Of a stretch of DNA of 64,000 nucleotides, positions 1-64,000 are shown in pieces (position 1 is the first letter of the stretch; the number at the start of each line of letters is the position of its first letter). The position numbers were made by a program, and so were the translations under genes. Origin of the DNA: Brasilonema sp. CT11 (GTDB taxonomy: Bacteria > Cyanobacteriota > Cyanobacteriia > Cyanobacteriales > Nostocaceae); contig NZ_JABXYX010000012.1 of the NCBI RefSeq assembly GCF_017982655.1, positions 1-64,000 on the forward strand, in the 5' to 3' direction. Below the pieces are notes generated by a model. That model ran no database searches and had not been told where the DNA came from. It saw nothing but the letters and a program-made list of their open reading frames with translations.

Positions 1-436
1 GGTTATGGTTGTATGGTTTTGTTCACCCAGAATCTGGAGAAACATATTGGTGGATTTTGCCTACTGTCAATACCGATTTGTAAAACCTGCGTTTTAGCGG
101 ATTTTGCTCGTGAATATAGTCTTGGAAAGAACAAGCGAATCTTATTAGCCATTGACCAAGCAGGTTGGCATACAAGCAATGATGTCAAGTTACCTGAAGG
201 TATTGATTTGATTGATTTACCTGCATACTCCCCTGAACTACAACTGTTCAGTTCGATTATGGCCCCTAACCAATGAAGTTATTGCCAATTCATCTCCAGA
301 ATCTCTAGATGAACTCGAAGAACTTCTAGTTTACCGTTGCCAACAATTAATGAAGCAGCATGATTTAATTCAAGGGCTAACTTGCTACCACTGGTGGCCG
401 AGAACAAGACCTACGCAATTAAGTAGGTCGGCGTAA
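1..436 (+). pseudogene. IS630-family transposase, frameshifted C-terminal part
   Basis: The gene enters from outside the window. Frame one reads up to about 250 with the DDE-type segments LAIDQAGWH and LPAYSPEL, which are typical of IS630/Tc1-type transposases. The next part, RLWPLTNE (carrying the last acidic residue) through TCYHWWP, continues in the +1 frame from about 250 to 436. The switch falls exactly between SPELQ and VRLWP, which are contiguous in intact family members, so a one-base insertion near 241-252 is the simplest explanation. Some IS630 elements use programmed frameshifting, but no clear slippery heptamer is visible here. The reading frame stops inside the apparent right terminal inverted repeat (420-440). 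Confidence 0.85.
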
Positions 437-544
437 ATAATTATTGTTGGAATAAGGCAGGAAGCACCCGAGCAGGGAGAGAAAGAGTTTGAGCCTTATT
501 TACTTTTCTTTACACAGTTTGGTTTTATTGCACCGACTTACTTA
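420..544. mobile_element. IS630 end and inverted second end (MITE-like)
   Basis: The segment at 420-440 (TAAGTAGGTCGG then CGTAAATAA) is matched in inverted orientation by 525-544 (TTATTGCACCGACTTACTTA). The first copy overlaps the stop of the transposase and is probably the right end of that IS. The second end about 85 bases further on suggests a short non-autonomous derivative or the end of another copy. Confidence 0.55.
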
Positions 545-885
545 TCAGTATTCATCCAGACACAAGCATGAACTATCGGTTGATTACTGGCTTAACAGCC
601 GATCGCCTGTTACAGGCTTGATCTTCTTTTTTTTTTGTAGTTAAAGATACCTCTTACTGACATCTGAGTTCCGCCCTCTATATAATTACGATATTATCGG
701 ACATGATATAACCCACCTTTAGCTTATTGGTTCAACTTGTTAGAAAATTGAAATATTTCCAACTAGGTTATCTAGGAACGTCAAGGCGTAATTTCCTCAT
801 TTTATAAGTAAGCTTCTACACTATCTCTGTCAGTATTAGCTCAGTATAGTAAGTCAATGCTAATTAAAAAAAGACGTGAGTGGAT
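545..885. other. Intergenic region upstream of the Gabija-like operon
   Basis: This AT-rich stretch has no ORF with family signatures. It contains a T-run near 626-639 and should hold the promoter of the downstream nuclease/helicase pair. No operator or clear sigma70 hexamer pair could be assigned with confidence. Confidence 0.4.
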
Positions 886-2982
886 ATGAAAGTGAATATG
901 AAAATAGAATCTATAACTCTTAAAGGATTTCGCTGTTTTGGTAATACACCTACGACTGTAAAGCTATCGCGAGGTATCACAGCATTCGTTGGGGCAAATG
1001 GTTCTGGAAAAACAGCTTTGCTTGAAGCACTTGTACGTGTATTTGGTATAACAAATAAACAACGAACTATTTCACGCAATGATTTTTATGTATCTCCTAA
1101 TATAACAAATGAACATATTAGTACACATGATTTATATATAGACATTCGCCTAAGTTTCCCTGACTTAGAAGAAGACTCAGATTCTACACAGGCTAATCCT
1201 GCGATACCAGCTTGCTTCCATCATATGCAGGTAGATCGGCTGAATGGGACGCCCTTTGTTCGTATTCGTCTCGAAGCAAAGTGGGAAGATGATGGAACGA
1301 TTGATGGAAATATTGAACAAAAACTTTGGTGGATTAGGACTGCCAATGAATCACCAACAGATGAGGAAAAAAGACCATGTGAAGCATCAGAACGTGGGTT
1401 GATTCAAGTTCATTACATTCCGGCTACACGAGATCCATCTTCTCAGTTAACATCTGCGGCTGGAGCAATTTTAGGGCGTTTACAGAAAGCAATAGTCTTA
1501 TCCACCGAAACGCAACAGTCTATCCAGACTGCATCTCAGCAGATTAGAGAGGTTTTCGGAAAAGAACAAGCAATTGTTAGTATTAATCAGATCTTAGTAA
1601 GTAGATGGAAAGAACTTCATGATGATGCTTTTGATGCAGAACCTGAATTAAACGTTGCCAGTAGACAGTTTGAAGATATAATTCGCCGTTTAAATGTCGT
1701 ATTTCGCCCAACAGAACTGAATGCTGAACGTGAGTTAAATGCTTTGAGCGATGGTCAAAAATCTTTGTTTTATTTTTCGCTTATTGCCTCTGTATTTGAG
1801 GTAGAACAAAAGTTTCTATATTCAACTATTATACCAAATTCAAAAACGATAAAAAATTATGATATTTCTAAAAATAATGATACCCAAAATTTAGAAGAGT
1901 TACCAAGAACAGGTTTTAATTCTAATCGGCTGCAAACACCTGCCTTAATCATTTTCGCTTTTGAAGAACCAGAAAATCACTTAGCACCTTACTTTTTATC
2001 ACGCATTATCACACAGCTTCGCTCTCTTGTAAATCAGTATTCAGTTCAAGCTGTATTGACTAGTCATTCTCCTGCTATTCTTGGCAGGATTAAACCAGAA
2101 GAAGTACGGCATTTACGACTTATTCAAAATTCAAGGACGGTAGTTGTAAATGAAATAAAATTTTCTAATAATGATGAGTCTAAATATAAATATTTACGGG
2201 AGGCAGTTAACGCTTACCCAGAATTATACTTCGCCCGATTTGTAATTCTTGGAGAAGGGGACTCTGAGCAAGTAGTTTTGCCAAAGTTAGCTTCGGCGCT
2301 AGGTTTGGAAGTCGATCCAGCTTTTGTTGCGATAGTTCCACTTGGAGGACGCCACGTTAACTATTTCTGGAAACTACTTAATGAACTAGATATTCCACAC
2401 GCAACACTTCTAGATTTAGATTATGGACGAAAAGGTGCTGGATGGGGTCGTATTAAGTATGCATTAAAGCAACTTCTTGAAGTTGGAGTAGCTTCAGAAA
2501 ATCTTCTGAAATTTAGGGATAGTAGTGGAAACGAGCAGGAAATATCTAAAGATGAGTTAGAAATACTTGATAAACGGCAAGAGCAAATCGATGAAAATCT
2601 AATCCGTCATCTAGAAAACTTTGGTGTATTCTTGTCCTCCCCACTTGATTTAGACATGGGGATGCTATCCTCTTTTGCTGATGTCTACAAAGCTATTGTC
2701 CCTGAAAGCTGTGGACCAAGGATTCCTAACAGAGAAAATTCAAAATACAGCAGTTATTTAGATACTGCAACAAAAGCTGTTCTTGGCGATGATGCTGATT
2801 CATCAGTATATCCAGAAGAAATTATGGCGTTATTTCCGTGGTATAGGTATCTATTTTTAACTAAAAGTAAACCATCGACTCACCTTCAAGCGCTCTGTCA
2901 AATTGCTGACCAAGAGCTTGCAAATAAAGCTCCCTTGGTATTAAAAAATATTTTGAAGTACACCATTAACAAGTTACGCTAA
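886..2982 (+). CDS. OLD-family ATPase/TOPRIM nuclease (GajA-like)
   Basis: The protein has an N-terminal ABC-type ATPase: IESITLKGFRCFG start, Walker A GANGSGKT (about residues 36-43), signature LSDGQKS (about 287), Walker B IIFAFEEPENH (about 360) and H-loop LTSHSP. It also has a C-terminal TOPRIM nuclease with the GEGDSE glutamate (about 456) and the DLDYG acidic motif (about 510). This order defines OLD-family nucleases. Because it sits 7 bases upstream of a UvrD-like helicase gene, it fits class 2 OLD proteins, which include GajA of the Gabija anti-phage system. At 698 aa it is longer than commonly described GajA (about 580 aa). The start is taken as the ATG at 886; a GTG at 880 and an ATG at 898 are alternatives. 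Confidence 0.85.
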   Translation: MKVNMKIESITLKGFRCFGNTPTTVKLSRGITAFVGANGSGKTALLEALVRVFGITNKQRTISRNDFYVSPNITNEHISTHDLYIDIRLSFPDLEEDSDSTQANPAIPACFHHMQVDRLNGTPFVRIRLEAKWEDDGTIDGNIEQKLWWIRTANESPTDEEKRPCEASERGLIQVHYIPATRDPSSQLTSAAGAILGRLQKAIVLSTETQQSIQTASQQIREVFGKEQAIVSINQILVSRWKELHDDAFDAEPELNVASRQFEDIIRRLNVVFRPTELNAERELNALSDGQKSLFYFSLIASVFEVEQKFLYSTIIPNSKTIKNYDISKNNDTQNLEELPRTGFNSNRLQTPALIIFAFEEPENHLAPYFLSRIITQLRSLVNQYSVQAVLTSHSPAILGRIKPEEVRHLRLIQNSRTVVVNEIKFSNNDESKYKYLREAVNAYPELYFARFVILGEGDSEQVVLPKLASALGLEVDPAFVAIVPLGGRHVNYFWKLLNELDIPHATLLDLDYGRKGAGWGRIKYALKQLLEVGVASENLLKFRDSSGNEQEISKDELEILDKRQEQIDENLIRHLENFGVFLSSPLDLDMGMLSSFADVYKAIVPESCGPRIPNRENSKYSSYLDTATKAVLGDDADSSVYPEEIMALFPWYRYLFLTKSKPSTHLQALCQIADQELANKAPLVLKNILKYTINKLR

Positions 2983-2989
2983 AAAAAAT

Positions 2990-5032
2990 ATGAATATGGT
3001 TAATATTCTTTCTTATAGTTGGATACCAGTTGGAGTTAGTGAGCTTGAGCAGAATGCAGAAACAGTTGTACGCTCTAATAAAAACTATTCTGTAATAGCT
3101 GGACCAGGAGCCGGAAAAACAGAATTATTAGCTCAAAGAGCTTGCTATCTTTTGCAAACAGGTCAGTGTCCTAACCCCTATCGTATTCTTGCTATCAGTT
3201 TTAAGAAAGATGCTGCAAATAATTTAAAAGAACGAGTAGCTGAGCGATGTTCAAAAGAAGAAGCTTTGCGCTTTGATTCACTGACTTTTGATGCTTTTGC
3301 AAAAAGTATGTTGGATAGGTTTATGGGAGCATTACCAGAAGTTTGGCGACCAACTACGGATTATGAGCTTTACTTTCCAAAAAAACATGAATACGAAAGC
3401 TTTCTACGATCCCTTAGTCTTAATTTTTCAGATGATTCTGTAAGAAAATTAGAGAAAATTTGGATTCTTGGTTCACCTCTTTCAACTGAAAAAATACAGG
3501 AAATACCTACTGAATTTCTATCTATAGCTGCAAAGCGGTGGTGGGAAGCGTGTTTGCATATGGGTGGAAATTCTAGGTTGACTTTCCCAATGATAGAAAG
3601 GTTAGTAGAACTGCTCCTGAGAACAAATCCTAAAATTTGCAACGCTTTAAAAGCAACTTATACCCATGTCTTCATGGATGAGTTTCAGGATACAACCCAT
3701 GTTCAATACGATTTGGTAAAAACTGCATTCCTGAATTCTCAAACTGTATTAACTGCTGTGGGTGACAACAAGCAGCAGATTATGCGTTGGGCAATGGCGC
3801 TAGATGATGCTTTTAGTGTTTTTGAGAAAGATTTTAAAGCGGAACGTATTCAGCTATTCTCTAACTATCGCTCATCATCAGAGCTAGTAGAAATACAACA
3901 TAAAATTGCTCTTACAATCGACCAAAACTACAAGCAAGTTGAATCTAAAATTTCAAAAAATATATCAGAAGAGCCTTGCGTAATTTGGGATTTTAAAACA
4001 CCCGAAGTAGAAGCAGAACATCTTGCAAAAACTATATCATCTACCATAAGTAGTTATCGACTAACTCCCAGAGATTTTGTGATTATTGTCAAGCAAAAAG
4101 CAGACAGTTACGAACCATCTTTGAAAAAGGCTTTTCAAAGAAATGGATTAAAAATACGTGTTCAACAGGATATTCTAGCAGAACCTCTGACAGAATTTTT
4201 TTTGGCATTTCTGCGGTTTGCTTCAAGAGAACGTGCTGGTGTTTACTGGTCTGACTGTTATAAAATATTAGGCAGCCTACGAGGCATTAATCCAACAGAC
4301 GACAAAAGCAGCAGATTATTACAAGAGGAGCTTAATAATTTTCACCGCCATTTGCAATATAAAATGAATCATGTGTCGTTTCAAAATAAACAGATAAATG
4401 AACTCTTGAAAGAAATTGAAAAATTTGTCGTTAAAGAAAGTATTCAAGCTTACTTACCCGAATATAAACAAAGTAATAGATATGAAGATTTATTTAAAAA
4501 AATAAGCAATAAACTTCAGAAAAGTTGCGAAACAGTGGAACACAAATCTTGGGAGTCAATTCTAGACGACTTTGAAGGAAAAGATTCAGTCTCAATTATG
4601 ACCATTCACAAAAGTAAAGGATTGCAGTATCACACTGTAATCTTTGTTGGACTAGACGACTCTGCATGGTGGAGTTTTCCAAATCAACCAGAAGAATCTC
4701 GTGCTAGCTTCTTTGTTGCTTTTTCACGTGCAAAACAACGTGTTATTTTTACTTACTGTGAACAACGTGGTCAAAGGAGTAATAAAGTATCTTCTCTTTA
4801 CGAAGTATTACACAGAGCAGGAGTTAAAACTGAAGTGATTGAAAGCCAAGTTATCTTCCCTTCAAATAGTGTTGGTGAAGGTGAGGTACTTGAATGGTTC
4901 GACTTACTTTTCGATAAGAAATCTGCTAATTCCAAGCTTTCTATTATGCGATCGCACTTCAGCCAACGTAGTGCAAAATGCGATCGCACTTTTGATAAGT
5001 ACCTTCCAACCGAACATCTACAATTGAGTTAG
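2990..5032 (+). CDS. UvrD/Rep-like superfamily 1 helicase (GajB-like)
   Basis: SF1A helicase motifs occur in order: Walker A GPGAGKT (about residue 38), motif II DEFQD (about 230), motif III VGDNKQQIMRW, motif IV region NYRSS, motif V TIHKSKGLQ (about 538), and motif VI VAFSRAKQR. The gene begins 7 bases after the OLD-family gene and so is almost certainly co-transcribed. In Gabija, GajB is thought to sense DNA ends or termini from replication/transcription and activate GajA. At 680 aa it is larger than typical GajB (about 500 aa) and nearer to full UvrD size, so a variant system is likely. Two HIP1-like gcgatcgcac sequences lie in the last 100 bases of the gene. Confidence 0.85.
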   Translation: MNMVNILSYSWIPVGVSELEQNAETVVRSNKNYSVIAGPGAGKTELLAQRACYLLQTGQCPNPYRILAISFKKDAANNLKERVAERCSKEEALRFDSLTFDAFAKSMLDRFMGALPEVWRPTTDYELYFPKKHEYESFLRSLSLNFSDDSVRKLEKIWILGSPLSTEKIQEIPTEFLSIAAKRWWEACLHMGGNSRLTFPMIERLVELLLRTNPKICNALKATYTHVFMDEFQDTTHVQYDLVKTAFLNSQTVLTAVGDNKQQIMRWAMALDDAFSVFEKDFKAERIQLFSNYRSSSELVEIQHKIALTIDQNYKQVESKISKNISEEPCVIWDFKTPEVEAEHLAKTISSTISSYRLTPRDFVIIVKQKADSYEPSLKKAFQRNGLKIRVQQDILAEPLTEFFLAFLRFASRERAGVYWSDCYKILGSLRGINPTDDKSSRLLQEELNNFHRHLQYKMNHVSFQNKQINELLKEIEKFVVKESIQAYLPEYKQSNRYEDLFKKISNKLQKSCETVEHKSWESILDDFEGKDSVSIMTIHKSKGLQYHTVIFVGLDDSAWWSFPNQPEESRASFFVAFSRAKQRVIFTYCEQRGQRSNKVSSLYEVLHRAGVKTEVIESQVIFPSNSVGEGEVLEWFDLLFDKKSANSKLSIMRSHFSQRSAKCDRTFDKYLPTEHLQLS

Positions 5033-5060
5033 TAATACACCACTACGCCGAAGTACCGGG

Positions 5061-5300
5061 ATGCAGAGAGTCACAGTTGACGATATCAAACAAAATCCCT
5101 TGAAGTATCTCAATCAAGTTGAGGCGGGTGAAAGCTTTGTCATTGTCCAAGCAGACAAGGCAATTGCTGAATTAAAACCAATTACAAGTACTAACAAGCA
5201 ATTACGACCATTTGGTTTGTGTGCTGGAGAATTTACAGTGCCTGATAATTTTGATGAACTTTTGCCCGAAGAGATTGTGAATGTATTTGAAGGCAGATGA
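5061..5300 (+). CDS. Phd/YefM-type antitoxin, orphan
   Basis: This 79-aa protein has the N-terminal Phd/YefM DNA-binding pattern (VTVDDIKQNPLKYLNQVEAG, then ESFVIV and AIAELKPI) and an acidic C-terminal tail that would normally wrap around a toxin. Its stop codon overlaps an ATG (ATGA at 5297-5300), the usual translational-coupling arrangement with a PIN or RelE toxin. Here the downstream frame closes after only 11 codons (MKIILIYASKK). The toxin is therefore missing and the antitoxin is solitary, possibly kept as a repressor or as an anti-addiction gene. Confidence 0.8.
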   Translation: MQRVTVDDIKQNPLKYLNQVEAGESFVIVQADKAIAELKPITSTNKQLRPFGLCAGEFTVPDNFDELLPEEIVNVFEGR

Positions 5301-5332
5301 AAATTATCCTAATCTACGCATCCAAAAAGTAA

Positions 5333-5360
5333 AAAAGGGATTCTTGTCGAAATCCCTTTT
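5333..5360. terminator. Bidirectional intrinsic terminator
   Basis: A perfect 10-bp stem, AAAAGGGATT (5333-5342) and AATCCCTTTT (5351-5360), surrounds an 8-base loop and has A-rich and T-rich shoulders. It lies between the convergent antitoxin gene and the DUF4870 gene and could serve both. Confidence 0.8.
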
Positions 5361-5392
5361 CCAAAACTAAACTTTATCCGAAATTAATATAA

Positions 5393-5767
5393 TTAGAAAA
5401 CTCGAAAAATAAATGGATAACGGAACGGTTGATCAGGCTTGCTGAAACAGTGCAACAGCGCCCAAATTGTCAGTCCCCAGTGTAGTAAAAAGCCAAAAGC
5501 AACAACAGGGAAGAACAAAATTCCGCCAAGACCAAGGGTGAGAAAAGATATAATCCCAATTGGAACTCCAATTAGTATTGCCCAGAACCAAACATTGAAG
5601 TGAAAATTAATTGATTCTTTGGCGTTGCTTTTAACAACTGGATCATCGGAGATTAAGTTAATTAAAATTGGAACACCAACCGAAAATAATGTTGTACTAA
5701 AAAAAATCGCCCCATGACACAGAGATGATAGCAATTTGCGCTTATCAGAATCGTATGTAACTCGCAT
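5393..5767 (-). CDS. DUF4870 domain membrane protein
   Basis: This protein of about 124 aa has three hydrophobic segments: SLCHGAIFFSTTLFSVGVPI, FNVWFWAILIGVPIGIISFL, and a third around GGILFFPVVAFGFLLHWGL. The motif KESINFHFNVW before the second helix is characteristic of DUF4870 (Tic20-like) proteins. The start was placed at the ATG at 5767 (MRVTYDSDKRKLL) because it is preceded by a GAGGAG ribosome-binding site; a longer frame upstream has no such site. The function of the family is not established. Confidence 0.8.
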   Translation of the reverse strand: MRVTYDSDKRKLLSSLCHGAIFFSTTLFSVGVPILINLISDDPVVKSNAKESINFHFNVWFWAILIGVPIGIISFLTLGLGGILFFPVVAFGFLLHWGLTIWALLHCFSKPDQPFRYPFIFRVF

Positions 5768-5818
5768 CGTTGGTGGCTCCTCAATTCGCTTTCTTGTCTT
5801 GATTTTAACGGTTACCAA

Positions 5819-6121
5819 ATAGGTTTGGCATTACAGGTTACCGTACTTAGAAAGCTTTTGTGCTTTCCCCTAGTACAGATTAACTTTGAGTGCGACTCAT
5901 CAACTACAGGTTATGAGGTTTTCCGAACTCTTACACAGTAGAAGATAAAGTTAAGATCTAACAAGCGTGAATGCGTCCCGCAGCTTTAAGATCACTCCGA
6001 GGTGCTTCCAGCATGGAGTGTCTGGCGAAGGCGATCGCTAAGGAGCAACAGACGCGCCGCGCGCGTATTGTTCAGACACATTCTCTGTCCTGAGTAACCA
6101 GAAAACAATTGAGGTGTATTT
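5819..6121. other. Intergenic region with a short dispersed repeat
   Basis: No gene is visible. The part at about 6015-6070 contains a HIP1 octamer and GC-rich sequence (gcgccgcgcgcg) of the short dispersed repeat type seen elsewhere in this window. The promoter of the following hypothetical gene probably lies here. Confidence 0.4.
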
Positions 6122-7009
6122 ATGAGCAAATCAATTTCTAAGTTAGTTGATGAACTACCTACCAGCAATTTGACCGTTTCTGCATTGCGCGCGCTCGATT
6201 TTGTTGCCCCTGGTGAGTGGCGAAATGTAGTTGGCTTTGTCAACACGATCAAAACTGTCACTGGCGAAACCGACGAAAGGCTCATTCAACAAATTGGCGA
6301 ACGAGCGGTTTATCTCTACAACGATCGCTCTCAGGGATACCAACGAGCAATGTGGCTTTATCAGACCGTTGAACGCACAGATAAAGCACTTGGTGCAGCT
6401 GCATTCGCAAACAAAGTGGGTGAGAAAGTTCCCCTTTTGGGTTTTTTAAACCGACTCACTCCCAAAGCTGATAAAGCACAAACCATAGACTTGTGCTTAA
6501 AACTAGTTGTTGAGTTAGTAGCTTTCTGCCAAATTAACGGTATTCCCGGAAACAGTATTGGGGATTTTGTCAGGTCTTTGGGTGAATACAGCGATGAATC
6601 CTTCATCCGCATGGCTGCATTAGTTTGCTTTGATGGTTTGATACCCCTAGGTCCAAACTTCATCAGTACCGCACTATCTAGAATTAATCACACAAGTCCT
6701 CAGGAGTTAGAGCAAAACTCGACCTTTCAAAATATCAGAACAGAAATTCCAGGTAACAATTCCAGTAGCAAACTCAACTTTATTGGCGAAAGCTTCAATT
6801 CAGTGAGTGGTTGGATGACTAGTCTAATTACTTCAAAGCATTTGACACCACAAAAAGTCGCCAACCACTTGCAAAGTTTTGTCGATGTTGCTGATGATAA
6901 GCTAGACTTCGTTGCTGCGTTGCTGGATATGTCAACGAATTACTACGAACATACAGGTACACAAACTTTAGCACGTCGATTGATAGAGCGAGCTGCGGCT
7001 GAAATTTAA
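6122..7009 (+). CDS. Hypothetical protein, helical, about 295 aa
   Basis: I do not recognise a family. The protein is predicted to be soluble and largely alpha-helical, without a signal peptide or membrane segment. It starts MSKSISKLVDELP and holds a conserved-looking core around YNDRSQGYQRAMWLYQ and NRLTPKADKAQTIDLCLKL. Its even codon use and the absence of stops over 888 bases make it a real gene. A small hypothetical gene follows 81 bases downstream in the same direction, so the two may be co-expressed. Confidence 0.75.
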   Translation: MSKSISKLVDELPTSNLTVSALRALDFVAPGEWRNVVGFVNTIKTVTGETDERLIQQIGERAVYLYNDRSQGYQRAMWLYQTVERTDKALGAAAFANKVGEKVPLLGFLNRLTPKADKAQTIDLCLKLVVELVAFCQINGIPGNSIGDFVRSLGEYSDESFIRMAALVCFDGLIPLGPNFISTALSRINHTSPQELEQNSTFQNIRTEIPGNNSSSKLNFIGESFNSVSGWMTSLITSKHLTPQKVANHLQSFVDVADDKLDFVAALLDMSTNYYEHTGTQTLARRLIERAAAEI

Positions 7010-7090
7010 CCCTGGTAAATCCGGGTGCTAGCGCCAGCAAGTATCGGATAATAAATTATTACTTTAAATTACTTACAAAGGTAGTCAACA

Positions 7091-7351
7091 ATGGGCAGAC
7101 TCAATCCCTACACTCTACAGATGGAACTTACCCGGATGTTTGAGAACGGGCAATCGTTTTTCGCGACAACAAAAGTGCATGATTGGTTAAAAGAACGTCA
7201 TCATAATCCTGCAGATTACGATATTCTTTTCCATCAAAAACCAGCACCTCCTGGTTCCAAATCAGTAATGGTTGTTGAAGTTGAATTACGTCGCAAAGAT
7301 GGACAACCGGTTGATCCGTGGTTGCAAGAACAAGCCAATCTTCATGCTTGA
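7091..7351 (+). CDS. Small hypothetical protein, 86 aa
   Basis: A start ATG at 7091 is preceded by AAAGGTAG-like sequence that may act as a weak ribosome-binding site. The product is a charged soluble protein (MGRLNPYTLQMELTRMF, then VEVELRRKDGQPVDPW). I do not recognise a domain. It follows the 295-aa hypothetical gene on the same strand. Confidence 0.65.
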   Translation: MGRLNPYTLQMELTRMFENGQSFFATTKVHDWLKERHHNPADYDILFHQKPAPPGSKSVMVVEVELRRKDGQPVDPWLQEQANLHA

Positions 7352-7449
7352 TAACGATTATAGCGGTTACTGACCTAGTGAGGTACGTTTTCAAGGCTAC
7401 TAACTCTACTAAAAAAGATTTGGGTATACCTCAGTTGCTTAAAAAAGGC

Positions 7450-7578
7450 TATAGCAGTCCTAAATCATTTGTGAACAACAAGATTCCCGACTCCTTTAAA
7501 AGTTGTCGGGAATCTGATGATGCGCAATTTCTGTGCTACGCGCAGGCACTTTCACACAAATCAAATAGGATTGCTATA
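7450..7578. mobile_element. MITE with about 26-bp imperfect terminal inverted repeats
   Basis: The left end TATAGCAGTCCTAAATCATT (from 7450) is matched in inverted orientation by the right end closing with AATAGGATTGCTATA (to 7578). Inside lies a strong hairpin, GATTCCCGAC (7482-7491) with GTCGGGAATC (7505-7514). It is non-coding, and the TA at both outer ends fits IS630/Tc1-type target use. It fills the 335-base gap between two genes. Confidence 0.75.
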
Positions 7579-7686
7579 GACCACAAAAGTCCCTCAGTGA
7601 TCTGTTTTAGTTTTTCCAAAAGTTGCTCATCAGAAAATCTTTATGGTTGAAAACTATCTGTAAGCGATATTTTACCTGTAAATATT

Positions 7687-8148
7687 ATGGATAATAAGAT
7701 TGAAGACATTTACAACTATATAAAAATTTCAGATTTGATTGCCACTTCAGGACAACCAACAACAAAAGAATTTTCAGCAATTCAACAAGCAGGATATCAA
7801 ATTGTTGTGAATTTGGCACTACCAGAATCTACCAACGCTTTACCTGAGGAAAAACAAATTGTTGAATCTCAAGGTATGCAGTATGTTCACATTCCTGTTG
7901 TTTGGGAAAAACCCACTATTGAAAACGTGAACGATTTTTTTAGCGTCATGGAGGCAAACACTCAGAAAAAAGTGTTTGTTCATTGTATTGCGAATAAGAG
8001 AGTTTCAGCATTTATCTATCTTTATTATCGTCTACATGAACATATGAGTGAGGAAGATGCAAAGAAAGAGTTACATAAAATTTGGGTTCCCAATGAGATT
8101 TGGCAAAATTTTATGGAACAGGTGATAAAGAATTCTGATTTTTTATAA
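7687..8148 (+). CDS. Protein tyrosine phosphatase-like protein (DUF442-type fold)
   Basis: The N-terminal part (IYNYIKISDLIATSGQPT) and the loop VFVHCIANKRVSAF match the dual-specificity-phosphatase-like family that resembles DUF442/beta-lactamase-hydrolase-like proteins. The presumed P-loop reads HC-IANK-R, so only four residues separate the Cys from the Arg instead of the canonical five (HCx5R). Activity is thus uncertain even though Cys and Arg are present. It is 153 aa and cytoplasmic. An acetyltransferase gene follows closely. Confidence 0.7.
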   Translation: MDNKIEDIYNYIKISDLIATSGQPTTKEFSAIQQAGYQIVVNLALPESTNALPEEKQIVESQGMQYVHIPVVWEKPTIENVNDFFSVMEANTQKKVFVHCIANKRVSAFIYLYYRLHEHMSEEDAKKELHKIWVPNEIWQNFMEQVIKNSDFL

Positions 8149-8193
8149 ATCTTTGTTCATCAGCACATGATATACATACCAGGTGCAATTACG

Positions 8194-8628
8194 ATGTATC
8201 AATTTGTTACCAATCTGACCGAAAACCAGGTTTCTAATTTGCTGGATTTATACAAAAACGAATTTTGGAGCTACAAACGTGAACGTGAAGATATTGTCAA
8301 GATGCTTGCAGCATCAGACATTATCGTCGGATTGGTAGATGAGAATGAACAATTGATTGGTTTTACTCGTGTTCTCACCGATTTTGTGTACAGAGCAACT
8401 ATTTATGATGTCATAATTAAACCAACTCATAGAAAAATGGGTCTTGGTACTCAGTTGATAGATGCAGTTGTGAATCACCCTAAGTTAGCCTCAGTTGAGC
8501 AAATTACTCTTTATTGTCTACCAGAAATGATTCCTTTTTATGAACGTTGGGACTTCACAGCTAACATCGGTGAATTACAGTTGATGTTCCGAAACAAGCA
8601 ATTTCATAAGCACGTTAAAAATGCGTGA
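8194..8628 (+). CDS. GNAT family N-acetyltransferase
   Basis: The protein has about 144 aa with GNAT motif A (VIIKPTHRKMGLGTQLIDAV; the acetyl-CoA pyrophosphate loop is RKMGLGT) and motif B around ITLYCLPEMIPFYERWDF. The substrate cannot be told. The start was set at the ATG at 8194, which has AGGTG about 8 bases upstream, rather than at 8167. It is close behind the phosphatase-like gene. Confidence 0.85.
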   Translation: MYQFVTNLTENQVSNLLDLYKNEFWSYKREREDIVKMLAASDIIVGLVDENEQLIGFTRVLTDFVYRATIYDVIIKPTHRKMGLGTQLIDAVVNHPKLASVEQITLYCLPEMIPFYERWDFTANIGELQLMFRNKQFHKHVKNA

Positions 8629-8653
8629 ATTTGAATGATCGCGACTCACCAGC

Positions 8654-8809
8654 TTATGGGTTGGGAATACACTCATCTACCTTGAACCATCGCTTTTTAC
8701 CACGCGGTAACTTCACTAACACACTACCGGGTTTCCACCAGGGTGAAGGAATAACCAGACCGTTACGACCGTTGGGGAGTTTAACAACTGTACCTGGAAC
8801 GATATTCAT
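8654..8809 (-). CDS. Small hypothetical protein, 51 aa
   Basis: This minus-strand frame encodes MNIVPGTVVKLPNGRNGLVI followed by PSPWWKPGSV, LVKLPRGKKRWF and KVDECIPNP. The composition (two internally similar VKLP-N/R-G segments, basic and aromatic) looks like a short folded beta domain, not a chance ORF. It overlaps an opposite-strand frame that looks less protein-like. No Shine-Dalgarno sequence is obvious. Function unknown. Confidence 0.55.
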   Translation of the reverse strand: MNIVPGTVVKLPNGRNGLVIPSPWWKPGSVLVKLPRGKKRWFKVDECIPNP

Positions 8810-9152
8810 AGGAGTTTTATGAAAAATGAGAGATATAAAAGCAAATTAGAAAACTATTCTTTGAGAGCTATATCGATTTGTGTTTCCATTCAGAGAAGTG
8901 TTGCGGGTATAACTACCCGCAACAACCTTGATTAGAAGTGCGGAGAAAATATTGTTAAGAGAATCTAAAGAATGATCAAAGTCTAGCTAATCCTTTATGT
9001 TTGTTTTAATAATTGCAATATTTCTTTACAGAAAACTGAACATGAGTAGGGCTTTCCTTTAAGCATGAGTCGTGCCACAACGGGACAAACGCTGTAGTAT
9101 AAGCTTTGATTTGTTAAAAGTAAGCGGTTTTACCGCAATATTATGCGTAATT
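8810..9152. other. Intergenic region with hairpin and degenerate copy of dgcA 5' end
   Basis: A perfect 10-bp stem with a 4-base loop (GTTGCGGGTA at 8900-8909, TACCCGCAAC at 8914-8923) may be a terminator. Further on, 9053-9091 is about 82% identical (32 of 39 by eye) to 9192-9230 inside the next gene, so a partial, decayed duplicate of that gene's start lies upstream of it. Confidence 0.6.
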
Positions 9153-10205
9153 ATGCAAATAAAAGTAGAAATATTTACTGTCAATAAGCGTTTTCCTTTG
9201 ACAATTAGTCGTGGTACAACGGCACAAACGACGAATATATGGGTGAGGATTTTGCACGATGGTATCGAAGGCTGGGGGGAAGCATCACCCTTCAGTGTAG
9301 GCACTCATCCGCAATCAACTGAGGTCATAAAAGATGCTTTGCTGCAAGTAGCACCCTCTTTGCAAGCATTCAGTCCAATGCAAAGACAAGAAATCGAAAA
9401 AATATTAAGAAAAGCTTTACTACCCTCATCTGCGATCGCAGCGCTGGATATAGCAATGCACGACTGGTTGGGAAAGCGTGTGGGGCTACCCCTGTGGCAG
9501 ATTTGGGGACTCAATCGCGATGCCATAGTGCCGACTTCAGTCACAATTGGTATCAATTCGCCAGAAGGCGCAACAGCAAGGGCGCGAGATTGGCTCGCGT
9601 TCACGAATGTCCGTGTTTTCAAGGTAAAGTTAGGTAGTCCGGATGGTATTGACGCAGACCGAAAAATGTTAATAGCAGTGCGAGAAGAAGCAGCAGCTAG
9701 AGACTTGTACGTTGATGCAAACGGGGGTTGGAGTTTGGAAGATGCAGTCTCTATGTGCAATTGGCTTGCTGATATCGGTGTAAAGTATGTAGAGCAGCCA
9801 CTGCCAAAAGGGCAGGAAGAACATTTAGCCCAACTCAAGAGGCTAATTCCTTTACCTATTTTTGTTGATGAAAGTTGCTTCAACAGCTCCGATATTCCCA
9901 AATTGGCAAGCTGTGTAGATGGGATTAATATCAAACTTATGAAATCAGGGGGTTTAACTGAGGCAATGCGAATGGTACATACGGCACGGGCATATGGGTT
10001 GCAAGTGATGTTCGGTTGCTATTCTGACAGTACGCTAGCGAATACAGCAGCAGCACAACTTGCCCCATTAGCTGACTATCTCGACTTGGATAGTCACTTA
10101 AATTTAACAGATGACCCTTTTACAGGTGCATACGTGCAGGAGGGGAGAATTTTACCAAACGATTTACCAGGGTTGGGGGTACAGTATAGTGCGTCTGGCG
10201 CTTAA
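9153..10205 (+). CDS. dgcA: Enolase-superfamily dipeptide epimerase / N-acetyl-D-Glu racemase (DgcA-like)
   Basis: This 350-aa member of the muconate-lactonizing subgroup has the acid/base lysine motif VFKVKLG, the metal ligands in VDANGGW, VEQPL and VDES, and the second catalytic lysine in NIKLMKSGG. Such enzymes epimerise L-Ala-D/L-Glu dipeptides or, in the DgcA group, racemise N-acetyl-D-glutamate. The 17-base overlap with a DUF1611 gene favours the DgcA/DgcN pairing known from D-glutamate catabolism. The start was taken at ATG 9153 (MQIKVEIFTVNKRF) because family members start there; upstream frame extension to 9072 is not protein-like. Confidence 0.8.
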   Translation: MQIKVEIFTVNKRFPLTISRGTTAQTTNIWVRILHDGIEGWGEASPFSVGTHPQSTEVIKDALLQVAPSLQAFSPMQRQEIEKILRKALLPSSAIAALDIAMHDWLGKRVGLPLWQIWGLNRDAIVPTSVTIGINSPEGATARARDWLAFTNVRVFKVKLGSPDGIDADRKMLIAVREEAAARDLYVDANGGWSLEDAVSMCNWLADIGVKYVEQPLPKGQEEHLAQLKRLIPLPIFVDESCFNSSDIPKLASCVDGINIKLMKSGGLTEAMRMVHTARAYGLQVMFGCYSDSTLANTAAAQLAPLADYLDLDSHLNLTDDPFTGAYVQEGRILPNDLPGLGVQYSASGA

Positions 10206-11229
10206 TCAACGAGTAGCTGTCCTACTACATGAGGAACTTCTGGGACGTCATGGCAAAACTGGGCTGTCAATTTTACGCTACAGTGAAGCCCCAATTGTCG
10301 CAGTGATTGACCGCGAATATGCAGGCAAATCTTTAACTGAGTTAACGGGTATCAAGCGTGATGTGCCAATAGTGGCATCAGTTACAGCAGCGCTGGAATA
10401 TCAGCCTCAGGTTTTGGTTATTGGTATTGCCCCTAAAGGAGGTGTTTTGCCAGATGATTATTGGCATGAACTTAAGAACGCTTTATCAGCGGGAATGTCA
10501 ATAGTCAACGGTTTGCACACGCCATTGGCAAGTATGCCAGACTTAAAAGCATTACTCAAGCCAGGGCAAGTGATTTGGGATGTACGGAAAGAACCATCTA
10601 ACTTAGATGTTGCTAGCGCTTTGGCACGTAATCTCTCATGTCAGCGAGTCTTGACAGTGGGTACTGATATGTCAGTCGGCAAAATGTCAACTAGTCTGGA
10701 GTTACATTGGGCATCACGTCGCCGGGGTTTGCGTTCTAAATTTATTGCCACAGGTCAAACTGGTTTGATGTTAGAAGGAGATGGTGTGCCATTGGATGCA
10801 GTCAGGGTAGACTTTGCCGCTGGTGCTGTGGAACAGGTAGTTATGCGGTATGGTAAAAACTACGACATTTTGCATATTGAAGGACAAGGTTCCCTACTAC
10901 ACCCCGGTTCGACTGCAACGCTACCCTTAATTAGAGGATCGCAACCAACACAGATGATACTCGTTCATCGTGCCGGACAAACTGAGGTGATTAATGGTGT
11001 ACCGATTCCGCCTTTATCAGAAGTCGTAAAACTTTATGAAACTGTTGCCCGTGCAGGTGGTGCATTTGCACCTGTGCCTGTTGTTGGCATATGTTTGAAC
11101 ACGAAGAATTTAGATGAATCACAAGCATTGGATGCTGTCGCTCAAACTGAAACAGAAACTGGAATACCCTGTACAGATCCAATACGATTTGGTGTTGATA
11201 AGTTATTGAATGCACTGATACAAGGGTGA
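10189..11229 (+). CDS. dgcN: DUF1611 P-loop protein (DgcN-like N-acetyltransferase)
   Basis: This protein of about 346 aa has the DUF1611 layout: an N-terminal Rossmann-like part (APIVAVIDREYAGKS) and a C-terminal P-loop domain with GTDMSVGKMSTSLEL and HIEGQGSLLHPG. DgcN, a DUF1611 protein, was reported to acetylate D-glutamate before DgcA racemises the N-acetyl product; older annotation is simply DUF1611. The GTG start at 10189, after a GGGTTGGGGG stretch, gives the family N-terminus (VRLALNQRVAVLLHE) and overlaps the epimerase gene, implying translational coupling. Confidence 0.8.
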   Translation: MRLALNQRVAVLLHEELLGRHGKTGLSILRYSEAPIVAVIDREYAGKSLTELTGIKRDVPIVASVTAALEYQPQVLVIGIAPKGGVLPDDYWHELKNALSAGMSIVNGLHTPLASMPDLKALLKPGQVIWDVRKEPSNLDVASALARNLSCQRVLTVGTDMSVGKMSTSLELHWASRRRGLRSKFIATGQTGLMLEGDGVPLDAVRVDFAAGAVEQVVMRYGKNYDILHIEGQGSLLHPGSTATLPLIRGSQPTQMILVHRAGQTEVINGVPIPPLSEVVKLYETVARAGGAFAPVPVVGICLNTKNLDESQALDAVAQTETETGIPCTDPIRFGVDKLLNALIQG

Positions 11230-11297
11230 AGTCTATCAGGGCGGGGAAAACCCGTCTTTGATGCTTCACCACTTACTACATCAAGCTAGAAGTCAGA

Positions 11298-11651
11298 TCA
11301 ACTTTTTTCTATAGAAACTGTTTCTTTTGCTTGATATAAGCGACAACCTTCACATGGTCCACTGGGGTTGACAGCACAGCGCAGGTAACCAGAACGAGCA
11401 TTAAATTGGCAGCTGATATCCCCAACAAGGTAACCGACTCCTTCAAGATAATAGCGATCGCCTCTGAGGGTACTGCGTTCTGTGCAATAGTTATCATCGC
11501 TGATCCTGTTTTGTTGCACTCGCCCTACAGGATAAATTGTAGAAGCGGCTCGTCTAAACCGTGAACCTGTTCTAGCCTGGCTTTTACGCATCAACCACAG
11601 AGATAATAGGGACGGTAAGAAACCAATGGCGATAACCAAAAGTATATTCAC
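11298..11651 (-). CDS. DUF6464 family protein
   Basis: An N-terminal membrane segment (ILLVIAIGFLPSLLSLWLM) is followed by a soluble part with the Cys-rich signature GDISCQFNARSGYLRCAVNP and GPCEGCRLY, which I know as the DUF6464 hallmark in cyanobacteria. The four conserved cysteines could bind a metal. The start is a GTG at 11651. It is convergent with the dgcN gene. Function unknown. Confidence 0.75.
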   Translation of the reverse strand: MNILLVIAIGFLPSLLSLWLMRKSQARTGSRFRRAASTIYPVGRVQQNRISDDNYCTERSTLRGDRYYLEGVGYLVGDISCQFNARSGYLRCAVNPSGPCEGCRLYQAKETVSIEKS

Positions 11652-11911
11652 TTCAATACCTTCTTTTAACCTCTTTTGTGCGCTGATCTTCTGATGGTGT
11701 TATATCCTCACATTTTAGGGAGAGTACAACGCTTTACACTCGTGGGAAATTTCGCTTGGAAGAAACCTAACACTCAAACAAGTGTTGTGTTAGCCGCCAC
11801 TTTAACCAGCATAACCGTTGCAACCCAAACCGTGGGCTTAGGTTAAAGTAGGTTTAAACCTGAATATCGCGTTCAGATCTTCCGTATGTAAATTGTTTTT
11901 TGATTTCGCTC

Positions 11912-13105
11912 ATGAATCCACTGATGTTATATAGACGATTTGGACGCACAGAATTAAAAATGCCTGTTTTTTCCTGCGGTGGTATGAGATACCAGTATAA
12001 ATGGGAGGATGTCCCGCAGTCGCAAATACCCCGTGATAACCAGAAAAATCTAGAAGCAACGATTCGACGGGGAGTGGAATTAGGAATTAATCACATTGAA
12101 ACTGCCCGTGGTTATGGTAGTTCGGAAATGCAGTTAGGGAAAATTTTACCAACGTTTCCCCGTGAGCAGTTAATTGTTCAAACAAAAGTTAATCCTGCGG
12201 CAGATCCGAAAGAATTTCAGCGTAACTTTGAAAACTCACTACGAAATCTTCGGTTAGATTATGTTGACTTGCTAGGAATACATGGCATCAATCATCCTGA
12301 GTCATTAAACAATAGTATTCGTCCTGGCGGCTGTTTGGATGTAGCAAAAAAACTTCAAGCACAAGGGAAAGTCAGGTTTATCGGCTTTTCCACACATGGT
12401 TCAACAGATACTATTATTCAAACCATTCAGACTAATCAATTTGATTATGTCAATTTGCATTGGTATTATATCAATCAAGTGAATTGGGCTGCTGTTGAAG
12501 CAGCAAACAGCCAAGATATGGGTGTATTTATTATTAGTCCATCTGATAAAGGAGGGATGTTATATAAACCACCACAAAAATTAATTAATCTTTGCACTCC
12601 TTTGAGTCCGATGGTTTTTAATGATTTGTTTTGTTTAAGTCACCCTCAGGTACATACTTTGAGTCTGGGGGCTGCAAAACCACAAGATTTTGATGAACAT
12701 CTGAAAACTTTAGATTTGCTGAAGAATGCATCTGAAATTTTGTCACCAATTTTGGCACGTCTAGAGGAAGAAGCTATTGCTACCTTGGGTGAAGACTGGG
12801 TGAAAACTTGGCACGTCAATTTACCCACTTTTGAGGAAACACCTCATCAGGTTAATATTCCAGTGATTTTATGGTTAAGAAATTTGGCGATCGCCTACGA
12901 TTTACTGGAGTATGCCAAAATGCGTTACAACCTGCTTGGTAATGGGAGTCACTGGTTTCCTGGTAACAAAGCAGAGAAAGTACATAAGCTAGATTTGCGA
13001 CAATGTCTTAGCCGTAGTTCTCATGCTGACAAAATTCCTCGCCTTCTTGCACAAGCACATCAGATGTTGGCAGGTGAAGCAGTGCAGCGGTTATCACAAA
13101 GTTAA
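11912..13105 (+). CDS. Aldo/keto reductase family oxidoreductase
   Basis: This 397-aa AKR-fold protein has an N-terminal strand pair LYRRFGRTELKMPVFSCGG, the catalytic-region motif HIETARGYGSSE (Asp is replaced by Glu, Tyr is conserved), the lysine segment VQTKV, and IHG in the active-site histidine strand. Many homologues of this length carry a C-terminal CxxCxxCxxxCP 4Fe-4S motif; here the corresponding tail (WFPGNKAEKVHKLD, then CLSRSSHADKIP) lacks it. The physiological substrate is unknown. ATG 11912 was chosen over an upstream TTG at 11900. Confidence 0.85.
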   Translation: MNPLMLYRRFGRTELKMPVFSCGGMRYQYKWEDVPQSQIPRDNQKNLEATIRRGVELGINHIETARGYGSSEMQLGKILPTFPREQLIVQTKVNPAADPKEFQRNFENSLRNLRLDYVDLLGIHGINHPESLNNSIRPGGCLDVAKKLQAQGKVRFIGFSTHGSTDTIIQTIQTNQFDYVNLHWYYINQVNWAAVEAANSQDMGVFIISPSDKGGMLYKPPQKLINLCTPLSPMVFNDLFCLSHPQVHTLSLGAAKPQDFDEHLKTLDLLKNASEILSPILARLEEEAIATLGEDWVKTWHVNLPTFEETPHQVNIPVILWLRNLAIAYDLLEYAKMRYNLLGNGSHWFPGNKAEKVHKLDLRQCLSRSSHADKIPRLLAQAHQMLAGEAVQRLSQS

Positions 13106-13179
13106 ACAAACAAAACGTACTTTTGGACACAGTTATAAGTATTTCTAATATTAAAAGCATATTTTAATACTTAAAAAAC

Positions 13180-13295
13180 AGGAGTTACGTAAAAATAACG
13201 CAATTCTGTCATTGCGACCGTTAGCGCAGCGGGCAAGGGAGGGCATAGGGAAGCGATCGCAAAGCCTTATTTTTCGTCGCGAGTGCGTAAGTCCT
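13180..13295. mobile_element. Small MITE, AGGAGTTACG ends
   Basis: The ends AGGAGTTACGTA (13180) and TGCGTAAGTCCT (ending 13295) are imperfect inverted repeats. The inside contains a cattgcga dispersed-repeat segment and a HIP1 octamer. This type of about 100-bp element occurs widely in Nostocales intergenic DNA. It lies between the aldo/keto reductase and sodA genes. Confidence 0.6.
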
Positions 13296-13427
13296 AAAAA
13301 AATAAGTATTAAGAATTGACACGTGTTTGGGTCTACTTATGGTTAGAATTGAAAATCGATATAGTTTTTAGTCTAAATTTTCAATAAACAACAACTAAAG
13401 ATAACATTTTCTACCACAGTCACTATT

Positions 13428-14192
13428 ATGGCTATTGCTCGTCGTCATTTCTTAATTTTACTCGGGGCTAGTGCGGGTGCATTTGCTTTAGATTCTTGTG
13501 CTTCGGCACAGAATCTGCAAAGCCAAAACAAAATAAGTCCAAATACAAACAAACCAAGTCCAAGCAACACAGGGGCTATCCAATTACCACCGTTACCCTA
13601 TGCCTACGAGGCGCTTGAACCACACATAGACGCCGCAACAATGCGGTTTCATCATGATAAACACCATGCGACTTACGTAAAAAACTTAAACGCAGCATTA
13701 GACAAGCATCCAGAACTCAAGAATAGAACTGTTGAACAGATGTTGCTTAACCTTAACAGTGTGCCAGAAGATATTCGTAAAACGGTACGCAATAATGGTG
13801 GTGGTCATGTGAACCACTCAATGTTTTGGAGAATCATGAAGCCGAATGGTGGTGGAGAACCTAGAGGACCGATTGCAGACGCCATCAAACAAAACTTCGG
13901 CAATTTTGCAGCCTTCAAAAATCAGTTTAACGAAGCTGGTACAGGTCGTTTTGGAAGTGGATGGGTTTGGCTAGTCCGCACCAAAGATGGAAAGCTTGCA
14001 GTCACAACCACACTCAATCAGAACAGTCCTTTAAGTGAAGGTAGCTATCCAATTATGGGTAATGACGTGTGGGAACACGCATATTACCTCAAGTACCAGA
14101 ACCGCCGCGCTGACTACTTGAATGCTTGGTGGAACGTCCTGAACTGGGATGAGATCAATAAGCGGTTAGTAGAGGGAGGTAAAGCGGCGTGA
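13428..14192 (+). CDS. sodA: Exported Mn superoxide dismutase
   Basis: The N-terminus ([18 protein letters not shown]) looks like a twin-arginine signal, with a possible lipobox at LDSC, so the enzyme is probably placed in the periplasm or anchored in the thylakoid/plasma membrane. The mature part is a full Fe/Mn-SOD with metal ligands in [18 protein letters not shown] and NDVWEHAYY. The second-sphere Gln lies in the C-terminal domain (NQNSPL), the position used by Mn enzymes. A low-complexity Asn/Ser/Pro linker (about residues 30-50) follows the signal. Confidence 0.9.
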
Positions 14193-14237
14193 GGAGACAA
14201 TAGCAACAGAGGGAACAGAGGAGAATTTTTGCTCACT

Positions 14238-14280
14238 CTACTCAAAAGCCCCATCTCCTCCTATAGTGGCTTTTGAGTAG
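14238..14280. terminator. 13-bp hairpin between sodA and rsmG
   Basis: CTACTCAAAAGCC (14238-14250) pairs perfectly with GGCTTTTGAGTAG (14268-14280) around a 17-base loop. It sits between the convergent sodA and rsmG genes and could terminate both. The right arm belongs to the duplicated rsmG 3' end. Confidence 0.55.
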
Positions 14281-14400
14281 GAATACCAACAGGACGGGGA
14301 AACTGGACTGGTGTAGTTGCTACCTTCCGTCTATAGTGGCTTTTGAGTAGGAACACCAACAGGACGGGGAAACTGGACTGGTGTAGTTGCTACCTTCCGT
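14261..14400. repeat. 70-bp tandem duplication of the rsmG 3' end
   Basis: Positions 14261-14330 and 14331-14400 are identical except for one base (gaataccaac versus gaacaccaac). The second unit encodes the last 23 codons and stop of rsmG; the first is a non-coding copy beyond the stop. Confidence 0.95.
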
Positions 14401-15122
14401 AAGTAAAGACAGTGACGAATGCTTTCACTTAAGGGAGTTGTAAATTTGTCAACTAATTCAATAACACCTCCCAATTGGTCAACAGCATTTTCTAAAGCTT
14501 TCGTTTCTTCTTCTGTCCAATTTCCTCGGTAGATTACGGCTAAACCACCCTGCTTAAGTAATGGCAGGGCATATTCAGCACACACAGAAGCTGTCCCTAC
14601 AGCGCGAACTAGGGCGACATCGTAATTTTGTCGGTGCTGGGGTTGTTGACCTACTTCTTCTACTCTACCAGTCAAAGTTATAACGTTGGTCAAATCAAGC
14701 GCAGCCCTTGTTTCTTCAAGAAACGCAATCTTTTTTCGAGTAGAATCAAGTAAAGTAACAGTACTATTAGCTACAGCAATAGCAACTGCAATTCCCGGAA
14801 AACCCGCACCCGTACCGATGTCAATAACAGATAGGGGAGTAGAGGAAGTGGGGGAAGATAGGGAGGTGTTTTCTCCCTCTACTCCGCCAACTCCTCCATC
14901 TTTAAGAATGGGCGCTATTCCTCGCAGAGAATCCCAAAGATGCTTTTCCCAAAACTCTTGGGGGTCGGTAATGCGAGTGAGGTTGAATTGGTTGTTACCC
15001 TCTAAAATGAATTCGTAAAGTTGTTGGAATTGCACTTGCTGTTGGACAGTAGGAGTCCAATGGAGAGTTTCCTGCCAAATATTTGCTATATCCGGCAAAG
15101 AAGGCAATTTTAAGTTGTTCAC
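14331..15122 (-). CDS. rsmG: 16S rRNA (guanine527-N7)-methyltransferase RsmG
   Basis: The protein methylates G527 of 16S rRNA using S-adenosylmethionine. The signature NQFNLTRITDPQEFWEKHLW, the SAM-binding VIDIGTGAGFPG and the segment LVRAVG are all present. An insertion of about 20 residues (GGVGGVEGENTSLSSPTSS) just before the SAM motif is encoded by purine-rich degenerate repeats (about 14840-14905) and is not part of the family core. The start is GTG at 15122. The 3' end is tandemly duplicated. Confidence 0.92.
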   Translation of the reverse strand: MNNLKLPSLPDIANIWQETLHWTPTVQQQVQFQQLYEFILEGNNQFNLTRITDPQEFWEKHLWDSLRGIAPILKDGGVGGVEGENTSLSSPTSSTPLSVIDIGTGAGFPGIAVAIAVANSTVTLLDSTRKKIAFLEETRAALDLTNVITLTGRVEEVGQQPQHRQNYDVALVRAVGTASVCAEYALPLLKQGGLAVIYRGNWTEEETKALENAVDQLGGVIELVDKFTTPLSESIRHCLYLRKVATTPVQFPRPVGVPTQKPL

Positions 15123-15415
15123 AGTAATACAAATAGCTTTGAATTATATCCCAAGTTTTCTTTGTTTATTGTTAGAGTCATTTCATTGAGTGTAGGGTAT
15201 AGGGTAACAATGCCCACTTTATTTATAAAACTGTAAGTTTTTCCTATGTTGAAGCTGTTTAGAAGATTTAACTTTGCAGTCCGGAGATAAAAATGATTTA
15301 ATACAATTCTTGCCAAAATACTCTTAATGAGTATAGTGATTCTACAGAAACAGTCTTGAACTATAAACAGTCTACTTTTTGTCAAGACTAATACTAAATT
15401 TAGCATTTCTTGACC
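15123..15415. other. Intergenic promoter region between rsmG and the transporter operon
   Basis: About 290 bases separate two divergently transcribed units. No ORF with coding character was found. It must hold the promoters of rsmG and of the amino-acid transporter operon; no riboswitch-like element was recognised. Confidence 0.4.
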
Positions 15416-16660
15416 ATGAAACAACCTACGACTATTACAACTGCAATATTTGCTACTTGTGCTATCCTGTTGACAGCCTGCGGCGGTGGCACTAACAGTA
15501 GTTCAAATACTGGAACGAATTCTACCCCAAATTCTGCAACTGACGCCGCCGCAACAACTACATCTGGTTCTATTCCCGTGGGTATTGCTTTCGCACAAAC
15601 CAGCAACGTGGCGTTACTCGGTCAAGAAGGAGTCGCCGGGGCAAAGATTGCTGAAAAGTATTTTAACGATAAAGGTGGTGTGAATGGCACTCCGATTAAA
15701 TTAGTGCTTCAAGACGCGGGTGGTGATGAAGCCGGAGCAATTAACGCTTTTCAAAGTTTAATTAATAAAGATAAAGTTGTTGGTATTGTTGGTCCTACTT
15801 TATCACAGCAAGCTTTTAGTGCTGATCCCATTGCCGAAAGAGCAAAAGTTCCTGTGATTGGAGCATCCAATACCGCTAAAGGAGTTCCAGAGATTGGAGA
15901 TTACGTTGCGCGTGTTTCTGCACCCATTTCTACCGTTGCACCTCTTTCAGTGAAAGCTGCATTCAAGCAAAATCCGAACATTAAAAAAGTTGCAGTTTTT
16001 TTCGCTCAAAATGATGTATTTAGTAAGTCGGAAACAGAAATTTTTCAGAAGACAATCAAGGAGCAGGGGCTGGAAATAGTCACAGTACAAAAGTTCCAAA
16101 CAAGTGACACTGACTTTCAGTCTCAAGCCACGAATGCTCTGAATTTCAAACCAGATTTGATAGTTATTTCTGGCTTAGCTGCTGATGGTGGTAACTTAGT
16201 GCGACAACTACGGGAACTTGGTTACAAAGGCTTAATTGTTGCGGGAAATGGTTTGAACACAGCAAAAGTTTTCGCAGTTTGTCAGCAAGCGTGCGATGGA
16301 GTGATTATTGCTCAAGCTTACAGTCCACAGCAACCAGGAGAAGTTAACAAGGACTTTCGCGCTGCATATGTAAAACAATTTAACGAAGAACCGCCTCAGT
16401 TTAGCGGTCAAGCTTTTGCTGCTGTGCAAGTGTATGTAGAAGCATTGAACGCTTTGGATAAAAAGTCCAAAATTAGTACAATGCCTCTTAATCAATTACG
16501 TACAGAATTGAACAAGCAGCTTTTAGTAGGAAAGTATGAGACTCCTTTGGGTGAAATTGCTTTTACACCTGTAGGCGAGGTCATTCAAAAAGAATTTTAT
16601 GTGTCCACAATTAAGGTAGATCCAAACACTAAAAAAGCTAATTTTACAATCTTAAAATAG
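15416..16660 (+). CDS. livK: Branched-chain/neutral amino-acid ABC transporter, substrate-binding lipoprotein
   Basis: A type II lipoprotein signal (TTAIFATCAILLTACGGG, lipobox LTAC) and a Ser/Thr/Asn-rich linker precede a periplasmic-binding fold of the LivK/NatB type: IPVGIAFAQTSNVALLGQEG, then KLVLQDAGGDEAGAINAFQS and VGIVGPTLSQQAFS. It delivers amino acids to the permease encoded just downstream (8-base gap). In Nostoc the equivalent system is called N-I/N-II (Nat) and takes neutral amino acids. ATG 15416 gives a normal signal peptide. Confidence 0.9.
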   Translation: MKQPTTITTAIFATCAILLTACGGGTNSSSNTGTNSTPNSATDAAATTTSGSIPVGIAFAQTSNVALLGQEGVAGAKIAEKYFNDKGGVNGTPIKLVLQDAGGDEAGAINAFQSLINKDKVVGIVGPTLSQQAFSADPIAERAKVPVIGASNTAKGVPEIGDYVARVSAPISTVAPLSVKAAFKQNPNIKKVAVFFAQNDVFSKSETEIFQKTIKEQGLEIVTVQKFQTSDTDFQSQATNALNFKPDLIVISGLAADGGNLVRQLRELGYKGLIVAGNGLNTAKVFAVCQQACDGVIIAQAYSPQQPGEVNKDFRAAYVKQFNEEPPQFSGQAFAAVQVYVEALNALDKKSKISTMPLNQLRTELNKQLLVGKYETPLGEIAFTPVGEVIQKEFYVSTIKVDPNTKKANFTILK

Positions 16661-16667
16661 TTGCAAC

Positions 16668-17618
16668 ATGAATATCTCTATAATTTTGCAACACTTTTTG
16701 AATGGGTTATCCATTGGCAGTGTCTACGCTATCTTTGCCTTGGGATATACCCTTGTTTACTCTATTTTGGGCATCATTAATTTGGCTCATGGTGCGGTTT
16801 TTACTCTGGGTGCATATTTTACATACACACTCATGGGTGGTGCTTTTGGATTTAATGGGGTGCTAGCTAATGCATCGCTACCTATACAATTACCATTTGC
16901 TGTTGCCTTGATTTTGGGAAGTACCATAGCAGGGTTAGTTGGGGTTTTCATTGAACGGATTGCCTTTCTACCTTTACGACAGCGCGGTTCTGATTCTTTG
17001 TTAACCGTTGTCTCTAGTTTGGGTGTAGGAGTCGTGATTGTTAACTTGCTCCAGTATTTAGTAGGAGCAGAAAGTTACACATTTCCTGCAAATACTTATG
17101 GTAGTTTGCCACCATCTATTAACTTTGGAACTCCAGGAAATCCCATTCCAATTCGCACTGTTCAAATAGTGATTTTTGCGATATCAGTCGTGGTTGTCGC
17201 AATGCTGACTTGCTTTATTAATTATACAAAGCATGGTAAAGCGATGCAGGCGATTGCAGAAGATCCAACAACAGCAAGTTTGTTAGGAATCAATAGCGAT
17301 CGCTATATTGTGCTGACATTTTTTATCAGCAGTTTTCTAGCAGGAGTGGCAGGAACTTTGGTTGCGTCTTCTGTCAGCATTCCTGGACCTTATTTTGGTC
17401 TTAGTTTTGGGTTAAGAGGATTATCGATCATTGTATTAGGTGGTTTGGGCAGTATTCCCGGTGCTGTGCTAGGAGGTTTGGTTATTGGACTAGTAGAGGC
17501 GTTTGTCCCAGGTGAATATTCAGGCTACAAAGATGCTGTTTCCTTTGGCATCTTATTTATTATGTTATTAGTTCGACCCCAAGGTTTACTTGGGCGTCGA
17601 TTTGTTCAAAAAGTATAA
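16668..17618 (+). CDS. livH: ABC transporter permease, LivH type
   Basis: This integral membrane protein of 316 aa has the LivH hallmark start FLNGLSIGSVYAIFALGYTL and the EAA-like cytoplasmic loop GKAMQAIAEDPTTASLLGIN, plus the segment RGLSIIVLGGLGSIPGAVLG. It forms half of the transmembrane channel with the LivM-type gene downstream. It corresponds to NatD-type subunits of cyanobacterial neutral amino-acid permeases. Confidence 0.92.
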   Translation: MNISIILQHFLNGLSIGSVYAIFALGYTLVYSILGIINLAHGAVFTLGAYFTYTLMGGAFGFNGVLANASLPIQLPFAVALILGSTIAGLVGVFIERIAFLPLRQRGSDSLLTVVSSLGVGVVIVNLLQYLVGAESYTFPANTYGSLPPSINFGTPGNPIPIRTVQIVIFAISVVVVAMLTCFINYTKHGKAMQAIAEDPTTASLLGINSDRYIVLTFFISSFLAGVAGTLVASSVSIPGPYFGLSFGLRGLSIIVLGGLGSIPGAVLGGLVIGLVEAFVPGEYSGYKDAVSFGILFIMLLVRPQGLLGRRFVQKV

Positions 17619-17636
17619 AAGCGGATTGGTCATTCA

Positions 17637-18095
17637 ATGATTATCGACCCAGAAAAAGTACCTACTGAAAGACGCTCGAATTACCCCGATGAGTTCAAGC
17701 CAATGGTTGCAGGACGAATTCGACAACGGTTAGGCAACTTTGCAGGACTAAAAAACTTTGGAGTGAATCTCGTGAAGTTAGAACCTGGAAGCTGTTCTGC
17801 TTTGCGACATTGGCATTCACATCAAGATGAATTCATATATATCTTGGAAGGTGAACTAACTATAATCACAGATGCAGGTGCGGAAATTCTCAAACCGGGA
17901 ATGGCGGCGGGATTTCCAGCTAATGAGGCTAATGGACATCATTTGGTTAATCGCTCATCGGTGGTTGCAGTTTATCTAGAAGTCGGCGATCGCACTCTTT
18001 ATGACTCAGCGACTTATCCTGATCATGATCTGATGACACAAGCTAGTCCTGATGGCAAGTTAACATTTATCCACAAAGATGGAACACCATACTAA
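17637..18095 (+). CDS. Cupin domain protein embedded in transporter operon
   Basis: This single-domain cupin of 152 aa has motif 1 as RHWHSHQDEFIYILEGE (metal-binding HxH and Glu) and motif 2 around PANEANGHHLVN. Such proteins are small metal-dependent enzymes or ligand-binding regulators; the substrate cannot be told. It lies 18 bases after livH and 21 bases before livM on the same strand, so it is co-transcribed and may act on, or sense, the transported compound. Confidence 0.85.
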   Translation: MIIDPEKVPTERRSNYPDEFKPMVAGRIRQRLGNFAGLKNFGVNLVKLEPGSCSALRHWHSHQDEFIYILEGELTIITDAGAEILKPGMAAGFPANEANGHHLVNRSSVVAVYLEVGDRTLYDSATYPDHDLMTQASPDGKLTFIHKDGTPY

Positions 18096-18116
18096 AGCTT
18101 AGTCAAAACCTTAAAA

Positions 18117-19055
18117 ATGGCTGAATTTTTCGCTACTTATGGTTCTCTTATCGTCTCTATGGTAATAGGGGCGTTGCTGGGGTTGTCGCTGTACTTACCA
18201 CTTATGGCAGGACAGTTGTCTATGGCGAGTCCTGGGTTTTATGCTTTGGGTGGTTATATTGCTGCGATTCTCTCTACAACTGTTTTTGCTTCCAAGAGTG
18301 GTTCATTTCCCATACCACTACTGCTACTGGAAATGTTAATTGCTGCGGTGGTTTCTGGTTTATTGGGTGTGGCGGTGGGAATTCCGGCCTTGCGGTTGCG
18401 GGGGATTTATTTGGCGATCGCCACGATTGCTTTTGTAGAAGTTCTGCGAGTCATATCCCTAAATTTGGATATTACAGGTGGTGCTGTCGGTATTTTTGGT
18501 ATCCCTCAACCTTTTCAAACACCAATCGAATATTTATGGATCGTCCTACCATTGCTGTTCATCAGCATTGCATTCATTTACCGTTTAGAACGCATCCGAG
18601 TCGGAAGAGCATTTATCGCCATCCGTGAAGATGAATTGGCTGCTGGTGCGATGGGAGTTAACGCAACTTACTATAAAGTTTTGGCATTCACTTCAGGATG
18701 TATTCTGGCTGGAATGGTTGGTGCAGTTAGCGCCCATTTTCTCAACACCTGGAATGCACGTCAAGGAACCTTTGATGCTAGTATTATCTACTTAACTTTT
18801 GTGTTAATTGGTGGTTCCAGAACTTTCTTAGGTCCAGTTGTTGGAGGTATGGTATTTACAGCTTTGCCAGAAGTATTGAGATCAATAGCAGATACAAGCG
18901 GTTTACCTTCTTGGTTTGCGCAATTTCTACGAGATGGTAGATTAATTATCTTTGGATTACTTATAGTGATTGGTACAATATTTTTCCCCCAAGGTCTTGT
19001 CACTCCAGATTTATTGAAAAAATGGAGAAAGCGCAGTAATAGTATCTTTAAATAA
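18117..19055 (+). CDS. livM: ABC transporter permease, LivM type
   Basis: This is the second membrane subunit, 312 aa, with the typical YLPLMAGQLSMASPGFYALG start of the core, the loop FIAIREDELAAGAMGVNATYYK contacting the ATPases, and the conserved FVLIGGSRTFLGPVVGG. It pairs with the LivH-type subunit and corresponds to NatC in Nostoc. Confidence 0.92.
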   Translation: MAEFFATYGSLIVSMVIGALLGLSLYLPLMAGQLSMASPGFYALGGYIAAILSTTVFASKSGSFPIPLLLLEMLIAAVVSGLLGVAVGIPALRLRGIYLAIATIAFVEVLRVISLNLDITGGAVGIFGIPQPFQTPIEYLWIVLPLLFISIAFIYRLERIRVGRAFIAIREDELAAGAMGVNATYYKVLAFTSGCILAGMVGAVSAHFLNTWNARQGTFDASIIYLTFVLIGGSRTFLGPVVGGMVFTALPEVLRSIADTSGLPSWFAQFLRDGRLIIFGLLIVIGTIFFPQGLVTPDLLKKWRKRSNSIFK

Positions 19056-19074
19056 ATATTTTTCAACAAATACA

Positions 19075-19872
19075 ATGATTCAAGAAAGTTTCACTACAAG
19101 TCAGTTGGGATTACCAATATTAGAGGTGAAAAATCTCACTCGCCGTTTTGGGGGATTAGTAGCGGTAAATGATGTCTCTTTCACAATAACTCAGTTTGAA
19201 ATATTTGGACTCATTGGACCCAACGGGGCTGGCAAGACAACTTTGTTTAATTTGATGACAGGCTTTATCACACCTTCTAGTGGACAATTACTTTATCATG
19301 GTGCCGATTTTTCTCAATTACATCCTCACCAAATTGCAAGTTTAGGTATTGGACGAACATTCCAAAATATTCGCTTATTTGCTGAACTATCAGCATTAGA
19401 AAATGTGAGGATTGCGCGTGATTGCCGTATCAGAACTAATACGTTAAAAGGTATTTTAGGATTGCCACCTGCTCCTAGGGAAGAAAAAAAAAGTAAGCAA
19501 AAAGCTTTAGAATTACTAGAGCTTGTTGGTTTAGGTGAGCGTCTTGACGAAAAGGCTAAAAATTTTTCCTATGGCGACCAAAGACGACTAGAAATTGCCC
19601 GTGCTCTTGCCTTAGAACCGCAAATCTTACTGTTAGACGAACCAGCAGCAGGCATGAATCCTAATGAAAAGCAACAACTAAGTAAATTTATCCGTAATCT
19701 CCGCGACAAATTTAACTTGACAATAATTCTTATTGAGCATCATGTCCCCTTAGTTATGGGTTTATGTGACCGTATTGCTGTCTTAGATTTTGGTCAGTTG
19801 ATTGCTTTGGGGGAACCATCTGTTGTCAGAAGTAACCAAGCTGTGATTGAAGCGTATTTAGGTAACGATTAA
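19075..19872 (+). CDS. livG: ABC transporter ATP-binding protein, LivG type
   Basis: The protein has 265 aa with Walker A GPNGAGKTT, Q-loop in GRTFQNIRLF, signature FSYGDQRRLEIARAL, Walker B ILLLDEPAAGMNP and H-loop IIEHHVPLV-like ILIEHH. The LivG-specific insert after the Q-loop (around RIRTNTLKGILGLPPAPREE) and the MNPNEK motif separate it from LivF. It is NatA-like. Confidence 0.93.
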   Translation: MIQESFTTSQLGLPILEVKNLTRRFGGLVAVNDVSFTITQFEIFGLIGPNGAGKTTLFNLMTGFITPSSGQLLYHGADFSQLHPHQIASLGIGRTFQNIRLFAELSALENVRIARDCRIRTNTLKGILGLPPAPREEKKSKQKALELLELVGLGERLDEKAKNFSYGDQRRLEIARALALEPQILLLDEPAAGMNPNEKQQLSKFIRNLRDKFNLTIILIEHHVPLVMGLCDRIAVLDFGQLIALGEPSVVRSNQAVIEAYLGND

Positions 19873-19913
19873 GGATGAATCAGGGAACAGGGAACAGTTA
19901 TAAAATAATTTTT

Positions 19914-19952
19914 AACTGATAACTGATAACTGATAACTGATAACTGATAACT
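19914..19952. repeat. Heptanucleotide short tandem repeat (AACTGAT)n
   Basis: Five perfect AACTGAT units (19914-19948) plus a partial unit fill the gap between livG and livF, preceded by two GGGAACA units. It is typical of the STRR class in heterocystous cyanobacteria. Confidence 0.95.
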
Positions 19953-19966
19953 ACATATATACAAAA

Positions 19967-20707
19967 ATGAATACAGATATATTAAACAATCAACAAGATT
20001 CAAAGATATTAGAAATAAAAGACCTTTTTGTTAATTATGGAGGCATTGAAGCTCTACAAAACATTAATTTATTTGTGAATAATGGTGAGGTTGTTACCCT
20101 AATAGGTGCTAATGGTGCTGGCAAAACAACAACTCTCCGCGCTATCTCCAAAATAATTAATCCTCGCCACGGCACAATTATGTACAGCGGACGTAATATT
20201 ACTCGCCGCCAACCTCATGAAGTTGTACAATTAGGTCTTGCCCACTGTCCTGAAGGAAGAAGAGTATTAGCTCGGCAAACAGTTTTAGATAATTTACTTT
20301 TGGGTGCTTATATTCGCTCTAATCAAACAGAGGTGAGAAATGATATTCAGTACCAATTTGAGATATTCCCACGTTTAGCACAAAGACGTCATCAACTTGC
20401 AGGAACTCTCAGTGGTGGTGAACAACAAATGTTAGCTATAGCCCGTGCTTTAATGAGTAAACCTAAACTTTTACTTTTAGATGAGCCTAGCTTAGGTTTA
20501 GCACCGACAATTGTTCGTGAAATTTTTAGTATTATTCAGAATTTGCGTGCGACAGGCGTTACTATTCTTCTGGTTGAACAAAATGCTAACCTTGCCCTAC
20601 AAATTGCAGATCGTGGTTATGTATTAGAAGCTGGTTGCATGACTTTGTCAGGTGCAGCATCGAAATTAATCACTGATGAGCGAGTGAAAAAGGCTTATTT
20701 GGGTTGA
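19967..20707 (+). CDS. livF: ABC transporter ATP-binding protein, LivF type
   Basis: The protein has 246 aa with Walker A GANGAGKTTTLRAIS, signature LSGGEQQMLAIARALM, Walker B LLLLDEPSLGLAP and H-loop LLVEQN. The sequence VNYGGIEALQNINLFV and CPEGRRVL are LivF features. It completes the five-part transporter; it is separated from livG by a short tandem repeat of about 95 bases, so transcription probably reads through. Confidence 0.93.
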   Translation: MNTDILNNQQDSKILEIKDLFVNYGGIEALQNINLFVNNGEVVTLIGANGAGKTTTLRAISKIINPRHGTIMYSGRNITRRQPHEVVQLGLAHCPEGRRVLARQTVLDNLLLGAYIRSNQTEVRNDIQYQFEIFPRLAQRRHQLAGTLSGGEQQMLAIARALMSKPKLLLLDEPSLGLAPTIVREIFSIIQNLRATGVTILLVEQNANLALQIADRGYVLEAGCMTLSGAASKLITDERVKKAYLG

Positions 20708-20980
20708 TGAAGCCGTGCAGTCAAAAAATGACATCATCAAAAGATAGTTGATTCAATGAGTGCCTACGTTTTTTGATAGAAAACATATGAGGTGGCTTGT
20801 CACTATTTAATGACTTTAGTGAAAAGGAAAAAGTTATTTGAGCATTTAGACCAGTTGCAACATACAACAGCAACCCTGTGTCCTTAAAATTATATATAGA
20901 AAGCTTTTGTGATCATCCCTCACACCAGTCAGTTGTTGATTTTCAAATCCTGATCTTTTCGCGAGTTGCCCTAGAACTAA

Positions 20981-23900
20981 ATGCTGCCTGAAGACTCCTT
21001 GCCAAAACTCCGTCTCGCCATCACTGATACAAACAGGTTGGCAGCACTATCTCGGTACGATATCCTGGATACTCCGCCGGAAGCTGGATTTGATGATCTG
21101 ACGCAATTAGCAGCTCAGATTTGCCAAACTCCAGTGGCGCTGATTACCTTTGTGGATGCTAACCGCCAGTGGTTTAAGTCAAGCTTTGGAGTCCAAATGA
21201 CGGAATCGCCCTTGAGTGTGGGATTTTGTCCTGCTGTTGTCCAAAGTGGGGACTCGTTAATTATTCCAGATACGCAGGTAGATCCACAGTTTGCCACAAA
21301 TCTAGCAGTTCGTGAACTTGGTGTGCGTTTCTATACAGGTGTTTCCTTAACCACTTCAGAAGGCTATGTAGTAGGAACGCTGTGTGTGCTGGACTTTACT
21401 CCACGTCAGATGAGTGAAGAGCAAATCAATAGCTTACGCATCTTAAGTCGTCAAGTTATGACGCAACTGGAATTACGGCTGTCTGCTCGGAAAGTGGCTC
21501 AAACGAATGTAGCGTTGACTACTGTCTCTACTGGTGTTGCTGGAAACGTAGGGGAAACGTTTCTCTACTCACTTGTGGAACATCTAAGTCAGGCATTAGG
21601 CGTGAAGTATACTTATATTGGGTTGTTAGCAAACCGTGAACCAGAAGTGATTCAAGCGATCGCAGTTTGTGCAGATGGACGCATCGCAGAGAACTTCGAG
21701 TATCTGCTGCGCGACACCCCTTGCCAAGAAGTCATCCAGCAACGCAAGCTGTGCTGCTATCCCCACAACGTGCAGCAGCAGTTTCCAGACGCCCACCTGT
21801 TGGCTCCATTTCAGGTGGAGAGCTATGCCGCAATTCCCTTCTACGACTCGACAGGTGTTCCACTTGGCTTGCTGGGTGTGATGGATGACAAACCAATAGA
21901 TGCGATAGCCCAAAGGGCTGACGCTAGCCCCGAAGGGGGCGCTTCGCAAACGCGTGTCACATTAACCGAATCGCTCCTGACAATTTTTGCTGTACGAATT
22001 GCGACAGAATTAGAGCGACAGAAAGCAGAGAAATTGCTGCACGACAGTCAATACCGAGTTCAAAACCTACTTGCCAATATGCCAGGGATGGTGTGTAGGT
22101 ATGTTCCAGGTGTAGATGGTTCGGGTCGCTTTGTGTTCGTTAATTATGGCTGCCGCGATTTGTTTGAAGTAGAACCAGAAACAGCGCTCCAAGATGCCAA
22201 TTCCATTTGGGACTTAATCCACCCAGAAGACTTAGCCTCGTTTCACGCATCGGTTGCTTATGCGATTGAGCATTTTCTGCCGTGGGACTGGGTGGGACGT
22301 GTGATCACCCCGTCGGGACAACTCAAATGGATTCAAAGTCGATCCAGTGCAGAGGAAACCTCAGATGGAATTGCATGGGATGGCTGGCTAGTTGATATTA
22401 CTGAACGCAAGCGCATCGAAGCCGCCCTGAGAGAAAGTGAACAACAGCTTAGACTGGCAGTTGAAACCAGCAAGCTTGGCTCCTGGCAACTTGATCTGAA
22501 GACAAACGTTTTGTCTGTTTCTAACCAATGCAAAGTGAACTTTGGTGTTCCACCTTCAGCTGAGTTCTCACACCAGGTTTTGATGGAACGGATTCATCCA
22601 GATGATCGGGCTTGGGTGCAAGCAGCAATACAAGACTCAATCGTTAATCGCACTGATTACGATGTGGAGTACCGCACTGTTTGGGACGATGCTAGTATTC
22701 ACTGGGCACTGATACGGGGTTGTTCACTTTATGACAAAACAGGCAATCCAGAGCGTATGATAGGTATGTCAATGGACATAACTGGTCGAAAACAAGCTGA
22801 AGCTGCTCTGAGAGAAAGTGAAGCGCGGTTACGGTTTGTGCTCGACTCTTCCCAAATTGGCGAGTGGGATTTGGATTTGACAACTCAACCTTATACAGCT
22901 CGGCGCTCGCTCAGACACGACCAAATTTTTGGTTATGACTCACTGATGCCAGAATGGAACTACGAAATCTTCCTAAGATACGTTCACCCTGATGATCGAG
23001 CATCTGTTGCTCAAAAGTTCCAGTACACGCTCTCAACTTTGGCAGATTGGAATTTTGAATGCAGAATTATCCGCTCGGATGGACAACTTCGTTGGATTTG
23101 GGCGAAGGGTAGTGTTTACCGAGACGCACACAACGCCTCGTCCCGATTGCTAGGAGTGGTGGTTGACTTTACCGAACGCAAGCAAGCAGATGCGTTACTG
23201 CGTGAAAGCGAAGAATTGAATCGGAAAATTTTGGAGAGCAGCTACGAGTGTATCAAAGTACTCGACTTAGATGGGAAGATACTTTATATAAATCCAGGTG
23301 GGCAGCGTTTACTAAACATTTGTGATTTGAATTGTTATATTAACAGCGATTGGATGCAATTTTGGCAAGGCGAGGATCGACAAGCTGCACAAGTAGCGAT
23401 CGCAGCAGCATTATCAGGCGGTGTCGGTCGATTTCAAGGTTACTGTCCTACTGTCGATGGAATTCCAAAATGGTGGGAAGTGATGGTTTCGCCGATTCTA
23501 GATTCCACCGGACAGCCAGAACGACTTCTGGTTATTTCACGGGATATAACTGATCGCATTCAATTTGACATAGAACGAGATCGTATGCTTGCTCAAGAGC
23601 AACAAGCAAGAGTAGAAGCTGAACGAGCAAATCGTCTCAAAGACGAATTTTTGGCAGTTCTTTCCCACGAGTTACGCACACCGCTTAATCCAATTCTGGG
23701 TTGGTCAAAACTTCTGCAACAGGGTAAACTCGACGCTGCAAGAACAGCTCACGCTCTTGATACGATTCATCGCAACGCCAAATTGCAAGTGCAGCTGATT
23801 GATGATCTCCTCGATATCTCCCGAATTCTGCGCGGTAAGTTGAGCTTGACGGTAACACCCGTGGATCTTAGCACGGTAATCTGTGCCGCGCTCGAAACAG

Positions 23901-24778
23901 TTCGATTAGCTGCAGAAGCAAAATCGCTGCACATTCAGACAACTGTCTGTTCCGGAGTCGGGATAGTTAACGGTGATGCTGGACGATTACAGCAAGTGGT
24001 GTGGAATCTCTTAACCAATGCAGTTAAATTTACTCCTGCAGACGGACAGATTGAGGTTAAGTTAGCCCAAGTGGAAAACAATGCCCAAATCCAAGTCAAA
24101 GACACAGGAAAAGGAATTCGTTCTGACTTTTTGCCGTATGTGTTTGAGCATTTCCGGCAAGAAGATGGAGCAACAACACGCAAGTTTGGCGGGCTGGGGT
24201 TAGGATTGGCAATTGTCCGGCAAATTACTGAGATGCACGGTGGAACTGTCACAGTAGACAGTTCCGGTGAAGGGCAAGGAGCCACCTTTAGTGTTCAAAT
24301 TCCGCTTGCTTCTCAGTCAAATGAACTGCCAACTCCACAGCAATCATTACCCAATACAAGCGACTTGAGGGGCATTCGCATTTTAGTGGTTGATGATGAG
24401 GTAGATTCACGGCAGTTCGTCGCTTTTATTTTAGAGCAAGCAAATGCGGTTGTTACAACCGTTGGATCTGGGATTGATGCACTCCAAGCGTTTTCCGAAT
24501 CAATTCCCGATATCGTCATCAGCGACATTGGAATGCCAGAGATGGATGGCTACATGATGATGCGTCAAATTCGTGCGCTTCCGGTTGAGCAAGGTGGACA
24601 AATTCCGGCGATCGCCCTGACTGCTTATGCTGCAGAACTCGATCAACAGCGAGCGATCGCAGCAGGATTTCTACATCATATAACCAAACCAATTGATCCA
24701 GATGTTGTGCTTGCGATCGTTATTAACACCACATCTGTTAAGAAACAGAGGGAACAGGGAACGCTTAACAGGGAATAG
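20981..24778 (+). CDS. Hybrid sensor histidine kinase (GAF2-PAS4-HisKA-HATPase-REC)
   Basis: This 1265-aa cytoplasmic kinase has two GAF domains (about 25-175 and 190-350; the first begins RLAALSRYDILDTPPE), four PAS/PAC units each ending DIT/DFTERK or similar (about 355-870), a HisKA domain with His896 in LSHELRTPLNP, and HATPase boxes NLLTNAVKF, DTGKGI and GGLGLGLAI. A C-terminal receiver has Asp1182 in SDIGMPEMDG. No chromophore Cys is evident. A 33-base dispersed repeat (21923-21955) is inserted in frame in the GAF2 region, and the last codons are formed by a heptad repeat. The output partner is unknown. Confidence 0.92.
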   Translation: MLPEDSLPKLRLAITDTNRLAALSRYDILDTPPEAGFDDLTQLAAQICQTPVALITFVDANRQWFKSSFGVQMTESPLSVGFCPAVVQSGDSLIIPDTQVDPQFATNLAVRELGVRFYTGVSLTTSEGYVVGTLCVLDFTPRQMSEEQINSLRILSRQVMTQLELRLSARKVAQTNVALTTVSTGVAGNVGETFLYSLVEHLSQALGVKYTYIGLLANREPEVIQAIAVCADGRIAENFEYLLRDTPCQEVIQQRKLCCYPHNVQQQFPDAHLLAPFQVESYAAIPFYDSTGVPLGLLGVMDDKPIDAIAQRADASPEGGASQTRVTLTESLLTIFAVRIATELERQKAEKLLHDSQYRVQNLLANMPGMVCRYVPGVDGSGRFVFVNYGCRDLFEVEPETALQDANSIWDLIHPEDLASFHASVAYAIEHFLPWDWVGRVITPSGQLKWIQSRSSAEETSDGIAWDGWLVDITERKRIEAALRESEQQLRLAVETSKLGSWQLDLKTNVLSVSNQCKVNFGVPPSAEFSHQVLMERIHPDDRAWVQAAIQDSIVNRTDYDVEYRTVWDDASIHWALIRGCSLYDKTGNPERMIGMSMDITGRKQAEAALRESEARLRFVLDSSQIGEWDLDLTTQPYTARRSLRHDQIFGYDSLMPEWNYEIFLRYVHPDDRASVAQKFQYTLSTLADWNFECRIIRSDGQLRWIWAKGSVYRDAHNASSRLLGVVVDFTERKQADALLRESEELNRKILESSYECIKVLDLDGKILYINPGGQRLLNICDLNCYINSDWMQFWQGEDRQAAQVAIAAALSGGVGRFQGYCPTVDGIPKWWEVMVSPILDSTGQPERLLVISRDITDRIQFDIERDRMLAQEQQARVEAERANRLKDEFLAVLSHELRTPLNPILGWSKLLQQGKLDAARTAHALDTIHRNAKLQVQLIDDLLDISRILRGKLSLTVTPVDLSTVICAALETVRLAAEAKSLHIQTTVCSGVGIVNGDAGRLQQVVWNLLTNAVKFTPADGQIEVKLAQVENNAQIQVKDTGKGIRSDFLPYVFEHFRQEDGATTRKFGGLGLGLAIVRQITEMHGGTVTVDSSGEGQGATFSVQIPLASQSNELPTPQQSLPNTSDLRGIRILVVDDEVDSRQFVAFILEQANAVVTTVGSGIDALQAFSESIPDIVISDIGMPEMDGYMMMRQIRALPVEQGGQIPAIALTAYAAELDQQRAIAAGFLHHITKPIDPDVVLAIVINTTSVKKQREQGTLNRE
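21923..21955. repeat. Short dispersed repeat inside the kinase gene
   Basis: GCTAGCCCC, then aagggggcgct, then cgcaaacgcgt match 38559-38591 at 31 of 33 bases. Inside the kinase it encodes about 11-15 extra residues (ADASPEGGASQTR) between the last strand and last helix of GAF2, in frame. Confidence 0.85.
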
Positions 24779-24792
24779 GGAACAGGGAACAC
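24739..24792. repeat. Degenerate heptad repeat (GGGAACA)n at the kinase 3' end
   Basis: Units of agggaac/gggaaca run through the stop codon at 24776-24778. They encode the terminal KQREQGTLNRE of the kinase, so the repeat has extended or replaced the original C-terminus. Confidence 0.7.
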
Positions 24793-25274
24793 AACGACCA
24801 CGCTCAGTGCATCGCGCTTAACAGGGCAAGAGTATTTATTTCATTTATAACGGGTGCTGCACCGTCAGTAGGTCGCTTTCAAGAAACACACGGGTGTAAG
24901 GGAAAAAGGTATTTATTTCATCCGTAAAAAATCGTACTTATGGATTTCTATAACAAGTTTCAATGAATATTGGTACTGTGTTCCTCTTGTCACAATATTG
25001 CCATTTTCTTGACATTCTCGCGCCATACAAACCGATTACACTTCTTGGTTGTGTACATAAGTTCAATTATCCCTACACTATATTTCTTCACAAATGTCTT
25101 TCTATTTTCAAACAAAAAGCCGTTCTGAGCGCCTTTTTCTACTAACTTCAAAAGGAAGGAAACTCGTGTGTCACAAAAATGAAATCGTATTGCTATTTCT
25201 TGTCGCTTTAGCTTTTTACAAGTGGCATAGTAGGCGTCGCATCCAATTCAAATATTTGTCAAACCAGGTGTCTA
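24793..25274. other. Intergenic region upstream of the NRPS gene
   Basis: About 480 bases without a convincing gene. It contains a direct repeat GTATTTATTTCAT (about 24831 and 24909) and the near-palindrome acgggtgctgcaccgt (about 24850). A 63-aa frame at 25094-25285 overlaps the NRPS start and has one hydrophobic segment, but no supporting evidence. The NRPS promoter is expected here. Confidence 0.4.
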
Positions 25275-28200
25275 ATGGAAAATAAATATTGTAAATTCAA
25301 CACGCAACAGTATTCCAAAACAATTGATTCTATAAATACTCAATTTTATAAGCTAGGAAAACCGCCACAACGTCTTCACTACTTTTTTGAAAGACAATGT
25401 GATGCCAATCCGGACGTTCTTGCTCTTATCTGCGATACAGAACGTCTGAGTTACGCTGAGCTGGACGCACGAGCTAATCAGTTAGCTAATTACCTTTTGC
25501 GTAGAGGTATCCGTTCAGGGAGCAGGGTTGGTATTTTGCTCGAACGCTCGGTTAACACTTATGTGACATTGCTAGCGATACTAAAGTGTGGTGCTGCGTT
25601 TGTACCGCTTGACCCGTCCTTTCCGCAAGACCGGATTGCGTTCATTGCTCTTGATGCATCTGTTGACCTACTGGTGACTACCGATAAGTTTGCCGATGCA
25701 ACTGCTGGAATATGCTGCCAAGTATTGTTCCTTGATGCTGTAGCCGCAGCGATAGCAATTCAACCAGCAAACCGTATTGCAACTGTAGACTCTGAAGACG
25801 CACTTTGCTACATCATCTACACCTCAGGCTCAACAGGTCGTCCCAAGGGTGTTGCAGTTAATCATTCCAACATTTGCAACTACTTCACAGTTTGCACACC
25901 AATTTACAAAGTCACTCAACAGGATCGGGTTTATCAAGGCATAACCATCGCCTTTGATTTCTCTATAGAGCAGATCTGGGTAACTTTCAGCGTTGGGGCG
26001 ACCTTGATTGCCGCTCCTGGCGATTACCAGCTCGTGGGATCGGATCTCGCTCTTTTTCTCAAAAAGCAAGAAGTCACAGTGCTAGGTTGTGTACCTACAC
26101 TGCTAGCAACAATAGATTGTGATCTGCCTTCTGTGCGCCTTTTGATTGTTGGCGGTGAAGCTTGCTCGCGTGACTTAGTAAAGCGCTGGAGCAAACCAGG
26201 TTGCCGGATGCTCAATACCTATGGTCCGACCGAGACAACGATTACTGCAACCTGGACCGAAATGCAGCCAGACTTACCAGTGACCATCGGTAGACCGCTA
26301 CCAACATACAAGGTTTATATCCTTGATGAGAATATGCATCCGGTTCCACCAGGAGAACCAGGGGAAATTTGCATTGGTGGAATTGGGGTGGCACAGGGCT
26401 ATATCAACCTTCCGGAGGCTACCGCTGCCAAGTTTGTCCTCGATCCATTTGAGCAGGATTCCTTGAACGCCAGAATGTATCGAACTGGCGACTTAGGTCG
26501 ATTCACGTCTAATTCGGAGATTGAATATCTTGGTCGCATCGACCATCAAGTAAAGATACGTGGCTACCGCATCGAACTTACAGAAATCGAAGCGGTTTTA
26601 CTGGAAAATCCAGAAGTCGAAAACGCTATTGTTTCGCTTGTATCTAACGCAGTACAAGAGTTGGCAGCATATATCACATTGCGCGTCAACGTTGCTGATC
26701 CCAAAGATTTGAAAAATCGCCTGCACACGTTGCTACGCAGCCGCCTACCCAGCTACATGGTGCCAGCTTTCATCGAAATTTTGGACACCATTCCGACGCT
26801 ACCCAACGGTAAGACAGATCGATCAAAGCTGCCTGCGCCAACCCAAAGGATGCAACGTCAGCATGGCAGTGATCAGACGCTGCCCGTCACCTTATCAAAG
26901 GAGGAATCGGCGATCGCCAACATCTGGCAACAGCTCTTTCCCAACGCCCAAATTTCTATAGAGGATGACTTCTTCCTCGACTTGGGAGGACACTCACTTT
27001 TGGCTGCCAGCTTGGTATCTCAATTGCGAGAGCAACCTAAGTTTAGTCACGTCTCCATGCTTGATGTCTATCAATGCCCTACCATTGCTGGATTAGCAGC
27101 CCGGTTGACGCAACAAACAGCTTTGCCAAATGTTCCAACTGCGGCTCTCCCCTTCCATCGTACGAGTCGCAAACGCTACCTGAGGAGCGTACCCATTCAA
27201 GCATTAGGACTAATAGTCATTCTATTTTGCTTTGCCTTACAGTGGTTGCTACCTTATCTAACCTACACTTGGACGCAGGAGAACGACGCCAGCAATCTTC
27301 AGTCCGTTTTCTTGTCCATCGCTGCTTTGGCAGGGATCGTTCCCTTAATGCTTGGGTTCTCTATTGTTGCGAAGTGGCTGCTTCTGGGACGAGTGAAGCC
27401 AGGAAAGTATCCGCTTTGGGGCAGTTTTTACTTGCGCTGGTGGTTTGTCAAGAACTTGCTATCGATTACACCATTGCACTTCTTGAGTGGTACTCCGTTG
27501 CTCAATGTCTACTACCGACTGCTAGGAGCTAAAATCGGAACCAATGTTTACCTGAATTCGGTTGATATCGATGTTCCTGACTTGGTAAGTATCGGTGCAG
27601 ATAGTAGCCTTGGCTACGAAGCCGGATTGCTAAATGCTACGGTAGAACAGGGTTGGCTGGAAATCGGTTCGATTAAGATTGGCAATCGTTGTTTTGTCGG
27701 TGCTAGTGCTGTACTAAGCACAAACACAATCATGCAAGAAAATACCAGTCTGGAAGATTTATCAATGCTGCCACCCCTGCAACGGATTCCAGCAAGGGAA
27801 GTTTGGGCTGGTTCTCCTGCTGCTAAAGTGGGAATCAATGAAACCAAAACTATATCTCGTCCTGCGCGACTGCGACGAATTTATTTTGGCACTCTCCAGG
27901 CAATTTTATTGCTGACGCTACCGATTTTGGAACTTCTGCCAATTCTTCCTGGAGTCGATCAAATGTACTCCATGAGTGATCAGCACAATTGGCTGCTTTT
28001 CTCACCTTTGATAGCCTTATCGTTTGTCATCTTGATGCCATTACAAATTGCCGCACTCAAGTGGTTAATCGTTGGACGTGTCAAACCTGGCTCATGTCGG
28101 TTAGACAGTCATCGTTACGTAAGATTGTGGTATGTCGATAAGCTGATGGCATTAAGCCTTGATATTATTCGTCCGCTTTACGCCACCCTATATCTGCTAC

Positions 28201-29261
28201 CTTGGTATCGCTTGCTGGGAGCAAAGCTAGGATGGCGGGCAGAAATCTCTACACCATCCTCTTTGATCCCCGATTTAGTGACAATCGGCGATGAAAGCTT
28301 TATTGCAGATGGTGTGATTATGGGTGTACCCAGAGTTGAGCGTGGACGGATGTCTTTGGAATCAACAAAGATTGGTAAGCGTGCTTTCATTGGTAACAGT
28401 GCCTTACTGCCAGCAGGCGTGATCATTGGCGATGACACCCTCATTGGCTGTATGTCTGTTACTCCCGCTGATAAAAGCTTAGTTGCTAAACCCGATACCT
28501 CCTGGTTCGGTTCCCCAGCCATTAACCTACCACAACGGCAAGTTGTCCAGGGTTTTTCAGTGGAATCGACCTATAAGCCACCGATGAGTTTGGTGCTGCA
28601 ACGCATGAGCTTTGAGGCAGTTCGAGTGCTGTTCCCTCTCAGCTGCATCGTCGCTCTGAGTTCGGTACTTATTGATACAATGATTAGGCTGAACGATGAT
28701 TGGGATGAATCGGCATTAATACTCATGTTGCCGTTCCTCTATCTCGGTTTTGGACTAGCAGCCACGGCGATCACCATCATTGCTAAATGGCTAATCATCG
28801 GTCGGTATAAATCGACAGAACGTCCTCTGTGGTCGAATTTCGTGTTTCGCTCAGAACTAGTTACTTGTATCCATGAAACCCTGGCAGTTCCCTTACTGGT
28901 GGATATGCTGCGAGGCACTCCCTTTATTAACTGGTATTTTCGCTTCATGGGCTGCAAAATTGGTAGACAGGTTTACACCGATACCACTGATATCACCGAA
29001 TTTGACACAATAGAGATTGGGAATGATGTCGCACTCAATAGTAATTGTGGTTTGCAAACCCACCTGTTTGAAGACCGTGTGATGAAGATATCAACCGTGA
29101 CTATTGGCGATCGCTGTTCGGTAGGCAGTGGTGCGATCGTTCTCTACGATACTGTCATGGAACCCGATTCCAACCTGGGCAACCTGTCCATGCTGATGAA
29201 AGGCGAATCCCTACCTGCTAGTACCTCTTGGGTGGGTTCTCCTGCCCGGATTGCTGAGTAG
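25275..29261 (+). CDS. Pls/PosA-type single-module NRPS (poly-amino-acid synthetase-like)
   Basis: The 1328-aa protein has an adenylation domain (about 30-540; motifs IYTSGSTGRPKG, YGPTET, TGDLGR, NGKTDR) and a carrier domain with Ser574 in DLGGHSLLA. It then has about 700 residues of three tandem units, each with membrane helices followed by a left-handed beta-helix-like segment ending WAGSPA, WFGSPA and WVGSPA. There is no condensation or thioesterase domain. This order and length match epsilon-poly-L-lysine synthetase (Pls, about 1319 aa) and PosA, in which the tandem C-terminal units join the monomers. Hand alignment to GrsA gives a pocket code of about DFEGIGTITK; the acidic residue at the third position (239) favours a basic amino acid. 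The product is a membrane-made homopolymer or amino-acid conjugate by inference. Confidence 0.88.
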   Translation: MENKYCKFNTQQYSKTIDSINTQFYKLGKPPQRLHYFFERQCDANPDVLALICDTERLSYAELDARANQLANYLLRRGIRSGSRVGILLERSVNTYVTLLAILKCGAAFVPLDPSFPQDRIAFIALDASVDLLVTTDKFADATAGICCQVLFLDAVAAAIAIQPANRIATVDSEDALCYIIYTSGSTGRPKGVAVNHSNICNYFTVCTPIYKVTQQDRVYQGITIAFDFSIEQIWVTFSVGATLIAAPGDYQLVGSDLALFLKKQEVTVLGCVPTLLATIDCDLPSVRLLIVGGEACSRDLVKRWSKPGCRMLNTYGPTETTITATWTEMQPDLPVTIGRPLPTYKVYILDENMHPVPPGEPGEICIGGIGVAQGYINLPEATAAKFVLDPFEQDSLNARMYRTGDLGRFTSNSEIEYLGRIDHQVKIRGYRIELTEIEAVLLENPEVENAIVSLVSNAVQELAAYITLRVNVADPKDLKNRLHTLLRSRLPSYMVPAFIEILDTIPTLPNGKTDRSKLPAPTQRMQRQHGSDQTLPVTLSKEESAIANIWQQLFPNAQISIEDDFFLDLGGHSLLAASLVSQLREQPKFSHVSMLDVYQCPTIAGLAARLTQQTALPNVPTAALPFHRTSRKRYLRSVPIQALGLIVILFCFALQWLLPYLTYTWTQENDASNLQSVFLSIAALAGIVPLMLGFSIVAKWLLLGRVKPGKYPLWGSFYLRWWFVKNLLSITPLHFLSGTPLLNVYYRLLGAKIGTNVYLNSVDIDVPDLVSIGADSSLGYEAGLLNATVEQGWLEIGSIKIGNRCFVGASAVLSTNTIMQENTSLEDLSMLPPLQRIPAREVWAGSPAAKVGINETKTISRPARLRRIYFGTLQAILLLTLPILELLPILPGVDQMYSMSDQHNWLLFSPLIALSFVILMPLQIAALKWLIVGRVKPGSCRLDSHRYVRLWYVDKLMALSLDIIRPLYATLYLLPWYRLLGAKLGWRAEISTPSSLIPDLVTIGDESFIADGVIMGVPRVERGRMSLESTKIGKRAFIGNSALLPAGVIIGDDTLIGCMSVTPADKSLVAKPDTSWFGSPAINLPQRQVVQGFSVESTYKPPMSLVLQRMSFEAVRVLFPLSCIVALSSVLIDTMIRLNDDWDESALILMLPFLYLGFGLAATAITIIAKWLIIGRYKSTERPLWSNFVFRSELVTCIHETLAVPLLVDMLRGTPFINWYFRFMGCKIGRQVYTDTTDITEFDTIEIGNDVALNSNCGLQTHLFEDRVMKISTVTIGDRCSVGSGAIVLYDTVMEPDSNLGNLSMLMKGESLPASTSWVGSPARIAE

Positions 29262-29300
29262 AGGGTGTAAGCTAAACAACAATGAATTAAGAAAATTGTA

Positions 29301-29402
29301 GGGGAGCCAGTGCTGCAGGAGGGTTTCCAACGCCAGATGCTTCACTTGGGGAGACCCCAAGACCGCACTGGCTCCTCCGTAGGCATCTGGCGTTGGGCAC
29401 TG
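29301..29402. repeat. Dispersed repeat with nested inverted arms (GGAGCCAGTGC family)
   Basis: GGAGCCAGTGC (from 29303) is inverted at GCACTGGCTCC (29365-29375), and CAACGCCAGATGC (29328-29340) is inverted at GCATCTGGCGTTG (29383-29395). Related copies are at about 30901-30975, 33020-33066, 43440-43490 and 58515-58568. Confidence 0.8.
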
Positions 29403-29480
29403 CGTGCTACCTACCAATAACCGAGGAAGATAAAAAGCAGTGCCCACAACAATCAATTAAGATGGCAATTAACGGACCCT

Positions 29481-30278
29481 ATGAAAATTTATATCAGCGC
29501 AGACATCGAAGGAATAGCTGGAATCAGTCACTGGGATGAAGCGACGCTGGGTAAATCAGAATACGATATCTTTCAAGAGCAAATGACCCGTGAAGTCATT
29601 GCAGCATGCGAAGGGGCAACAGCAGCTGGTGCAACTGAAATTATTGTTAAAGATGCCCATGACACAGGCAGAAATCTTGATCCTTATCAATTGCCCTATC
29701 CAGTACAACTTATTAGAGGATGGAGTGGTCATCCCTACAGCATGGTTCAAGAGTTAAACAGCAGTTTTACTGCATTAGTTTTGATTGGCTACCACTCACG
29801 GGCTGGATCTGCAAAGAATCCTCTGGCGCATACTTTGAGTGAAGAATTAAACTGTATTCTGCTGAATGATCAACCCATAGCCGAGTTCCATTTAGTAGCC
29901 ATGACTGCAGCGTATGAAAAAGTTCCTGTCGTATTTGTGTCTGGAGATTCTGCTGTGTGTGAAGCTGTAAAAGTTTATGACACAAACATTGAAACAGTGA
30001 CTACTAAGAAGGGAATTGGTGAGTCAGTATGGACGCTTCATCCGGAGGAAATTGTTAAGCAAATTCAAGCAGGTGTAGAAAGCGCATTGCAGCATCAACA
30101 TCAAATTGAGGTGAAACCCTTGCCTGATAATTTTAAGCTTGAAGTGCAATACAAGCATCCACCCGATGCTTACGAAAATTCCTTTTATCCAGGAGCAAAA
30201 CTACAAGGCGAACAATCAGTTGTCTTTGAGACAGATGATTGGTTCGAGGTGATACGTGCGCTTTGCTTTATTGTTTGA
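29481..30278 (+). CDS. M55 family D-aminopeptidase (DppA-like)
   Basis: This 265-aa zinc peptidase is of the DppA family. Expected zinc ligands are present at Asp8 and Glu10 (SADIEG), His60 (KDAHDTG), His105 (GYHSRAG) and Glu135 (AEFHL), very close to the positions in Bacillus DppA. DppA releases N-terminal D-amino acids from short peptides and forms a decamer in the cytoplasm. It lies 220 bases after the Pls-like gene on the same strand, separated by a dispersed repeat. A role in processing D-residue peptides from the cell wall or from the synthetase product is possible but unproven. Confidence 0.88.
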   Translation: MKIYISADIEGIAGISHWDEATLGKSEYDIFQEQMTREVIAACEGATAAGATEIIVKDAHDTGRNLDPYQLPYPVQLIRGWSGHPYSMVQELNSSFTALVLIGYHSRAGSAKNPLAHTLSEELNCILLNDQPIAEFHLVAMTAAYEKVPVVFVSGDSAVCEAVKVYDTNIETVTTKKGIGESVWTLHPEEIVKQIQAGVESALQHQHQIEVKPLPDNFKLEVQYKHPPDAYENSFYPGAKLQGEQSVVFETDDWFEVIRALCFIV

Positions 30279-30348
30279 TATCAAATCCGATTAATGAGTT
30301 ATTATAAGTCCGGTTTGTGCAAAAACCTTTAAACCCTTTTTCTCTGCT

Positions 30349-30367
30349 CGGGTGCGCCTTGCACCCG
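30349..30367 (+). terminator. Hairpin downstream of the M55 gene
   Basis: CGGGTGC (30349-30355) pairs with GCACCCG (30361-30367) over a 5-base loop. No T-run follows, so termination is uncertain. Confidence 0.35.
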
Positions 30368-30461
30368 GTGCAGCTTTAATGAGAAGTCTTTGCCCCTACG
30401 AAAACCTGTGGTTTAATTAACTGAATATAGCTGTAACTCATATTCGAGAGGTGAGTTGGTG

Positions 30462-30536
30462 ATGGATAATCAATATTCCATTGAAATTTTTAAAGACATT
30501 CGTGATAACTCGCCTGGAAGAGAGGTCATTTTTTGA
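30462..30536 (+). pseudogene. Phd/YefM antitoxin remnant with internal deletion
   Basis: The 24-codon frame MDNQYSI-EIFKDIRDNSPGREVIF joins what looks like the first residues of a Phd antitoxin (MxNQYSI) to its typical C-terminal end (RDNSPGREV), with the middle missing. Its stop overlaps the TTG start of the PIN toxin frame (TTGA at 30533-30536), as in intact vapBC-type operons. Confidence 0.6.
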
Positions 30537-30899
30537 CTGCCATCCGTTTTCTGCTTGATACCAATGTTTTGTCAGAACCACTGCGTCCGCGTCCAAATCC
30601 GAATGTGATGCAGATGCTACAACAACATCAGGGAGAAATTGCTACTTCAACAGTTGTGTGGCATGAGCTTTTGTTTGGCTGTTATCGACTACCGAGTATC
30701 AAACAAGAGGCGAATCATTGAGGCATATTTGACAACAGAAGTCAGGCAAAAAGTGCCATTACTACCTTATGATGCAGCAGCGGCAGAGTGGTTTGCTCTG
30801 GAAAGAGCTCGTTTAATGGCTGCTGGAAAAACACCGCCATATCTTGATGGACAAATTGCGGCAATTGCAAAAATTAACAATCTAACTTTAGTGAACTAG
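30533..30899 (+). pseudogene. PIN-domain (VapC-type) toxin, frameshifted and truncated
   Basis: The first frame (FLLDTNVLSEPLRPRPNPNV to about LPSIK) carries the first PIN acidic residue and the mid-domain Glu (VVWHELLFG). The frame then shifts by +1 near 30700-30715 and continues as RRIIEAYLTTEV to the acidic motif PPYLDGQIAAIAKINNLTLV. It stops at 30897-30899, where intact VapC proteins continue (LVTxNxxDF...). A dispersed repeat begins at this point, so the end was probably replaced by it. Together with the deleted antitoxin this is a dead toxin-antitoxin pair. Confidence 0.85.
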
Positions 30900-31000
30900 C
30901 GCCGTGCGGGGGTTCCCGAGCCAGTGCGTTGGGCGGGTTTCCCGACTTGAAGCACCTGGCGTCCCGTTGAGGCGACTAGTGAACCCGAAGGGTGACAAAC
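30900..31000. repeat. Dispersed repeat at the broken toxin end
   Basis: Contains gagccagtgcgttggg and gcacctggcgtcccgttg, related to the repeat at 29301-29402. The remaining bases up to 31180 show no gene and should contain the promoter of the histidine phosphatase/glucokinase pair. Confidence 0.6.
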
Positions 31001-31180
31001 AACACACTAGACTACATTAATTTTCAAGATTTACAGCTAGAGAATTGCTTCATCACTAAATAAATTATCCCATTACAAATAGTGACACACTCTGTAATAT
31101 TATTTAACTGATAGTCTACGCTAACGGGCTGCATACGTAAAGCCACAGGCTTTACTCTAGCAAAAACGCTATATTATACC

Positions 31181-31828
31181 ATGAGTCAAATTGTTTGGAT
31201 CGCAAGACACGCCAACCGTCTCGACTTTGTTAACCCTGATTGGTTTCTCACAGCAGAACGACGCTACGATCCACCACTTTCTGAAGATGGTATGGTGCAA
31301 GCGCAGCAGTTAGCCAATCGCCTCAAGCGAGAGCATATTACTCATATTTTTGCTTCCCCCTTCCTGCGGACAGTACAAACAGCAAACGCCGTGGCAGAAG
31401 TTCTTGATTTGCCGATCAAACTAGAAACAGGCTTAAGCGAATGGCTGAATCCCGTCTGGATGACAGAAGAACCACTGCGACTCTTAACCCGAGGATTAGC
31501 AGAATTATTCCCCAGAATAGACATCAGCTATACTCCGCGCATTGCAGTAAATTACCCAGAAACTTACGAAAAAATGCAGGAGCGCTCAGGACAAACTGCC
31601 AGATGCCTAACAACAGAATTCTCTCCAGAAAATATTCTTTTAGTGGGACATGGTGCGTCGGTATTGGGGGCGGCAATAGGCTTAGTAGGTGAAATTGCCA
31701 GAACGGAAGTGAAGGCTTCTCTATGTTCTTTAGTAAAAGTTGTGCGTCAACATCCAGAGTGGTTGCTAGAACTAAAGGGAGATACCTCGCATTTAACTCA
31801 GGTAGAAGAAGTTATTCGGTTTAACTAA
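31181..31828 (+). CDS. Histidine phosphatase superfamily protein
   Basis: This 215-aa protein has the phosphoglycerate-mutase fold motif at the N-terminus (IARHANR, with the catalytic His; the usual RHG/RHGE reads RHAN), the segment FASPFLRTVQTAN and the second catalytic His in LLVGHGASV. It probably acts on small phosphorylated metabolites. It is 11 bases upstream of glucokinase and likely forms an operon with it. Confidence 0.85.
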   Translation: MSQIVWIARHANRLDFVNPDWFLTAERRYDPPLSEDGMVQAQQLANRLKREHITHIFASPFLRTVQTANAVAEVLDLPIKLETGLSEWLNPVWMTEEPLRLLTRGLAELFPRIDISYTPRIAVNYPETYEKMQERSGQTARCLTTEFSPENILLVGHGASVLGAAIGLVGEIARTEVKASLCSLVKVVRQHPEWLLELKGDTSHLTQVEEVIRFN

Positions 31829-31839
31829 GAACAACTCAC

Positions 31840-32865
31840 ATGACATTACTATTGGCAGGAGACATCGGCGGCACGAAAACCATCTTACGATTGGTTGAAG
31901 CATCACAAAAAGCTTCATTACACACTATCTGTGAGGAACGGTACCCCAGTGGAGACTTTCCCGATTTGGTGCCGATGGTACAAAAGTTCTTGCTTAAGGC
32001 TAACACACAAACTCCAGAAAAAGCGTGTTTTGCCATTGCAGGACCAGTGGTGCAAAATACCGCTAAGCTGACTAATTTAGCTTGGTTCCTTGAGAGTGAA
32101 CGTTTACAACAAGAACTCGGTATATCTCATGTAACTCTCATCAACGACTTTGCAGCTGTTGGCTATGGTGTTTTAGGTTTAGACAACCAAGATCTGCTAA
32201 CTTTACAGGCTGGCAAACCCAACCCCGAAGCCCCTATTGCTATTATTGGTGCTGGTACTGGTTTGGGACAAGGATTTTTGATTAAGCAGGGACAGAGCTA
32301 TCAAGTTTTTGCTTCTGAAGGTGGACACGTTGACTTTGCCCCCCGTACCGAATTAGAGTTTCAACTTTTGAAATACCTGCTGGATAAACATGATGTCCAA
32401 CGGGTTTCTGTAGAACGAGTCGTTTCTGGGATGGGAATTCTAGCAATTTACCAATTTCTACGAGACCGCAAAATTGCTACTGAATCACCAGAAATTGCCC
32501 AAATCATAAGAAAGTGCGAACAAGAAGTGGGAGGGCAAGAAAAAAGCGTTGATCCAGGCGCTGTCATTGGTAATGCTGCATTACAGAAAAGCGATCGCCT
32601 TTGTGAACAAACCATGCAGTTATTTGTAGAAGCCTACGCTGCAGAAGCAGGTAATATTGCACTTAAACTTCTACCTTACGGTGGTTTGTACGTTGCTGGT
32701 GGAATTGCTCCTAAAATACTGCCTTTAATTCAACAAGACAGCTTCATCCTCAATTTCACTCAAAAAGGTAGGATGCGTCCTCTGCTTGAAGATATACCCG
32801 TTTATGTTGTCCTAAATCAACAAGTAGGACTCATTGGTGCTGCCATTTGTGCTACTAGGTTATGA
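31840..32865 (+). CDS. glk: Glucokinase
   Basis: This 341-aa ROK-unrelated bacterial glucokinase (Glk family) has phosphate-binding AGDIGGTKT at the N-terminus, the segment CFAIAGPV, catalytic Asp in TLINDFAAVGYG, GAGTGLGQGFL for ATP/glucose binding, and the EGGHVDFAP motif. It phosphorylates glucose for the oxidative pentose phosphate pathway and glycogen turnover. It is translated just after the histidine phosphatase gene. Confidence 0.93.
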   Translation: MTLLLAGDIGGTKTILRLVEASQKASLHTICEERYPSGDFPDLVPMVQKFLLKANTQTPEKACFAIAGPVVQNTAKLTNLAWFLESERLQQELGISHVTLINDFAAVGYGVLGLDNQDLLTLQAGKPNPEAPIAIIGAGTGLGQGFLIKQGQSYQVFASEGGHVDFAPRTELEFQLLKYLLDKHDVQRVSVERVVSGMGILAIYQFLRDRKIATESPEIAQIIRKCEQEVGGQEKSVDPGAVIGNAALQKSDRLCEQTMQLFVEAYAAEAGNIALKLLPYGGLYVAGGIAPKILPLIQQDSFILNFTQKGRMRPLLEDIPVYVVLNQQVGLIGAAICATRL

Positions 32866-33109
32866 CTACTAGTAGCATAGTTGAAAGTAGGGTAGTAACG
32901 GGCTATGTTCCTACCCTATTTTGAATTGATGAAAAAGCGCCTGCAAATGCGTCAATAATTAGGGGTGTACCACGCTGGAAAATTCTTTCTTTTCCCCTAC
33001 ACCCTTACACCCCTATACACGCCAGATACCTACGGAGGGAGACCCTCCTGCAGTACTGGCTCCCCTACACCCCTTTCTTGGTTAGAGTCACTGCATCGCT
33101 AATCAACTA

Positions 33110-33745
33110 TTAGAATTTGGTTAAGTCGTATGCACCTCCACGTTCAAGGGCGCGTTTATAAGCAGGTCGCGCATGGATGCGCTCGACAAATTCCTTGATC
33201 TTTGGTCGGTTCTCGACCTGTTCGCGAAGCTGGACGAGCATTTCCAGCGGAAAGCTCATTTGGATATCGGCGGCAGTGAATTCTTCGCCTACAAACCACG
33301 TGTTCTTACGAAGCTCGCCTTCTACGTAGTCAAAATGAAGCTTGATCTGTGGCGCTATGAACGCATCTTGAGCGCCGCTGTCCCCTTTGCCAAAATGTTT
33401 GAAAACTACCTTCATCACCAGCGGTGGCATTGCAGAACCTTCGCCGTAATGCAGCCAATACGTGTAGCGCAGACGCTCCGGCGTACCCGATGCTGGGATT
33501 AACCGACCATTGCCGTAGCGATCCACTATGTATTCGATAATGGCACCCGACTCAGCGATCGTCAGGTCTGCATCTGTGATCACGGGTGACTTGCCGAGTG
33601 GATGGATTTGGTACAGCGACGCTGGTGCCAGCATCGTCTGAGCATCGCGTTCATAGTACTTGATTTCGTATTCGATACCTAATTCTTCGAGCAGCCATAG
33701 TACGCGCTGCGATCGCGAGTTGTTGAGATGATGGACAACGATCAT
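33110..33745 (-). CDS. Glutathione S-transferase family protein
   Basis: This 211-aa protein has an N-terminal thioredoxin-like GST domain (VHHLNNSRSQRVLWLLEELG with the catalytic Ser region, cis-Pro in GKSPVI and the ESGAIIEYI motif) and a C-terminal all-helical domain containing FTAADIQMSFPLEM. It probably conjugates or reduces electrophiles with glutathione. Translation is likely strong: AGGAGGAGGG lies directly upstream of the ATG at 33745. Local base composition is more GC-rich than the neighbours (for example cgcgctgcgatcgcgag), which hints at transfer. Confidence 0.9.
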   Translation of the reverse strand: MIVVHHLNNSRSQRVLWLLEELGIEYEIKYYERDAQTMLAPASLYQIHPLGKSPVITDADLTIAESGAIIEYIVDRYGNGRLIPASGTPERLRYTYWLHYGEGSAMPPLVMKVVFKHFGKGDSGAQDAFIAPQIKLHFDYVEGELRKNTWFVGEEFTAADIQMSFPLEMLVQLREQVENRPKIKEFVERIHARPAYKRALERGGAYDLTKF

Positions 33746-34031
33746 AAAACCCTCCTCCTAGTGGCTGATTGCTGTTTGATTTCGGCTAATCTGTAAGTAT
33801 TTATTAGAAACAGTTTTTTAACCTGAATCCCCCAATTGGGTGCTTAGCCAGACAGTTTTCAGCCTAATTTTTTGATTGCATTATGTCACCCTCAGCTTAG
33901 CTTGAGACTCCCCTGAAAAATTCATTCTTTAGAGGTCATTTGTAGAAAAAAACTGAAGAATAGTTCGTAACGGGTGACTCTGTAGGCATTCGTTAAATTT
34001 TCAGAAAAAGTGCTTTTTGTCAATCATTGCG
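33746..34031. other. Intergenic region
   Basis: No gene, repeat family or stable hairpin was identified. It should contain the promoter of the GST gene. Confidence 0.4.
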
Positions 34032-34196
34032 TTAATAATCATTGTCAGCCACACACATCCCTTTACATTTAATACCGTTCGTAGCAGTGCGCCGACAATG
34101 AGAACATAGAACTTTTTCGTTTTCTGTTTCTTTATTAGTCTTGATACTAGTGCTTGGCGTAAGAAAGTCTTTTTCGGTCTGGATTTTTATAGTCAT
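34032..34196 (-). CDS. Small Cys-rich protein, 54 aa (possible zinc-binding)
   Basis: The C-terminal half reads VLCSHCRRTATNGIKCKGMC followed by VADNDY; the four cysteines in CxxC-x9-CxxxC spacing suggest a zinc knuckle, and the ending looks conserved rather than random. The N-terminal half is Lys/Thr/Glu rich and probably disordered. The ATG at 34196 is preferred over a TTG at 34226; no strong ribosome-binding site is visible. It lies alone between larger genes. I believe similar short proteins occur in other cyanobacteria, but cannot name the family. Confidence 0.55.
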   Translation of the reverse strand: MTIKIQTEKDFLTPSTSIKTNKETENEKVLCSHCRRTATNGIKCKGMCVADNDY

Positions 34197-34444
34197 AAAG
34201 TAGTTTTTGTAAGAGAATGTTTTCAAAGTATAGTTTTTGTTATGTTTTTAGCGTAGCGTGCGTTCTTGACGCTTAGCATTTCAGCTTCAACGAAAAATTG
34301 AGATTTTGAGTCCAGGGGACACGCTACTTTTGAGGATTCCTCGCAAATCCAACAAATCGTACTACCTGAGCGTGAACGCAAAAGGCAGAGAAGATTCTTC
34401 CTGCCTTATTGCTGTCCTAGGATCGCAGCTAAGAGTGCTATCCC

Positions 34445-35422
34445 CTAAACTTGATGCGAAGCCAAAAAAGCTTCCACTTCATCTGCGGTGGGTTGAGATG
34501 CGATCGCCCCCGCTTTCATCGTCGTTAATGCCCCCGTTGCACTTGCATATTTCACGATTTTTCTCGCGGTTTCTGAATCATTTAAGCTTTGAATACCATG
34601 AGTCAGCAACTGGTGCATGAAACCAGCAACAAAGCTATCCCCTGCACCTGTTGTATCAACGACGGAGAGAGAAAAAGCAGGTAATTTGCCTTCGTTTTCG
34701 CCAAGGCAGTAGGCGCAGCCATGTTCTCCATCAGTTACCAGCACACCGTCAACGGTGCCAACTCGGTAAGTGATTACCCCTGGATCTGCGGTATCAAATA
34801 GCCATTCTGCTTCTTCTTTTGAAAGTTTGATAAAGTCTATATACTTAAATAATTCTTGAATTTTTTGTGGAGCTATGTCAGGATTTGTCCAAAATACCGG
34901 ACGCCAGTTGACATCGAGCAAAATTTTGACATCATATTGCTCTGCCATTTGAAGTGCGCGGTGAATTGCTTGCGCACTTTCAGGATACGCTAGTCCCAGA
35001 GTACCTAAAATCAGAAAATCTGCTGCTTGAAATAACTCCTTGGGTATTTGATCAGCTTTGAGGCGCGTATCAGCAAATTCTGTAGTTTCATAATCTTTAA
35101 ATCCAGCAAAAGTGCGATCGCCCTCAAGAGAACGCACAACATTTACTTGCCGCGTTGGTGCTGTAGAATGACGCTGTACTCCAGTTGTAGCTACACCCAC
35201 TTCTTCTAACAATTCTACCAATTCGTTACCTGGTTCGTCCTCACCAACACAACCAATAAATGCCACTGGTGTCCCCAGCTTCACTAAAGCACAGGCTACG
35301 TTAGCTGGTGCTCCTCCAGGGTAGGCAGTCCATGACTCAACTTCTTCTAGCTTTCGCCCCAGTTGATCAGCTAAACGATCAAATAAAACTTCACCCAGGC
35401 ACAAAACACGGGGATTACTCAT
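34445..35422 (-). CDS. PfkB-family carbohydrate kinase (fructokinase-like)
   Basis: This 325-aa protein has the PfkB N-terminal motif YPGGAPANVACALVKLG and the C-terminal ATP/catalytic motif DTTGAGDSFVAGF with the base Asp. The opening LCLGEVLFDRLAD fits bacterial fructokinases. It would convert fructose to fructose 6-phosphate, for example after sucrose cleavage by invertase. It is transcribed away from the LuxR gene, leaving a 430-base promoter region. Confidence 0.87.
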   Translation of the reverse strand: MSNPRVLCLGEVLFDRLADQLGRKLEEVESWTAYPGGAPANVACALVKLGTPVAFIGCVGEDEPGNELVELLEEVGVATTGVQRHSTAPTRQVNVVRSLEGDRTFAGFKDYETTEFADTRLKADQIPKELFQAADFLILGTLGLAYPESAQAIHRALQMAEQYDVKILLDVNWRPVFWTNPDIAPQKIQELFKYIDFIKLSKEEAEWLFDTADPGVITYRVGTVDGVLVTDGEHGCAYCLGENEGKLPAFSLSVVDTTGAGDSFVAGFMHQLLTHGIQSLNDSETARKIVKYASATGALTTMKAGAIASQPTADEVEAFLASHQV

Positions 35423-35854
35423 TGAATTTCAGATTTTGGATTAGGATTTGCCAGTATAAAATCTACAATAATTTGCGTCACTATGTCGGCAATCGTTCAT
35501 ACAATGAAATAGCAATTTCTATGAATCAATTTAGCCATTAACGATGGTGAACACTGCTTATTTGCCATCAGTATTATTTCTATTATTTTAAATTGAAATT
35601 TTATAAAAATTACTTATAAATAACTGATTTGGGATGAGGTGAAGTGTAATGGTGTGGGGGGAGCAGGGATAGCGTCCTGATAATTTCGGGTTTTCAATCT
35701 TGATCTTTTTCTATCTTTTGCTCTACTCTGTAAACCCAACTCTCAAAGAAAAAATAGTATTTATGCTTACACTTGAAACATCTACCTACAAAAGAATCTT
35801 CTAGAATGGGATAGAGCGATTGAGTACATATACTAAGGAGGATAAAGTAACTCT
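35423..35854. other. Divergent promoter region between fructokinase and LuxR genes
   Basis: About 430 bases without coding character. An AGGAGG lies at about 35836-35841, upstream of the LuxR start at a long spacing of 13 bases. No operator could be assigned. Confidence 0.4.
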
Positions 35855-36124
35855 ATGGCTGGTGGCGAGTCTCAGACCCCCGTTAGTCTGTCAGACAGAG
35901 AACTGCAAATTATCGATTTAGTGGCCGCTGGCTTAACTAACCAAGAGATTGCAGGTAAATTAGAAATAAGCAAGCGTACCGTTGATAATCATATCAGCAA
36001 TATTCTCACCAAAACAGGTACCGACAACCGAGTGGCTCTTGTCCGCTGGGCTTTGCAATGGGGCAAAGTCTGCCTGAATGATGTTAATTGCTGTACTTTA
36101 CCTCGGCCTGAGCAAAAAGAATAG
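35855..36124 (+). CDS. Small LuxR-type transcriptional regulator, 89 aa
   Basis: The protein is little more than a LuxR/FixJ helix-turn-helix (SLSDRELQIIDLVAAGLTNQ with recognition helix SKRTVDNHISNIL), without a receiver domain. Two C-terminal cysteines (Cys-Leu and NCC) may be redox-active. Its size and redox-capable cysteines recall PedR of Synechocystis, a small LuxR protein responding to photosynthetic electron transport, but orthology is not shown. Confidence 0.85.
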   Translation: MAGGESQTPVSLSDRELQIIDLVAAGLTNQEIAGKLEISKRTVDNHISNILTKTGTDNRVALVRWALQWGKVCLNDVNCCTLPRPEQKE

Positions 36125-36543
36125 ATAAACTGCTAGTATACTGCCAAGCTCATTTTGACTGGTTACTTATTGTTCTCCTCACAACTTAACGTATAAGTGT
36201 AAACCTCTCAAAATCAAGCACGACAGAGTACTCGACTATGTTGTCTTGGGTAGAGGTTGTATTTCCTCAGATTATTCCAGCTGTACGCATAAGGACACGA
36301 AAAGCGCGGCAGAAAGCGCAACTTTGCTCTTTTTTGAGTTTGTCCACCAGAGCAGAGAAACCAAGCTTTCTTGGCTTTTAAATGGAAGAACCTTGCCGTT
36401 GCTATGTGTCCTTATTAAGATTTTGCCTTTAGTCAATCAAAGTAAACCAAATAGTAAACAAAATTTAGCAACTCTCTCCAGGCTAAAACGCTACATTAAA
36501 AAGAAATCTCTATTGGTTTATTAGCTTAGGAAGCAGTGTAGCA
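36125..36543. other. Intergenic region upstream of the DUF6391 gene
   Basis: A 92-codon frame at 36246-36524 exists, but its product (Cys/Ser/Lys-rich, no domain) and the lack of a ribosome-binding site argue against a gene. AGGAAG at about 36527 likely serves the next gene. Confidence 0.4.
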
Positions 36544-37203
36544 ATGAATACTTCCGCTTCGGCTATTGGTAGCTTGTCTTTCTATAACTTTTTCAATTCT
36601 GATTTTACAGTACCTCAGCCCACACAAGATGCTGATTTACTCAGACAGCTGTCGTTTTTGCCTGGATTAAAAGAAATTTTAATGCTGCGTCAGGTTCATG
36701 CTCTAGAACACGCTACAGTTTGGCTTCTGAGTGCATCAAAAAACGTCCAAGCTTCCAAAGGAAGACCAAGACCAAGCAATTTCCAAGTTGACAACGAACT
36801 CTTGGGTGGTTTGTCCACGGAGCGGGGATTCTATCTTTATGGTGAAGTTAATATCAGCGATTTGCGACGCGCAGTCACACTCGCCCTACATCGCCTCACC
36901 AACGGAGAATGGGACTTGGCTGTACACCCCCGTTGTGGGACAAATGTATCAGTAGAAATGCTGCTGACAGCAGGGCTAGCAGTGGGGATGCATCTGCTGC
37001 TACCGCGAGGACTAATTGAGCAACTGATAGGTTTGGGAGTCGCGACGACAACAGCCGCAGAACTAGCTCCTGACATTGGTGCTTTAGCACAGCGTTACCT
37101 GACAACTTCTATTCCTTTCAACCTCAAAATTGAAAATATTACACATACGCGTGACCTTTGGGGGCGAGAGGCATATTTTGTTCAAGTGCTGTGGCGGGAA
37201 TAG
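36544..37203 (+). CDS. DUF6391 family protein
   Basis: This 219-aa protein has the recognisable motif LRQVHALEHATVWLLS and the later WDLAVHPRCGTNVSVEMLL, which I know from cyanobacterial DUF6391 proteins. The conserved His and Cys residues could form a metal site. A hydrophobic stretch around LLTAGLAVGMHLLLPRGL may associate with the membrane. Function unknown. A GGGAGCA repeat starts at its stop codon. Confidence 0.78.
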   Translation: MNTSASAIGSLSFYNFFNSDFTVPQPTQDADLLRQLSFLPGLKEILMLRQVHALEHATVWLLSASKNVQASKGRPRPSNFQVDNELLGGLSTERGFYLYGEVNISDLRRAVTLALHRLTNGEWDLAVHPRCGTNVSVEMLLTAGLAVGMHLLLPRGLIEQLIGLGVATTTAAELAPDIGALAQRYLTTSIPFNLKIENITHTRDLWGREAYFVQVLWRE

Positions 37204-37280
37204 GGAGCAGGGAGCAGGGAGCAGGGAGCAGGGAGCAGGGAGCAGGGGGAAGGGAGCAGGGAGAAGGGGGAAGGGAGCAC
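37203..37280. repeat. Heptanucleotide short tandem repeat (GGGAGCA)n
   Basis: Six perfect GGGAGCA units (37203-37244) are followed by degenerate GGGGGAA/GGGAGCA units to about 37280. The array begins at the last base of the DUF6391 stop codon. Confidence 0.95.
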
Positions 37281-37401
37281 AGGGAGAAATAATTTATTTG
37301 TTCATCCCTCTCATCTTCCTATCTCCCCATTTTTTATCTCGCCATTTCCCGAGTTTGGGTTGTAGAATCATTGGCTTGTGTGTTGAATATTCTTGTGCTT
37401 T

Positions 37402-38430
37402 ATGTCTTTAGACCCTGATTTTGCCATCTTACTGCGTGCTTCGGCTGACCGCTTGTTCTTTTTATTGGAAAAATTCGCTTCTGCACGGGTACTGGTTATC
37501 GGAGATTTAACTTTAGACGAGTTTCTCACAGGTCAAGTGGAAAGAGTTTCTCGGGAAGCACCAGTGTTGATCCTGCGCCATGAAACCACCAAGCAAGTGC
37601 CAGGAGGTGGGGCAAATGCGATTTATAATTTTGCCCAACTGGGAGCAAAAGTTTTGGCAGTAGGGCTATTGGGCAAAGATGAACAAGGAAAGGCGCTACG
37701 TAGTCTTCTGGAAGCTGCGGGAATCAATACTGATGGCGTTTTTGTTGACTCCAGTCGCCCAACAGTGACTAAAACGCGGATTTCTGGTCATTCCCGTCAA
37801 TCGGTGACACAGCAGATTGTTCGCTTAGACCGAAAGTCGGATGATTTGCCAGACTTAGATTTACAAGTTCAGATATCTCAATATATTAAAGAACAAATTA
37901 ATTCCGTAGATGCTGTTGTCTGTTCTGACTACGGGGACGGAACTCTAACTCAGCCTGTGATTTCAGCAGCACTGTCTGCTTCTCGAACTATTGTGGATGC
38001 TCAAAAAAATCTGGAACGGTATCGTGGAGGAACATTGTTTACTCCAAATTTGCCGGAAGCAGAACTTGCTGTGGGTTATGCAATTACTGATGAAGCAACT
38101 TTAACTCAAGCAGGACAAGATTTGCTGGCGTTGACGCAGGCGCAACATATACTGATTACGCGTGGTGAGCAAGGGATGAGTATGTTTAACCGCGAGGGTA
38201 GCGCATTTCACATCCCAGCTTTTAATCGGACGAAGGTGTTTGATGTCACAGGTGCTGGAGATACTGTAGTGGCGGCGTTAACTTTAGGTTTAACTGTTGG
38301 GGCGTCGGCTTGGGAAGCTACAGTTTTAGGTAATTTGGCAGCTAGTATTGTGGTGCGACGGTTTGGCACCACAACGACAACTCCTGAAGAAATGAGGGTG
38401 GCGTTGCAACGGTTGTTGGAAGAAAGTTAA
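37402..38430 (+). CDS. PfkB-family kinase, HldE kinase-domain type
   Basis: This 342-aa protein resembles the N-terminal kinase domain of HldE (D-glycero-beta-D-manno-heptose-7-phosphate kinase): VIGDLTLDEFLTGQVERVSR, PGGGANAIYNFAQLGAKV, VVCSDYGDGTL, and the catalytic DVTGAGDTVVA. There is no cytidylyltransferase domain. It may make ADP-heptose-type precursors or phosphorylate another sugar. ATG 37402 was chosen instead of a TTG at 37393. Confidence 0.85.
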   Translation: MSLDPDFAILLRASADRLFFLLEKFASARVLVIGDLTLDEFLTGQVERVSREAPVLILRHETTKQVPGGGANAIYNFAQLGAKVLAVGLLGKDEQGKALRSLLEAAGINTDGVFVDSSRPTVTKTRISGHSRQSVTQQIVRLDRKSDDLPDLDLQVQISQYIKEQINSVDAVVCSDYGDGTLTQPVISAALSASRTIVDAQKNLERYRGGTLFTPNLPEAELAVGYAITDEATLTQAGQDLLALTQAQHILITRGEQGMSMFNREGSAFHIPAFNRTKVFDVTGAGDTVVAALTLGLTVGASAWEATVLGNLAASIVVRRFGTTTTTPEEMRVALQRLLEES

Positions 38431-38437
38431 CAGCCGC

Positions 38438-38790
38438 GATCGCCACATCTCTAGATTAAGCATTAAGTACGTACGCAAAAATATTTATGTCATTGCGAGC
38501 GGAATGAAATGCAGCGAAGCAATCCCAAACGCTTGCGATTGCTACCCTTCGGGAAGCCGCTAGCCCCTAAGGGGGCGCTGCGCAAACGCGTCTACATTCC
38601 GCTTCGCTCCATTCGCAATGACATTGTTTTAACCCAGGCGATTAGAAATCGCGGCTACACAAACAAAGTCCGCCTACGCGGACTAAATAATAAAGGGGGT
38701 ATTAGATCCGGATTTGGTATGAGTGCGATCACCGGAGGTGGCGGCTTCCGCATCGCCATCGCCACATTTCTAGATTAGGCATTAGATGTA
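38438..38790. repeat. Nested dispersed-repeat block with flanking 33-bp direct repeats
   Basis: A direct repeat (atcgccacatctctagatta then agcattaagta at about 38440-38469; near copy at about 38758-38790) flanks about 290 bases. Inside are a long inverted repeat (GTCATTGCGAGCGGAATG from 38489, inverted end CATTCGCAATGACAT to about 38625), a copy of the repeat found in the 21-kb kinase (38559-38591), and a GATTAGAAATCGCGGCTACA repeat (from 38640). A frame of 89 codons over it is a repeat shadow. Confidence 0.8.
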
Positions 38791-38837
38791 TAATTGCTGA
38801 ATAGTTCGGATATTTATTTACTGGTTAAAACTATAAA

Positions 38838-39218
38838 ATGATTAGGGTTACAGCAGAGGAAATTAGTCAGTTTCGCAGCCAGTTGGCGGATAGTCCAGAC
38901 GCATTAGCAGCTTTGGATGACATAGAAGAGTGTAAGGGAAATCTTGAAGCAGCAGCACAGTTAATTGCTGTTAAGACAACCGACACAGAAGTCAGCTTGA
39001 GAGGCGATTCAAATTATTTAGAGAATTTAGTCCAAGAATTGAGCCAAATCATATGTCAGGAAGATTTTGACCCGTTGATGACGGGGGTATTGACAGCTGC
39101 GATCCCAACTTTGGCGGCGAGTGGTAATATTCCCGTAGCCCTTGCAACTCCAGTGGTAATTTATGTTGCCAAAATTGGCGTGAAGGAGTTTTGTAAAACT
39201 GCCAAACCTAAATCTTGA
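38838..39218 (+). CDS. Hypothetical protein, 126 aa
   Basis: The N-terminal half is acidic and helical (VTAEEISQFRSQLADSPDAL). The C-terminal half has a hydrophobic Ala/Gly/Val stretch (MTGVLTAAIPTLAASGNIPV) that could cross or contact the membrane. I do not recognise the family. It is convergent with the TPR-CHAT gene, separated by a tandem MITE. Confidence 0.65.
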   Translation: MIRVTAEEISQFRSQLADSPDALAALDDIEECKGNLEAAAQLIAVKTTDTEVSLRGDSNYLENLVQELSQIICQEDFDPLMTGVLTAAIPTLAASGNIPVALATPVVIYVAKIGVKEFCKTAKPKS

Positions 39219-39270
39219 GTCATCTCTTCTGCAAGACACAATTGATATAATTTAGCCGCAAGTCCTTGAA

Positions 39271-39478
39271 AACCTCACCCTGTCCTGACGGACATCCCTC
39301 TCCGCAGCTTCGGAGAGGGAAAGATTTACTCGCAGGGTAAAGCGAGGGTGAGGTTACACACATATTGATATAATTTAGCCGCAAGTCCTTGAAAACCTCA
39401 CCCTGTCCTGACGGACATCCCTCTCCGCAGCTTCGGAGAGGGAAAGATTTACCCGCAGGGTAAAGCGAGGGTGAGGTT
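39271..39478. mobile_element. Two tandem copies of an 85-bp MITE (AACCTCACCC ends)
   Basis: Copies at 39271-39355 and 39394-39478 have inverted ends AACCTCACCC/GGGTGAGGTT and an inner hairpin CCCTCTCCG/CGGAGAGGG. The repeat period is 123 bases because about 38 bases of left flank are duplicated too. The copies differ at about one base, so the duplication is recent. Confidence 0.9.
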
Positions 39479-39529
39479 GTCAGCAAGATGTGTATATTGC
39501 AGCCTCTAAGAGAAAATGACGAACGTTCC

Positions 39530-42500
39530 CTAAATTCCTGTAGCTGTAAATCCTGCCCAGTAAAATGGTGCTGCAAAAGGGTGGGGTTTACGCTTGCAGG
39601 CTTTTTTTAACTTCGCTTTTGCTAGTGGACGCCAATCTTCTGAAATTTGATCCAAAACTTCTTTTATTTGCAGATCATATTTAACTAATAATGCTTCATA
39701 TTCCTCTGTTGTTAAATTTCGCAACCACTGCTGTGCTTCATTAAGTGCTAAGGAGACACTATTTAGTGCTAAGGAGACACTATTTTTTGTTTGCAGGTTT
39801 TCATAAAATTTAATCATTAAAAAGCTGGTGGAAAGGTCATCTACTTTCCAGAGGGAACTAACGACACTGGGACTCCCAGCTAATAGAAAACCGCTAGGTA
39901 AACCAATGTATTCGTCACTGGTATTGCTATAATCAATCAATCCAGTTTCGCACGCGGAAAGAGTGACGAGGCGACATTTTTCTAATTTGAGAGCGAAGAT
40001 TTTATCTAAGGTAAGGCATTTGTCTAAATCATGGGTTTCACCCAATCGCAAATTTAGATAACGTTCAGAGTTGGGTTTTGTTGGTGCGTCAGCGACGGGT
40101 GCATTTGCCAAAATTAGGGCTGATTTACTGGGATTTGTTAAGTTAAAATACCCGTGACAGCTAAAGTGGGTGCAGTGGTAAGTATTTAAGTCAGTATTAT
40201 TAATTGCTGTGAGCGTCGCTTCTGTTTTTTTCAGGACGTTGGAAGTATTAAAGTAGCTTTGAATAACTTGTACTTCTAAATCGGTGTAATTCAAGTCTTC
40301 TGTGGGGTTTTGGATGGCAAACAGGGATTGAAAATCAGGACGTTGTCGCGTTTGTACCTGTTGCAGTATTTGACAACTAGGTGCATAACTCACACCACGA
40401 GGAAATAAATCCAGAAGATAACGGGAATTTTCAGAATTTTGATTTACTGGGAGTGCATGAAGGGGGAACAAGTGGAGGAACCAATGGGGAATTAAGATCA
40501 GTTGCTCGCAGTGCTTTGGTATCTGAGCTAATATTTCATCAATGTGCAGAATCGAAGCTAATTTTTTGAGTTCTTCCCCTAACTGTTTCGGCCACTCGTA
40601 TTTTTGATTGTAGTAGTTCTGCAAATATTGATCTGCCCAATCAGTAAAGGCTTGTTCGTCTTCTGGTTGGGATTGCCAAACAGTTACCTCTCCTTTTTTT
40701 GTGATAATAAACGCCAGAATTTTATCGGTGAGAAGATACCACTCGATAATGGCTGTACGCTCATCCAAAGTTGCCTGGAATGAGTCAAATTGGAAACCAT
40801 AACCAACGGGTAAGTAGTGGTTTTGCAATTCATTACGCTGCTGTCGTAACTTTTGGAGATCTTGTGCTAGGACTTTAGGATCTTCAGCTTTGCCATTTTG
40901 GATTTGATCTTGTCCTGTAGCTATTTCATTCCTGTATTTTTCTAGTTGAGTGACTACTTCTAGGGGGAAGATGGTTTTAGAGTCACGTTCGAGGATCTGT
41001 TCAACTAAATTGCGCGTTTTACTACGTTCAACATATTCAATCGCTTGGGTGATGTTACCTAATTTCAGGCAAACTTTTACCATGCGGCTATAAACTTTTT
41101 TCCATTCTTCCGCTTGTTTGCGTTTGCTTTGTTCACCAGAAAAAATTTCCTCCCGCAAAGATTCTACTGTGGCAATGGCGGATTCAAAGGTATTGTAAGC
41201 TAAGGTATACTGATTTGTATCTTGGTAAGTCATCCCCATGTTCCACAAAGTTTCTGCATGGTTTTGGGGAAAGGCTTGTTGGGTGTAGACACTCAATGCA
41301 GCAGTATGAGCCTTGATCGCCAATTCTATATTTTCTGCTTTGTCTCCTAAAATTCTATCAGCGTAGGCATTACCAAGATTATTTTGCGTTCTTGCCCAAT
41401 TTTCGGGAAAGGCTTGCTGGGTGTAGACACTCAATGCAGCAGTATGAGCCTTGATCGCCAATTCTATATTTTCTGCTTTGTCTCCTAGAATTCTACCAGC
41501 GTAGGCAGTAGCGAAATTAGTTTGCGTTCTTGCCCAATCTTGGGGAGAGGCTTGCTGGGTGTAGACACTCAAACCAGCAGAAAAAGCTGCGATCGCCAAT
41601 TCTATATTTTCTGCTTTGTCTCCTAGAATTCTACCAGCGTAGGTAATACCGAGATTATTTTGCGTTCTTGCCCAATGTTGGGGAAAGGCTTGCTGGGTGT
41701 AGACACTCAATGCAGCAGTATAAGCCTTGATCGCCAATTCAATATTTTCTGCTTTCTCTCCTGTGATTCTTTCACGGTAGGCAGTAGCGAAATTATTTAG
41801 CGTCATCGCCCAATCTTGGGGAAAGGCTTGCTGGGTGTAGACACTCAATGCAGCAGAACAAGCTGTGATCGCCAATTCAATATTTTCTGCTTTCTCTCCT
41901 AGAATTCTTTCACGGTAGGCAAAACCGAGATTATTTTGCGTCATCGCCCAATGTTGGGGAAAGGCTTGCTGGGTGTAGACACTCAAAGCAGCAGTATAAG
42001 CCTTGATCTCCAATTCTATATTTTCTGCTTTCTCTCCTGTGATTCTTTTACCGTAGGCAACACCGAGATTATTTTGCGTCATTGCCCAATATTGGGGAGA
42101 GGCTTGCTGGGTGTAGACACTCAAAGCAGCAGTATAAGCCTTGATCGCCAATTCTATATTTTCTGCTTTCTCTCCTGTGATTCTTTCACCGTAAGCAATA
42201 CCGAGATTATTTTGCGTCATCGCCCAACCTTCGGGAAAGGCGTCGCGGGTTATGACACTCAAAGCAGCAGTATAAGCCTTGATCGCCAATTCTATATTTT
42301 CTGCTTTCTCTCCTAGAATTCTATCAACGTAGACAAGACCGAGGTTATTTTGCGTCATTGCCCAATCTTGGGGAAAGGCTTGCTGGGTGTAGACACTCAA
42401 TGCAGCAGAACAAGCCTTGATCGCCAATTCTATATTTTCTGCTTTCTCTCCTCTAATTCTTTCACGGTAGGCATAACCGAGATAATTTTGCGTCATTGCC

Positions 42501-43099
42501 CAATATTGGGGAAAAGCTTGCTGGGTGTAGACTGTCAGCACGAGTTCATAGCCAGTGATGGCAATTTCTATATTGCTGGCTTTGTTACCCAAAGGGAATT
42601 GCGCTATTAGATTGCTAAAATTTCCTATATTTTTTCCAGCGATGGATTTCGCCACATTTACTTCTACTTCCGCTTCCCTCAGTCTATTTGTCCCCCACTG
42701 GCGCAATATTTCTGCTAACACACCGTTGAGTTTGTCTGTATTCTTTGCCAGCAACGGGTAAACTACCTGCGAGTCACCTCGGCTTGACTCGGTTGCTTGC
42801 ATTACCTCCATCAAGAATTGGAAATATGTCTGTATCTCTTCCTCACTGAGAGATTGCAAATCTACTTTAGTATCTGGATTCAACGCTTCCCCTAGTTGCA
42901 TTGCTAGATTTCGCAACCAATTCGCTGTATTTTCATCTTGCTCCAGCGAAAACATATCCGCCACCGCTTCTAGCGTCTGCAAGAAGCCAACATCCACTAA
43001 TTCTTGGTTTGCTGACAAAATCTCTGGTTCTTCACCATTGGGGCAACTCAACAGGAGTTGAATGAGGTTGAAATAGTCTTGCTGACGCTGTTCGTTCAT
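39530..43099 (-). CDS. TPR-CHAT caspase-like protein
   Basis: This protein of about 1189 aa has an N-terminal region beginning MNEQRQQDYFNLIQLLLSCP and about ten TPR-type repeats of 46 residues (consensus AENIELAIKAYTAALSVYTQ, then QAFPQ.WAMTQNNLG and AY..RI.GEK; 138-bp DNA units). A coiled linker and a C-terminal CHAT protease domain follow. The catalytic pair is present: His982 in FSCHGYF and Cys1050 in LSACETG. CHAT proteases are caspase-like and often act in prokaryotic cell death or defence when activated through the TPR part. A 7-residue duplication (NSVSLAL twice) lies near the C-terminus. An upstream ATG at 43186 would add 29 residues, but MNEQR is the usual family start. Confidence 0.9.
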   Translation of the reverse strand: MNEQRQQDYFNLIQLLLSCPNGEEPEILSANQELVDVGFLQTLEAVADMFSLEQDENTANWLRNLAMQLGEALNPDTKVDLQSLSEEEIQTYFQFLMEVMQATESSRGDSQVVYPLLAKNTDKLNGVLAEILRQWGTNRLREAEVEVNVAKSIAGKNIGNFSNLIAQFPLGNKASNIEIAITGYELVLTVYTQQAFPQYWAMTQNYLGYAYRERIRGEKAENIELAIKACSAALSVYTQQAFPQDWAMTQNNLGLVYVDRILGEKAENIELAIKAYTAALSVITRDAFPEGWAMTQNNLGIAYGERITGEKAENIELAIKAYTAALSVYTQQASPQYWAMTQNNLGVAYGKRITGEKAENIELEIKAYTAALSVYTQQAFPQHWAMTQNNLGFAYRERILGEKAENIELAITACSAALSVYTQQAFPQDWAMTLNNFATAYRERITGEKAENIELAIKAYTAALSVYTQQAFPQHWARTQNNLGITYAGRILGDKAENIELAIAAFSAGLSVYTQQASPQDWARTQTNFATAYAGRILGDKAENIELAIKAHTAALSVYTQQAFPENWARTQNNLGNAYADRILGDKAENIELAIKAHTAALSVYTQQAFPQNHAETLWNMGMTYQDTNQYTLAYNTFESAIATVESLREEIFSGEQSKRKQAEEWKKVYSRMVKVCLKLGNITQAIEYVERSKTRNLVEQILERDSKTIFPLEVVTQLEKYRNEIATGQDQIQNGKAEDPKVLAQDLQKLRQQRNELQNHYLPVGYGFQFDSFQATLDERTAIIEWYLLTDKILAFIITKKGEVTVWQSQPEDEQAFTDWADQYLQNYYNQKYEWPKQLGEELKKLASILHIDEILAQIPKHCEQLILIPHWFLHLFPLHALPVNQNSENSRYLLDLFPRGVSYAPSCQILQQVQTRQRPDFQSLFAIQNPTEDLNYTDLEVQVIQSYFNTSNVLKKTEATLTAINNTDLNTYHCTHFSCHGYFNLTNPSKSALILANAPVADAPTKPNSERYLNLRLGETHDLDKCLTLDKIFALKLEKCRLVTLSACETGLIDYSNTSDEYIGLPSGFLLAGSPSVVSSLWKVDDLSTSFLMIKFYENLQTKNSVSLALNSVSLALNEAQQWLRNLTTEEYEALLVKYDLQIKEVLDQISEDWRPLAKAKLKKACKRKPHPFAAPFYWAGFTATGI
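39740..39785. repeat. 21-bp tandem duplication in the CHAT gene
   Basis: The unit agtgctaaggagacactatt occurs twice in a row, adding seven in-frame residues (NSVSLAL) between the CHAT core and the last helices. Confidence 0.9.
41275..42600. repeat. 138-bp repeat array encoding TPR units
   Basis: About ten units with the recurring DNA core ttgctgggtgtagacactca and gccaattctatattttctgc. Adjacent units are near-identical, so unit number can change by recombination and short-read assembly could collapse them. Confidence 0.9.
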
Positions 43100-43254
43100 G
43101 GATAAGGGCGTGAGAGTCGCACATATTTTATTATCAAAGAAATTCAACACCAGCGCCCTAGATTCCGGAAACGGATAGACTTTCATTACAGGTGATGTGT
43201 TCCCGACAACGAGTGATCATCGCCTTAGATCTACATTCAACAAAATATTTAATG

Positions 43255-43560
43255 TCCGCAGCGTTAGCGTAGCGTACCCGAAGGGCATACGAAGCGAAGC
43301 AATGGCAAACCCTTGGGATTGCTTCGCTTCACTCCGTTCCGCTCGCAATGACATGGTTACGATTATTTTTATCCACTTACTTACTAAAGTAAATTGCCCC
43401 TCAGACTATAAGTCTGGGGCTATACAAACTAAGTCCCTTCGGGTTCGCAGTCGCCTACGGAGGGAAACACTCCTGCAGGGCTGTCTCACCGCCTGCGCGG
43501 ACTAATGCATCTAGCCTGCGGAGGCAGGCTTTGTCTGTATAGCCGCGATTTATAATCGCC
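43255..43560. repeat. Cluster of dispersed repeats before tRNA-Val
   Basis: At least three families abut: the GCGTAGCG/CATTGCGA type (43258-43355, inverted relative to the copy at 38489), the CCTACGGAGGG/CTCCTGCAG type (43440-43480), and the ATCGCGGCTATACA type (43487-43560, inverted copy of 38640-38690). No gene is present between the CHAT gene and the tRNA. Confidence 0.75.
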
Positions 43561-43581
43561 GGTATTTTTGCTTTTAAAAAT

Positions 43582-43653
<72 letters not shown>

Positions 43654-43850
43654 GCTGTTGCACACAAAAACCATATTAGCACACACATTTTGAAAAAGCG
43701 ATAGTCTTATAAAAAATTTTTTGCCTTATTCTGCATCTGTTGGATTGAATTGCGACTCGGACAGCAAGATACTGGTTAGCAATGGCTTGGATATTTTTGA
43801 ATTTTGTTAGCGTAGCGGGACGCAGTCCATTTTGAACTTTGTAATTGATT

Positions 43851-44486
43851 ATGCCCTCAGGTCGGACTCATGATCGCATTACTCTCTGGGCTTTGCCGTT
43901 TGTGACTGGTGTTGCTTTTTGGCTAACCAACAGCGGTAACTTGACTTTGTTGGTTACTGGTGGTTTTCTGTTCGGAGGGCTGATGTTCGGTCCTGACTTG
44001 GATATTTACTCTCGCCAGTTCCAACGCTGGGGTTTTTTACGCTTTATTTGGTTACCTTATCAAAAAAGTTTACGGCATCGTTCTTTGTTATCTCACGGAC
44101 CAATTATTGGTACAACGCTGCGTGTCGTTTATCTGGGCTGTTTGGGAGCAATAGTGGCAATTTTCACTTTGTTGATTGTCGAAAAGCTGTGGAATATGCA
44201 GTTCAATTGGCAGATGACAGGGGAAACTGTAAAATTCACGCTCGCTCACTACAGTATGGAATTTCTTGCTTTATTTGTGGGGCTGGAAGTTGGTGCGATG
44301 AGCCATTATCTTAGTGACTGGGGAGGTTCAGCTTATAAGCGTTTTCAAAAGCAGGGAGTTCGCGGATTGCTGCCGCGTGCGAAAATGAAGAAACGTAAAG
44401 TGACGAGTCGTGGTACTAGGAGTAAAGTCAAACCAAGAAATAGCCGCCGCACAAAGTCAAAGCCCTTCGGGCAGGGAAAAGGTTAA
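43851..44486 (+). CDS. DUF2227 family metal-binding membrane protein
   Basis: This protein of about 211 aa begins MPSGRTHDRITLWALPFVTG and contains FGPDLDIYSRQFQRWG and HRSLLSHGPIIG, the His/Asp motifs of DUF2227 (COG2389, putative metal-binding). Two or three membrane helices flank these motifs, and a strongly basic tail (KKRKVTSRGTRSK..) closes it. The function is unknown. ATG 43851 was chosen over TTG 43845. Confidence 0.85.
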   Translation: MPSGRTHDRITLWALPFVTGVAFWLTNSGNLTLLVTGGFLFGGLMFGPDLDIYSRQFQRWGFLRFIWLPYQKSLRHRSLLSHGPIIGTTLRVVYLGCLGAIVAIFTLLIVEKLWNMQFNWQMTGETVKFTLAHYSMEFLALFVGLEVGAMSHYLSDWGGSAYKRFQKQGVRGLLPRAKMKKRKVTSRGTRSKVKPRNSRRTKSKPFGQGKG

Positions 44487-44519
44487 AGGGGAAAGGGGAA
44501 AGGAAACCACCAAACTAAA

Positions 44520-44592
44520 GGAGGCTCTGCCTCAATCTGAAATACCGGAGGCTCCGCCTCCTAGTAGCGCATTCCCTGGCTGAGCCAGGGAA
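44520..44592 (+). terminator. Hairpin cluster after the DUF2227 gene
   Basis: GGAGGCTCTGCCTC (44520), GGAGGCTCCGCCTCC (44547-44561) and TTCCCTGGC/GCCAGGGAA (44572-44592, 3-base loop) form consecutive hairpins. They look like a repeat-derived terminator between DUF2227 and mazG. Confidence 0.55.
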
Positions 44593-44717
44593 CGAGAAGC
44601 TTAGGGGATGTGACTCCGAATTTATTCACTAACATCATCAATTGTGGGGTAGCTATTCGAGCCTGCTGATTAAGAATAAGATTTATAACCGCAGAGGACG
44701 CAGAGCTTTTATTAATT

Positions 44718-45548
44718 ATGGAAACTAATCAAACCGAAAGGAACGCTGAGACTTTGGTGGCGTTGCAAAAATTAATAGATGTGGTGGCAAAGTTACGTTC
44801 TCCTGATGGGGGTTGTCCGTGGGATTTGGAGCAAACTCCTCAAACGCTGACACCATACGTGATAGAAGAAGCTTACGAAGTTGTAGATGCGATTAAGAGT
44901 GGGGATCAAGATGCGATCGCCGAGGAATTAGGTGATTTACTCTTACAAGTTGTCTTGCAAGCACAAATCGCCAGGGAATATGAACAATTTTCTTTGAAGG
45001 AAGTCGCCGAAGGTATTTCACAAAAGTTGATTCGCCGTCATCCTCATGTTTTTGGTGATGTGTCGGTGCAAAGTGTTGATGACGTGCGGAGAAATTGGGA
45101 AGAAATTAAAGCTGCGGAGAAAGGAGAAGCTTTTGCGGATACTCAAAAACTGAGTTATAAACTCAGTCGTTATGCACGAAAGCTTCCTCCGTTAGCAGCG
45201 ACGATGAAGATTTCGCGTAAGGCGGCTGCTGTTGGATTTGAATGGGAAAATATTGATGGGGTGTGGGACAAGTTTAATGAGGAATTGACGGAATTTAAGC
45301 AGGCGTTAGCTAAGGAAACACCAGAACGACAACAAGCTGAGTTGGGTGATTTGATGTTTTCTCTTCTGCAGGTTGCTCGTTGGTGTAATCTTGATCCGGA
45401 AGCTGCTTTGCAGGGAACAAATCAGCGGTTTATTCAGCGTTTGCAAAAAATGGAGGTGTTTGCTGAGCGTCCTCTTACTGATTACACTTTAGAGGAATTA
45501 GAAACGTTGTGGCAAAAGGCGAAAGTCCAACTTGCACAGGAAGAGTAA
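44718..45548 (+). CDS. mazG: Nucleoside triphosphate pyrophosphohydrolase MazG
   Basis: This 276-aa protein has two MazG domains. The first carries CPWDLEQTPQTLTPYVIEEA and EELGDLLLQVVLQAQIA with the EExxE/ExxD metal ligands, and the second EELTEFKQAL with AELGDLMFSLLQVAR. It hydrolyses (d)NTPs to NMP and pyrophosphate, house-cleaning non-canonical nucleotides. Length and domain order match the E. coli enzyme. Confidence 0.95.
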   Translation: METNQTERNAETLVALQKLIDVVAKLRSPDGGCPWDLEQTPQTLTPYVIEEAYEVVDAIKSGDQDAIAEELGDLLLQVVLQAQIAREYEQFSLKEVAEGISQKLIRRHPHVFGDVSVQSVDDVRRNWEEIKAAEKGEAFADTQKLSYKLSRYARKLPPLAATMKISRKAAAVGFEWENIDGVWDKFNEELTEFKQALAKETPERQQAELGDLMFSLLQVARWCNLDPEAALQGTNQRFIQRLQKMEVFAERPLTDYTLEELETLWQKAKVQLAQEE

Positions 45549-45592
45549 AAATCTGGAGGGCATTTGGAACCGCAGATAAATATAGATAAATA

Positions 45593-45718
45593 CGGGAGCA
45601 TCCCAATGCGTGCAAAAAAGACGGTAGTGGGAGCATCTTGCTCCCTACTTCAATTGAAAGCGGGCAAGATGCCCGCACTACAAAATAAAATAAATTTACA
45701 CATTTAGGATGCTCCCGA
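45593..45718. mobile_element. MITE with CGGGAGCATCC ends
   Basis: CGGGAGCATCC (45593-45603) and GGATGCTCCCG (45708-45718) are perfect inverted ends. Inside are two hairpins, GTAGTGGGAGCA/TGCTCCCTAC (45624-45648) and GCGGGCA/TGCCCGC (45660-45676). A related shorter element is at about 54976-55045. Confidence 0.85.
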
Positions 45719-45751
45719 TAAATACAGATAATTTCAACGTTGTTTTCTAGT

Positions 45752-47062
45752 ATGACTATTTCTGTTGAGAATTCATCAAACATCATTGCAGTTGCTAAAA
45801 AAACTAGACAGGCTGCACTCAAGCTAGCAGTTCTCTCAACTGAGGCGAGAAATCAAGCAATTGAGGCGATCGCTCAAGCTTTAGAATCTGCCAAAGATGA
45901 AATTTTACAAGCTAATGTTGCTGATTGTGAAAGAGCGATTACAGATGGAATTGCTAAGCCACTTTATAAGCGTTTGCAGTTAGATGAATATAAGTTAAGA
46001 GATGCGATCGCTGGGGTGAGAGATGTCGGCAAACTCAGTGATCCTGTTGGTGCTGTACAAATTCACCGTGAACTGGATCAAGGCTTAATCTTGAAGCGAG
46101 TTACTTGTCCTTTGGGTGTGTTAGGTGTCATTTTTGAAGCACGTCCGGAAGCAGCAATTCAAATCGTGACTCTTGCTATCAAGTCGGGAAATGGTGTGAT
46201 TCTCAAGGGTGGGAAAGAAGCGACTCGTTCTTGTGAAGCAATCGTCAAGGCGATTAAACAAGGACTTTCTCAAAGTGTTGTTAATCCAGATGCAGTGCAG
46301 TTGTTAACAACACGAGAAGAAATTTTGGAACTTCTAAGATTAGATAAATATGTGGATTTAATTATTCCTAGAGGTTCTAACTCTTTTGTGAGATTTGTGC
46401 AGGAAAATACTCGTATACCTGTATTAGGTCATGCTGATGGAATTTGTCATCTATATATAGATAAAGCTGCAGATTTAGAAAAAGCGATCGCAATTACAGT
46501 TGATGCCAAAACAAACTATCCTGCAGCTTGTAATGCAATTGAAACTTTGCTAGTTCATGCGAGTATTGCTGCAAAATTTTTACCAAAAGTTGCTGAGGTT
46601 CTGGGAAAACTCAATGTGGAATTGAGAGGGGATGAACGTACTCGCGAAATTATACCAAATATTGCAACCGCAACAGAAGAAGACTGGGAGACAGAATACT
46701 CTGATTTGATTTTGTCGATTCAAGTTGTGGATTCGTTGGAGCATGCGATCGCCCACATTAACAACTATGGTTCCAAGCACACTGATGCTATTATCACTGA
46801 AGATGCAGAAGCTGCCCAAGCTTTCTTAGCGCTAGTGAATGCAGCCGGAGTTTACCACAACTGTTCTACCCGATTTGCTGATGGCTTCCGCTATGGTTTC
46901 GGTGCAGAAGTTGGGATTAGCACTCAACAAATGCCTCCTCGTGGTCCTGTTGGTTTAGAAGGTTTGGTAACATACAAATATCAGATGATTGGCAATGGTC
47001 AAATTGTGGCGACTTACACAGGTGCAGACGCCAAGCCCTTTACTTTCAAAGATTTGGGATGA
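45752..47062 (+). CDS. proA: Gamma-glutamyl phosphate reductase
   Basis: This 436-aa enzyme of proline biosynthesis reduces L-glutamyl-5-phosphate to glutamate-5-semialdehyde with NADPH. It has the family motifs [20 protein letters not shown], the catalytic Cys in [15 protein letters not shown], and the C-terminal [21 protein letters not shown] 45752 is preferred over a TTG at 45740. No proB lies nearby. Confidence 0.95.
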
Positions 47063-47134
47063 ATCAGCGCTCACAAAATACTATAATGCACTATCTTATG
47101 AGTGTTTTGTCTGACGTTGAGTAGCGAAGATCGC

Positions 47135-48061
47135 ATGAGTGCTGAAAAAGTAAATTGGTTTCAAACCGCCTTACGAGTACGAGGTTCAGTTATTCCTGTT
47201 ATATTACCTCGTATATTTTTGTTTAGTGGATTTGGAGTTATCATATCCATAATCCACTATTACGGGTTTTCTCTACCAGAGGAAATTGGCAACGTTACAA
47301 GCAATGTAGCTTTTAATCTTGTTTTAGGTTTGTTGTTAGTTTTTCGCACAAACACTGCCTATGAACATTATTGGGAAGGTCGAAAAATTTGGGGTGGGAT
47401 AGTAGTTAATTCCCTCAATTTAGGCAGAAAAATTCAGATAGCAATTTTAGAAAATGAACTTACAGATAGAGATAAAAAAGCAGCATCTCTGCGGCTATTA
47501 AGTGCTTTTGCAATTGCCACTAAATTACACTTACGTCAGTCACCAGAAAACAACGAACTGAAAGCTTTTATGACAGAATCTCAATATTCACAATTACAAA
47601 TTGTGAAAAATCCTCCCTTGAAAATTGCTGTTTGGATTGAAGAATATCTCAAACAGCAGCAAAGGAACAATTGCTTGAGTATGGATGAATTGGTGTTTAT
47701 GAACAATTTACTAAATAACATGGTAGAGTCATTAATAAGCTCTGAGCGTATTTTAAAAACACCAATGCCCTTAATTTATGCTATTTACCTCAAGCGATTG
47801 TTACTGACATATTTTCTTATATTACCTTTGGATTTAGTCGATGAGCTACAGTGGTGGACTGTACCAAGTGTGGCATTAATAAGCTTTACTTTACTTGGAA
47901 TAGAAGAAATAGGTAATCAATTAGAAGATCCATTCGGTTTCGATTTATATGATTTGCCCTTAGATGATATTTGTCAGACGTTAATCAAAAATATAGAAGA
48001 TTTGATGGATCGAAGTGAAGACGAGTTAATTAGTCAAACAGAATCAAATTTGCCAAGCTGA
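47135..48061 (+). CDS. Bestrophin-family anion channel
   Basis: This protein of about 308 aa has several membrane helices and the bestrophin/UPF0187 features: LLLVFRTNTAYEHYWEGRKIWGG (given here in parts LLLVFRTNTAYEHYW and EGRKIWGG), helix LLLTYFLILPLDLVDELQWW, and the acidic gate-region ending EEIGNQLEDPFG. Cyanobacterial and algal homologues conduct chloride or bicarbonate and may tune thylakoid ion balance. ATG 47135 was chosen. Confidence 0.88.
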   Translation: MSAEKVNWFQTALRVRGSVIPVILPRIFLFSGFGVIISIIHYYGFSLPEEIGNVTSNVAFNLVLGLLLVFRTNTAYEHYWEGRKIWGGIVVNSLNLGRKIQIAILENELTDRDKKAASLRLLSAFAIATKLHLRQSPENNELKAFMTESQYSQLQIVKNPPLKIAVWIEEYLKQQQRNNCLSMDELVFMNNLLNNMVESLISSERILKTPMPLIYAIYLKRLLLTYFLILPLDLVDELQWWTVPSVALISFTLLGIEEIGNQLEDPFGFDLYDLPLDDICQTLIKNIEDLMDRSEDELISQTESNLPS

Positions 48062-48360
48062 GCTTGAATAGCAATACCTTTTCTTGTGGCATATTATGAT
48101 TCACCCCCCAATTGAAGTGGATAGGTATAGTACTGCTATAATTTGAGTGATACAGAAAAGCTGAATATCTTTTTAAAAAAGCCTTTTAATATTGTAGTGT
48201 TGGATATTGGCTAAATTTGCTTTGATCCATATGGGTGTTTCTGCCTTGAAAGTATACAGCAAAAAACTTGTCAGCGAGAAAAACTGACAAATCATAAAAT
48301 ATATTACAAAATCTTATTATCCACTGCTTTAAGCAAAGCTTGTGCATAGTACTCAAGGCA
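48062..48360. other. Intergenic region
   Basis: About 300 AT-rich bases with no gene or recognised repeat. Probably contains the promoter of the hybrid kinase. Confidence 0.4.
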
Positions 48361-50928
48361 ATGAAAGACGAGGAAAAGACAAAAGAGCAGTTGATTGAAG
48401 AGTTAACTGCGCTACGCCAAAACCTTTCTCAGTTAGAACAAGTAGCAGCACAACAACAGGAGGTTCAAGAAGCTCTGCGACAGCAACGCGAATCCTCTCG
48501 ACGCCAAGTTCAAAAAGAGCAGGCTTTGAATCGAGTGATTCAAAGTATCCGTAATTCTCTGGATTTAAAAACCATTTTTTCCACAGCGGCTTATGAGATT
48601 ACTCAGCTTGTGAGCGCTGATCGAGTTGAAATTGTGCAATATATACCTGAACGGCAACTGTGGCTGAATGTCGCTGATTATCATCAAACTCCAGATTTAC
48701 CAAGTGCTTTGGGGCTGGAAATTCCCGATGCTGATAATGAAATTGCTGCCCGACTCAAGCGATTAGAAGTTGTTCAAATTGAAGATGCGAGTGCTTGTTC
48801 AGATGAAATTAACCGCAGTTTAGCCCAAACTTATCGCGGTGCATGGTTGCTGGTACCAGTGCACTTTGGCTCTACTGTTTGGGGTAGTCTTAGCCTGATT
48901 AGAAATAATCACTCTTTATCTTGGCAGCAGGAGGAAGTGGAGTTGACTTGTGCTGTGGCTGATCAACTGGCGATCGCCATTCACCAATCCACTCTCTTAT
49001 TACAGGTACAAACCGAACTTGCTGAACGTAAGCAGGTAAAAGCTGCTTTGCAAGAAAAGCAGTATTTTATTCAACGAATTGTTGAAACAAGCCCCGATAT
49101 CATCTATGTCTACGACTTAGTTGAACAGCGCAACATTTATATAAACAGACAAATGCTTGAGATTCTTGGCTACGCTTTCCAAGAAATTCAAGCCATGAGA
49201 GAAACAGTCTTGCCGAATCTCGTTCATCCAGATGACATAGTACGAGTAACAGAACATCTCAAAGGTTTTGAAACTGTTAAGGATGGTGAAGTTCTCGAAA
49301 TAGAGTACCGGATGAAAGATGTCAATTGTGAGTGGCGTTGGTTGCGTAGTCGAGAGACTGTGTTTGCGAAAAATGCAGAGGGGTTGTGTGTACAAATTTT
49401 GGGTGTAGCAAGTGATATTACTGAGCGTAAACAAGCGGAACACAAAATCCGCGAACAAGCGGCTTGGCTTGATGTTGCCACAGATGCCATTATAGTGAGA
49501 GATTTAGAAAACAAAATAGTCTTCTGGAACAAAAGCGCTGAACGACTTTACGGTTGGAAAGCAAAAGATGTTTTGAGTAAAAATGCTAATGATATCTTGT
49601 ACAAAAGAGCATCTTTGCAACTTCAGCAGGCTTTGTCTCAAGTTAACTTAACAGGCGAGTGGTATGGAGAATTAAGCCAGATACGAAAAGATGGTAAAGA
49701 AGTTCTTGTAGAAACTCGCTGGACACTGGTGCGCGATGAACACGGTAACCCAAAATCAATCTTAATTGTAAACACCGACATTACAGAAAAGAAAAAACTT
49801 CAGACACAGTTTCTTCGCGCTCAAAGATTGGAAAGCCTTGGTACGCTTGCGAGCGGTATTGCTCACGATCTTAATAATACAATAGCTCCTATGCTGATGT
49901 CCGCCCAGCTTTTGCGGATGAGAATTTCCGATGAGCGCAACCAGCAGATCCTCCAGACATTAGAAACAAACGCTCAACGTGGTGCAGCTATGGTTAAGCA
50001 AGTGCTATCGTTTGCACGCGGTGTCGAAGGTAAGCGCACAATTTTACAAATCAGGCATTTGATATCGGAAATTGAGCAGTTTGCTAAACAGACATTTCCC
50101 AAATCTATCGAATTTTGTACTGAAATCGTACCAAATCTTTGGACTATTTCTGGAGATGCGACACAACTGCATCAGGTACTAATGAACCTAGTTATTAACG
50201 CTCGGGATGCGATGCCAAAAGGCGGAGTTTTGAGTATTTATGCTGAAAATTTCTTTATTGACGAAAACTATGCTCGCACGAATCTTGATGCAACTGTTGG
50301 ATTCCACATTGTCATCACCATTAAAGATACTGGAATTGGTATGCCACCAGAAGTATTGGATAGAATTTTTGAGCCTTTCTTTACAACAAAAGAGGTTGGA
50401 AAAGGTTCAGGACTAGGTCTTTCAACTGTGCTTGGTATTATGAAAAGCCATAACGGTTTTATCAGTGTTTCTAGTAAAGTTGGGAAAGGAACACAATTTC
50501 AAGTCTTCTTAAAAGCAGTTTTAGAAAACCAAACACTGCCACAAGAATCTTTGGAATTGCCTATGGGAAATGGAGAATTAATTTTAGTTGTAGATGATGA
50601 AGCTGAAATTCGAGAGATTACCAAAATCACGCTAGAGAATTACAACTATAAAGTATTAACCGCTTGTGATGGCATTGAAGCACTTGCATTATATGCTCAA
50701 AATCCAGAACACATTAAAGTCGTATTTGTAGATATGATGATGCCAGATATGGATGGTTTAACCACCATCCGTGCTTTGCTAAAAATGAATCCATGCATCA
50801 AGATTATGGCTGCAAGTGGAATTACAGACAATCAAAAATTGACGCAATCTCTTGGTGTTGAAACATTTTTGTCTAAGCCTTACAATATTAAAAACTTGTT
50901 ACAAGTACTGCAAAAAATTCTAAACTAA
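48361..50928 (+). CDS. Hybrid sensor histidine kinase (GAF-PAS2-HisKA-HATPase-REC)
   Basis: This 855-aa soluble protein has an N-terminal coiled coil (KTKEQLIEELTALRQNLSQL), a GAF domain (about 60-215), two PAS/PAC domains ending DITERKQAE and DITEKKKLQ, and a HisKA with His502 in SGIAHDLNN. HATPase boxes are NLVINARDAMP, DTGIGMP and GSGLGLSTV, and the receiver has Asp791 in FVDMMMPDMDG. The HDLNN-type H-box places it in the NtrB-like/HPK4 group. Its stop overlaps the convergent menF gene by 9 bases. Confidence 0.92.
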   Translation: MKDEEKTKEQLIEELTALRQNLSQLEQVAAQQQEVQEALRQQRESSRRQVQKEQALNRVIQSIRNSLDLKTIFSTAAYEITQLVSADRVEIVQYIPERQLWLNVADYHQTPDLPSALGLEIPDADNEIAARLKRLEVVQIEDASACSDEINRSLAQTYRGAWLLVPVHFGSTVWGSLSLIRNNHSLSWQQEEVELTCAVADQLAIAIHQSTLLLQVQTELAERKQVKAALQEKQYFIQRIVETSPDIIYVYDLVEQRNIYINRQMLEILGYAFQEIQAMRETVLPNLVHPDDIVRVTEHLKGFETVKDGEVLEIEYRMKDVNCEWRWLRSRETVFAKNAEGLCVQILGVASDITERKQAEHKIREQAAWLDVATDAIIVRDLENKIVFWNKSAERLYGWKAKDVLSKNANDILYKRASLQLQQALSQVNLTGEWYGELSQIRKDGKEVLVETRWTLVRDEHGNPKSILIVNTDITEKKKLQTQFLRAQRLESLGTLASGIAHDLNNTIAPMLMSAQLLRMRISDERNQQILQTLETNAQRGAAMVKQVLSFARGVEGKRTILQIRHLISEIEQFAKQTFPKSIEFCTEIVPNLWTISGDATQLHQVLMNLVINARDAMPKGGVLSIYAENFFIDENYARTNLDATVGFHIVITIKDTGIGMPPEVLDRIFEPFFTTKEVGKGSGLGLSTVLGIMKSHNGFISVSSKVGKGTQFQVFLKAVLENQTLPQESLELPMGNGELILVVDDEAEIREITKITLENYNYKVLTACDGIEALALYAQNPEHIKVVFVDMMMPDMDGLTTIRALLKMNPCIKIMAASGITDNQKLTQSLGVETFLSKPYNIKNLLQVLQKILN

Positions 50929-52335
50929 TGCCTTTAGCAACGCTTGCAGTTTGAGTTGAACTTCTGCCAGTTCTTTGTCAGGATCGGAACCATCAACGAT
51001 ACCAACGCCTGCGTAAAGTCTGGCGCGATCGCCATCTATAAGTGCTGAACGAATTCCAACAATAAACTCACAGTTTCCCTCCAAGTCTACCCATCCGAGT
51101 GGTGCAGCGTACAAACCTCTTTCAAAGCGCTCAAAACGACGAATTTCGCGACAAGCAACTTCCTGAGAAGTACCTCCAACGGCTGGTGTAGGATGTAGTT
51201 GAGCAACTATCTTTAAAGGATGTACATCAGCTGGAACTAACGCGCTGATGGGTGTCCACAAGTGCTGAATATTAGATAATTGTCGCAAGCGGGGTGCTAA
51301 GACTTGAGGTAGTAAACCCAGTTTAGAAAGACGTTGAGTGATAAAATCAATCACTAACGAATGTTCGTGTCTTTCTTTGTAACTATTGAGCAAACGACTC
51401 GCATGAGCAGCATCTTCACCAGGTGTTTTCCCTCGTGGCGCAGAACCAGCCAAAGCATCAGTCATTAACTGTTGTTCCTGGATGCTAATTAAACGTTCCG
51501 GACTTGCCCCGATAAAATTTTGTCCTTTGCCATTACTGTGAGAAAACACATAACAATTAGGATGCAACTGTCTCAGGTTATTTAAAGATTTTATGACATT
51601 CAAATGACCATTTGACCTAACATCTAGTATATCCGCCAAGACAACTTTAGTTAAATCCTTGGACTCGATTTTTTCCAAAGCTGACAAAACTGAAGACTTG
51701 AAATTTTGAGGATTTGCAATAGATTGATTACTAAATTTAGGCAAAGAGTAATCAAGAGTTTGTGAGTTGGATTGTAAAGAATTGATAATTTCTAATTTTC
51801 TCGATAAACTTTGCAATATTCTTTTAATATTTGTGTCATTATCGATAATTGCATTCATCACCAACACACAATGCTGATTTTTCACAGCTACTTGCCAACG
51901 TGGTAGAAATATGGTAGCAGCAGAAAATGGATAATCTGGTTGGGTATTTTGATCAAAAAAACTAAAACTACATAAAAATCGAGTTTCAAAAAAAGCTTGA
52001 TTCGTTCTAGAAAAGCTAGTTATATTTTGAACACACTTTTTGATGAATTCTTCTGATTTGATAAAACGGTCTTTTCCTGCAACTTCTATTTTCGCAACAG
52101 CATCAACAGCAGCCAGGGCTTCCTTTTTGCCTCGATTCTCCCAATAAAAACTAACTTTATTTGGTTGTGCTAATTTATCAAGTACAACCAAGGGGTCAAC
52201 CCAATCAATATCTAGCGCAAAGCTTGCAATTTGCGTGTCATTATTCTTAATGCAGTTTTGTTGAACAGCTAAAAGAAAACGGTATAGTTCCTTATTATAA
52301 ACAAAAGAGTCAGCATTACATGAAGAAACTGTCAT
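50920..52335 (-). CDS. menF: Isochorismate synthase
   Basis: This 471-aa chorismate-utilising enzyme has the C-terminal catalytic signature PTPAVGGTSQEVACREIRR, the Mg-binding GDRARLYAGVGIVDGSDP with ELAEVQLK, and FIGASPERLISI. It converts chorismate to isochorismate, the first step of phylloquinone synthesis. It is divergent from menC-menE, with a shared intergenic region at 52336-52452, which supports the MenF assignment over salicylate or siderophore pathways. Confidence 0.93.
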   Translation of the reverse strand: MTVSSCNADSFVYNKELYRFLLAVQQNCIKNNDTQIASFALDIDWVDPLVVLDKLAQPNKVSFYWENRGKKEALAAVDAVAKIEVAGKDRFIKSEEFIKKCVQNITSFSRTNQAFFETRFLCSFSFFDQNTQPDYPFSAATIFLPRWQVAVKNQHCVLVMNAIIDNDTNIKRILQSLSRKLEIINSLQSNSQTLDYSLPKFSNQSIANPQNFKSSVLSALEKIESKDLTKVVLADILDVRSNGHLNVIKSLNNLRQLHPNCYVFSHSNGKGQNFIGASPERLISIQEQQLMTDALAGSAPRGKTPGEDAAHASRLLNSYKERHEHSLVIDFITQRLSKLGLLPQVLAPRLRQLSNIQHLWTPISALVPADVHPLKIVAQLHPTPAVGGTSQEVACREIRRFERFERGLYAAPLGWVDLEGNCEFIVGIRSALIDGDRARLYAGVGIVDGSDPDKELAEVQLKLQALLKALV

Positions 52336-52452
52336 GGATCTAGAAAGAGTAAATTTTTTTAAAGTTAACTTCCAAAAGAGTGATATTTCGTGGTCGTATT
52401 TTTACAAGTAACACAAAACAGTTACCTTTTTACCTGCACTGACAAGCTTCTC

Positions 52453-53562
52453 ATGGGGTATCGATTTGAGTTTCGTTCTTATCAGCAAAAATTTGCAACT
52501 TCCCTCATGACAAGTCATGGTAGTTGGGATATCCGCGAAGGAATTATTCTTCGTCTCACCGATGAAACAGGAAAAATCGGCTGGGGGGAAATTGCACCCA
52601 TCAGTTGGTTTGGTTCAGAAACTCATGAACTTGCTTTGGAATTTTGCCGTCAGCTTCCAGAGGAAATCACACAAGAGACGATTTTCTCTATTCCTGACGA
52701 GTTACCCTCGTGTCAATTTGGATTTGAGTCTGCTTGGGAAACGATTAGCACCCTTACCCTCTCAGGAATTAATTTCGACAGCTATAGCCCAAGTCTATTA
52801 AAATGGACTGCAAACCTTTCCCAGTCGTCTTTAGATGACTTGGACTATGAGCCTCGGGTTTTAAACTCTAAGCGGTTGTTGGGATTGGTACAAGATCTCA
52901 GAAAAATTGAGACATTAAGCTATAGCGCTTTACTACCAGCTGGGGAAGCGGCGCTAGAGGCGTGGCAAAAGCTGTGGAAGGAGGGATATCGTACTTTTAA
53001 ATGGAAAATTGGTGTCTATGCCATTGCTCAGGAACTAGAAATTTTTAAATTACTTTGTCAAACTTTACCAGCTTCTGCAAAACTACGATTAGATGCCAAC
53101 GGCGGACTTAGCTATGAACAAGCTCAGTTATGGCTCGGAAATTGCGATAATATCAAGGCAAATGAAGAAATTTTCCCAAAAATTGAATTTATTGAGCAGC
53201 CTTTATCTGTGGATCAATTTGCGGCGATGTTGGAGTTGAGTCATTGTTACCAGACGGCGATCGCCTTAGATGAATCTGTCGCCACACTCAACCAACTCAC
53301 CACATGCTTCCAACAAGGTTGGCGAGAAATTTTTGTGATTAAGCCTGGGATAGTCGGTTCACCATCCCGTCTGCGTCAGTTTTGTCAACAGCATAAAATC
53401 GATGCTGTGTTTTCATCCGTGTTTGAAACTGTAATTGGTAGACAAGCCGCACTCCAAATAGCAGCGCAATTATCTCAAAATAACAGAGCAGTGGGTTTTG
53501 GTGTCAACCATTGGTTTGCTCAAAAGGAGACAACGCCCGAAGAATTATGGAAAAAACTCTAG
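52453..53562 (+). CDS. menC: o-Succinylbenzoate synthase
   Basis: This 369-aa enolase-superfamily enzyme dehydrates SHCHC to o-succinylbenzoate. It has the N-terminal capping domain MGYRFEFRSYQQKF and SWDIREGIILRLTDETGKIG, the catalytic KWKIG lysine, metal ligands in RLDANGGLSY, FIEQPLS and ALDES, and the second Lys in VIKPGIVGSP. The ATG at 52453 fits the family start. It overlaps menE by 16 bases. Confidence 0.93.
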   Translation: MGYRFEFRSYQQKFATSLMTSHGSWDIREGIILRLTDETGKIGWGEIAPISWFGSETHELALEFCRQLPEEITQETIFSIPDELPSCQFGFESAWETISTLTLSGINFDSYSPSLLKWTANLSQSSLDDLDYEPRVLNSKRLLGLVQDLRKIETLSYSALLPAGEAALEAWQKLWKEGYRTFKWKIGVYAIAQELEIFKLLCQTLPASAKLRLDANGGLSYEQAQLWLGNCDNIKANEEIFPKIEFIEQPLSVDQFAAMLELSHCYQTAIALDESVATLNQLTTCFQQGWREIFVIKPGIVGSPSRLRQFCQQHKIDAVFSSVFETVIGRQAALQIAAQLSQNNRAVGFGVNHWFAQKETTPEELWKKL

Positions 53563-54962
53563 AAAATTTTATTCAGAATGCATCTTGCCAGCCTCTCTCC
53601 AATGACTGGCTCATTTGTCATGATAGCCATTTATTCGCTCAATTAACCCAACAACTTTATTTAGAATTAACCCAGTTTTCATACTATCGAGGCACACCAA
53701 TCAAAATTCTTTTAGCCGAACGTGAACCAGTGCGGTTTTTAGCAGGTTTTCTCGCGGCTTGTGCCGCTCGTTGTCCAGTTTTTCTTTGTAACCCCGACTG
53801 GACAAAACAAGAATGGCAACAAGTTTTTGATTTAGTAAACCCAGATTTAATTTGGGGATTAGGGACTAAGAATTGGGGACAAGACTATTCCAAATTAAAA
53901 AATCCGATCATTCCATCTCCTGATTCAGGACTGATCATGATTCCCACAGGTGGCTCATCAGGAGAGATTAAGTTTGCCATTCACACCTGGCAGACTTTAA
54001 TCGCATCCGTGCGAGGATTTACAGAACATTTTTTGATTAATCAGGTTAATTCTTTTTGTGTCTTACCGCTCTATCACGTCAGCGGGTTAATGCAATTTAT
54101 GCGCTCCCTTACGACTGGTGGAAAACTCGTTATTCGGTCATTCAAAGAAGTAGAATACAGTCAAGTAAACAGTATAGAATCATCCAAATTCTTTATTTCT
54201 TTAGTACCAACACAGTTACAGCGTCTGCTACAAAAACCAGAATTAACTCAGTGGTTATCTCAATTTCAAACTGTACTATTAGGAGGTGGAGCAGCATGGA
54301 ATGAACTTTTGGAAAAAGCAAGATATTACAACATTCGCTTATCTCCCACCTATGGTATGACGGAAACTGCCTCCCAAATTGCCACCCTCAAACCAGATGA
54401 ATTTCTTAATGATAAAGATAACTGTACTCAAATTCTCCCCCATGCCTCTATCAAAATTCGCAATCAGCAAGGCGAGGAATTGAATTCAAATCAAATCGGA
54501 AACATCACAATCTATTCTCAAGCTCTCGCCTTAGGATACTATCCTAACACTTGGGAGAATCAGGCTTATTTACAAGTGGATGATTTGGGTTTCTTAGATA
54601 ACAAAGGTTATTTACATATCGTCGGACGTAACAGCGACAAAATTATTACAGGCGGTGAAAATGTCTATCCAATAGAAGTTGAATCTACCATTAGAGCTAC
54701 AGAAATGGTAGTAGATATTTGTGTCATAGGCATACCAGATAAACTCTGGGGACAAGCAGTCACAGCAATTTACATCCCCAAAGACTCAAATACCTCTGAC
54801 AGAAAAATCATAAATTTGCTCAAAGATAAACTCAGCAAATTTAAAATTCCTAAAAATTGGATTCCTGTACAAACCTTACCTCGTAACTCCCAAGGTAAAA
54901 TTAATCGCCAACAGTTACAGCAAATAGCCACAAAATTTATTCAAAGTAGCCTAGCTGATTAA
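53547..54962 (+). CDS. menE: o-Succinylbenzoate-CoA ligase
   Basis: This 471-aa acyl-adenylating enzyme has P-loop IPTGGSSGEIKFAIHTW, the aromatic motif PTYGMTETASQIATL and the C-terminal hinge/lysine RNSDKIITGGENVYP and NSQGKINRQ. It activates o-succinylbenzoate with CoA. The ATG at 53547 lies inside the end of menC, implying translational coupling. Confidence 0.93.
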   Translation: MEKTLENFIQNASCQPLSNDWLICHDSHLFAQLTQQLYLELTQFSYYRGTPIKILLAEREPVRFLAGFLAACAARCPVFLCNPDWTKQEWQQVFDLVNPDLIWGLGTKNWGQDYSKLKNPIIPSPDSGLIMIPTGGSSGEIKFAIHTWQTLIASVRGFTEHFLINQVNSFCVLPLYHVSGLMQFMRSLTTGGKLVIRSFKEVEYSQVNSIESSKFFISLVPTQLQRLLQKPELTQWLSQFQTVLLGGGAAWNELLEKARYYNIRLSPTYGMTETASQIATLKPDEFLNDKDNCTQILPHASIKIRNQQGEELNSNQIGNITIYSQALALGYYPNTWENQAYLQVDDLGFLDNKGYLHIVGRNSDKIITGGENVYPIEVESTIRATEMVVDICVIGIPDKLWGQAVTAIYIPKDSNTSDRKIINLLKDKLSKFKIPKNWIPVQTLPRNSQGKINRQQLQQIATKFIQSSLAD

Positions 54963-54975
54963 AGAGAAAAATTGC

Positions 54976-55045
54976 AGCATCCCATGCGTGTGAAAGTAGT
55001 GCGAGCCGGAAAGCTGGCTAGTCATTGTACTGCATTTGGGATGCT
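54976..55045. mobile_element. Short MITE-like repeat (AGCATCCCA ends)
   Basis: AGCATCCCA (54976-54984) and TGGGATGCT (55037-55045) are inverted ends, each continuing as in the 45593-45718 element (GCGTG, and CCCGATAAA after the right end). The rest of 55046-55230 is repeat-like (cacccctacaccc) and non-coding. Confidence 0.65.
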
Positions 55046-55230
55046 CCCGATAAACATTACAAAGGCTGCCAATTTTTTAGGGGACAATGCGTCACCATTA
55101 ATCTTTGTATCAAGCTCAAACCGCCACGCAATGCTTACGCGGCGCTGCGCGATTTTATTGATGGGAACCCCTACACCCCTACACCCTTACACCCTTACAC
55201 CCTGCCCGTAGGGCATTGACTCTTGACTTT

Positions 55231-55677
55231 TCAAACAACCTCTCTTGACTTTCTTCTCTCTGCGCTCTCTGCGCCTCTCTTGTTCATTTCCAACCATTCC
55301 CTCATATTTTCTGGTAACTCTGTTTTCGTTCTGCTACTTGTCTCAATACAAACGTGCCTAGTCACTGCCTTACCAGCGATCACCTCACCAACTATCACCT
55401 CATAAGCCACTTCAAATCTGTCAATACTAAGCTGTTGAGGCATTAGCCTAATAACCAAATTGTCTCCACAATATAGTGGACGAAAAAAATCCACATTAGC
55501 ATGAACAATCGGAAAAGCTACAGAAGGATTCGTAAAAAAATCTTTGAGATTAATGCCAGATACAATTAGAGACTCCTCATAAGCCTCATGACAAATACTC
55601 AAGAGATTAGCAAAGTAAACTACCCCAGCAGCATCAGTGTCTTGAAAGCGAATGGTGCGGTTATATATAAAGGCCAT
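55231..55677 (-). CDS. 1,4-Dihydroxy-2-naphthoyl-CoA hydrolase (hotdog thioesterase)
   Basis: This 148-aa 4HBT-type hotdog protein has the catalytic-Asp motif [17 protein letters not shown] and the [11 protein letters not shown] core. Cyanobacterial members (as slr0204 of Synechocystis) release DHNA from DHNA-CoA in phylloquinone synthesis, and the position beside menC-menE supports that role. The last 15 or so residues ([15 protein letters not shown]) are encoded by a simple ctctgcg-type repeat and are probably not functional. Confidence 0.88.
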
Positions 55678-55757
55678 AATTCAAGCCAAAGTTCAAAAAT
55701 AGATAGCAAACAAATAGCCTGCTACAGTAAACAATTTTACCGCAATCATTTGGTTTA

Positions 55758-56846
55758 TCAGTTCAAGGGGTAATAAATATCCTCAGAGCAAGGATTGAGG
55801 TAAGGACGCTGTAAATCAATACCAAGCCGAGTAAAATGTGAGTCAATAGCCTTCATCCGCTGATCAGTTGAATCGTTATCTTGTTGCCAAACTTCCAACA
55901 AAGCATTCGCTACGATTTGACAGCGGTTCATCCCAAAACTTTCCTGTGCAGCAAATTTTTGGCTAAGTTCTTCAGCTAAACTCAACCCAGGTGCTAAAAA
56001 CTTGGTAAACAAGGGGATTTCTGTGTGGAAATGAGATTGATGTTCTGCATAGACACTTCTTAGGACTTTTCGCACTGCTGGATAGTCTTCACGTTCAAAG
56101 GATAGCACTCCTGAATCATAGCGCCCATAAGCAGCGCGATTGTGTAACACCTGAAAACTAAAAGGAATTGCAGCAGCGTTCAATTGTTGTGTCAGGCTAT
56201 CCATAAGCGCTAAGGCACCCATTGGAGTAACATTAAAGTAAATTCGCCCTGCTCCCAAATCAGTATCCGGTTTAGTCTGCAAATCCTGTCCGACATTGCT
56301 AAGCGCTATGTAAAAGCCGTTTTGTAGTCGATTTTTAGGCATCCATATATTTATCAAATCTCCTACCTTGGCAGTTGGCGTTGACGGTTCTAGATTGTGA
56401 TTGTACTCAACATACAACGTCAAACCACCTTTGCTCACTGCAATACTACCATCTGGTTCCCGTCGCAACAATTGCCAATCAGGATCAAAGTAGCCTATCC
56501 CATGATTACTGGTATGTAGTAACTCGTAAAATTGCCAATCCATCTCTAAGCTAGAATAGCTTTCCAAGTTTTTATGTGGCAAATCATGAGCGACATCACT
56601 ACTGAGTGACAACGTGGTTTGCAGAGAACCATTGTAATAAATACCGTGAACAAAATTCCGCAATAGTAGAGCAAGATACTTGTGTTGTAATGCTGGCGAA
56701 TTTTGTCGAAATCGCTCTGCTATTTTAGATGGTAGGGCAAAGGGTTGATATTTTGGATGGCGAATGCAAAAGTTGGATTGAATTTCGATATTGCTAGCAA
56801 TATCCAATAGAGAATTTAGCAGTGGTTTGGTAGAAGACTCTAGCAT
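55758..56846 (-). CDS. HopA1-family protein (putative RiPP lyase, LxmY/TvaD-like)
   Basis: This 362-aa protein matches the T3SS-effector HopA1 family: VGDLINIWMPKNRLQNGFYI, DLGAGRIYFNVTPMGALAL and FQVLHNRAAYGRYDSGVLSF are the conserved blocks. In class V lanthipeptide (LxmY) and thioamitide (TvaD) clusters, a HopA1-like protein removes phosphate from phospho-Ser/Thr to give dehydroamino acids, after phosphorylation by an APH-fold kinase. The gene directly upstream here (57011-58249, same strand) encodes such a kinase. That role is inference; the substrate is unknown. Confidence 0.82.
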   Translation of the reverse strand: MLESSTKPLLNSLLDIASNIEIQSNFCIRHPKYQPFALPSKIAERFRQNSPALQHKYLALLLRNFVHGIYYNGSLQTTLSLSSDVAHDLPHKNLESYSSLEMDWQFYELLHTSNHGIGYFDPDWQLLRREPDGSIAVSKGGLTLYVEYNHNLEPSTPTAKVGDLINIWMPKNRLQNGFYIALSNVGQDLQTKPDTDLGAGRIYFNVTPMGALALMDSLTQQLNAAAIPFSFQVLHNRAAYGRYDSGVLSFEREDYPAVRKVLRSVYAEHQSHFHTEIPLFTKFLAPGLSLAEELSQKFAAQESFGMNRCQIVANALLEVWQQDNDSTDQRMKAIDSHFTRLGIDLQRPYLNPCSEDIYYPLN

Positions 56847-56873
56847 GAGTGTAATTTCAAAAAGAAGAATTAA

Positions 56874-57012
56874 CAGTTATCAGTTATCAGTTACCAGTTA
56901 CCAGTTATCAGTTACCAGTTACCAGTTATCAGTTACAACAGAAAATACGGATCTGTTTCTTTTGTTTACTGTTTACTGTTCACTGTTCACTGATTTCGCT
57001 GTTCACTGTTTT
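56874..57012. repeat. Heptanucleotide repeats (CAGTTAY)n and (TGTTCAC)n
   Basis: Nine CAGTTAT/CAGTTAC units run from 56874 to 56936. A second, degenerate TGTTTAC/TGTTCAC array follows at about 56964-57012. They fill the gap between the HopA1-like and kinase genes. Confidence 0.95.
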
Positions 57013-58249
57013 AACAACCGCGCAGACGAGTTTTGTTATAATAAAGACGAAGCAAATTCTTCTTTGTTTTGGGATAATGAAGTTGAACAAATTTTGCAAA
57101 TAGCTTTAGGATTTCTGACTCTGTGATCCCAAAAACAGTCAATACAGACTCTTGTGGTCTACTGAGTAAGCTTTGAGCAAATTTGAACATACAAATACTG
57201 GAGTTATCAAAGTATTTGTGAAAGTTTATTTTTTCCTTGATTCGATGAAGTAGAACTAAACCCGCAAATTGGATAACTCGTTGAACAAATTCACAACGAT
57301 ACTCAAGAATCACTGGAAAAGTATCAAGATAAGCTAGAATAAGAGTTAGTAGTGAAGGTTGGATAACTTCCAATGGAATCGCTGCCAGAAGTAATGACTC
57401 TTCTAACTCAAGAGTAGGATCTACCACTAGACTTTCTAACCAAAGTGTTAAGTAGCTTGCCACTAAAGTTCCCAAATCAAAAGCTGGATCTCCCCAGGAA
57501 CAAGCTTCCCAATCAATGAGTCGTATAAGACAGTTGTCTAACTTCTCCCACCTTGAATGCACTAAAACATTTTCCAATTTCAGATCATTATGAGTTAAGC
57601 AGCAAGGATTCCATTCATACGCCAATTCTGCAATTGCTGCTTCTAAACTCTCATAACGTTGATAAAGAGCGTAGAATTCCAGCGCCTCTGTAGGAACATC
57701 GCCAAAAATTTCCGGTCCAATTGACCCTATCCCTTGCGTTGGATTATAAAATTGATAGCGAAACTGTCCTTCAGGAGCAGTTGCCATAAAATCACGATAC
57801 TCCGGGCGGTTGAAAGTGGCACGATGTAGTGATCCCAAACTAGTACCAATAGCGCTTGCGATCGCTTTTGGAAAATATAAATTTTTTTGATAAAAACTTG
57901 CTAGTTCAAAATACTCCTTGAGGTAGTGACGAACAAGAATAGATTTTTCTTGCTCAAAATGCACTACCAAAGATGCCGCAGCAGAAATATTTCCTAACAC
58001 TGGAAACTGCTGAAGTAGTTGATGAAACAACCACTCATTCCAAAACTCATGTGGATTTTCGTTATTATCAACACATCGTTCTTGCTTAACCAGTAGCTTT
58101 TGATTCCCAGGCAGAGTAACTAGTAAATTGAAATTTTTTTGACTCGTTTGCGGGAGTTCAGAATAGGAATTTGTACCTTCTTCTGAGCTACACAGACCTG
58201 CTTGATGCAGATAATGAATAACATTATGAGAAGACAGTGAAAGTACCAT
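57011..58249 (-). CDS. APH-fold phosphotransferase (LxmK/TvaC-like)
   Basis: This 412-aa protein has the aminoglycoside-phosphotransferase/kinase fold: LLVTLPGNQKLLVKQE in the N-lobe (Lys), catalytic loop CCLTHNDLKLENVLV with Asp and Asn, and metal motif LIDWEACSWGDPAFDLGTL. It is immediately upstream of the HopA1-like gene. In class V lanthipeptide and thioamitide pathways this pair phosphorylates and eliminates Ser/Thr side chains. A housekeeping small-molecule kinase is an alternative. Confidence 0.85.
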   Translation of the reverse strand: MVLSLSSHNVIHYLHQAGLCSSEEGTNSYSELPQTSQKNFNLLVTLPGNQKLLVKQERCVDNNENPHEFWNEWLFHQLLQQFPVLGNISAAASLVVHFEQEKSILVRHYLKEYFELASFYQKNLYFPKAIASAIGTSLGSLHRATFNRPEYRDFMATAPEGQFRYQFYNPTQGIGSIGPEIFGDVPTEALEFYALYQRYESLEAAIAELAYEWNPCCLTHNDLKLENVLVHSRWEKLDNCLIRLIDWEACSWGDPAFDLGTLVASYLTLWLESLVVDPTLELEESLLLAAIPLEVIQPSLLTLILAYLDTFPVILEYRCEFVQRVIQFAGLVLLHRIKEKINFHKYFDNSSICMFKFAQSLLSRPQESVLTVFGITESEILKLFAKFVQLHYPKTKKNLLRLYYNKTRLRGC

Positions 58250-58909
58250 GTCTTATTTCCTAAAGCGTAAAATTGTTCCTGAAACCACAATTTCAGTATT
58301 AGCTTTACTTCAGTGGTCTTCAGTAGATATTTATGACTCGTGCAAATATCAATAACGATTAGCACAATCTACTAATATCCGATTTATCAAAAATAAACCT
58401 GCCAAAATGGCAATGTTGCTTTTGCTATTGCTTTAAATTTTGCTCAGCACTCAGTCAAATCTTTTAAACCAATACACTTGCTGTTAGTGGTGTTTAGTTT
58501 TGTTAAGATCCCCCAACCGACGCCAGGTGCTACAAGTCGGGCAACTCTAGCCGAGCACTGGCTCCCCTTAAAAAGCTTGCTCAGTTCCCTCCTTTTTAAG
58601 GAGGGCTAGGGAGGATCAATCCTTAAGTGAACCGTATTGTCTTTTAAACGACGTTGTAGAATAATTCGCGCTATTATCGCTACTACAAATTACTTAAAAA
58701 TAGAACTCAGAGCTATCTCCTCCACCAGACGCTACGCGTTAGCCGTAAGGCGTGCGCTTTGCGCATACGACAAGGCTCAGCTACCAAATACAGAACGGGC
58801 TGCGCCCTTGCACTCTACAGAAGAAAAGAAAAATTTTCATGTGTCTTGGTGAGGGAGTGAAGGAGGAAAAATATTGTCATCCTTACTGGTGGGCAAATGT
58901 CTATGATGA
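58250..58909. other. Repeat-containing intergenic region upstream of the kinase
   Basis: Searched on both strands for a short precursor-peptide ORF for the kinase/HopA1 pair; none with a ribosome-binding site and Ser/Thr/Cys-rich core was found. The region contains a GGAGCCAGTGC-family repeat (58515-58568), a CCCTCC(TTTTTAA)GGAGGG hairpin (58589-58608) and a short dispersed repeat with gctacgcgttagc and gcgctttgcgc (58730-58785). Confidence 0.5.
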
Positions 58910-59236
58910 CTACTTAAACAGAGAATGGGCGAGTAGAGCTGCTTGGGTGCGATTGCCCAAAGGGCAGACGCAATCATGCGTATCGCGCAAGTTCAAGCGA
59001 CTAAGAATATTAGTCACATAGTTTTTAACAGTATTCTCTGAAAGGAAAAGCGATTGAGCAATTTCACGGTTATTCGCTCCAGAAGCTATCAAACGCAACA
59101 CATCCAATTTTCTGAATGTGAGTTGCGCCAGTTCTGGGAAATATTCAACGGATGAGACTAGTAGTGTCATGGATATAAGTGCTTTTTCTAACAATTCCGG
59201 TTCAAGTTGAGTATGTCCTTTGGCGGTAATTGTCAA
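58910..59236 (-). pseudogene. Truncated NarL-type response regulator (HTH only)
   Basis: The frame corresponds to the C-terminal half of the regulator at 61922-62560: KGHTQLEPELLEKAL, then ELAQLTFRKLDVLRLIASGA and NNREIAQSLFLSENTVKNYV. The receiver domain is entirely missing; homology begins about at AVYKGHTQL. A 30-base in-frame insertion adds THDCVCPLGN between LRD and RTQAALLAHSLF, splitting the last helix region. It is most likely a decaying partial duplicate. Confidence 0.85.
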
Positions 59237-59607
59237 AAGTCTGGAACGACCAAATCCTGTTGAGACACATGATGTATCATTTGTACAGTGCGTAAATCCT
59301 ATATTTTTTTACTGATTTGGTTATGGATACTCGTGACTTTCTTCCCATGTCATGTTGAAAATCACCATTGTATATTGAAATTACCTGAATAAACCTAACT
59401 AAATCTACGTGGTAAAAACACCGTAAAACTGGTGAATAAGACAATCAGATTAAGTAAATATTTTTTCCAAGATTAATTACACGTTGCCGTAAATCAATTG
59501 AGTAGGCGGCTGGCATAAGTATGAGTTGTGTCAATATTTTTCTTGTTCATACAAGTTTACTCACTTTGTGTTCTACCCAACTAAAAATTGCTGTAAATGG
59601 AGAAAAA
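59237..59607. other. Intergenic region upstream of the Spy-like lipoprotein
   Basis: No further homology to the receiver domain was seen on the minus strand. GGAGAAAA directly upstream of the ATG at 59608 is the ribosome-binding site of the next gene. An operator for the neighbouring regulator may lie here but was not identified. Confidence 0.4.
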
Positions 59608-59997
59608 ATGATCAACAAACAGATAATATTACCAACCCTTCTATCTGCAACTATCCTTCTGGGAGGAATCACTGGTTGTTCCGGATCTAAATCATCGGAC
59701 GCAACCAGTCCAGATGGGTCTGGAACTAACGTATCTCAAAACAGCCCATCTACGACAAACAACAATCAAGCGGATACATCGGAACGCGCTCAGAAGCGTG
59801 AAGAGATTCGCAAACAAATTGAAGCCGTTCTAACCGCAGATCAGGTGAAACAGTTGCAAGCAAAACTGCAACAAGGGGAAAAAATGCGTAAAGCAGTGTT
59901 GAGCCTCGATCTCACTGCAGAGCAAAAAACTAAAATTCAGGATATTTTTAAGACTGCTTATCCCCATCGTCAAAGGAAATCTCAAGAGAATTCCTAG
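59608..59997 (+). CDS. Spy/CpxP-like (LTxxQ) lipoprotein
   Basis: This protein of about 129 aa has a lipoprotein signal (LPTLLSATILLGGITGCSG; lipobox ITGC), a disordered Ser/Asn/Thr linker and a helical domain with two LTxxQ-like elements (VLTADQVKQLQAKL and LDLTAEQKTKIQDIF). Spy/CpxP proteins are periplasmic chaperones or stress-system accessory proteins. An S41 protease gene follows about 90 bases downstream, suggesting joint envelope quality control. Start ATG 59608 has a GGAGAAAA site; an upstream frame to 59521 is not protein-like. Confidence 0.78.
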   Translation: MINKQIILPTLLSATILLGGITGCSGSKSSDATSPDGSGTNVSQNSPSTTNNNQADTSERAQKREEIRKQIEAVLTADQVKQLQAKLQQGEKMRKAVLSLDLTAEQKTKIQDIFKTAYPHRQRKSQENS

Positions 59998-60088
59998 TAG
60001 TTTAATCGGGATGTAAATCTGAGTTTCCAGAAGCTTTGCTGCAATTTTCTGTACTGTTGTTTGTGAATTTATTGTTATCAGTGAAAGC

Positions 60089-61369
60089 ATGTTCAAGCCA
60101 AAATTGCTCGCCAAGATAAAACTTGCCTTTATAGCAGTATTCCTGACAGGAAGTAGTCTCTATGCTGTAAAAGCTCTAGGACAATCCCAACCTAGCCCAC
60201 AACAACTGGTGGATGAGGTGTGGCAAATCTTGAATAAAGATTATGTTGATAGCAGCTTTAACCATCAGGATTGGAAAGCAATTCGACAGCAGTATCTGGA
60301 CCAGAAATATAGCTCTAAACAACAGGCATACAATGGAATTCGAGCAATGGTGGCGAAATTAGGCGATCGCTACACCGAATTTTTCGACCCCCAAGAATTC
60401 CAGGCTTTAGATAACGACCTTTCTGGCAACCTCAGTGGTGTAGGACTGGAACTAGCGGAAAATGAAAAAACCAAAGCTTTAACCGTTATCGCCCCAATTG
60501 AAGGAACACCTGCTTTTAAAGCAGGTATCTTGCCGGACGATGTAATTGTCAAAATTGATGGTCAGCCAACTGGGGGGATGAACATCAACGATGCAGTCAA
60601 GCGGATTCTCGGTCCAGTTGGAACTAAGGTAATACTTACGATTCAACGAGGCAATCAATCGCAATCTTTCAAACTTACCCGTGCTAATATTGCTATTCAT
60701 CCCGTAACCTACAACATACAAACAACGGCTACAGGCAAGATTGGCTACATTCAACTACCAGAGTTTACACAAACCGCTCCCGTAGAAATGGGTCGGGCAA
60801 TTCAAGCCTTGGAAAAGCAGCAGGTAGAGGGCTACGTTTTGGATCTGCGCTCCGATCCAGGCGGACTGGTGGATGCGAGTTTGGAAATTGCCAGTATGTG
60901 GTTGAAGCAAGGGGCGATCGTCTCTTTGGTAAATCGAGACCAAGTAAAAGAGAGCTACAATGCGACAGGACATGCCTTAACCAATAAACCCCTGGTTGTG
61001 CTAGTTGATCAAGGGTCTGCCAGTGCTAGTGAAATTCTGGCGGGGGCGCTGCAAGATGATAATCGCGCCAAGCTAGTAGGAACTCGCACTTTTGGTAAAG
61101 GTTTAGTTCAATCAATAGAACCACTGGAAGATGGTTCGGCATTGAAACTCACCATTGCTAAATACTACACACCCAAAGGTCGAGATATTAATCATGTTGG
61201 TATTGTACCAGATATTACAGTAGAGTTAACCGAGGCACAGCAGAAAGCATTAGTGCAGAACCACACTTTAGGCACGTTAGCTGATCCTCAGTATGCTAGT
61301 GCAGTTGCAGACTTGAGCCAATTGATTCAGACAGGGGCGAACCCTGTTGGTTTACAGCGTGGGAAATAA
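60089..61369 (+). CDS. S41 carboxyl-terminal processing protease
   Basis: This 426-aa protein has an N-terminal signal/anchor (IKLAFIAVFLTGSSLYAVKA), a cap region (VDEVWQILNKDYVDSSFN), a PDZ domain (about 110-200, SGVGLELAENEKTKALTVIA with GILPDDVIVKIDG), and an S41 catalytic core with Ser in VDQGSASASEILAGAL and Lys in TFGKGLVQSIEPL. It resembles cyanobacterial CtpA/B/C, of which CtpA matures the D1 protein of photosystem II. The genomic link to a Spy-like lipoprotein and a two-component system suggests a stress role rather than the D1-specific one. Confidence 0.92.
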   Translation: MFKPKLLAKIKLAFIAVFLTGSSLYAVKALGQSQPSPQQLVDEVWQILNKDYVDSSFNHQDWKAIRQQYLDQKYSSKQQAYNGIRAMVAKLGDRYTEFFDPQEFQALDNDLSGNLSGVGLELAENEKTKALTVIAPIEGTPAFKAGILPDDVIVKIDGQPTGGMNINDAVKRILGPVGTKVILTIQRGNQSQSFKLTRANIAIHPVTYNIQTTATGKIGYIQLPEFTQTAPVEMGRAIQALEKQQVEGYVLDLRSDPGGLVDASLEIASMWLKQGAIVSLVNRDQVKESYNATGHALTNKPLVVLVDQGSASASEILAGALQDDNRAKLVGTRTFGKGLVQSIEPLEDGSALKLTIAKYYTPKGRDINHVGIVPDITVELTEAQQKALVQNHTLGTLADPQYASAVADLSQLIQTGANPVGLQRGK

Positions 61370-61921
61370 GTTTCTTCACAACAGCCAAGTCCAAGAGGGC
61401 GATCTCACTGAAAAAAAATAATTTGTATCTTCTCTCCTGCACCCCTACAGTCATTATCGGTAATTACTGAAATAAATTTACAAAAAAAAATCAAAAAATA
61501 CTTTTTATTCCAGAAACAAATTTGGTCGAGCGTAAGCTTACCCCCGGCTAAAGCGCGGGGGCTTTCGCCACTTACCACGATTCAGAACGAAGATTTCTAG
61601 TGCGCTCACGAAACTAACGATATTTGAGAAGGACTTCCCAGCTATATTAGCCCTTGAGCCTCAGGGACGGCTTACTCAATATCACAAAAGATACTGCTTC
61701 TACAACCGAGACAATTCTCGGACGCCCCTATTAGTTACGGTTTGCGTACTATCTCCAGTACTTGCTTACTGCGTTGCCTTTTCTGCGTAACTCTCACAGT
61801 GCCTTTCACAATTTCAGCAGATAAGAAATGTACCATATTGGTACACAAAATATCCACAGAACAATTGCACATTCGGGTCAGTCAGGAAGAATACACAAAG
61901 CTTGAGCCCTCAAACTCCCCA
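61370..61921. other. Structured non-coding region, possible IS200/IS605-type end or RNA
   Basis: Many hairpins are packed into about 310 bases: CCCCCG/CGGGGG (61541-61561), CCCTTGAG/TCAGGG (about 61651-61666), CCGAGA/TCTCGG (61706-61721), GTTACG/CGTAAC (61734-61791) enclosing GTACT/AGTAC (61746-61761), and GTACCATATTGGTAC (61830-61844). The cccccggctaaagcgcgggg hairpin resembles right ends of IS200/IS605-type elements, next to which guide-type RNAs of TnpB are encoded. No tnpB is present. A short stretch HIRVSQEEYTKLE (about 61868-61907) recalls the start of ribbon-helix-helix proteins but is not an intact gene. Confidence 0.4.
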
Positions 61922-62560
61922 TCAGTTAAATAAAGAATGAGCAAGCAGAGCGGCTTGAGTGCGATCGCGCAAGTTTAAGCGACTGAGAATATTAGTCACA
62001 TAGTTCTTAACAGTGTTCTCTGAGAGGAAAAGCGACTGAGCAATTTCACGGTTATTCGATCCAGAAGCCATTAAACGCAACACATCCAACTCTCTGCGTG
62101 TAAGTTGCGCCAATTCTGGGGGTTGTAAAACTGAAGGGGCTGGCACTGGGGCGGGCGTGAGTGCTTTTTCAAACAATCCTGGTCCGAGTTGGGTATGTCC
62201 TTTGTAGACAGCACGAATCGCTAGCGCCAGTTCATCTGGTTCAGTGTCCTTGAGCAAATAGCCCTTAGCCCCCACTCGCATCGCTTGCGAGACGTACCCA
62301 TCATCATCGAAAGTTGTTAATACTAGTACTTTCGTGTCGGGATATTGTTGAGCGATCGCCCCAGTAGCAGCAACTCCATCCATCACGGGCATTCGGATAT
62401 CCATCAGCACAATGTCCGGTTGTAGGGTAGAAATTTGTTCGATCGCTCGTTGCCCATTTTCCGCCTCACCCACAACTTGCATATCGCAATTGGACTCTAG
62501 CAGACTTTTGAGTCCTTGACGGATGAGAAGTTGATCATCGACTAACAAGATCCGAATCAT
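61922..62560 (-). CDS. NarL/FixJ-type response regulator
   Basis: This 212-aa protein has an N-terminal receiver (RILLVDDQLLIRQGL; phospho-acceptor Asp in PDIVLMDIRMPVMDG; Thr in LVLTTFDDDG; Lys in GYLLKDTEP), a Pro/Ala-rich linker and a LuxR helix-turn-helix (LTRRELDVLRLMASGSNNRE with SENTVKNYVTNIL). The gene is transcribed after the cognate kinase gene 50 bases upstream. A truncated copy of it lies at 58910-59236. Confidence 0.93.
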   Translation of the reverse strand: MIRILLVDDQLLIRQGLKSLLESNCDMQVVGEAENGQRAIEQISTLQPDIVLMDIRMPVMDGVAATGAIAQQYPDTKVLVLTTFDDDGYVSQAMRVGAKGYLLKDTEPDELALAIRAVYKGHTQLGPGLFEKALTPAPVPAPSVLQPPELAQLTRRELDVLRLMASGSNNREIAQSLFLSENTVKNYVTNILSRLNLRDRTQAALLAHSLFN

Positions 62561-62609
62561 AAAACCTCGCAGGAGTTTAGAAACCCTCGTGCTTTAGGCA
62601 GGGGAATGC

Positions 62610-63812
62610 TTACAGTAACAAATTTGATATTGGAAAAGAAACACAGATCCGGCAACCTTTTCCTGGTTGACTGTGGAGATAAAACTGACCGCCCAACGCC
62701 AGTGCTCGTTCTCGCATCCCCTGCAGTCCAAACCCGGTTGTATTTTCAGTTGGATTAAACCCTTCACCATTGTCCTCAATGGAAAGATCAAGTATCCCAG
62801 CCTGATGCTGTAGCTGAAGGCTCACAGTTGTTGCCTGTGCATGTTTGTAAATATTTGTTAGCGATTCTTGCACAATGCGGTAGACAGTTGTGTTCACTTC
62901 TGTGGGTAAGGATAATGGTAAATTAATTTTACTAGACAGTTCAATCCCTGTGTTGTGCTGAAAATCCTTCAGCAGCTTTTCAATAGTTGATTCAAGTGAT
63001 TGTCCTTGCAACGGGTTTGATCGCAAGACAGAAACTGAACGCCGGATTTCCAGCAACGCCTCAGCCCCTAGTTGCTTTGCTTGTTTGAGAAATGTCAATG
63101 CCTTCTCGTCATTCGATTGCCAGAACAGCAGGGCATTATTCATTTGAATGGTTTGAGCTGCTAGGGTGTGTCCAAGTCCATCGTGAATTTCGCGGGCAAT
63201 GCGGTTACGTTCCTGCAAAGTCGCCTGATCCTCAATGAGCAAGGCATACTGTCGCAGTTGCTCATGCGTCATTTCTAGTTTTTGATGGGCAATTTCCAAT
63301 TGCTTGCGACTTTGCCACTCTGCAAGCAGAGCGTTAATCAACAATAAAGCAAATACTAATGTCAAGCTATATAATAACAACGAACTCAGTCGCCAATCCC
63401 ATACAACGACTTTAAGCTTCGCAGGCACGATGGGTCTTGACACAAGCAGCATCACATAGGACAGAAGAGTTAAACTCAATACAATCAACTGTCCCTTTCG
63501 CTCAAACAGCAAGCAACTCCGCATCACCAATATTAGGCACAGTAGGAAAAGAGAGCGAATGGTTAAGCCTTGTGGAGTGACTGCCAGCAAAATCAAGCCA
63601 AACTCCACACTCGTGTAAAGCAATTTTTCTGTCAACTTCTTTGTTGGCAGTCTTAAGCCCATTAAACCGAAGGCAGCAATTATAAAAATTCGCAGCAGCA
63701 ACTGCCAAGACAACTCGAACGGCAACAAAATTTCCATTAACACTGCTGTGGCTAACAATAGCCACTCCAGATAAAGCAACAGACGAAACGATTGGTAACT
63801 CGGGCGAACCAT
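62610..63812 (-). CDS. NarL-family sensor histidine kinase (HisKA_3)
   Basis: This protein of about 400 aa has six or so N-terminal membrane helices without an obvious periplasmic sensor loop, a coiled segment (QKLEMTHEQLRQYALLIEDQ), the HisKA_3 H-box ERNRIAREIHDGLGHTLAAQ, the N-box YRIVQESLTNIYKHAQA and the HATPase motifs DNGEGF and GFGLQGMRERA. It phosphorylates the regulator encoded next to it. Similar to DesK-type kinases, the helices may sense membrane state. The start was placed at 63812 (MVRPSYQSFRLLLYLEW); 63857 is an alternative. Confidence 0.92.
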   Translation of the reverse strand: MVRPSYQSFRLLLYLEWLLLATAVLMEILLPFELSWQLLLRIFIIAAFGLMGLRLPTKKLTEKLLYTSVEFGLILLAVTPQGLTIRSLFLLCLILVMRSCLLFERKGQLIVLSLTLLSYVMLLVSRPIVPAKLKVVVWDWRLSSLLLYSLTLVFALLLINALLAEWQSRKQLEIAHQKLEMTHEQLRQYALLIEDQATLQERNRIAREIHDGLGHTLAAQTIQMNNALLFWQSNDEKALTFLKQAKQLGAEALLEIRRSVSVLRSNPLQGQSLESTIEKLLKDFQHNTGIELSSKINLPLSLPTEVNTTVYRIVQESLTNIYKHAQATTVSLQLQHQAGILDLSIEDNGEGFNPTENTTGFGLQGMRERALALGGQFYLHSQPGKGCRICVSFPISNLLL

Positions 63813-64000
63813 AGAACCGTCTAAAATGAACGACCAAAGGAACAGTACTACTAGCATTATCCTGATTTAAAAAAAAGTACAGTGCCAACACAGAACGTTG
63901 GAAACCTTAAACTTTTTGCAAACGTCAACAGGAGTGAACATAAAACCACAGATGCACACTGATTAACGCCCTTTATTTATTTGTATCCATCCTTGGTAGT
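63813..64000. other. Window edge, non-coding
   Basis: Only the probable promoter of the kinase/regulator pair lies here; no gene was recognised before the window ends. Confidence 0.4.

What the first reader, a model, noticed from the sequence alone, without database searches (positions are those of the whole stretch)
55758..58249. Kinase plus HopA1-like pair: a RiPP dehydratase without a nearby precursor
An APH-fold kinase directly followed by a HopA1-like protein is the enzyme set that makes dehydroamino acids in class V lanthipeptides (LxmK/LxmY) and thioamitides (TvaC/TvaD). No precursor peptide, cyclase or transporter gene was found next to them. They may act in trans on a remote peptide or on a protein, which would be a new use of this chemistry.
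Basis: partly seen in the sequence, partly recalled or inferred. Interest (0 to 1): 0.8.

Follow-up and report, generated by a model that had tools for sequence, protein, structure and literature searches.

The report
Lanthipeptide-type kinase pair with dead lyase
Most sampled genomes of one large cyanobacterial family carry a peptide-less relative of a lanthipeptide-making enzyme pair, in which the kinase looks intact but its partner, wherever it was read, has lost the key catalytic lysine; it may be an unknown phosphate-adding system.

Summary
The pair is real: an APH-fold kinase (57011-58249, -) followed by a HopA1 protein (55758-56846, -), with no leader peptide found in the window. It is not a stray remnant. 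The HopA1 gene has an orthologue in 85 of 88 sampled relatives of its family, with the kinase beside it in 62 of 63 loci read, often upstream of a hotdog thioesterase near phylloquinone (men) genes. Solo proteins form one group apart from 21 precursor-linked ones and are under purifying selection. Leader peptides occur at 0 of 74 solo loci (68 genomes) against 37 of 38 control RiPP-cluster loci. Predicted folds match LxmK/LxmY; the kinase keeps its catalytic residues. The lyase base (CaoY Lys219, essential in PMC9486802) is Lys in 38 of 38 control proteins but in 0 of 69 solo proteins (Gln in 62). So 'dehydratase' is doubtful: most likely this is a lanthipeptide-type kinase with a pseudo-lyase partner, phosphorylating an unlinked substrate. 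A palindrome upstream of the kinase marks the solo type (53 of 59). Substrate and activity are unknown.

The parts
57011..58249 (-). APH/LxmK-type kinase (solo K), 412 aa; catalytic residues Lys55, Asp222, Asn227, Asp246 present
   Evidence: residues conserved in 72-74 of 74 solo rows; predicted fold matches LxmK 9dk3_A, E 5.7e-12, third after methylthioribose kinases
55758..56846 (-). HopA1/LanY-like protein (solo Y), 362 aa; Arg201 and Arg242 kept, catalytic Lys replaced by Gln232, Tyr replaced by Ser249
   Evidence: predicted fold matches LxmY 9dk3_B, E 5.2e-17
58400..58413 (-). palindrome TTGCCATTTTGGCA upstream of the kinase, characteristic of the solo type; candidate operator
   Evidence: TGCCN5GGCA within 600 bp in 53 of 59 solo kinases, in control 2 of 40, both solo orthologues
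55231..55677 (-). hotdog (4HBT_2) thioesterase next downstream on the same strand; most constant downstream neighbour of the pair; probably the DHNA-CoA thioesterase (inferred from neighbours)
   Evidence: PF13279; downstream on the same strand in 50 of 60 solo loci, gap 300 bp or less in 44, median of the 50 gaps 83 bp
53511..54962 (+). menE, O-succinylbenzoate-CoA ligase (neighbour)
   Evidence: NF005662, 660.4 bits over cut-off 640; near the pair in 47 of 60 loci
52390..53562 (+). menC, o-succinylbenzoate synthase (neighbour)
   Evidence: NF002739, 481.5 bits over cut-off 259; 46 of 60 loci
50920..52335 (-). isochorismate synthase, menF-like (neighbour)
   Evidence: TIGR00543, 336.5 bits over cut-off 224.75; 40 of 60 loci

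Best explanation
The pair is a clade-wide, vertically kept descendant or sister of the class V lanthipeptide dehydratase (LanK-LanY) that stands outside RiPP biosynthesis. It most likely forms the same kinase:HopA1 heterodimer. The kinase phosphorylates a Ser/Thr of a peptide or protein encoded elsewhere. The HopA1 partner, which keeps the two arginines of the phosphate/carbonyl pocket but lacks the Lys (and often the Tyr) that takes the alpha proton, serves as stabiliser and phospho-substrate-binding subunit and not as an eliminating lyase, so the product stays phosphorylated. It has its own conserved upstream region with a palindrome (candidate operator) and is often followed by the thioesterase gene. 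Shown by computation: homology, predicted fold, orthology, absence of a nearby leader peptide, kept kinase residues, loss of the lyase base, purifying selection, upstream palindrome. Inferred: complex formation, kinase activity, lack of lyase activity, and a peptide or protein substrate.
For: Predicted folds match LxmY (E 5.2e-17, TM 0.67/0.76) and LxmK (E 5.7e-12, TM 0.65/0.76). Position 232: not Lys in any of 69 distinct solo proteins (Q 62, E 5, H 1, Y 1) nor in the three diverged orthologues L151, L168 and L215, all Q; Lys in 38 of 38 control cluster proteins, in three actinobacterial LanYs with CaoY's R-K-R-Y spacing and in LxmY. CaoY K219A gives only phosphopeptide (PMC9486802 section 6). 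Kinase K55 74/74, D222 72/74, N227 74/74, D246 72/74 rows. Solo rows form one group, support 99/91. dN/dS 0.085-0.29 for Y and 0.12-0.35 for K over 20 pairs each. HopA1 orthologue in 85 of 88 family genomes; leader 0 of 74 loci.
Against: No activity was measured. Lys loss is not unique to the solo type: the second HopA1 copies of C321 and C348 lack it, and so do 4 of 26 non-solo proteins among the hits (E, E, Q, Y). Gln232 is only moderately conserved (39% of solo positions are more conserved), so it may be tolerated and not selected. Arg201 is lost in 7 of 69 and the Tyr position drifts. Two solo kinases have Glu at D222 and two have Asn at D246. An alternative base is not excluded (Lys282 is invariant in 69 of 69, but is also in most cluster proteins). 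The kinase model's two best fold matches are methylthioribose kinases, small-molecule enzymes. The A1 precursor profile is narrow: a second GG peptide of the same genome scored only E 0.06, and 21 of 24 solo-only genomes carry a PpiC-type protein 51% or more identical to that of C119, so unlinked precursors are possible.
Confidence: 0.5

Rival explanations
1. It is still a dehydratase: another residue acts as base, and it modifies an unlinked GG-leader peptide, for example the orphan leader peptides of the C119 exporter locus of this genome.
For: C119 holds two GG-leader peptides with PpiC-, HlyD- and C39-ABC-like genes but no HopA1 gene; 6 of 24 solo-only genomes searched have an A1-type leader somewhere; PpiC-type proteins occur in 24 of 24.
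Against: Catalytic Lys absent in 69 of 69 distinct solo proteins; K219A abolishes elimination in CaoY; no A1-type leader at E 0.01 or less in 18 of 24 solo-only genomes, and in G022, G042 and G069 of these the best PpiC matches are 27-33% identical.
Confidence: 0.17
2. The kinase phosphorylates a small molecule, perhaps tied to the thioesterase and phylloquinone pathway, with HopA1 as an obligate structural partner.
For: Thioesterase downstream in 50 of 60 loci, 44 within 300 bp; men genes nearby in most; thioesterase stays with the pair in G025, G073 and G086, where the menE match lies elsewhere; the best fold matches of the kinase model are methylthioribose kinases, with choline kinases further down.
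Against: No known phylloquinone step lacks an enzyme (recalled, no call); the pair stands without the thioesterase in 10 of 60 loci, one of them cut short by a contig end; the partner is a HopA1/LanY fold, whose characterised RiPP members act on phosphopeptides.
Confidence: 0.18
3. HopA1 is a negative regulator or sensor that sequesters the kinase or a phosphoprotein; the pair is a signalling switch of this cyanobacterial family, which on the named members is that of heterocyst formers (trait recalled), for example in differentiation.
For: HopA1 in 87 of 88 family genomes against 11 of 60 of other families; ten of these 11 gave a match to the window protein and none was the thioesterase-linked Gln type (one, L217, has Gln but leader peptides beside it); own upstream palindrome.
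Against: The family link may be simple common descent; no expression or phenotype data were found.
Confidence: 0.1
4. The pair is a decaying remnant of a RiPP cluster.
For: Loss of the lyase Lys and drift at the Tyr position.
Against: Purifying selection on both genes, open reading frames, conserved upstream palindrome, orthologue in 85 of 88 genomes.
Confidence: 0.03

Closest known systems
Lexapeptide dehydratase LxmK-LxmY (PDB 9DK1-9DK3), class V lanthipeptides
   Same: Kinase plus HopA1 gene pair; both predicted folds match; kinase catalytic residues kept
   Different: No leader peptide found nearby and no LanC in the window; lyase Lys replaced by Gln; NCBIfam LxmK cut-off not reached (59.6 against 315)
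Cacaoidin CaoK-CaoY (PMC9486802)
   Same: Arg187 and Arg229 equivalents present (Arg201, Arg242)
   Different: Lys219 equivalent is Gln232 and Tyr236 equivalent is Ser249; K219A in CaoY stops elimination and leaves phosphopeptide
Cyanobacterial Family 1A HopA1 clusters (PMC8153245), which C321 and C348 of this genome resemble
   Same: The first pairs of C321 and C348 are 48-53% identical to the window pair
   Different: Control clusters of this type have GG-leader precursors (37 of 38) and R-K-R-Y (38 of 38), many with PpiC, HlyD and C39-ABC; the solo rows form a separate group
HopA1 type III effector (PDB 4RSX, 4RSW)
   Same: Same fold family
   Different: Here a cyanobacterial gene beside a kinase gene and men genes; secretion was not tested

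Membership tests
Class V lanthipeptide dehydratase (LanK/LanY) | APH-fold kinase gene next to a HopA1 (PF17914) gene | tested here: met
   59 of 60 loci
Class V lanthipeptide dehydratase (LanK/LanY) | Fold of LxmK and LxmY | tested here: met
   (predicted models against PDB; LxmK is third for the kinase)
Class V lanthipeptide dehydratase (LanK/LanY) | Kinase catalytic residues | tested here: met
   K55 74/74, D222 72/74, N227 74/74, D246 72/74; the window has all four
Class V lanthipeptide dehydratase (LanK/LanY) | Lyase catalytic Lys (CaoY Lys219) | tested here: not met
   Window Gln232; 0 of 69 distinct solo proteins have Lys, 38 of 38 control cluster proteins do
Class V lanthipeptide dehydratase (LanK/LanY) | Arg187 and Arg229 pocket | tested here: met
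   Arg201 62/69 and Arg242 68/69; the window has both
Class V lanthipeptide dehydratase (LanK/LanY) | Precursor peptide encoded nearby | tested here: not met
   none in the window, 0 of 74 solo loci; the profile covers Family 1A-type leaders only
Class V lanthipeptide dehydratase (LanK/LanY) | NCBIfam LxmK equivalog cut-off | tested here: not met
   59.6 bits against 315; the RiPP-cluster kinases of this genome also fail (44-94 bits)
Class V lanthipeptide dehydratase (LanK/LanY) | Ser/Thr dehydration activity | not testable with these tools
   Needs expression and mass spectrometry
Thioamitide biosynthesis (TvaC/TvaD type) | YcaO gene near the pair | tested here: not met
   The genome's only YcaO match (PF02624) is on contig C81, not C93; TfuA was not searched

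The most novel reading that the evidence does not exclude
A lanthipeptide-type dehydratase was converted once, early in the history of this (heterocyst-forming) cyanobacterial family, into a near-core phosphorylation system: a kinase with a pseudo-lyase partner that phosphorylates a cellular peptide or protein without forming dehydroamino acids, under its own conserved promoter element.
Probability: 0.42. Interest if true: 0.82.

Novelty: new variant of a known kind. Interest (0 to 1): 0.72.

Why it matters
Co-occurrence of kinase and HopA1 genes has been proposed as a handle for finding class V lanthipeptide clusters (PMC9486802). Here a large family carries one such pair in most sampled genomes with no precursor nearby and a lost lyase base, so the marker alone can mislead. 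If the pair is a phosphorylation system, it would show how a natural-product enzyme can become a housekeeping or signalling module, and it can be tested directly by knockout and phosphoproteomics in genetically tractable Nostoc/Anabaena.

Tried and rejected
Precursor in the window or next to solo loci: leader profile and clustering of all ORFs of 30 aa or more in 60 loci showed no conserved small gene beside the pair other than a TMEM14 membrane-protein gene (PF03647; 38 loci); the other short families in the 70 listed looked like shadows of larger genes, judged by position only. Rfam search of 55000-60000: one sub-threshold chance hit. Known regulator motifs upstream: GTAN8TAC in 18 of 59 against a shuffle mean of 9.0 and maximum of 15, but the stricter form in 3 of 59 against 2.3; not pursued. 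Using the palindrome to find a regulon: 29 exact sites in 13 genomes against 1 for the reversed control, 9 of them at solo kinases, the others without an obvious shared gene. PDB sequence search with the kinase gave only weak matches. Genome-wide proof that no precursor exists: not reached, because PpiC-type proteins occur in 24 of 24 solo-only genomes searched. Decay as explanation: rejected. Limits: the tree holds 21 precursor-linked HopA1 proteins, chosen by similarity to the window or from this genome, its root is not fixed and the 21 do not form a supported group, so 'descendant' against 'sister' is open; the 40 control loci were picked by me; the leader profile was built from 12 of the 16 cluster loci and two own-genome peptides, so those match by construction, whereas L022-L025 and the 40 controls do not; the palindrome was found in the same 59 loci on which it was counted.

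Full report
Observation. Pfam places both above curated cut-offs. The kinase's best NCBIfam model is LxmK, but at 59.6 bits against a cut-off of 315; the RiPP-cluster kinases of the same genome also stay under it (44-94 bits). The window is part of contig C93 of an 8.79-Mb genome with five HopA1 genes. The nearest named relative is Brasilonema angustatum (99% identical HopA1). The genome's only LanC-like and only YcaO matches are on contig C81.

The same genome has proper clusters. C321 and C348 each carry two kinase/HopA1 pairs with GG-leader peptides between them; C348 also has ThiF-like, luciferase-like, PpiC-like and ABC-exporter genes and a HlyD-like gene (named by eye). These leaders look like the cyanobacterial Family 1A precursors of PMC8153245 (passages and section 16 read); that comparison rests on the paper's description (conserved leader, double glycine), not on its sequences.

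The orphan state is conserved. A similarity search in named genomes gave 30 loci. Fourteen (L008-L021, 66-99% identical) have no leader match better than E 3; the other sixteen (L022-L037, 49-57% identical) all have one, twelve of them by construction, since their peptides built the profile. In the 88 sampled genomes of the same family (56 genera), 87 have some HopA1, against 11 of 60 genomes of other families in the order. An orthologue of the window HopA1 gene is in 85 of 88: 72 by 60% identity or more (one of them, G055, as two adjacent pieces), five at 53-58% with the thioesterase downstream (G035, G050, G056, G080, G087), five at 53-56% beside menE (G015, G028, G054, G066, G075), and three diverged copies with Gln and a thioesterase (G025, G086; G073). 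None was found in G018, G037 and G048. Sequence was read in 63 of the 85 genomes (60, L151 and L168, L215), and the kinase is beside it in 62 of these; for the other 22 genomes neither the kinase nor the residue was looked at. Twenty-six family genomes have a single HopA1; 25 of them have the solo type, G018 has a cluster type. That the family is the heterocyst formers is recalled; it rests on the named members (Fischerella, Nostoc, Scytonema, Tolypothrix and others).

Neighbourhood. In 60 fetched solo loci (one per genome) the kinase is upstream in 59 (L057 ends at a contig end), the thioesterase downstream in 50, menE near in 47, menC in 46, menA in 43, isochorismate synthase in 40, and no leader in any; contig ends make these lower bounds. 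The men genes are above NCBIfam cut-offs; 'DHNA-CoA thioesterase' is inferred from the neighbours and a hotdog-fold match. Further upstream lie a TMEM14 gene (38 loci), a DUF815 ATPase (44), a TerB-C protein (43) and a BrxC/D-type ATPase (39). In G025, G073 and G086 the pair and thioesterase are together while the menE match lies on another contig or over 2 Mb away. In L051, L052, L065 and L105 the pair has none of these upstream neighbours nor the thioesterase, yet it keeps the upstream palindrome.

Control. Forty loci of other HopA1 genes of the same family were fetched, picked by me at lower identity. Thirty-seven have leader peptides. Of the three without, two (L151, L168) carry Gln, kinase and thioesterase and are diverged solo orthologues, dropped from the control; the third (L138) is a plasmid cluster with Lys and exporter genes. 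So 37 of 38.

The lyase residue. PMC9486802 (abstract, passages and section 6 read) shows for CaoY that K219A yields only phosphorylated peptide, R187A nearly abolishes elimination and R229Q weakens it. The spacing R-(32)-K-(10)-R-(7)-Y of CaoY 187/219/229/236 is present in three actinobacterial LanYs next to genes annotated lxmK (L122-L124) and, with 31 for 32, in a Deinococcus and a Tolypothrix protein; the mechanical scan found no such motif in a Pseudonocardia protein. The same K aligns in LxmY. In the window protein these positions are R201, Q232, R242, S249 (numbering of the 362-aa ORF; the model lacks the first residue). Across 69 distinct solo proteins (75 rows less six duplicate genomes): Q232 in 62, E 5, H 1, Y 1, K 0; R201 62; R242 68; Y249 41. 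In 38 control cluster proteins all four are R-K-R-Y. In the 21 cluster proteins of the first set Lys is in 19; the two others are the second HopA1 copies of C321 and C348. Among 27 hits (some repeat control loci) Lys is in 22; those without are G073's solo copy and four others (L216, L217, L224, L225), so Lys loss also happens outside the solo group. Gln232 is at least as conserved as about 60% of solo positions, whereas 249 is more variable than 78%. Gln and Lys codons differ by one base, yet no solo protein read has Lys.

The kinase. Lys55 74/74, Asp222 72/74, Asn227 74/74, Asp246 72/74 rows; exceptions L075 and L090 (Glu222) and L051 and L095 (Asn246). Predicted folds (pLDDT 80 and 82) match LxmK, in third place after two methylthioribose kinases, and LxmY, in first place. 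A review (PMC12141560, passages and section 10 read) reports that LxmY alone aggregates, LxmK alone needs a solubility tag and co-expression stabilises both, which gives a reason to keep a lyase subunit after its activity is lost.

Evolution. In a tree of 100 HopA1 rows the 75 solo rows form one group (99/91). dN/dS is 0.085-0.29 for HopA1 and 0.12-0.35 for the kinase over 20 pairs each. The upstream element TGCCN5GGCA lies within 600 bp of 53 of 59 solo kinases, exactly TGCCATTTTGGCA in 41, and at 154-165 bp before the start in 41 loci; among 40 control kinases only the two solo orthologues have it. In the window it is at 58400-58413.

Could the substrate be a remote precursor? With profile A1, 18 of 24 solo-only genomes have no match at E 0.01 or less (G086, the 25th, was not searched). 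This is limited: the profile is narrow and PpiC-type proteins occur in all 24, at 51% identity or more in 21 and only 27-33% in G022, G042 and G069. In this genome, C119 holds two leader peptides with PpiC-, HlyD- and C39-ABC-like genes but no HopA1 gene, a fair candidate for action in trans.

Conclusion. The pair works most likely as a LanK-type kinase held by a HopA1 pseudo-lyase. It is related to class V dehydratases but fails two tested defining features (lyase Lys, nearby precursor), so it is not filed as one. Print: no paper in the held library joined HopA1 with Nostoc or heterocyst; of ten papers with HopA1 and cyanobacteri nine were listed, and neither the listings nor the parts I read describe this solo type; supplementary data were not open to me.

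Noticed in passing
L006 7680-10415 and L007 7766-9801 (C321, C348): The second kinase/HopA1 pair in each RiPP cluster looks catalytically dead: kinase Asp to Asn/Thr, one kinase ORF lacking much of its N-lobe, HopA1 lacking Lys and Arg201. In L026 the second kinase also has Asn for Asp. A dead pair kept beside a live one may have another role, such as cyclisation.
   Followed up: partly
L118 1483-8038 (C119): Two GG-leader peptides with PpiC-, HlyD- and C39-ABC-like genes but no HopA1 gene; a near-identical PpiC protein (95-96%) lies beside a leader match in G003 and G063.
   Followed up: partly
window 56874-56940: Tandem heptamer-like repeats (TCAGTTACCAGTTA) in the gap between kinase and HopA1 genes (read).
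   Followed up: no
window 58910-59236: LuxR-type HTH fragment (PF00196) resembling by eye the C-terminus of the response regulator at 61922-62560, apparently a truncated duplicate.
   Followed up: no
upstream of solo kinases, e.g. L053 950-5086: Conserved block of BrxC/D-type ATPase, TerB-C protein and DUF815 ATPase, then TMEM14, next to the solo pair in 38-44 of 60 loci.
   Followed up: partly
G018: Single-contig small genome of the same family with neither the solo gene nor a menE match at E 1e-60, while its genus mate G066 has both.
   Followed up: no
L007 10194-10512: A precursor gene of the C348 cluster contains a run of N, so its sequence is incomplete here.
   Followed up: no
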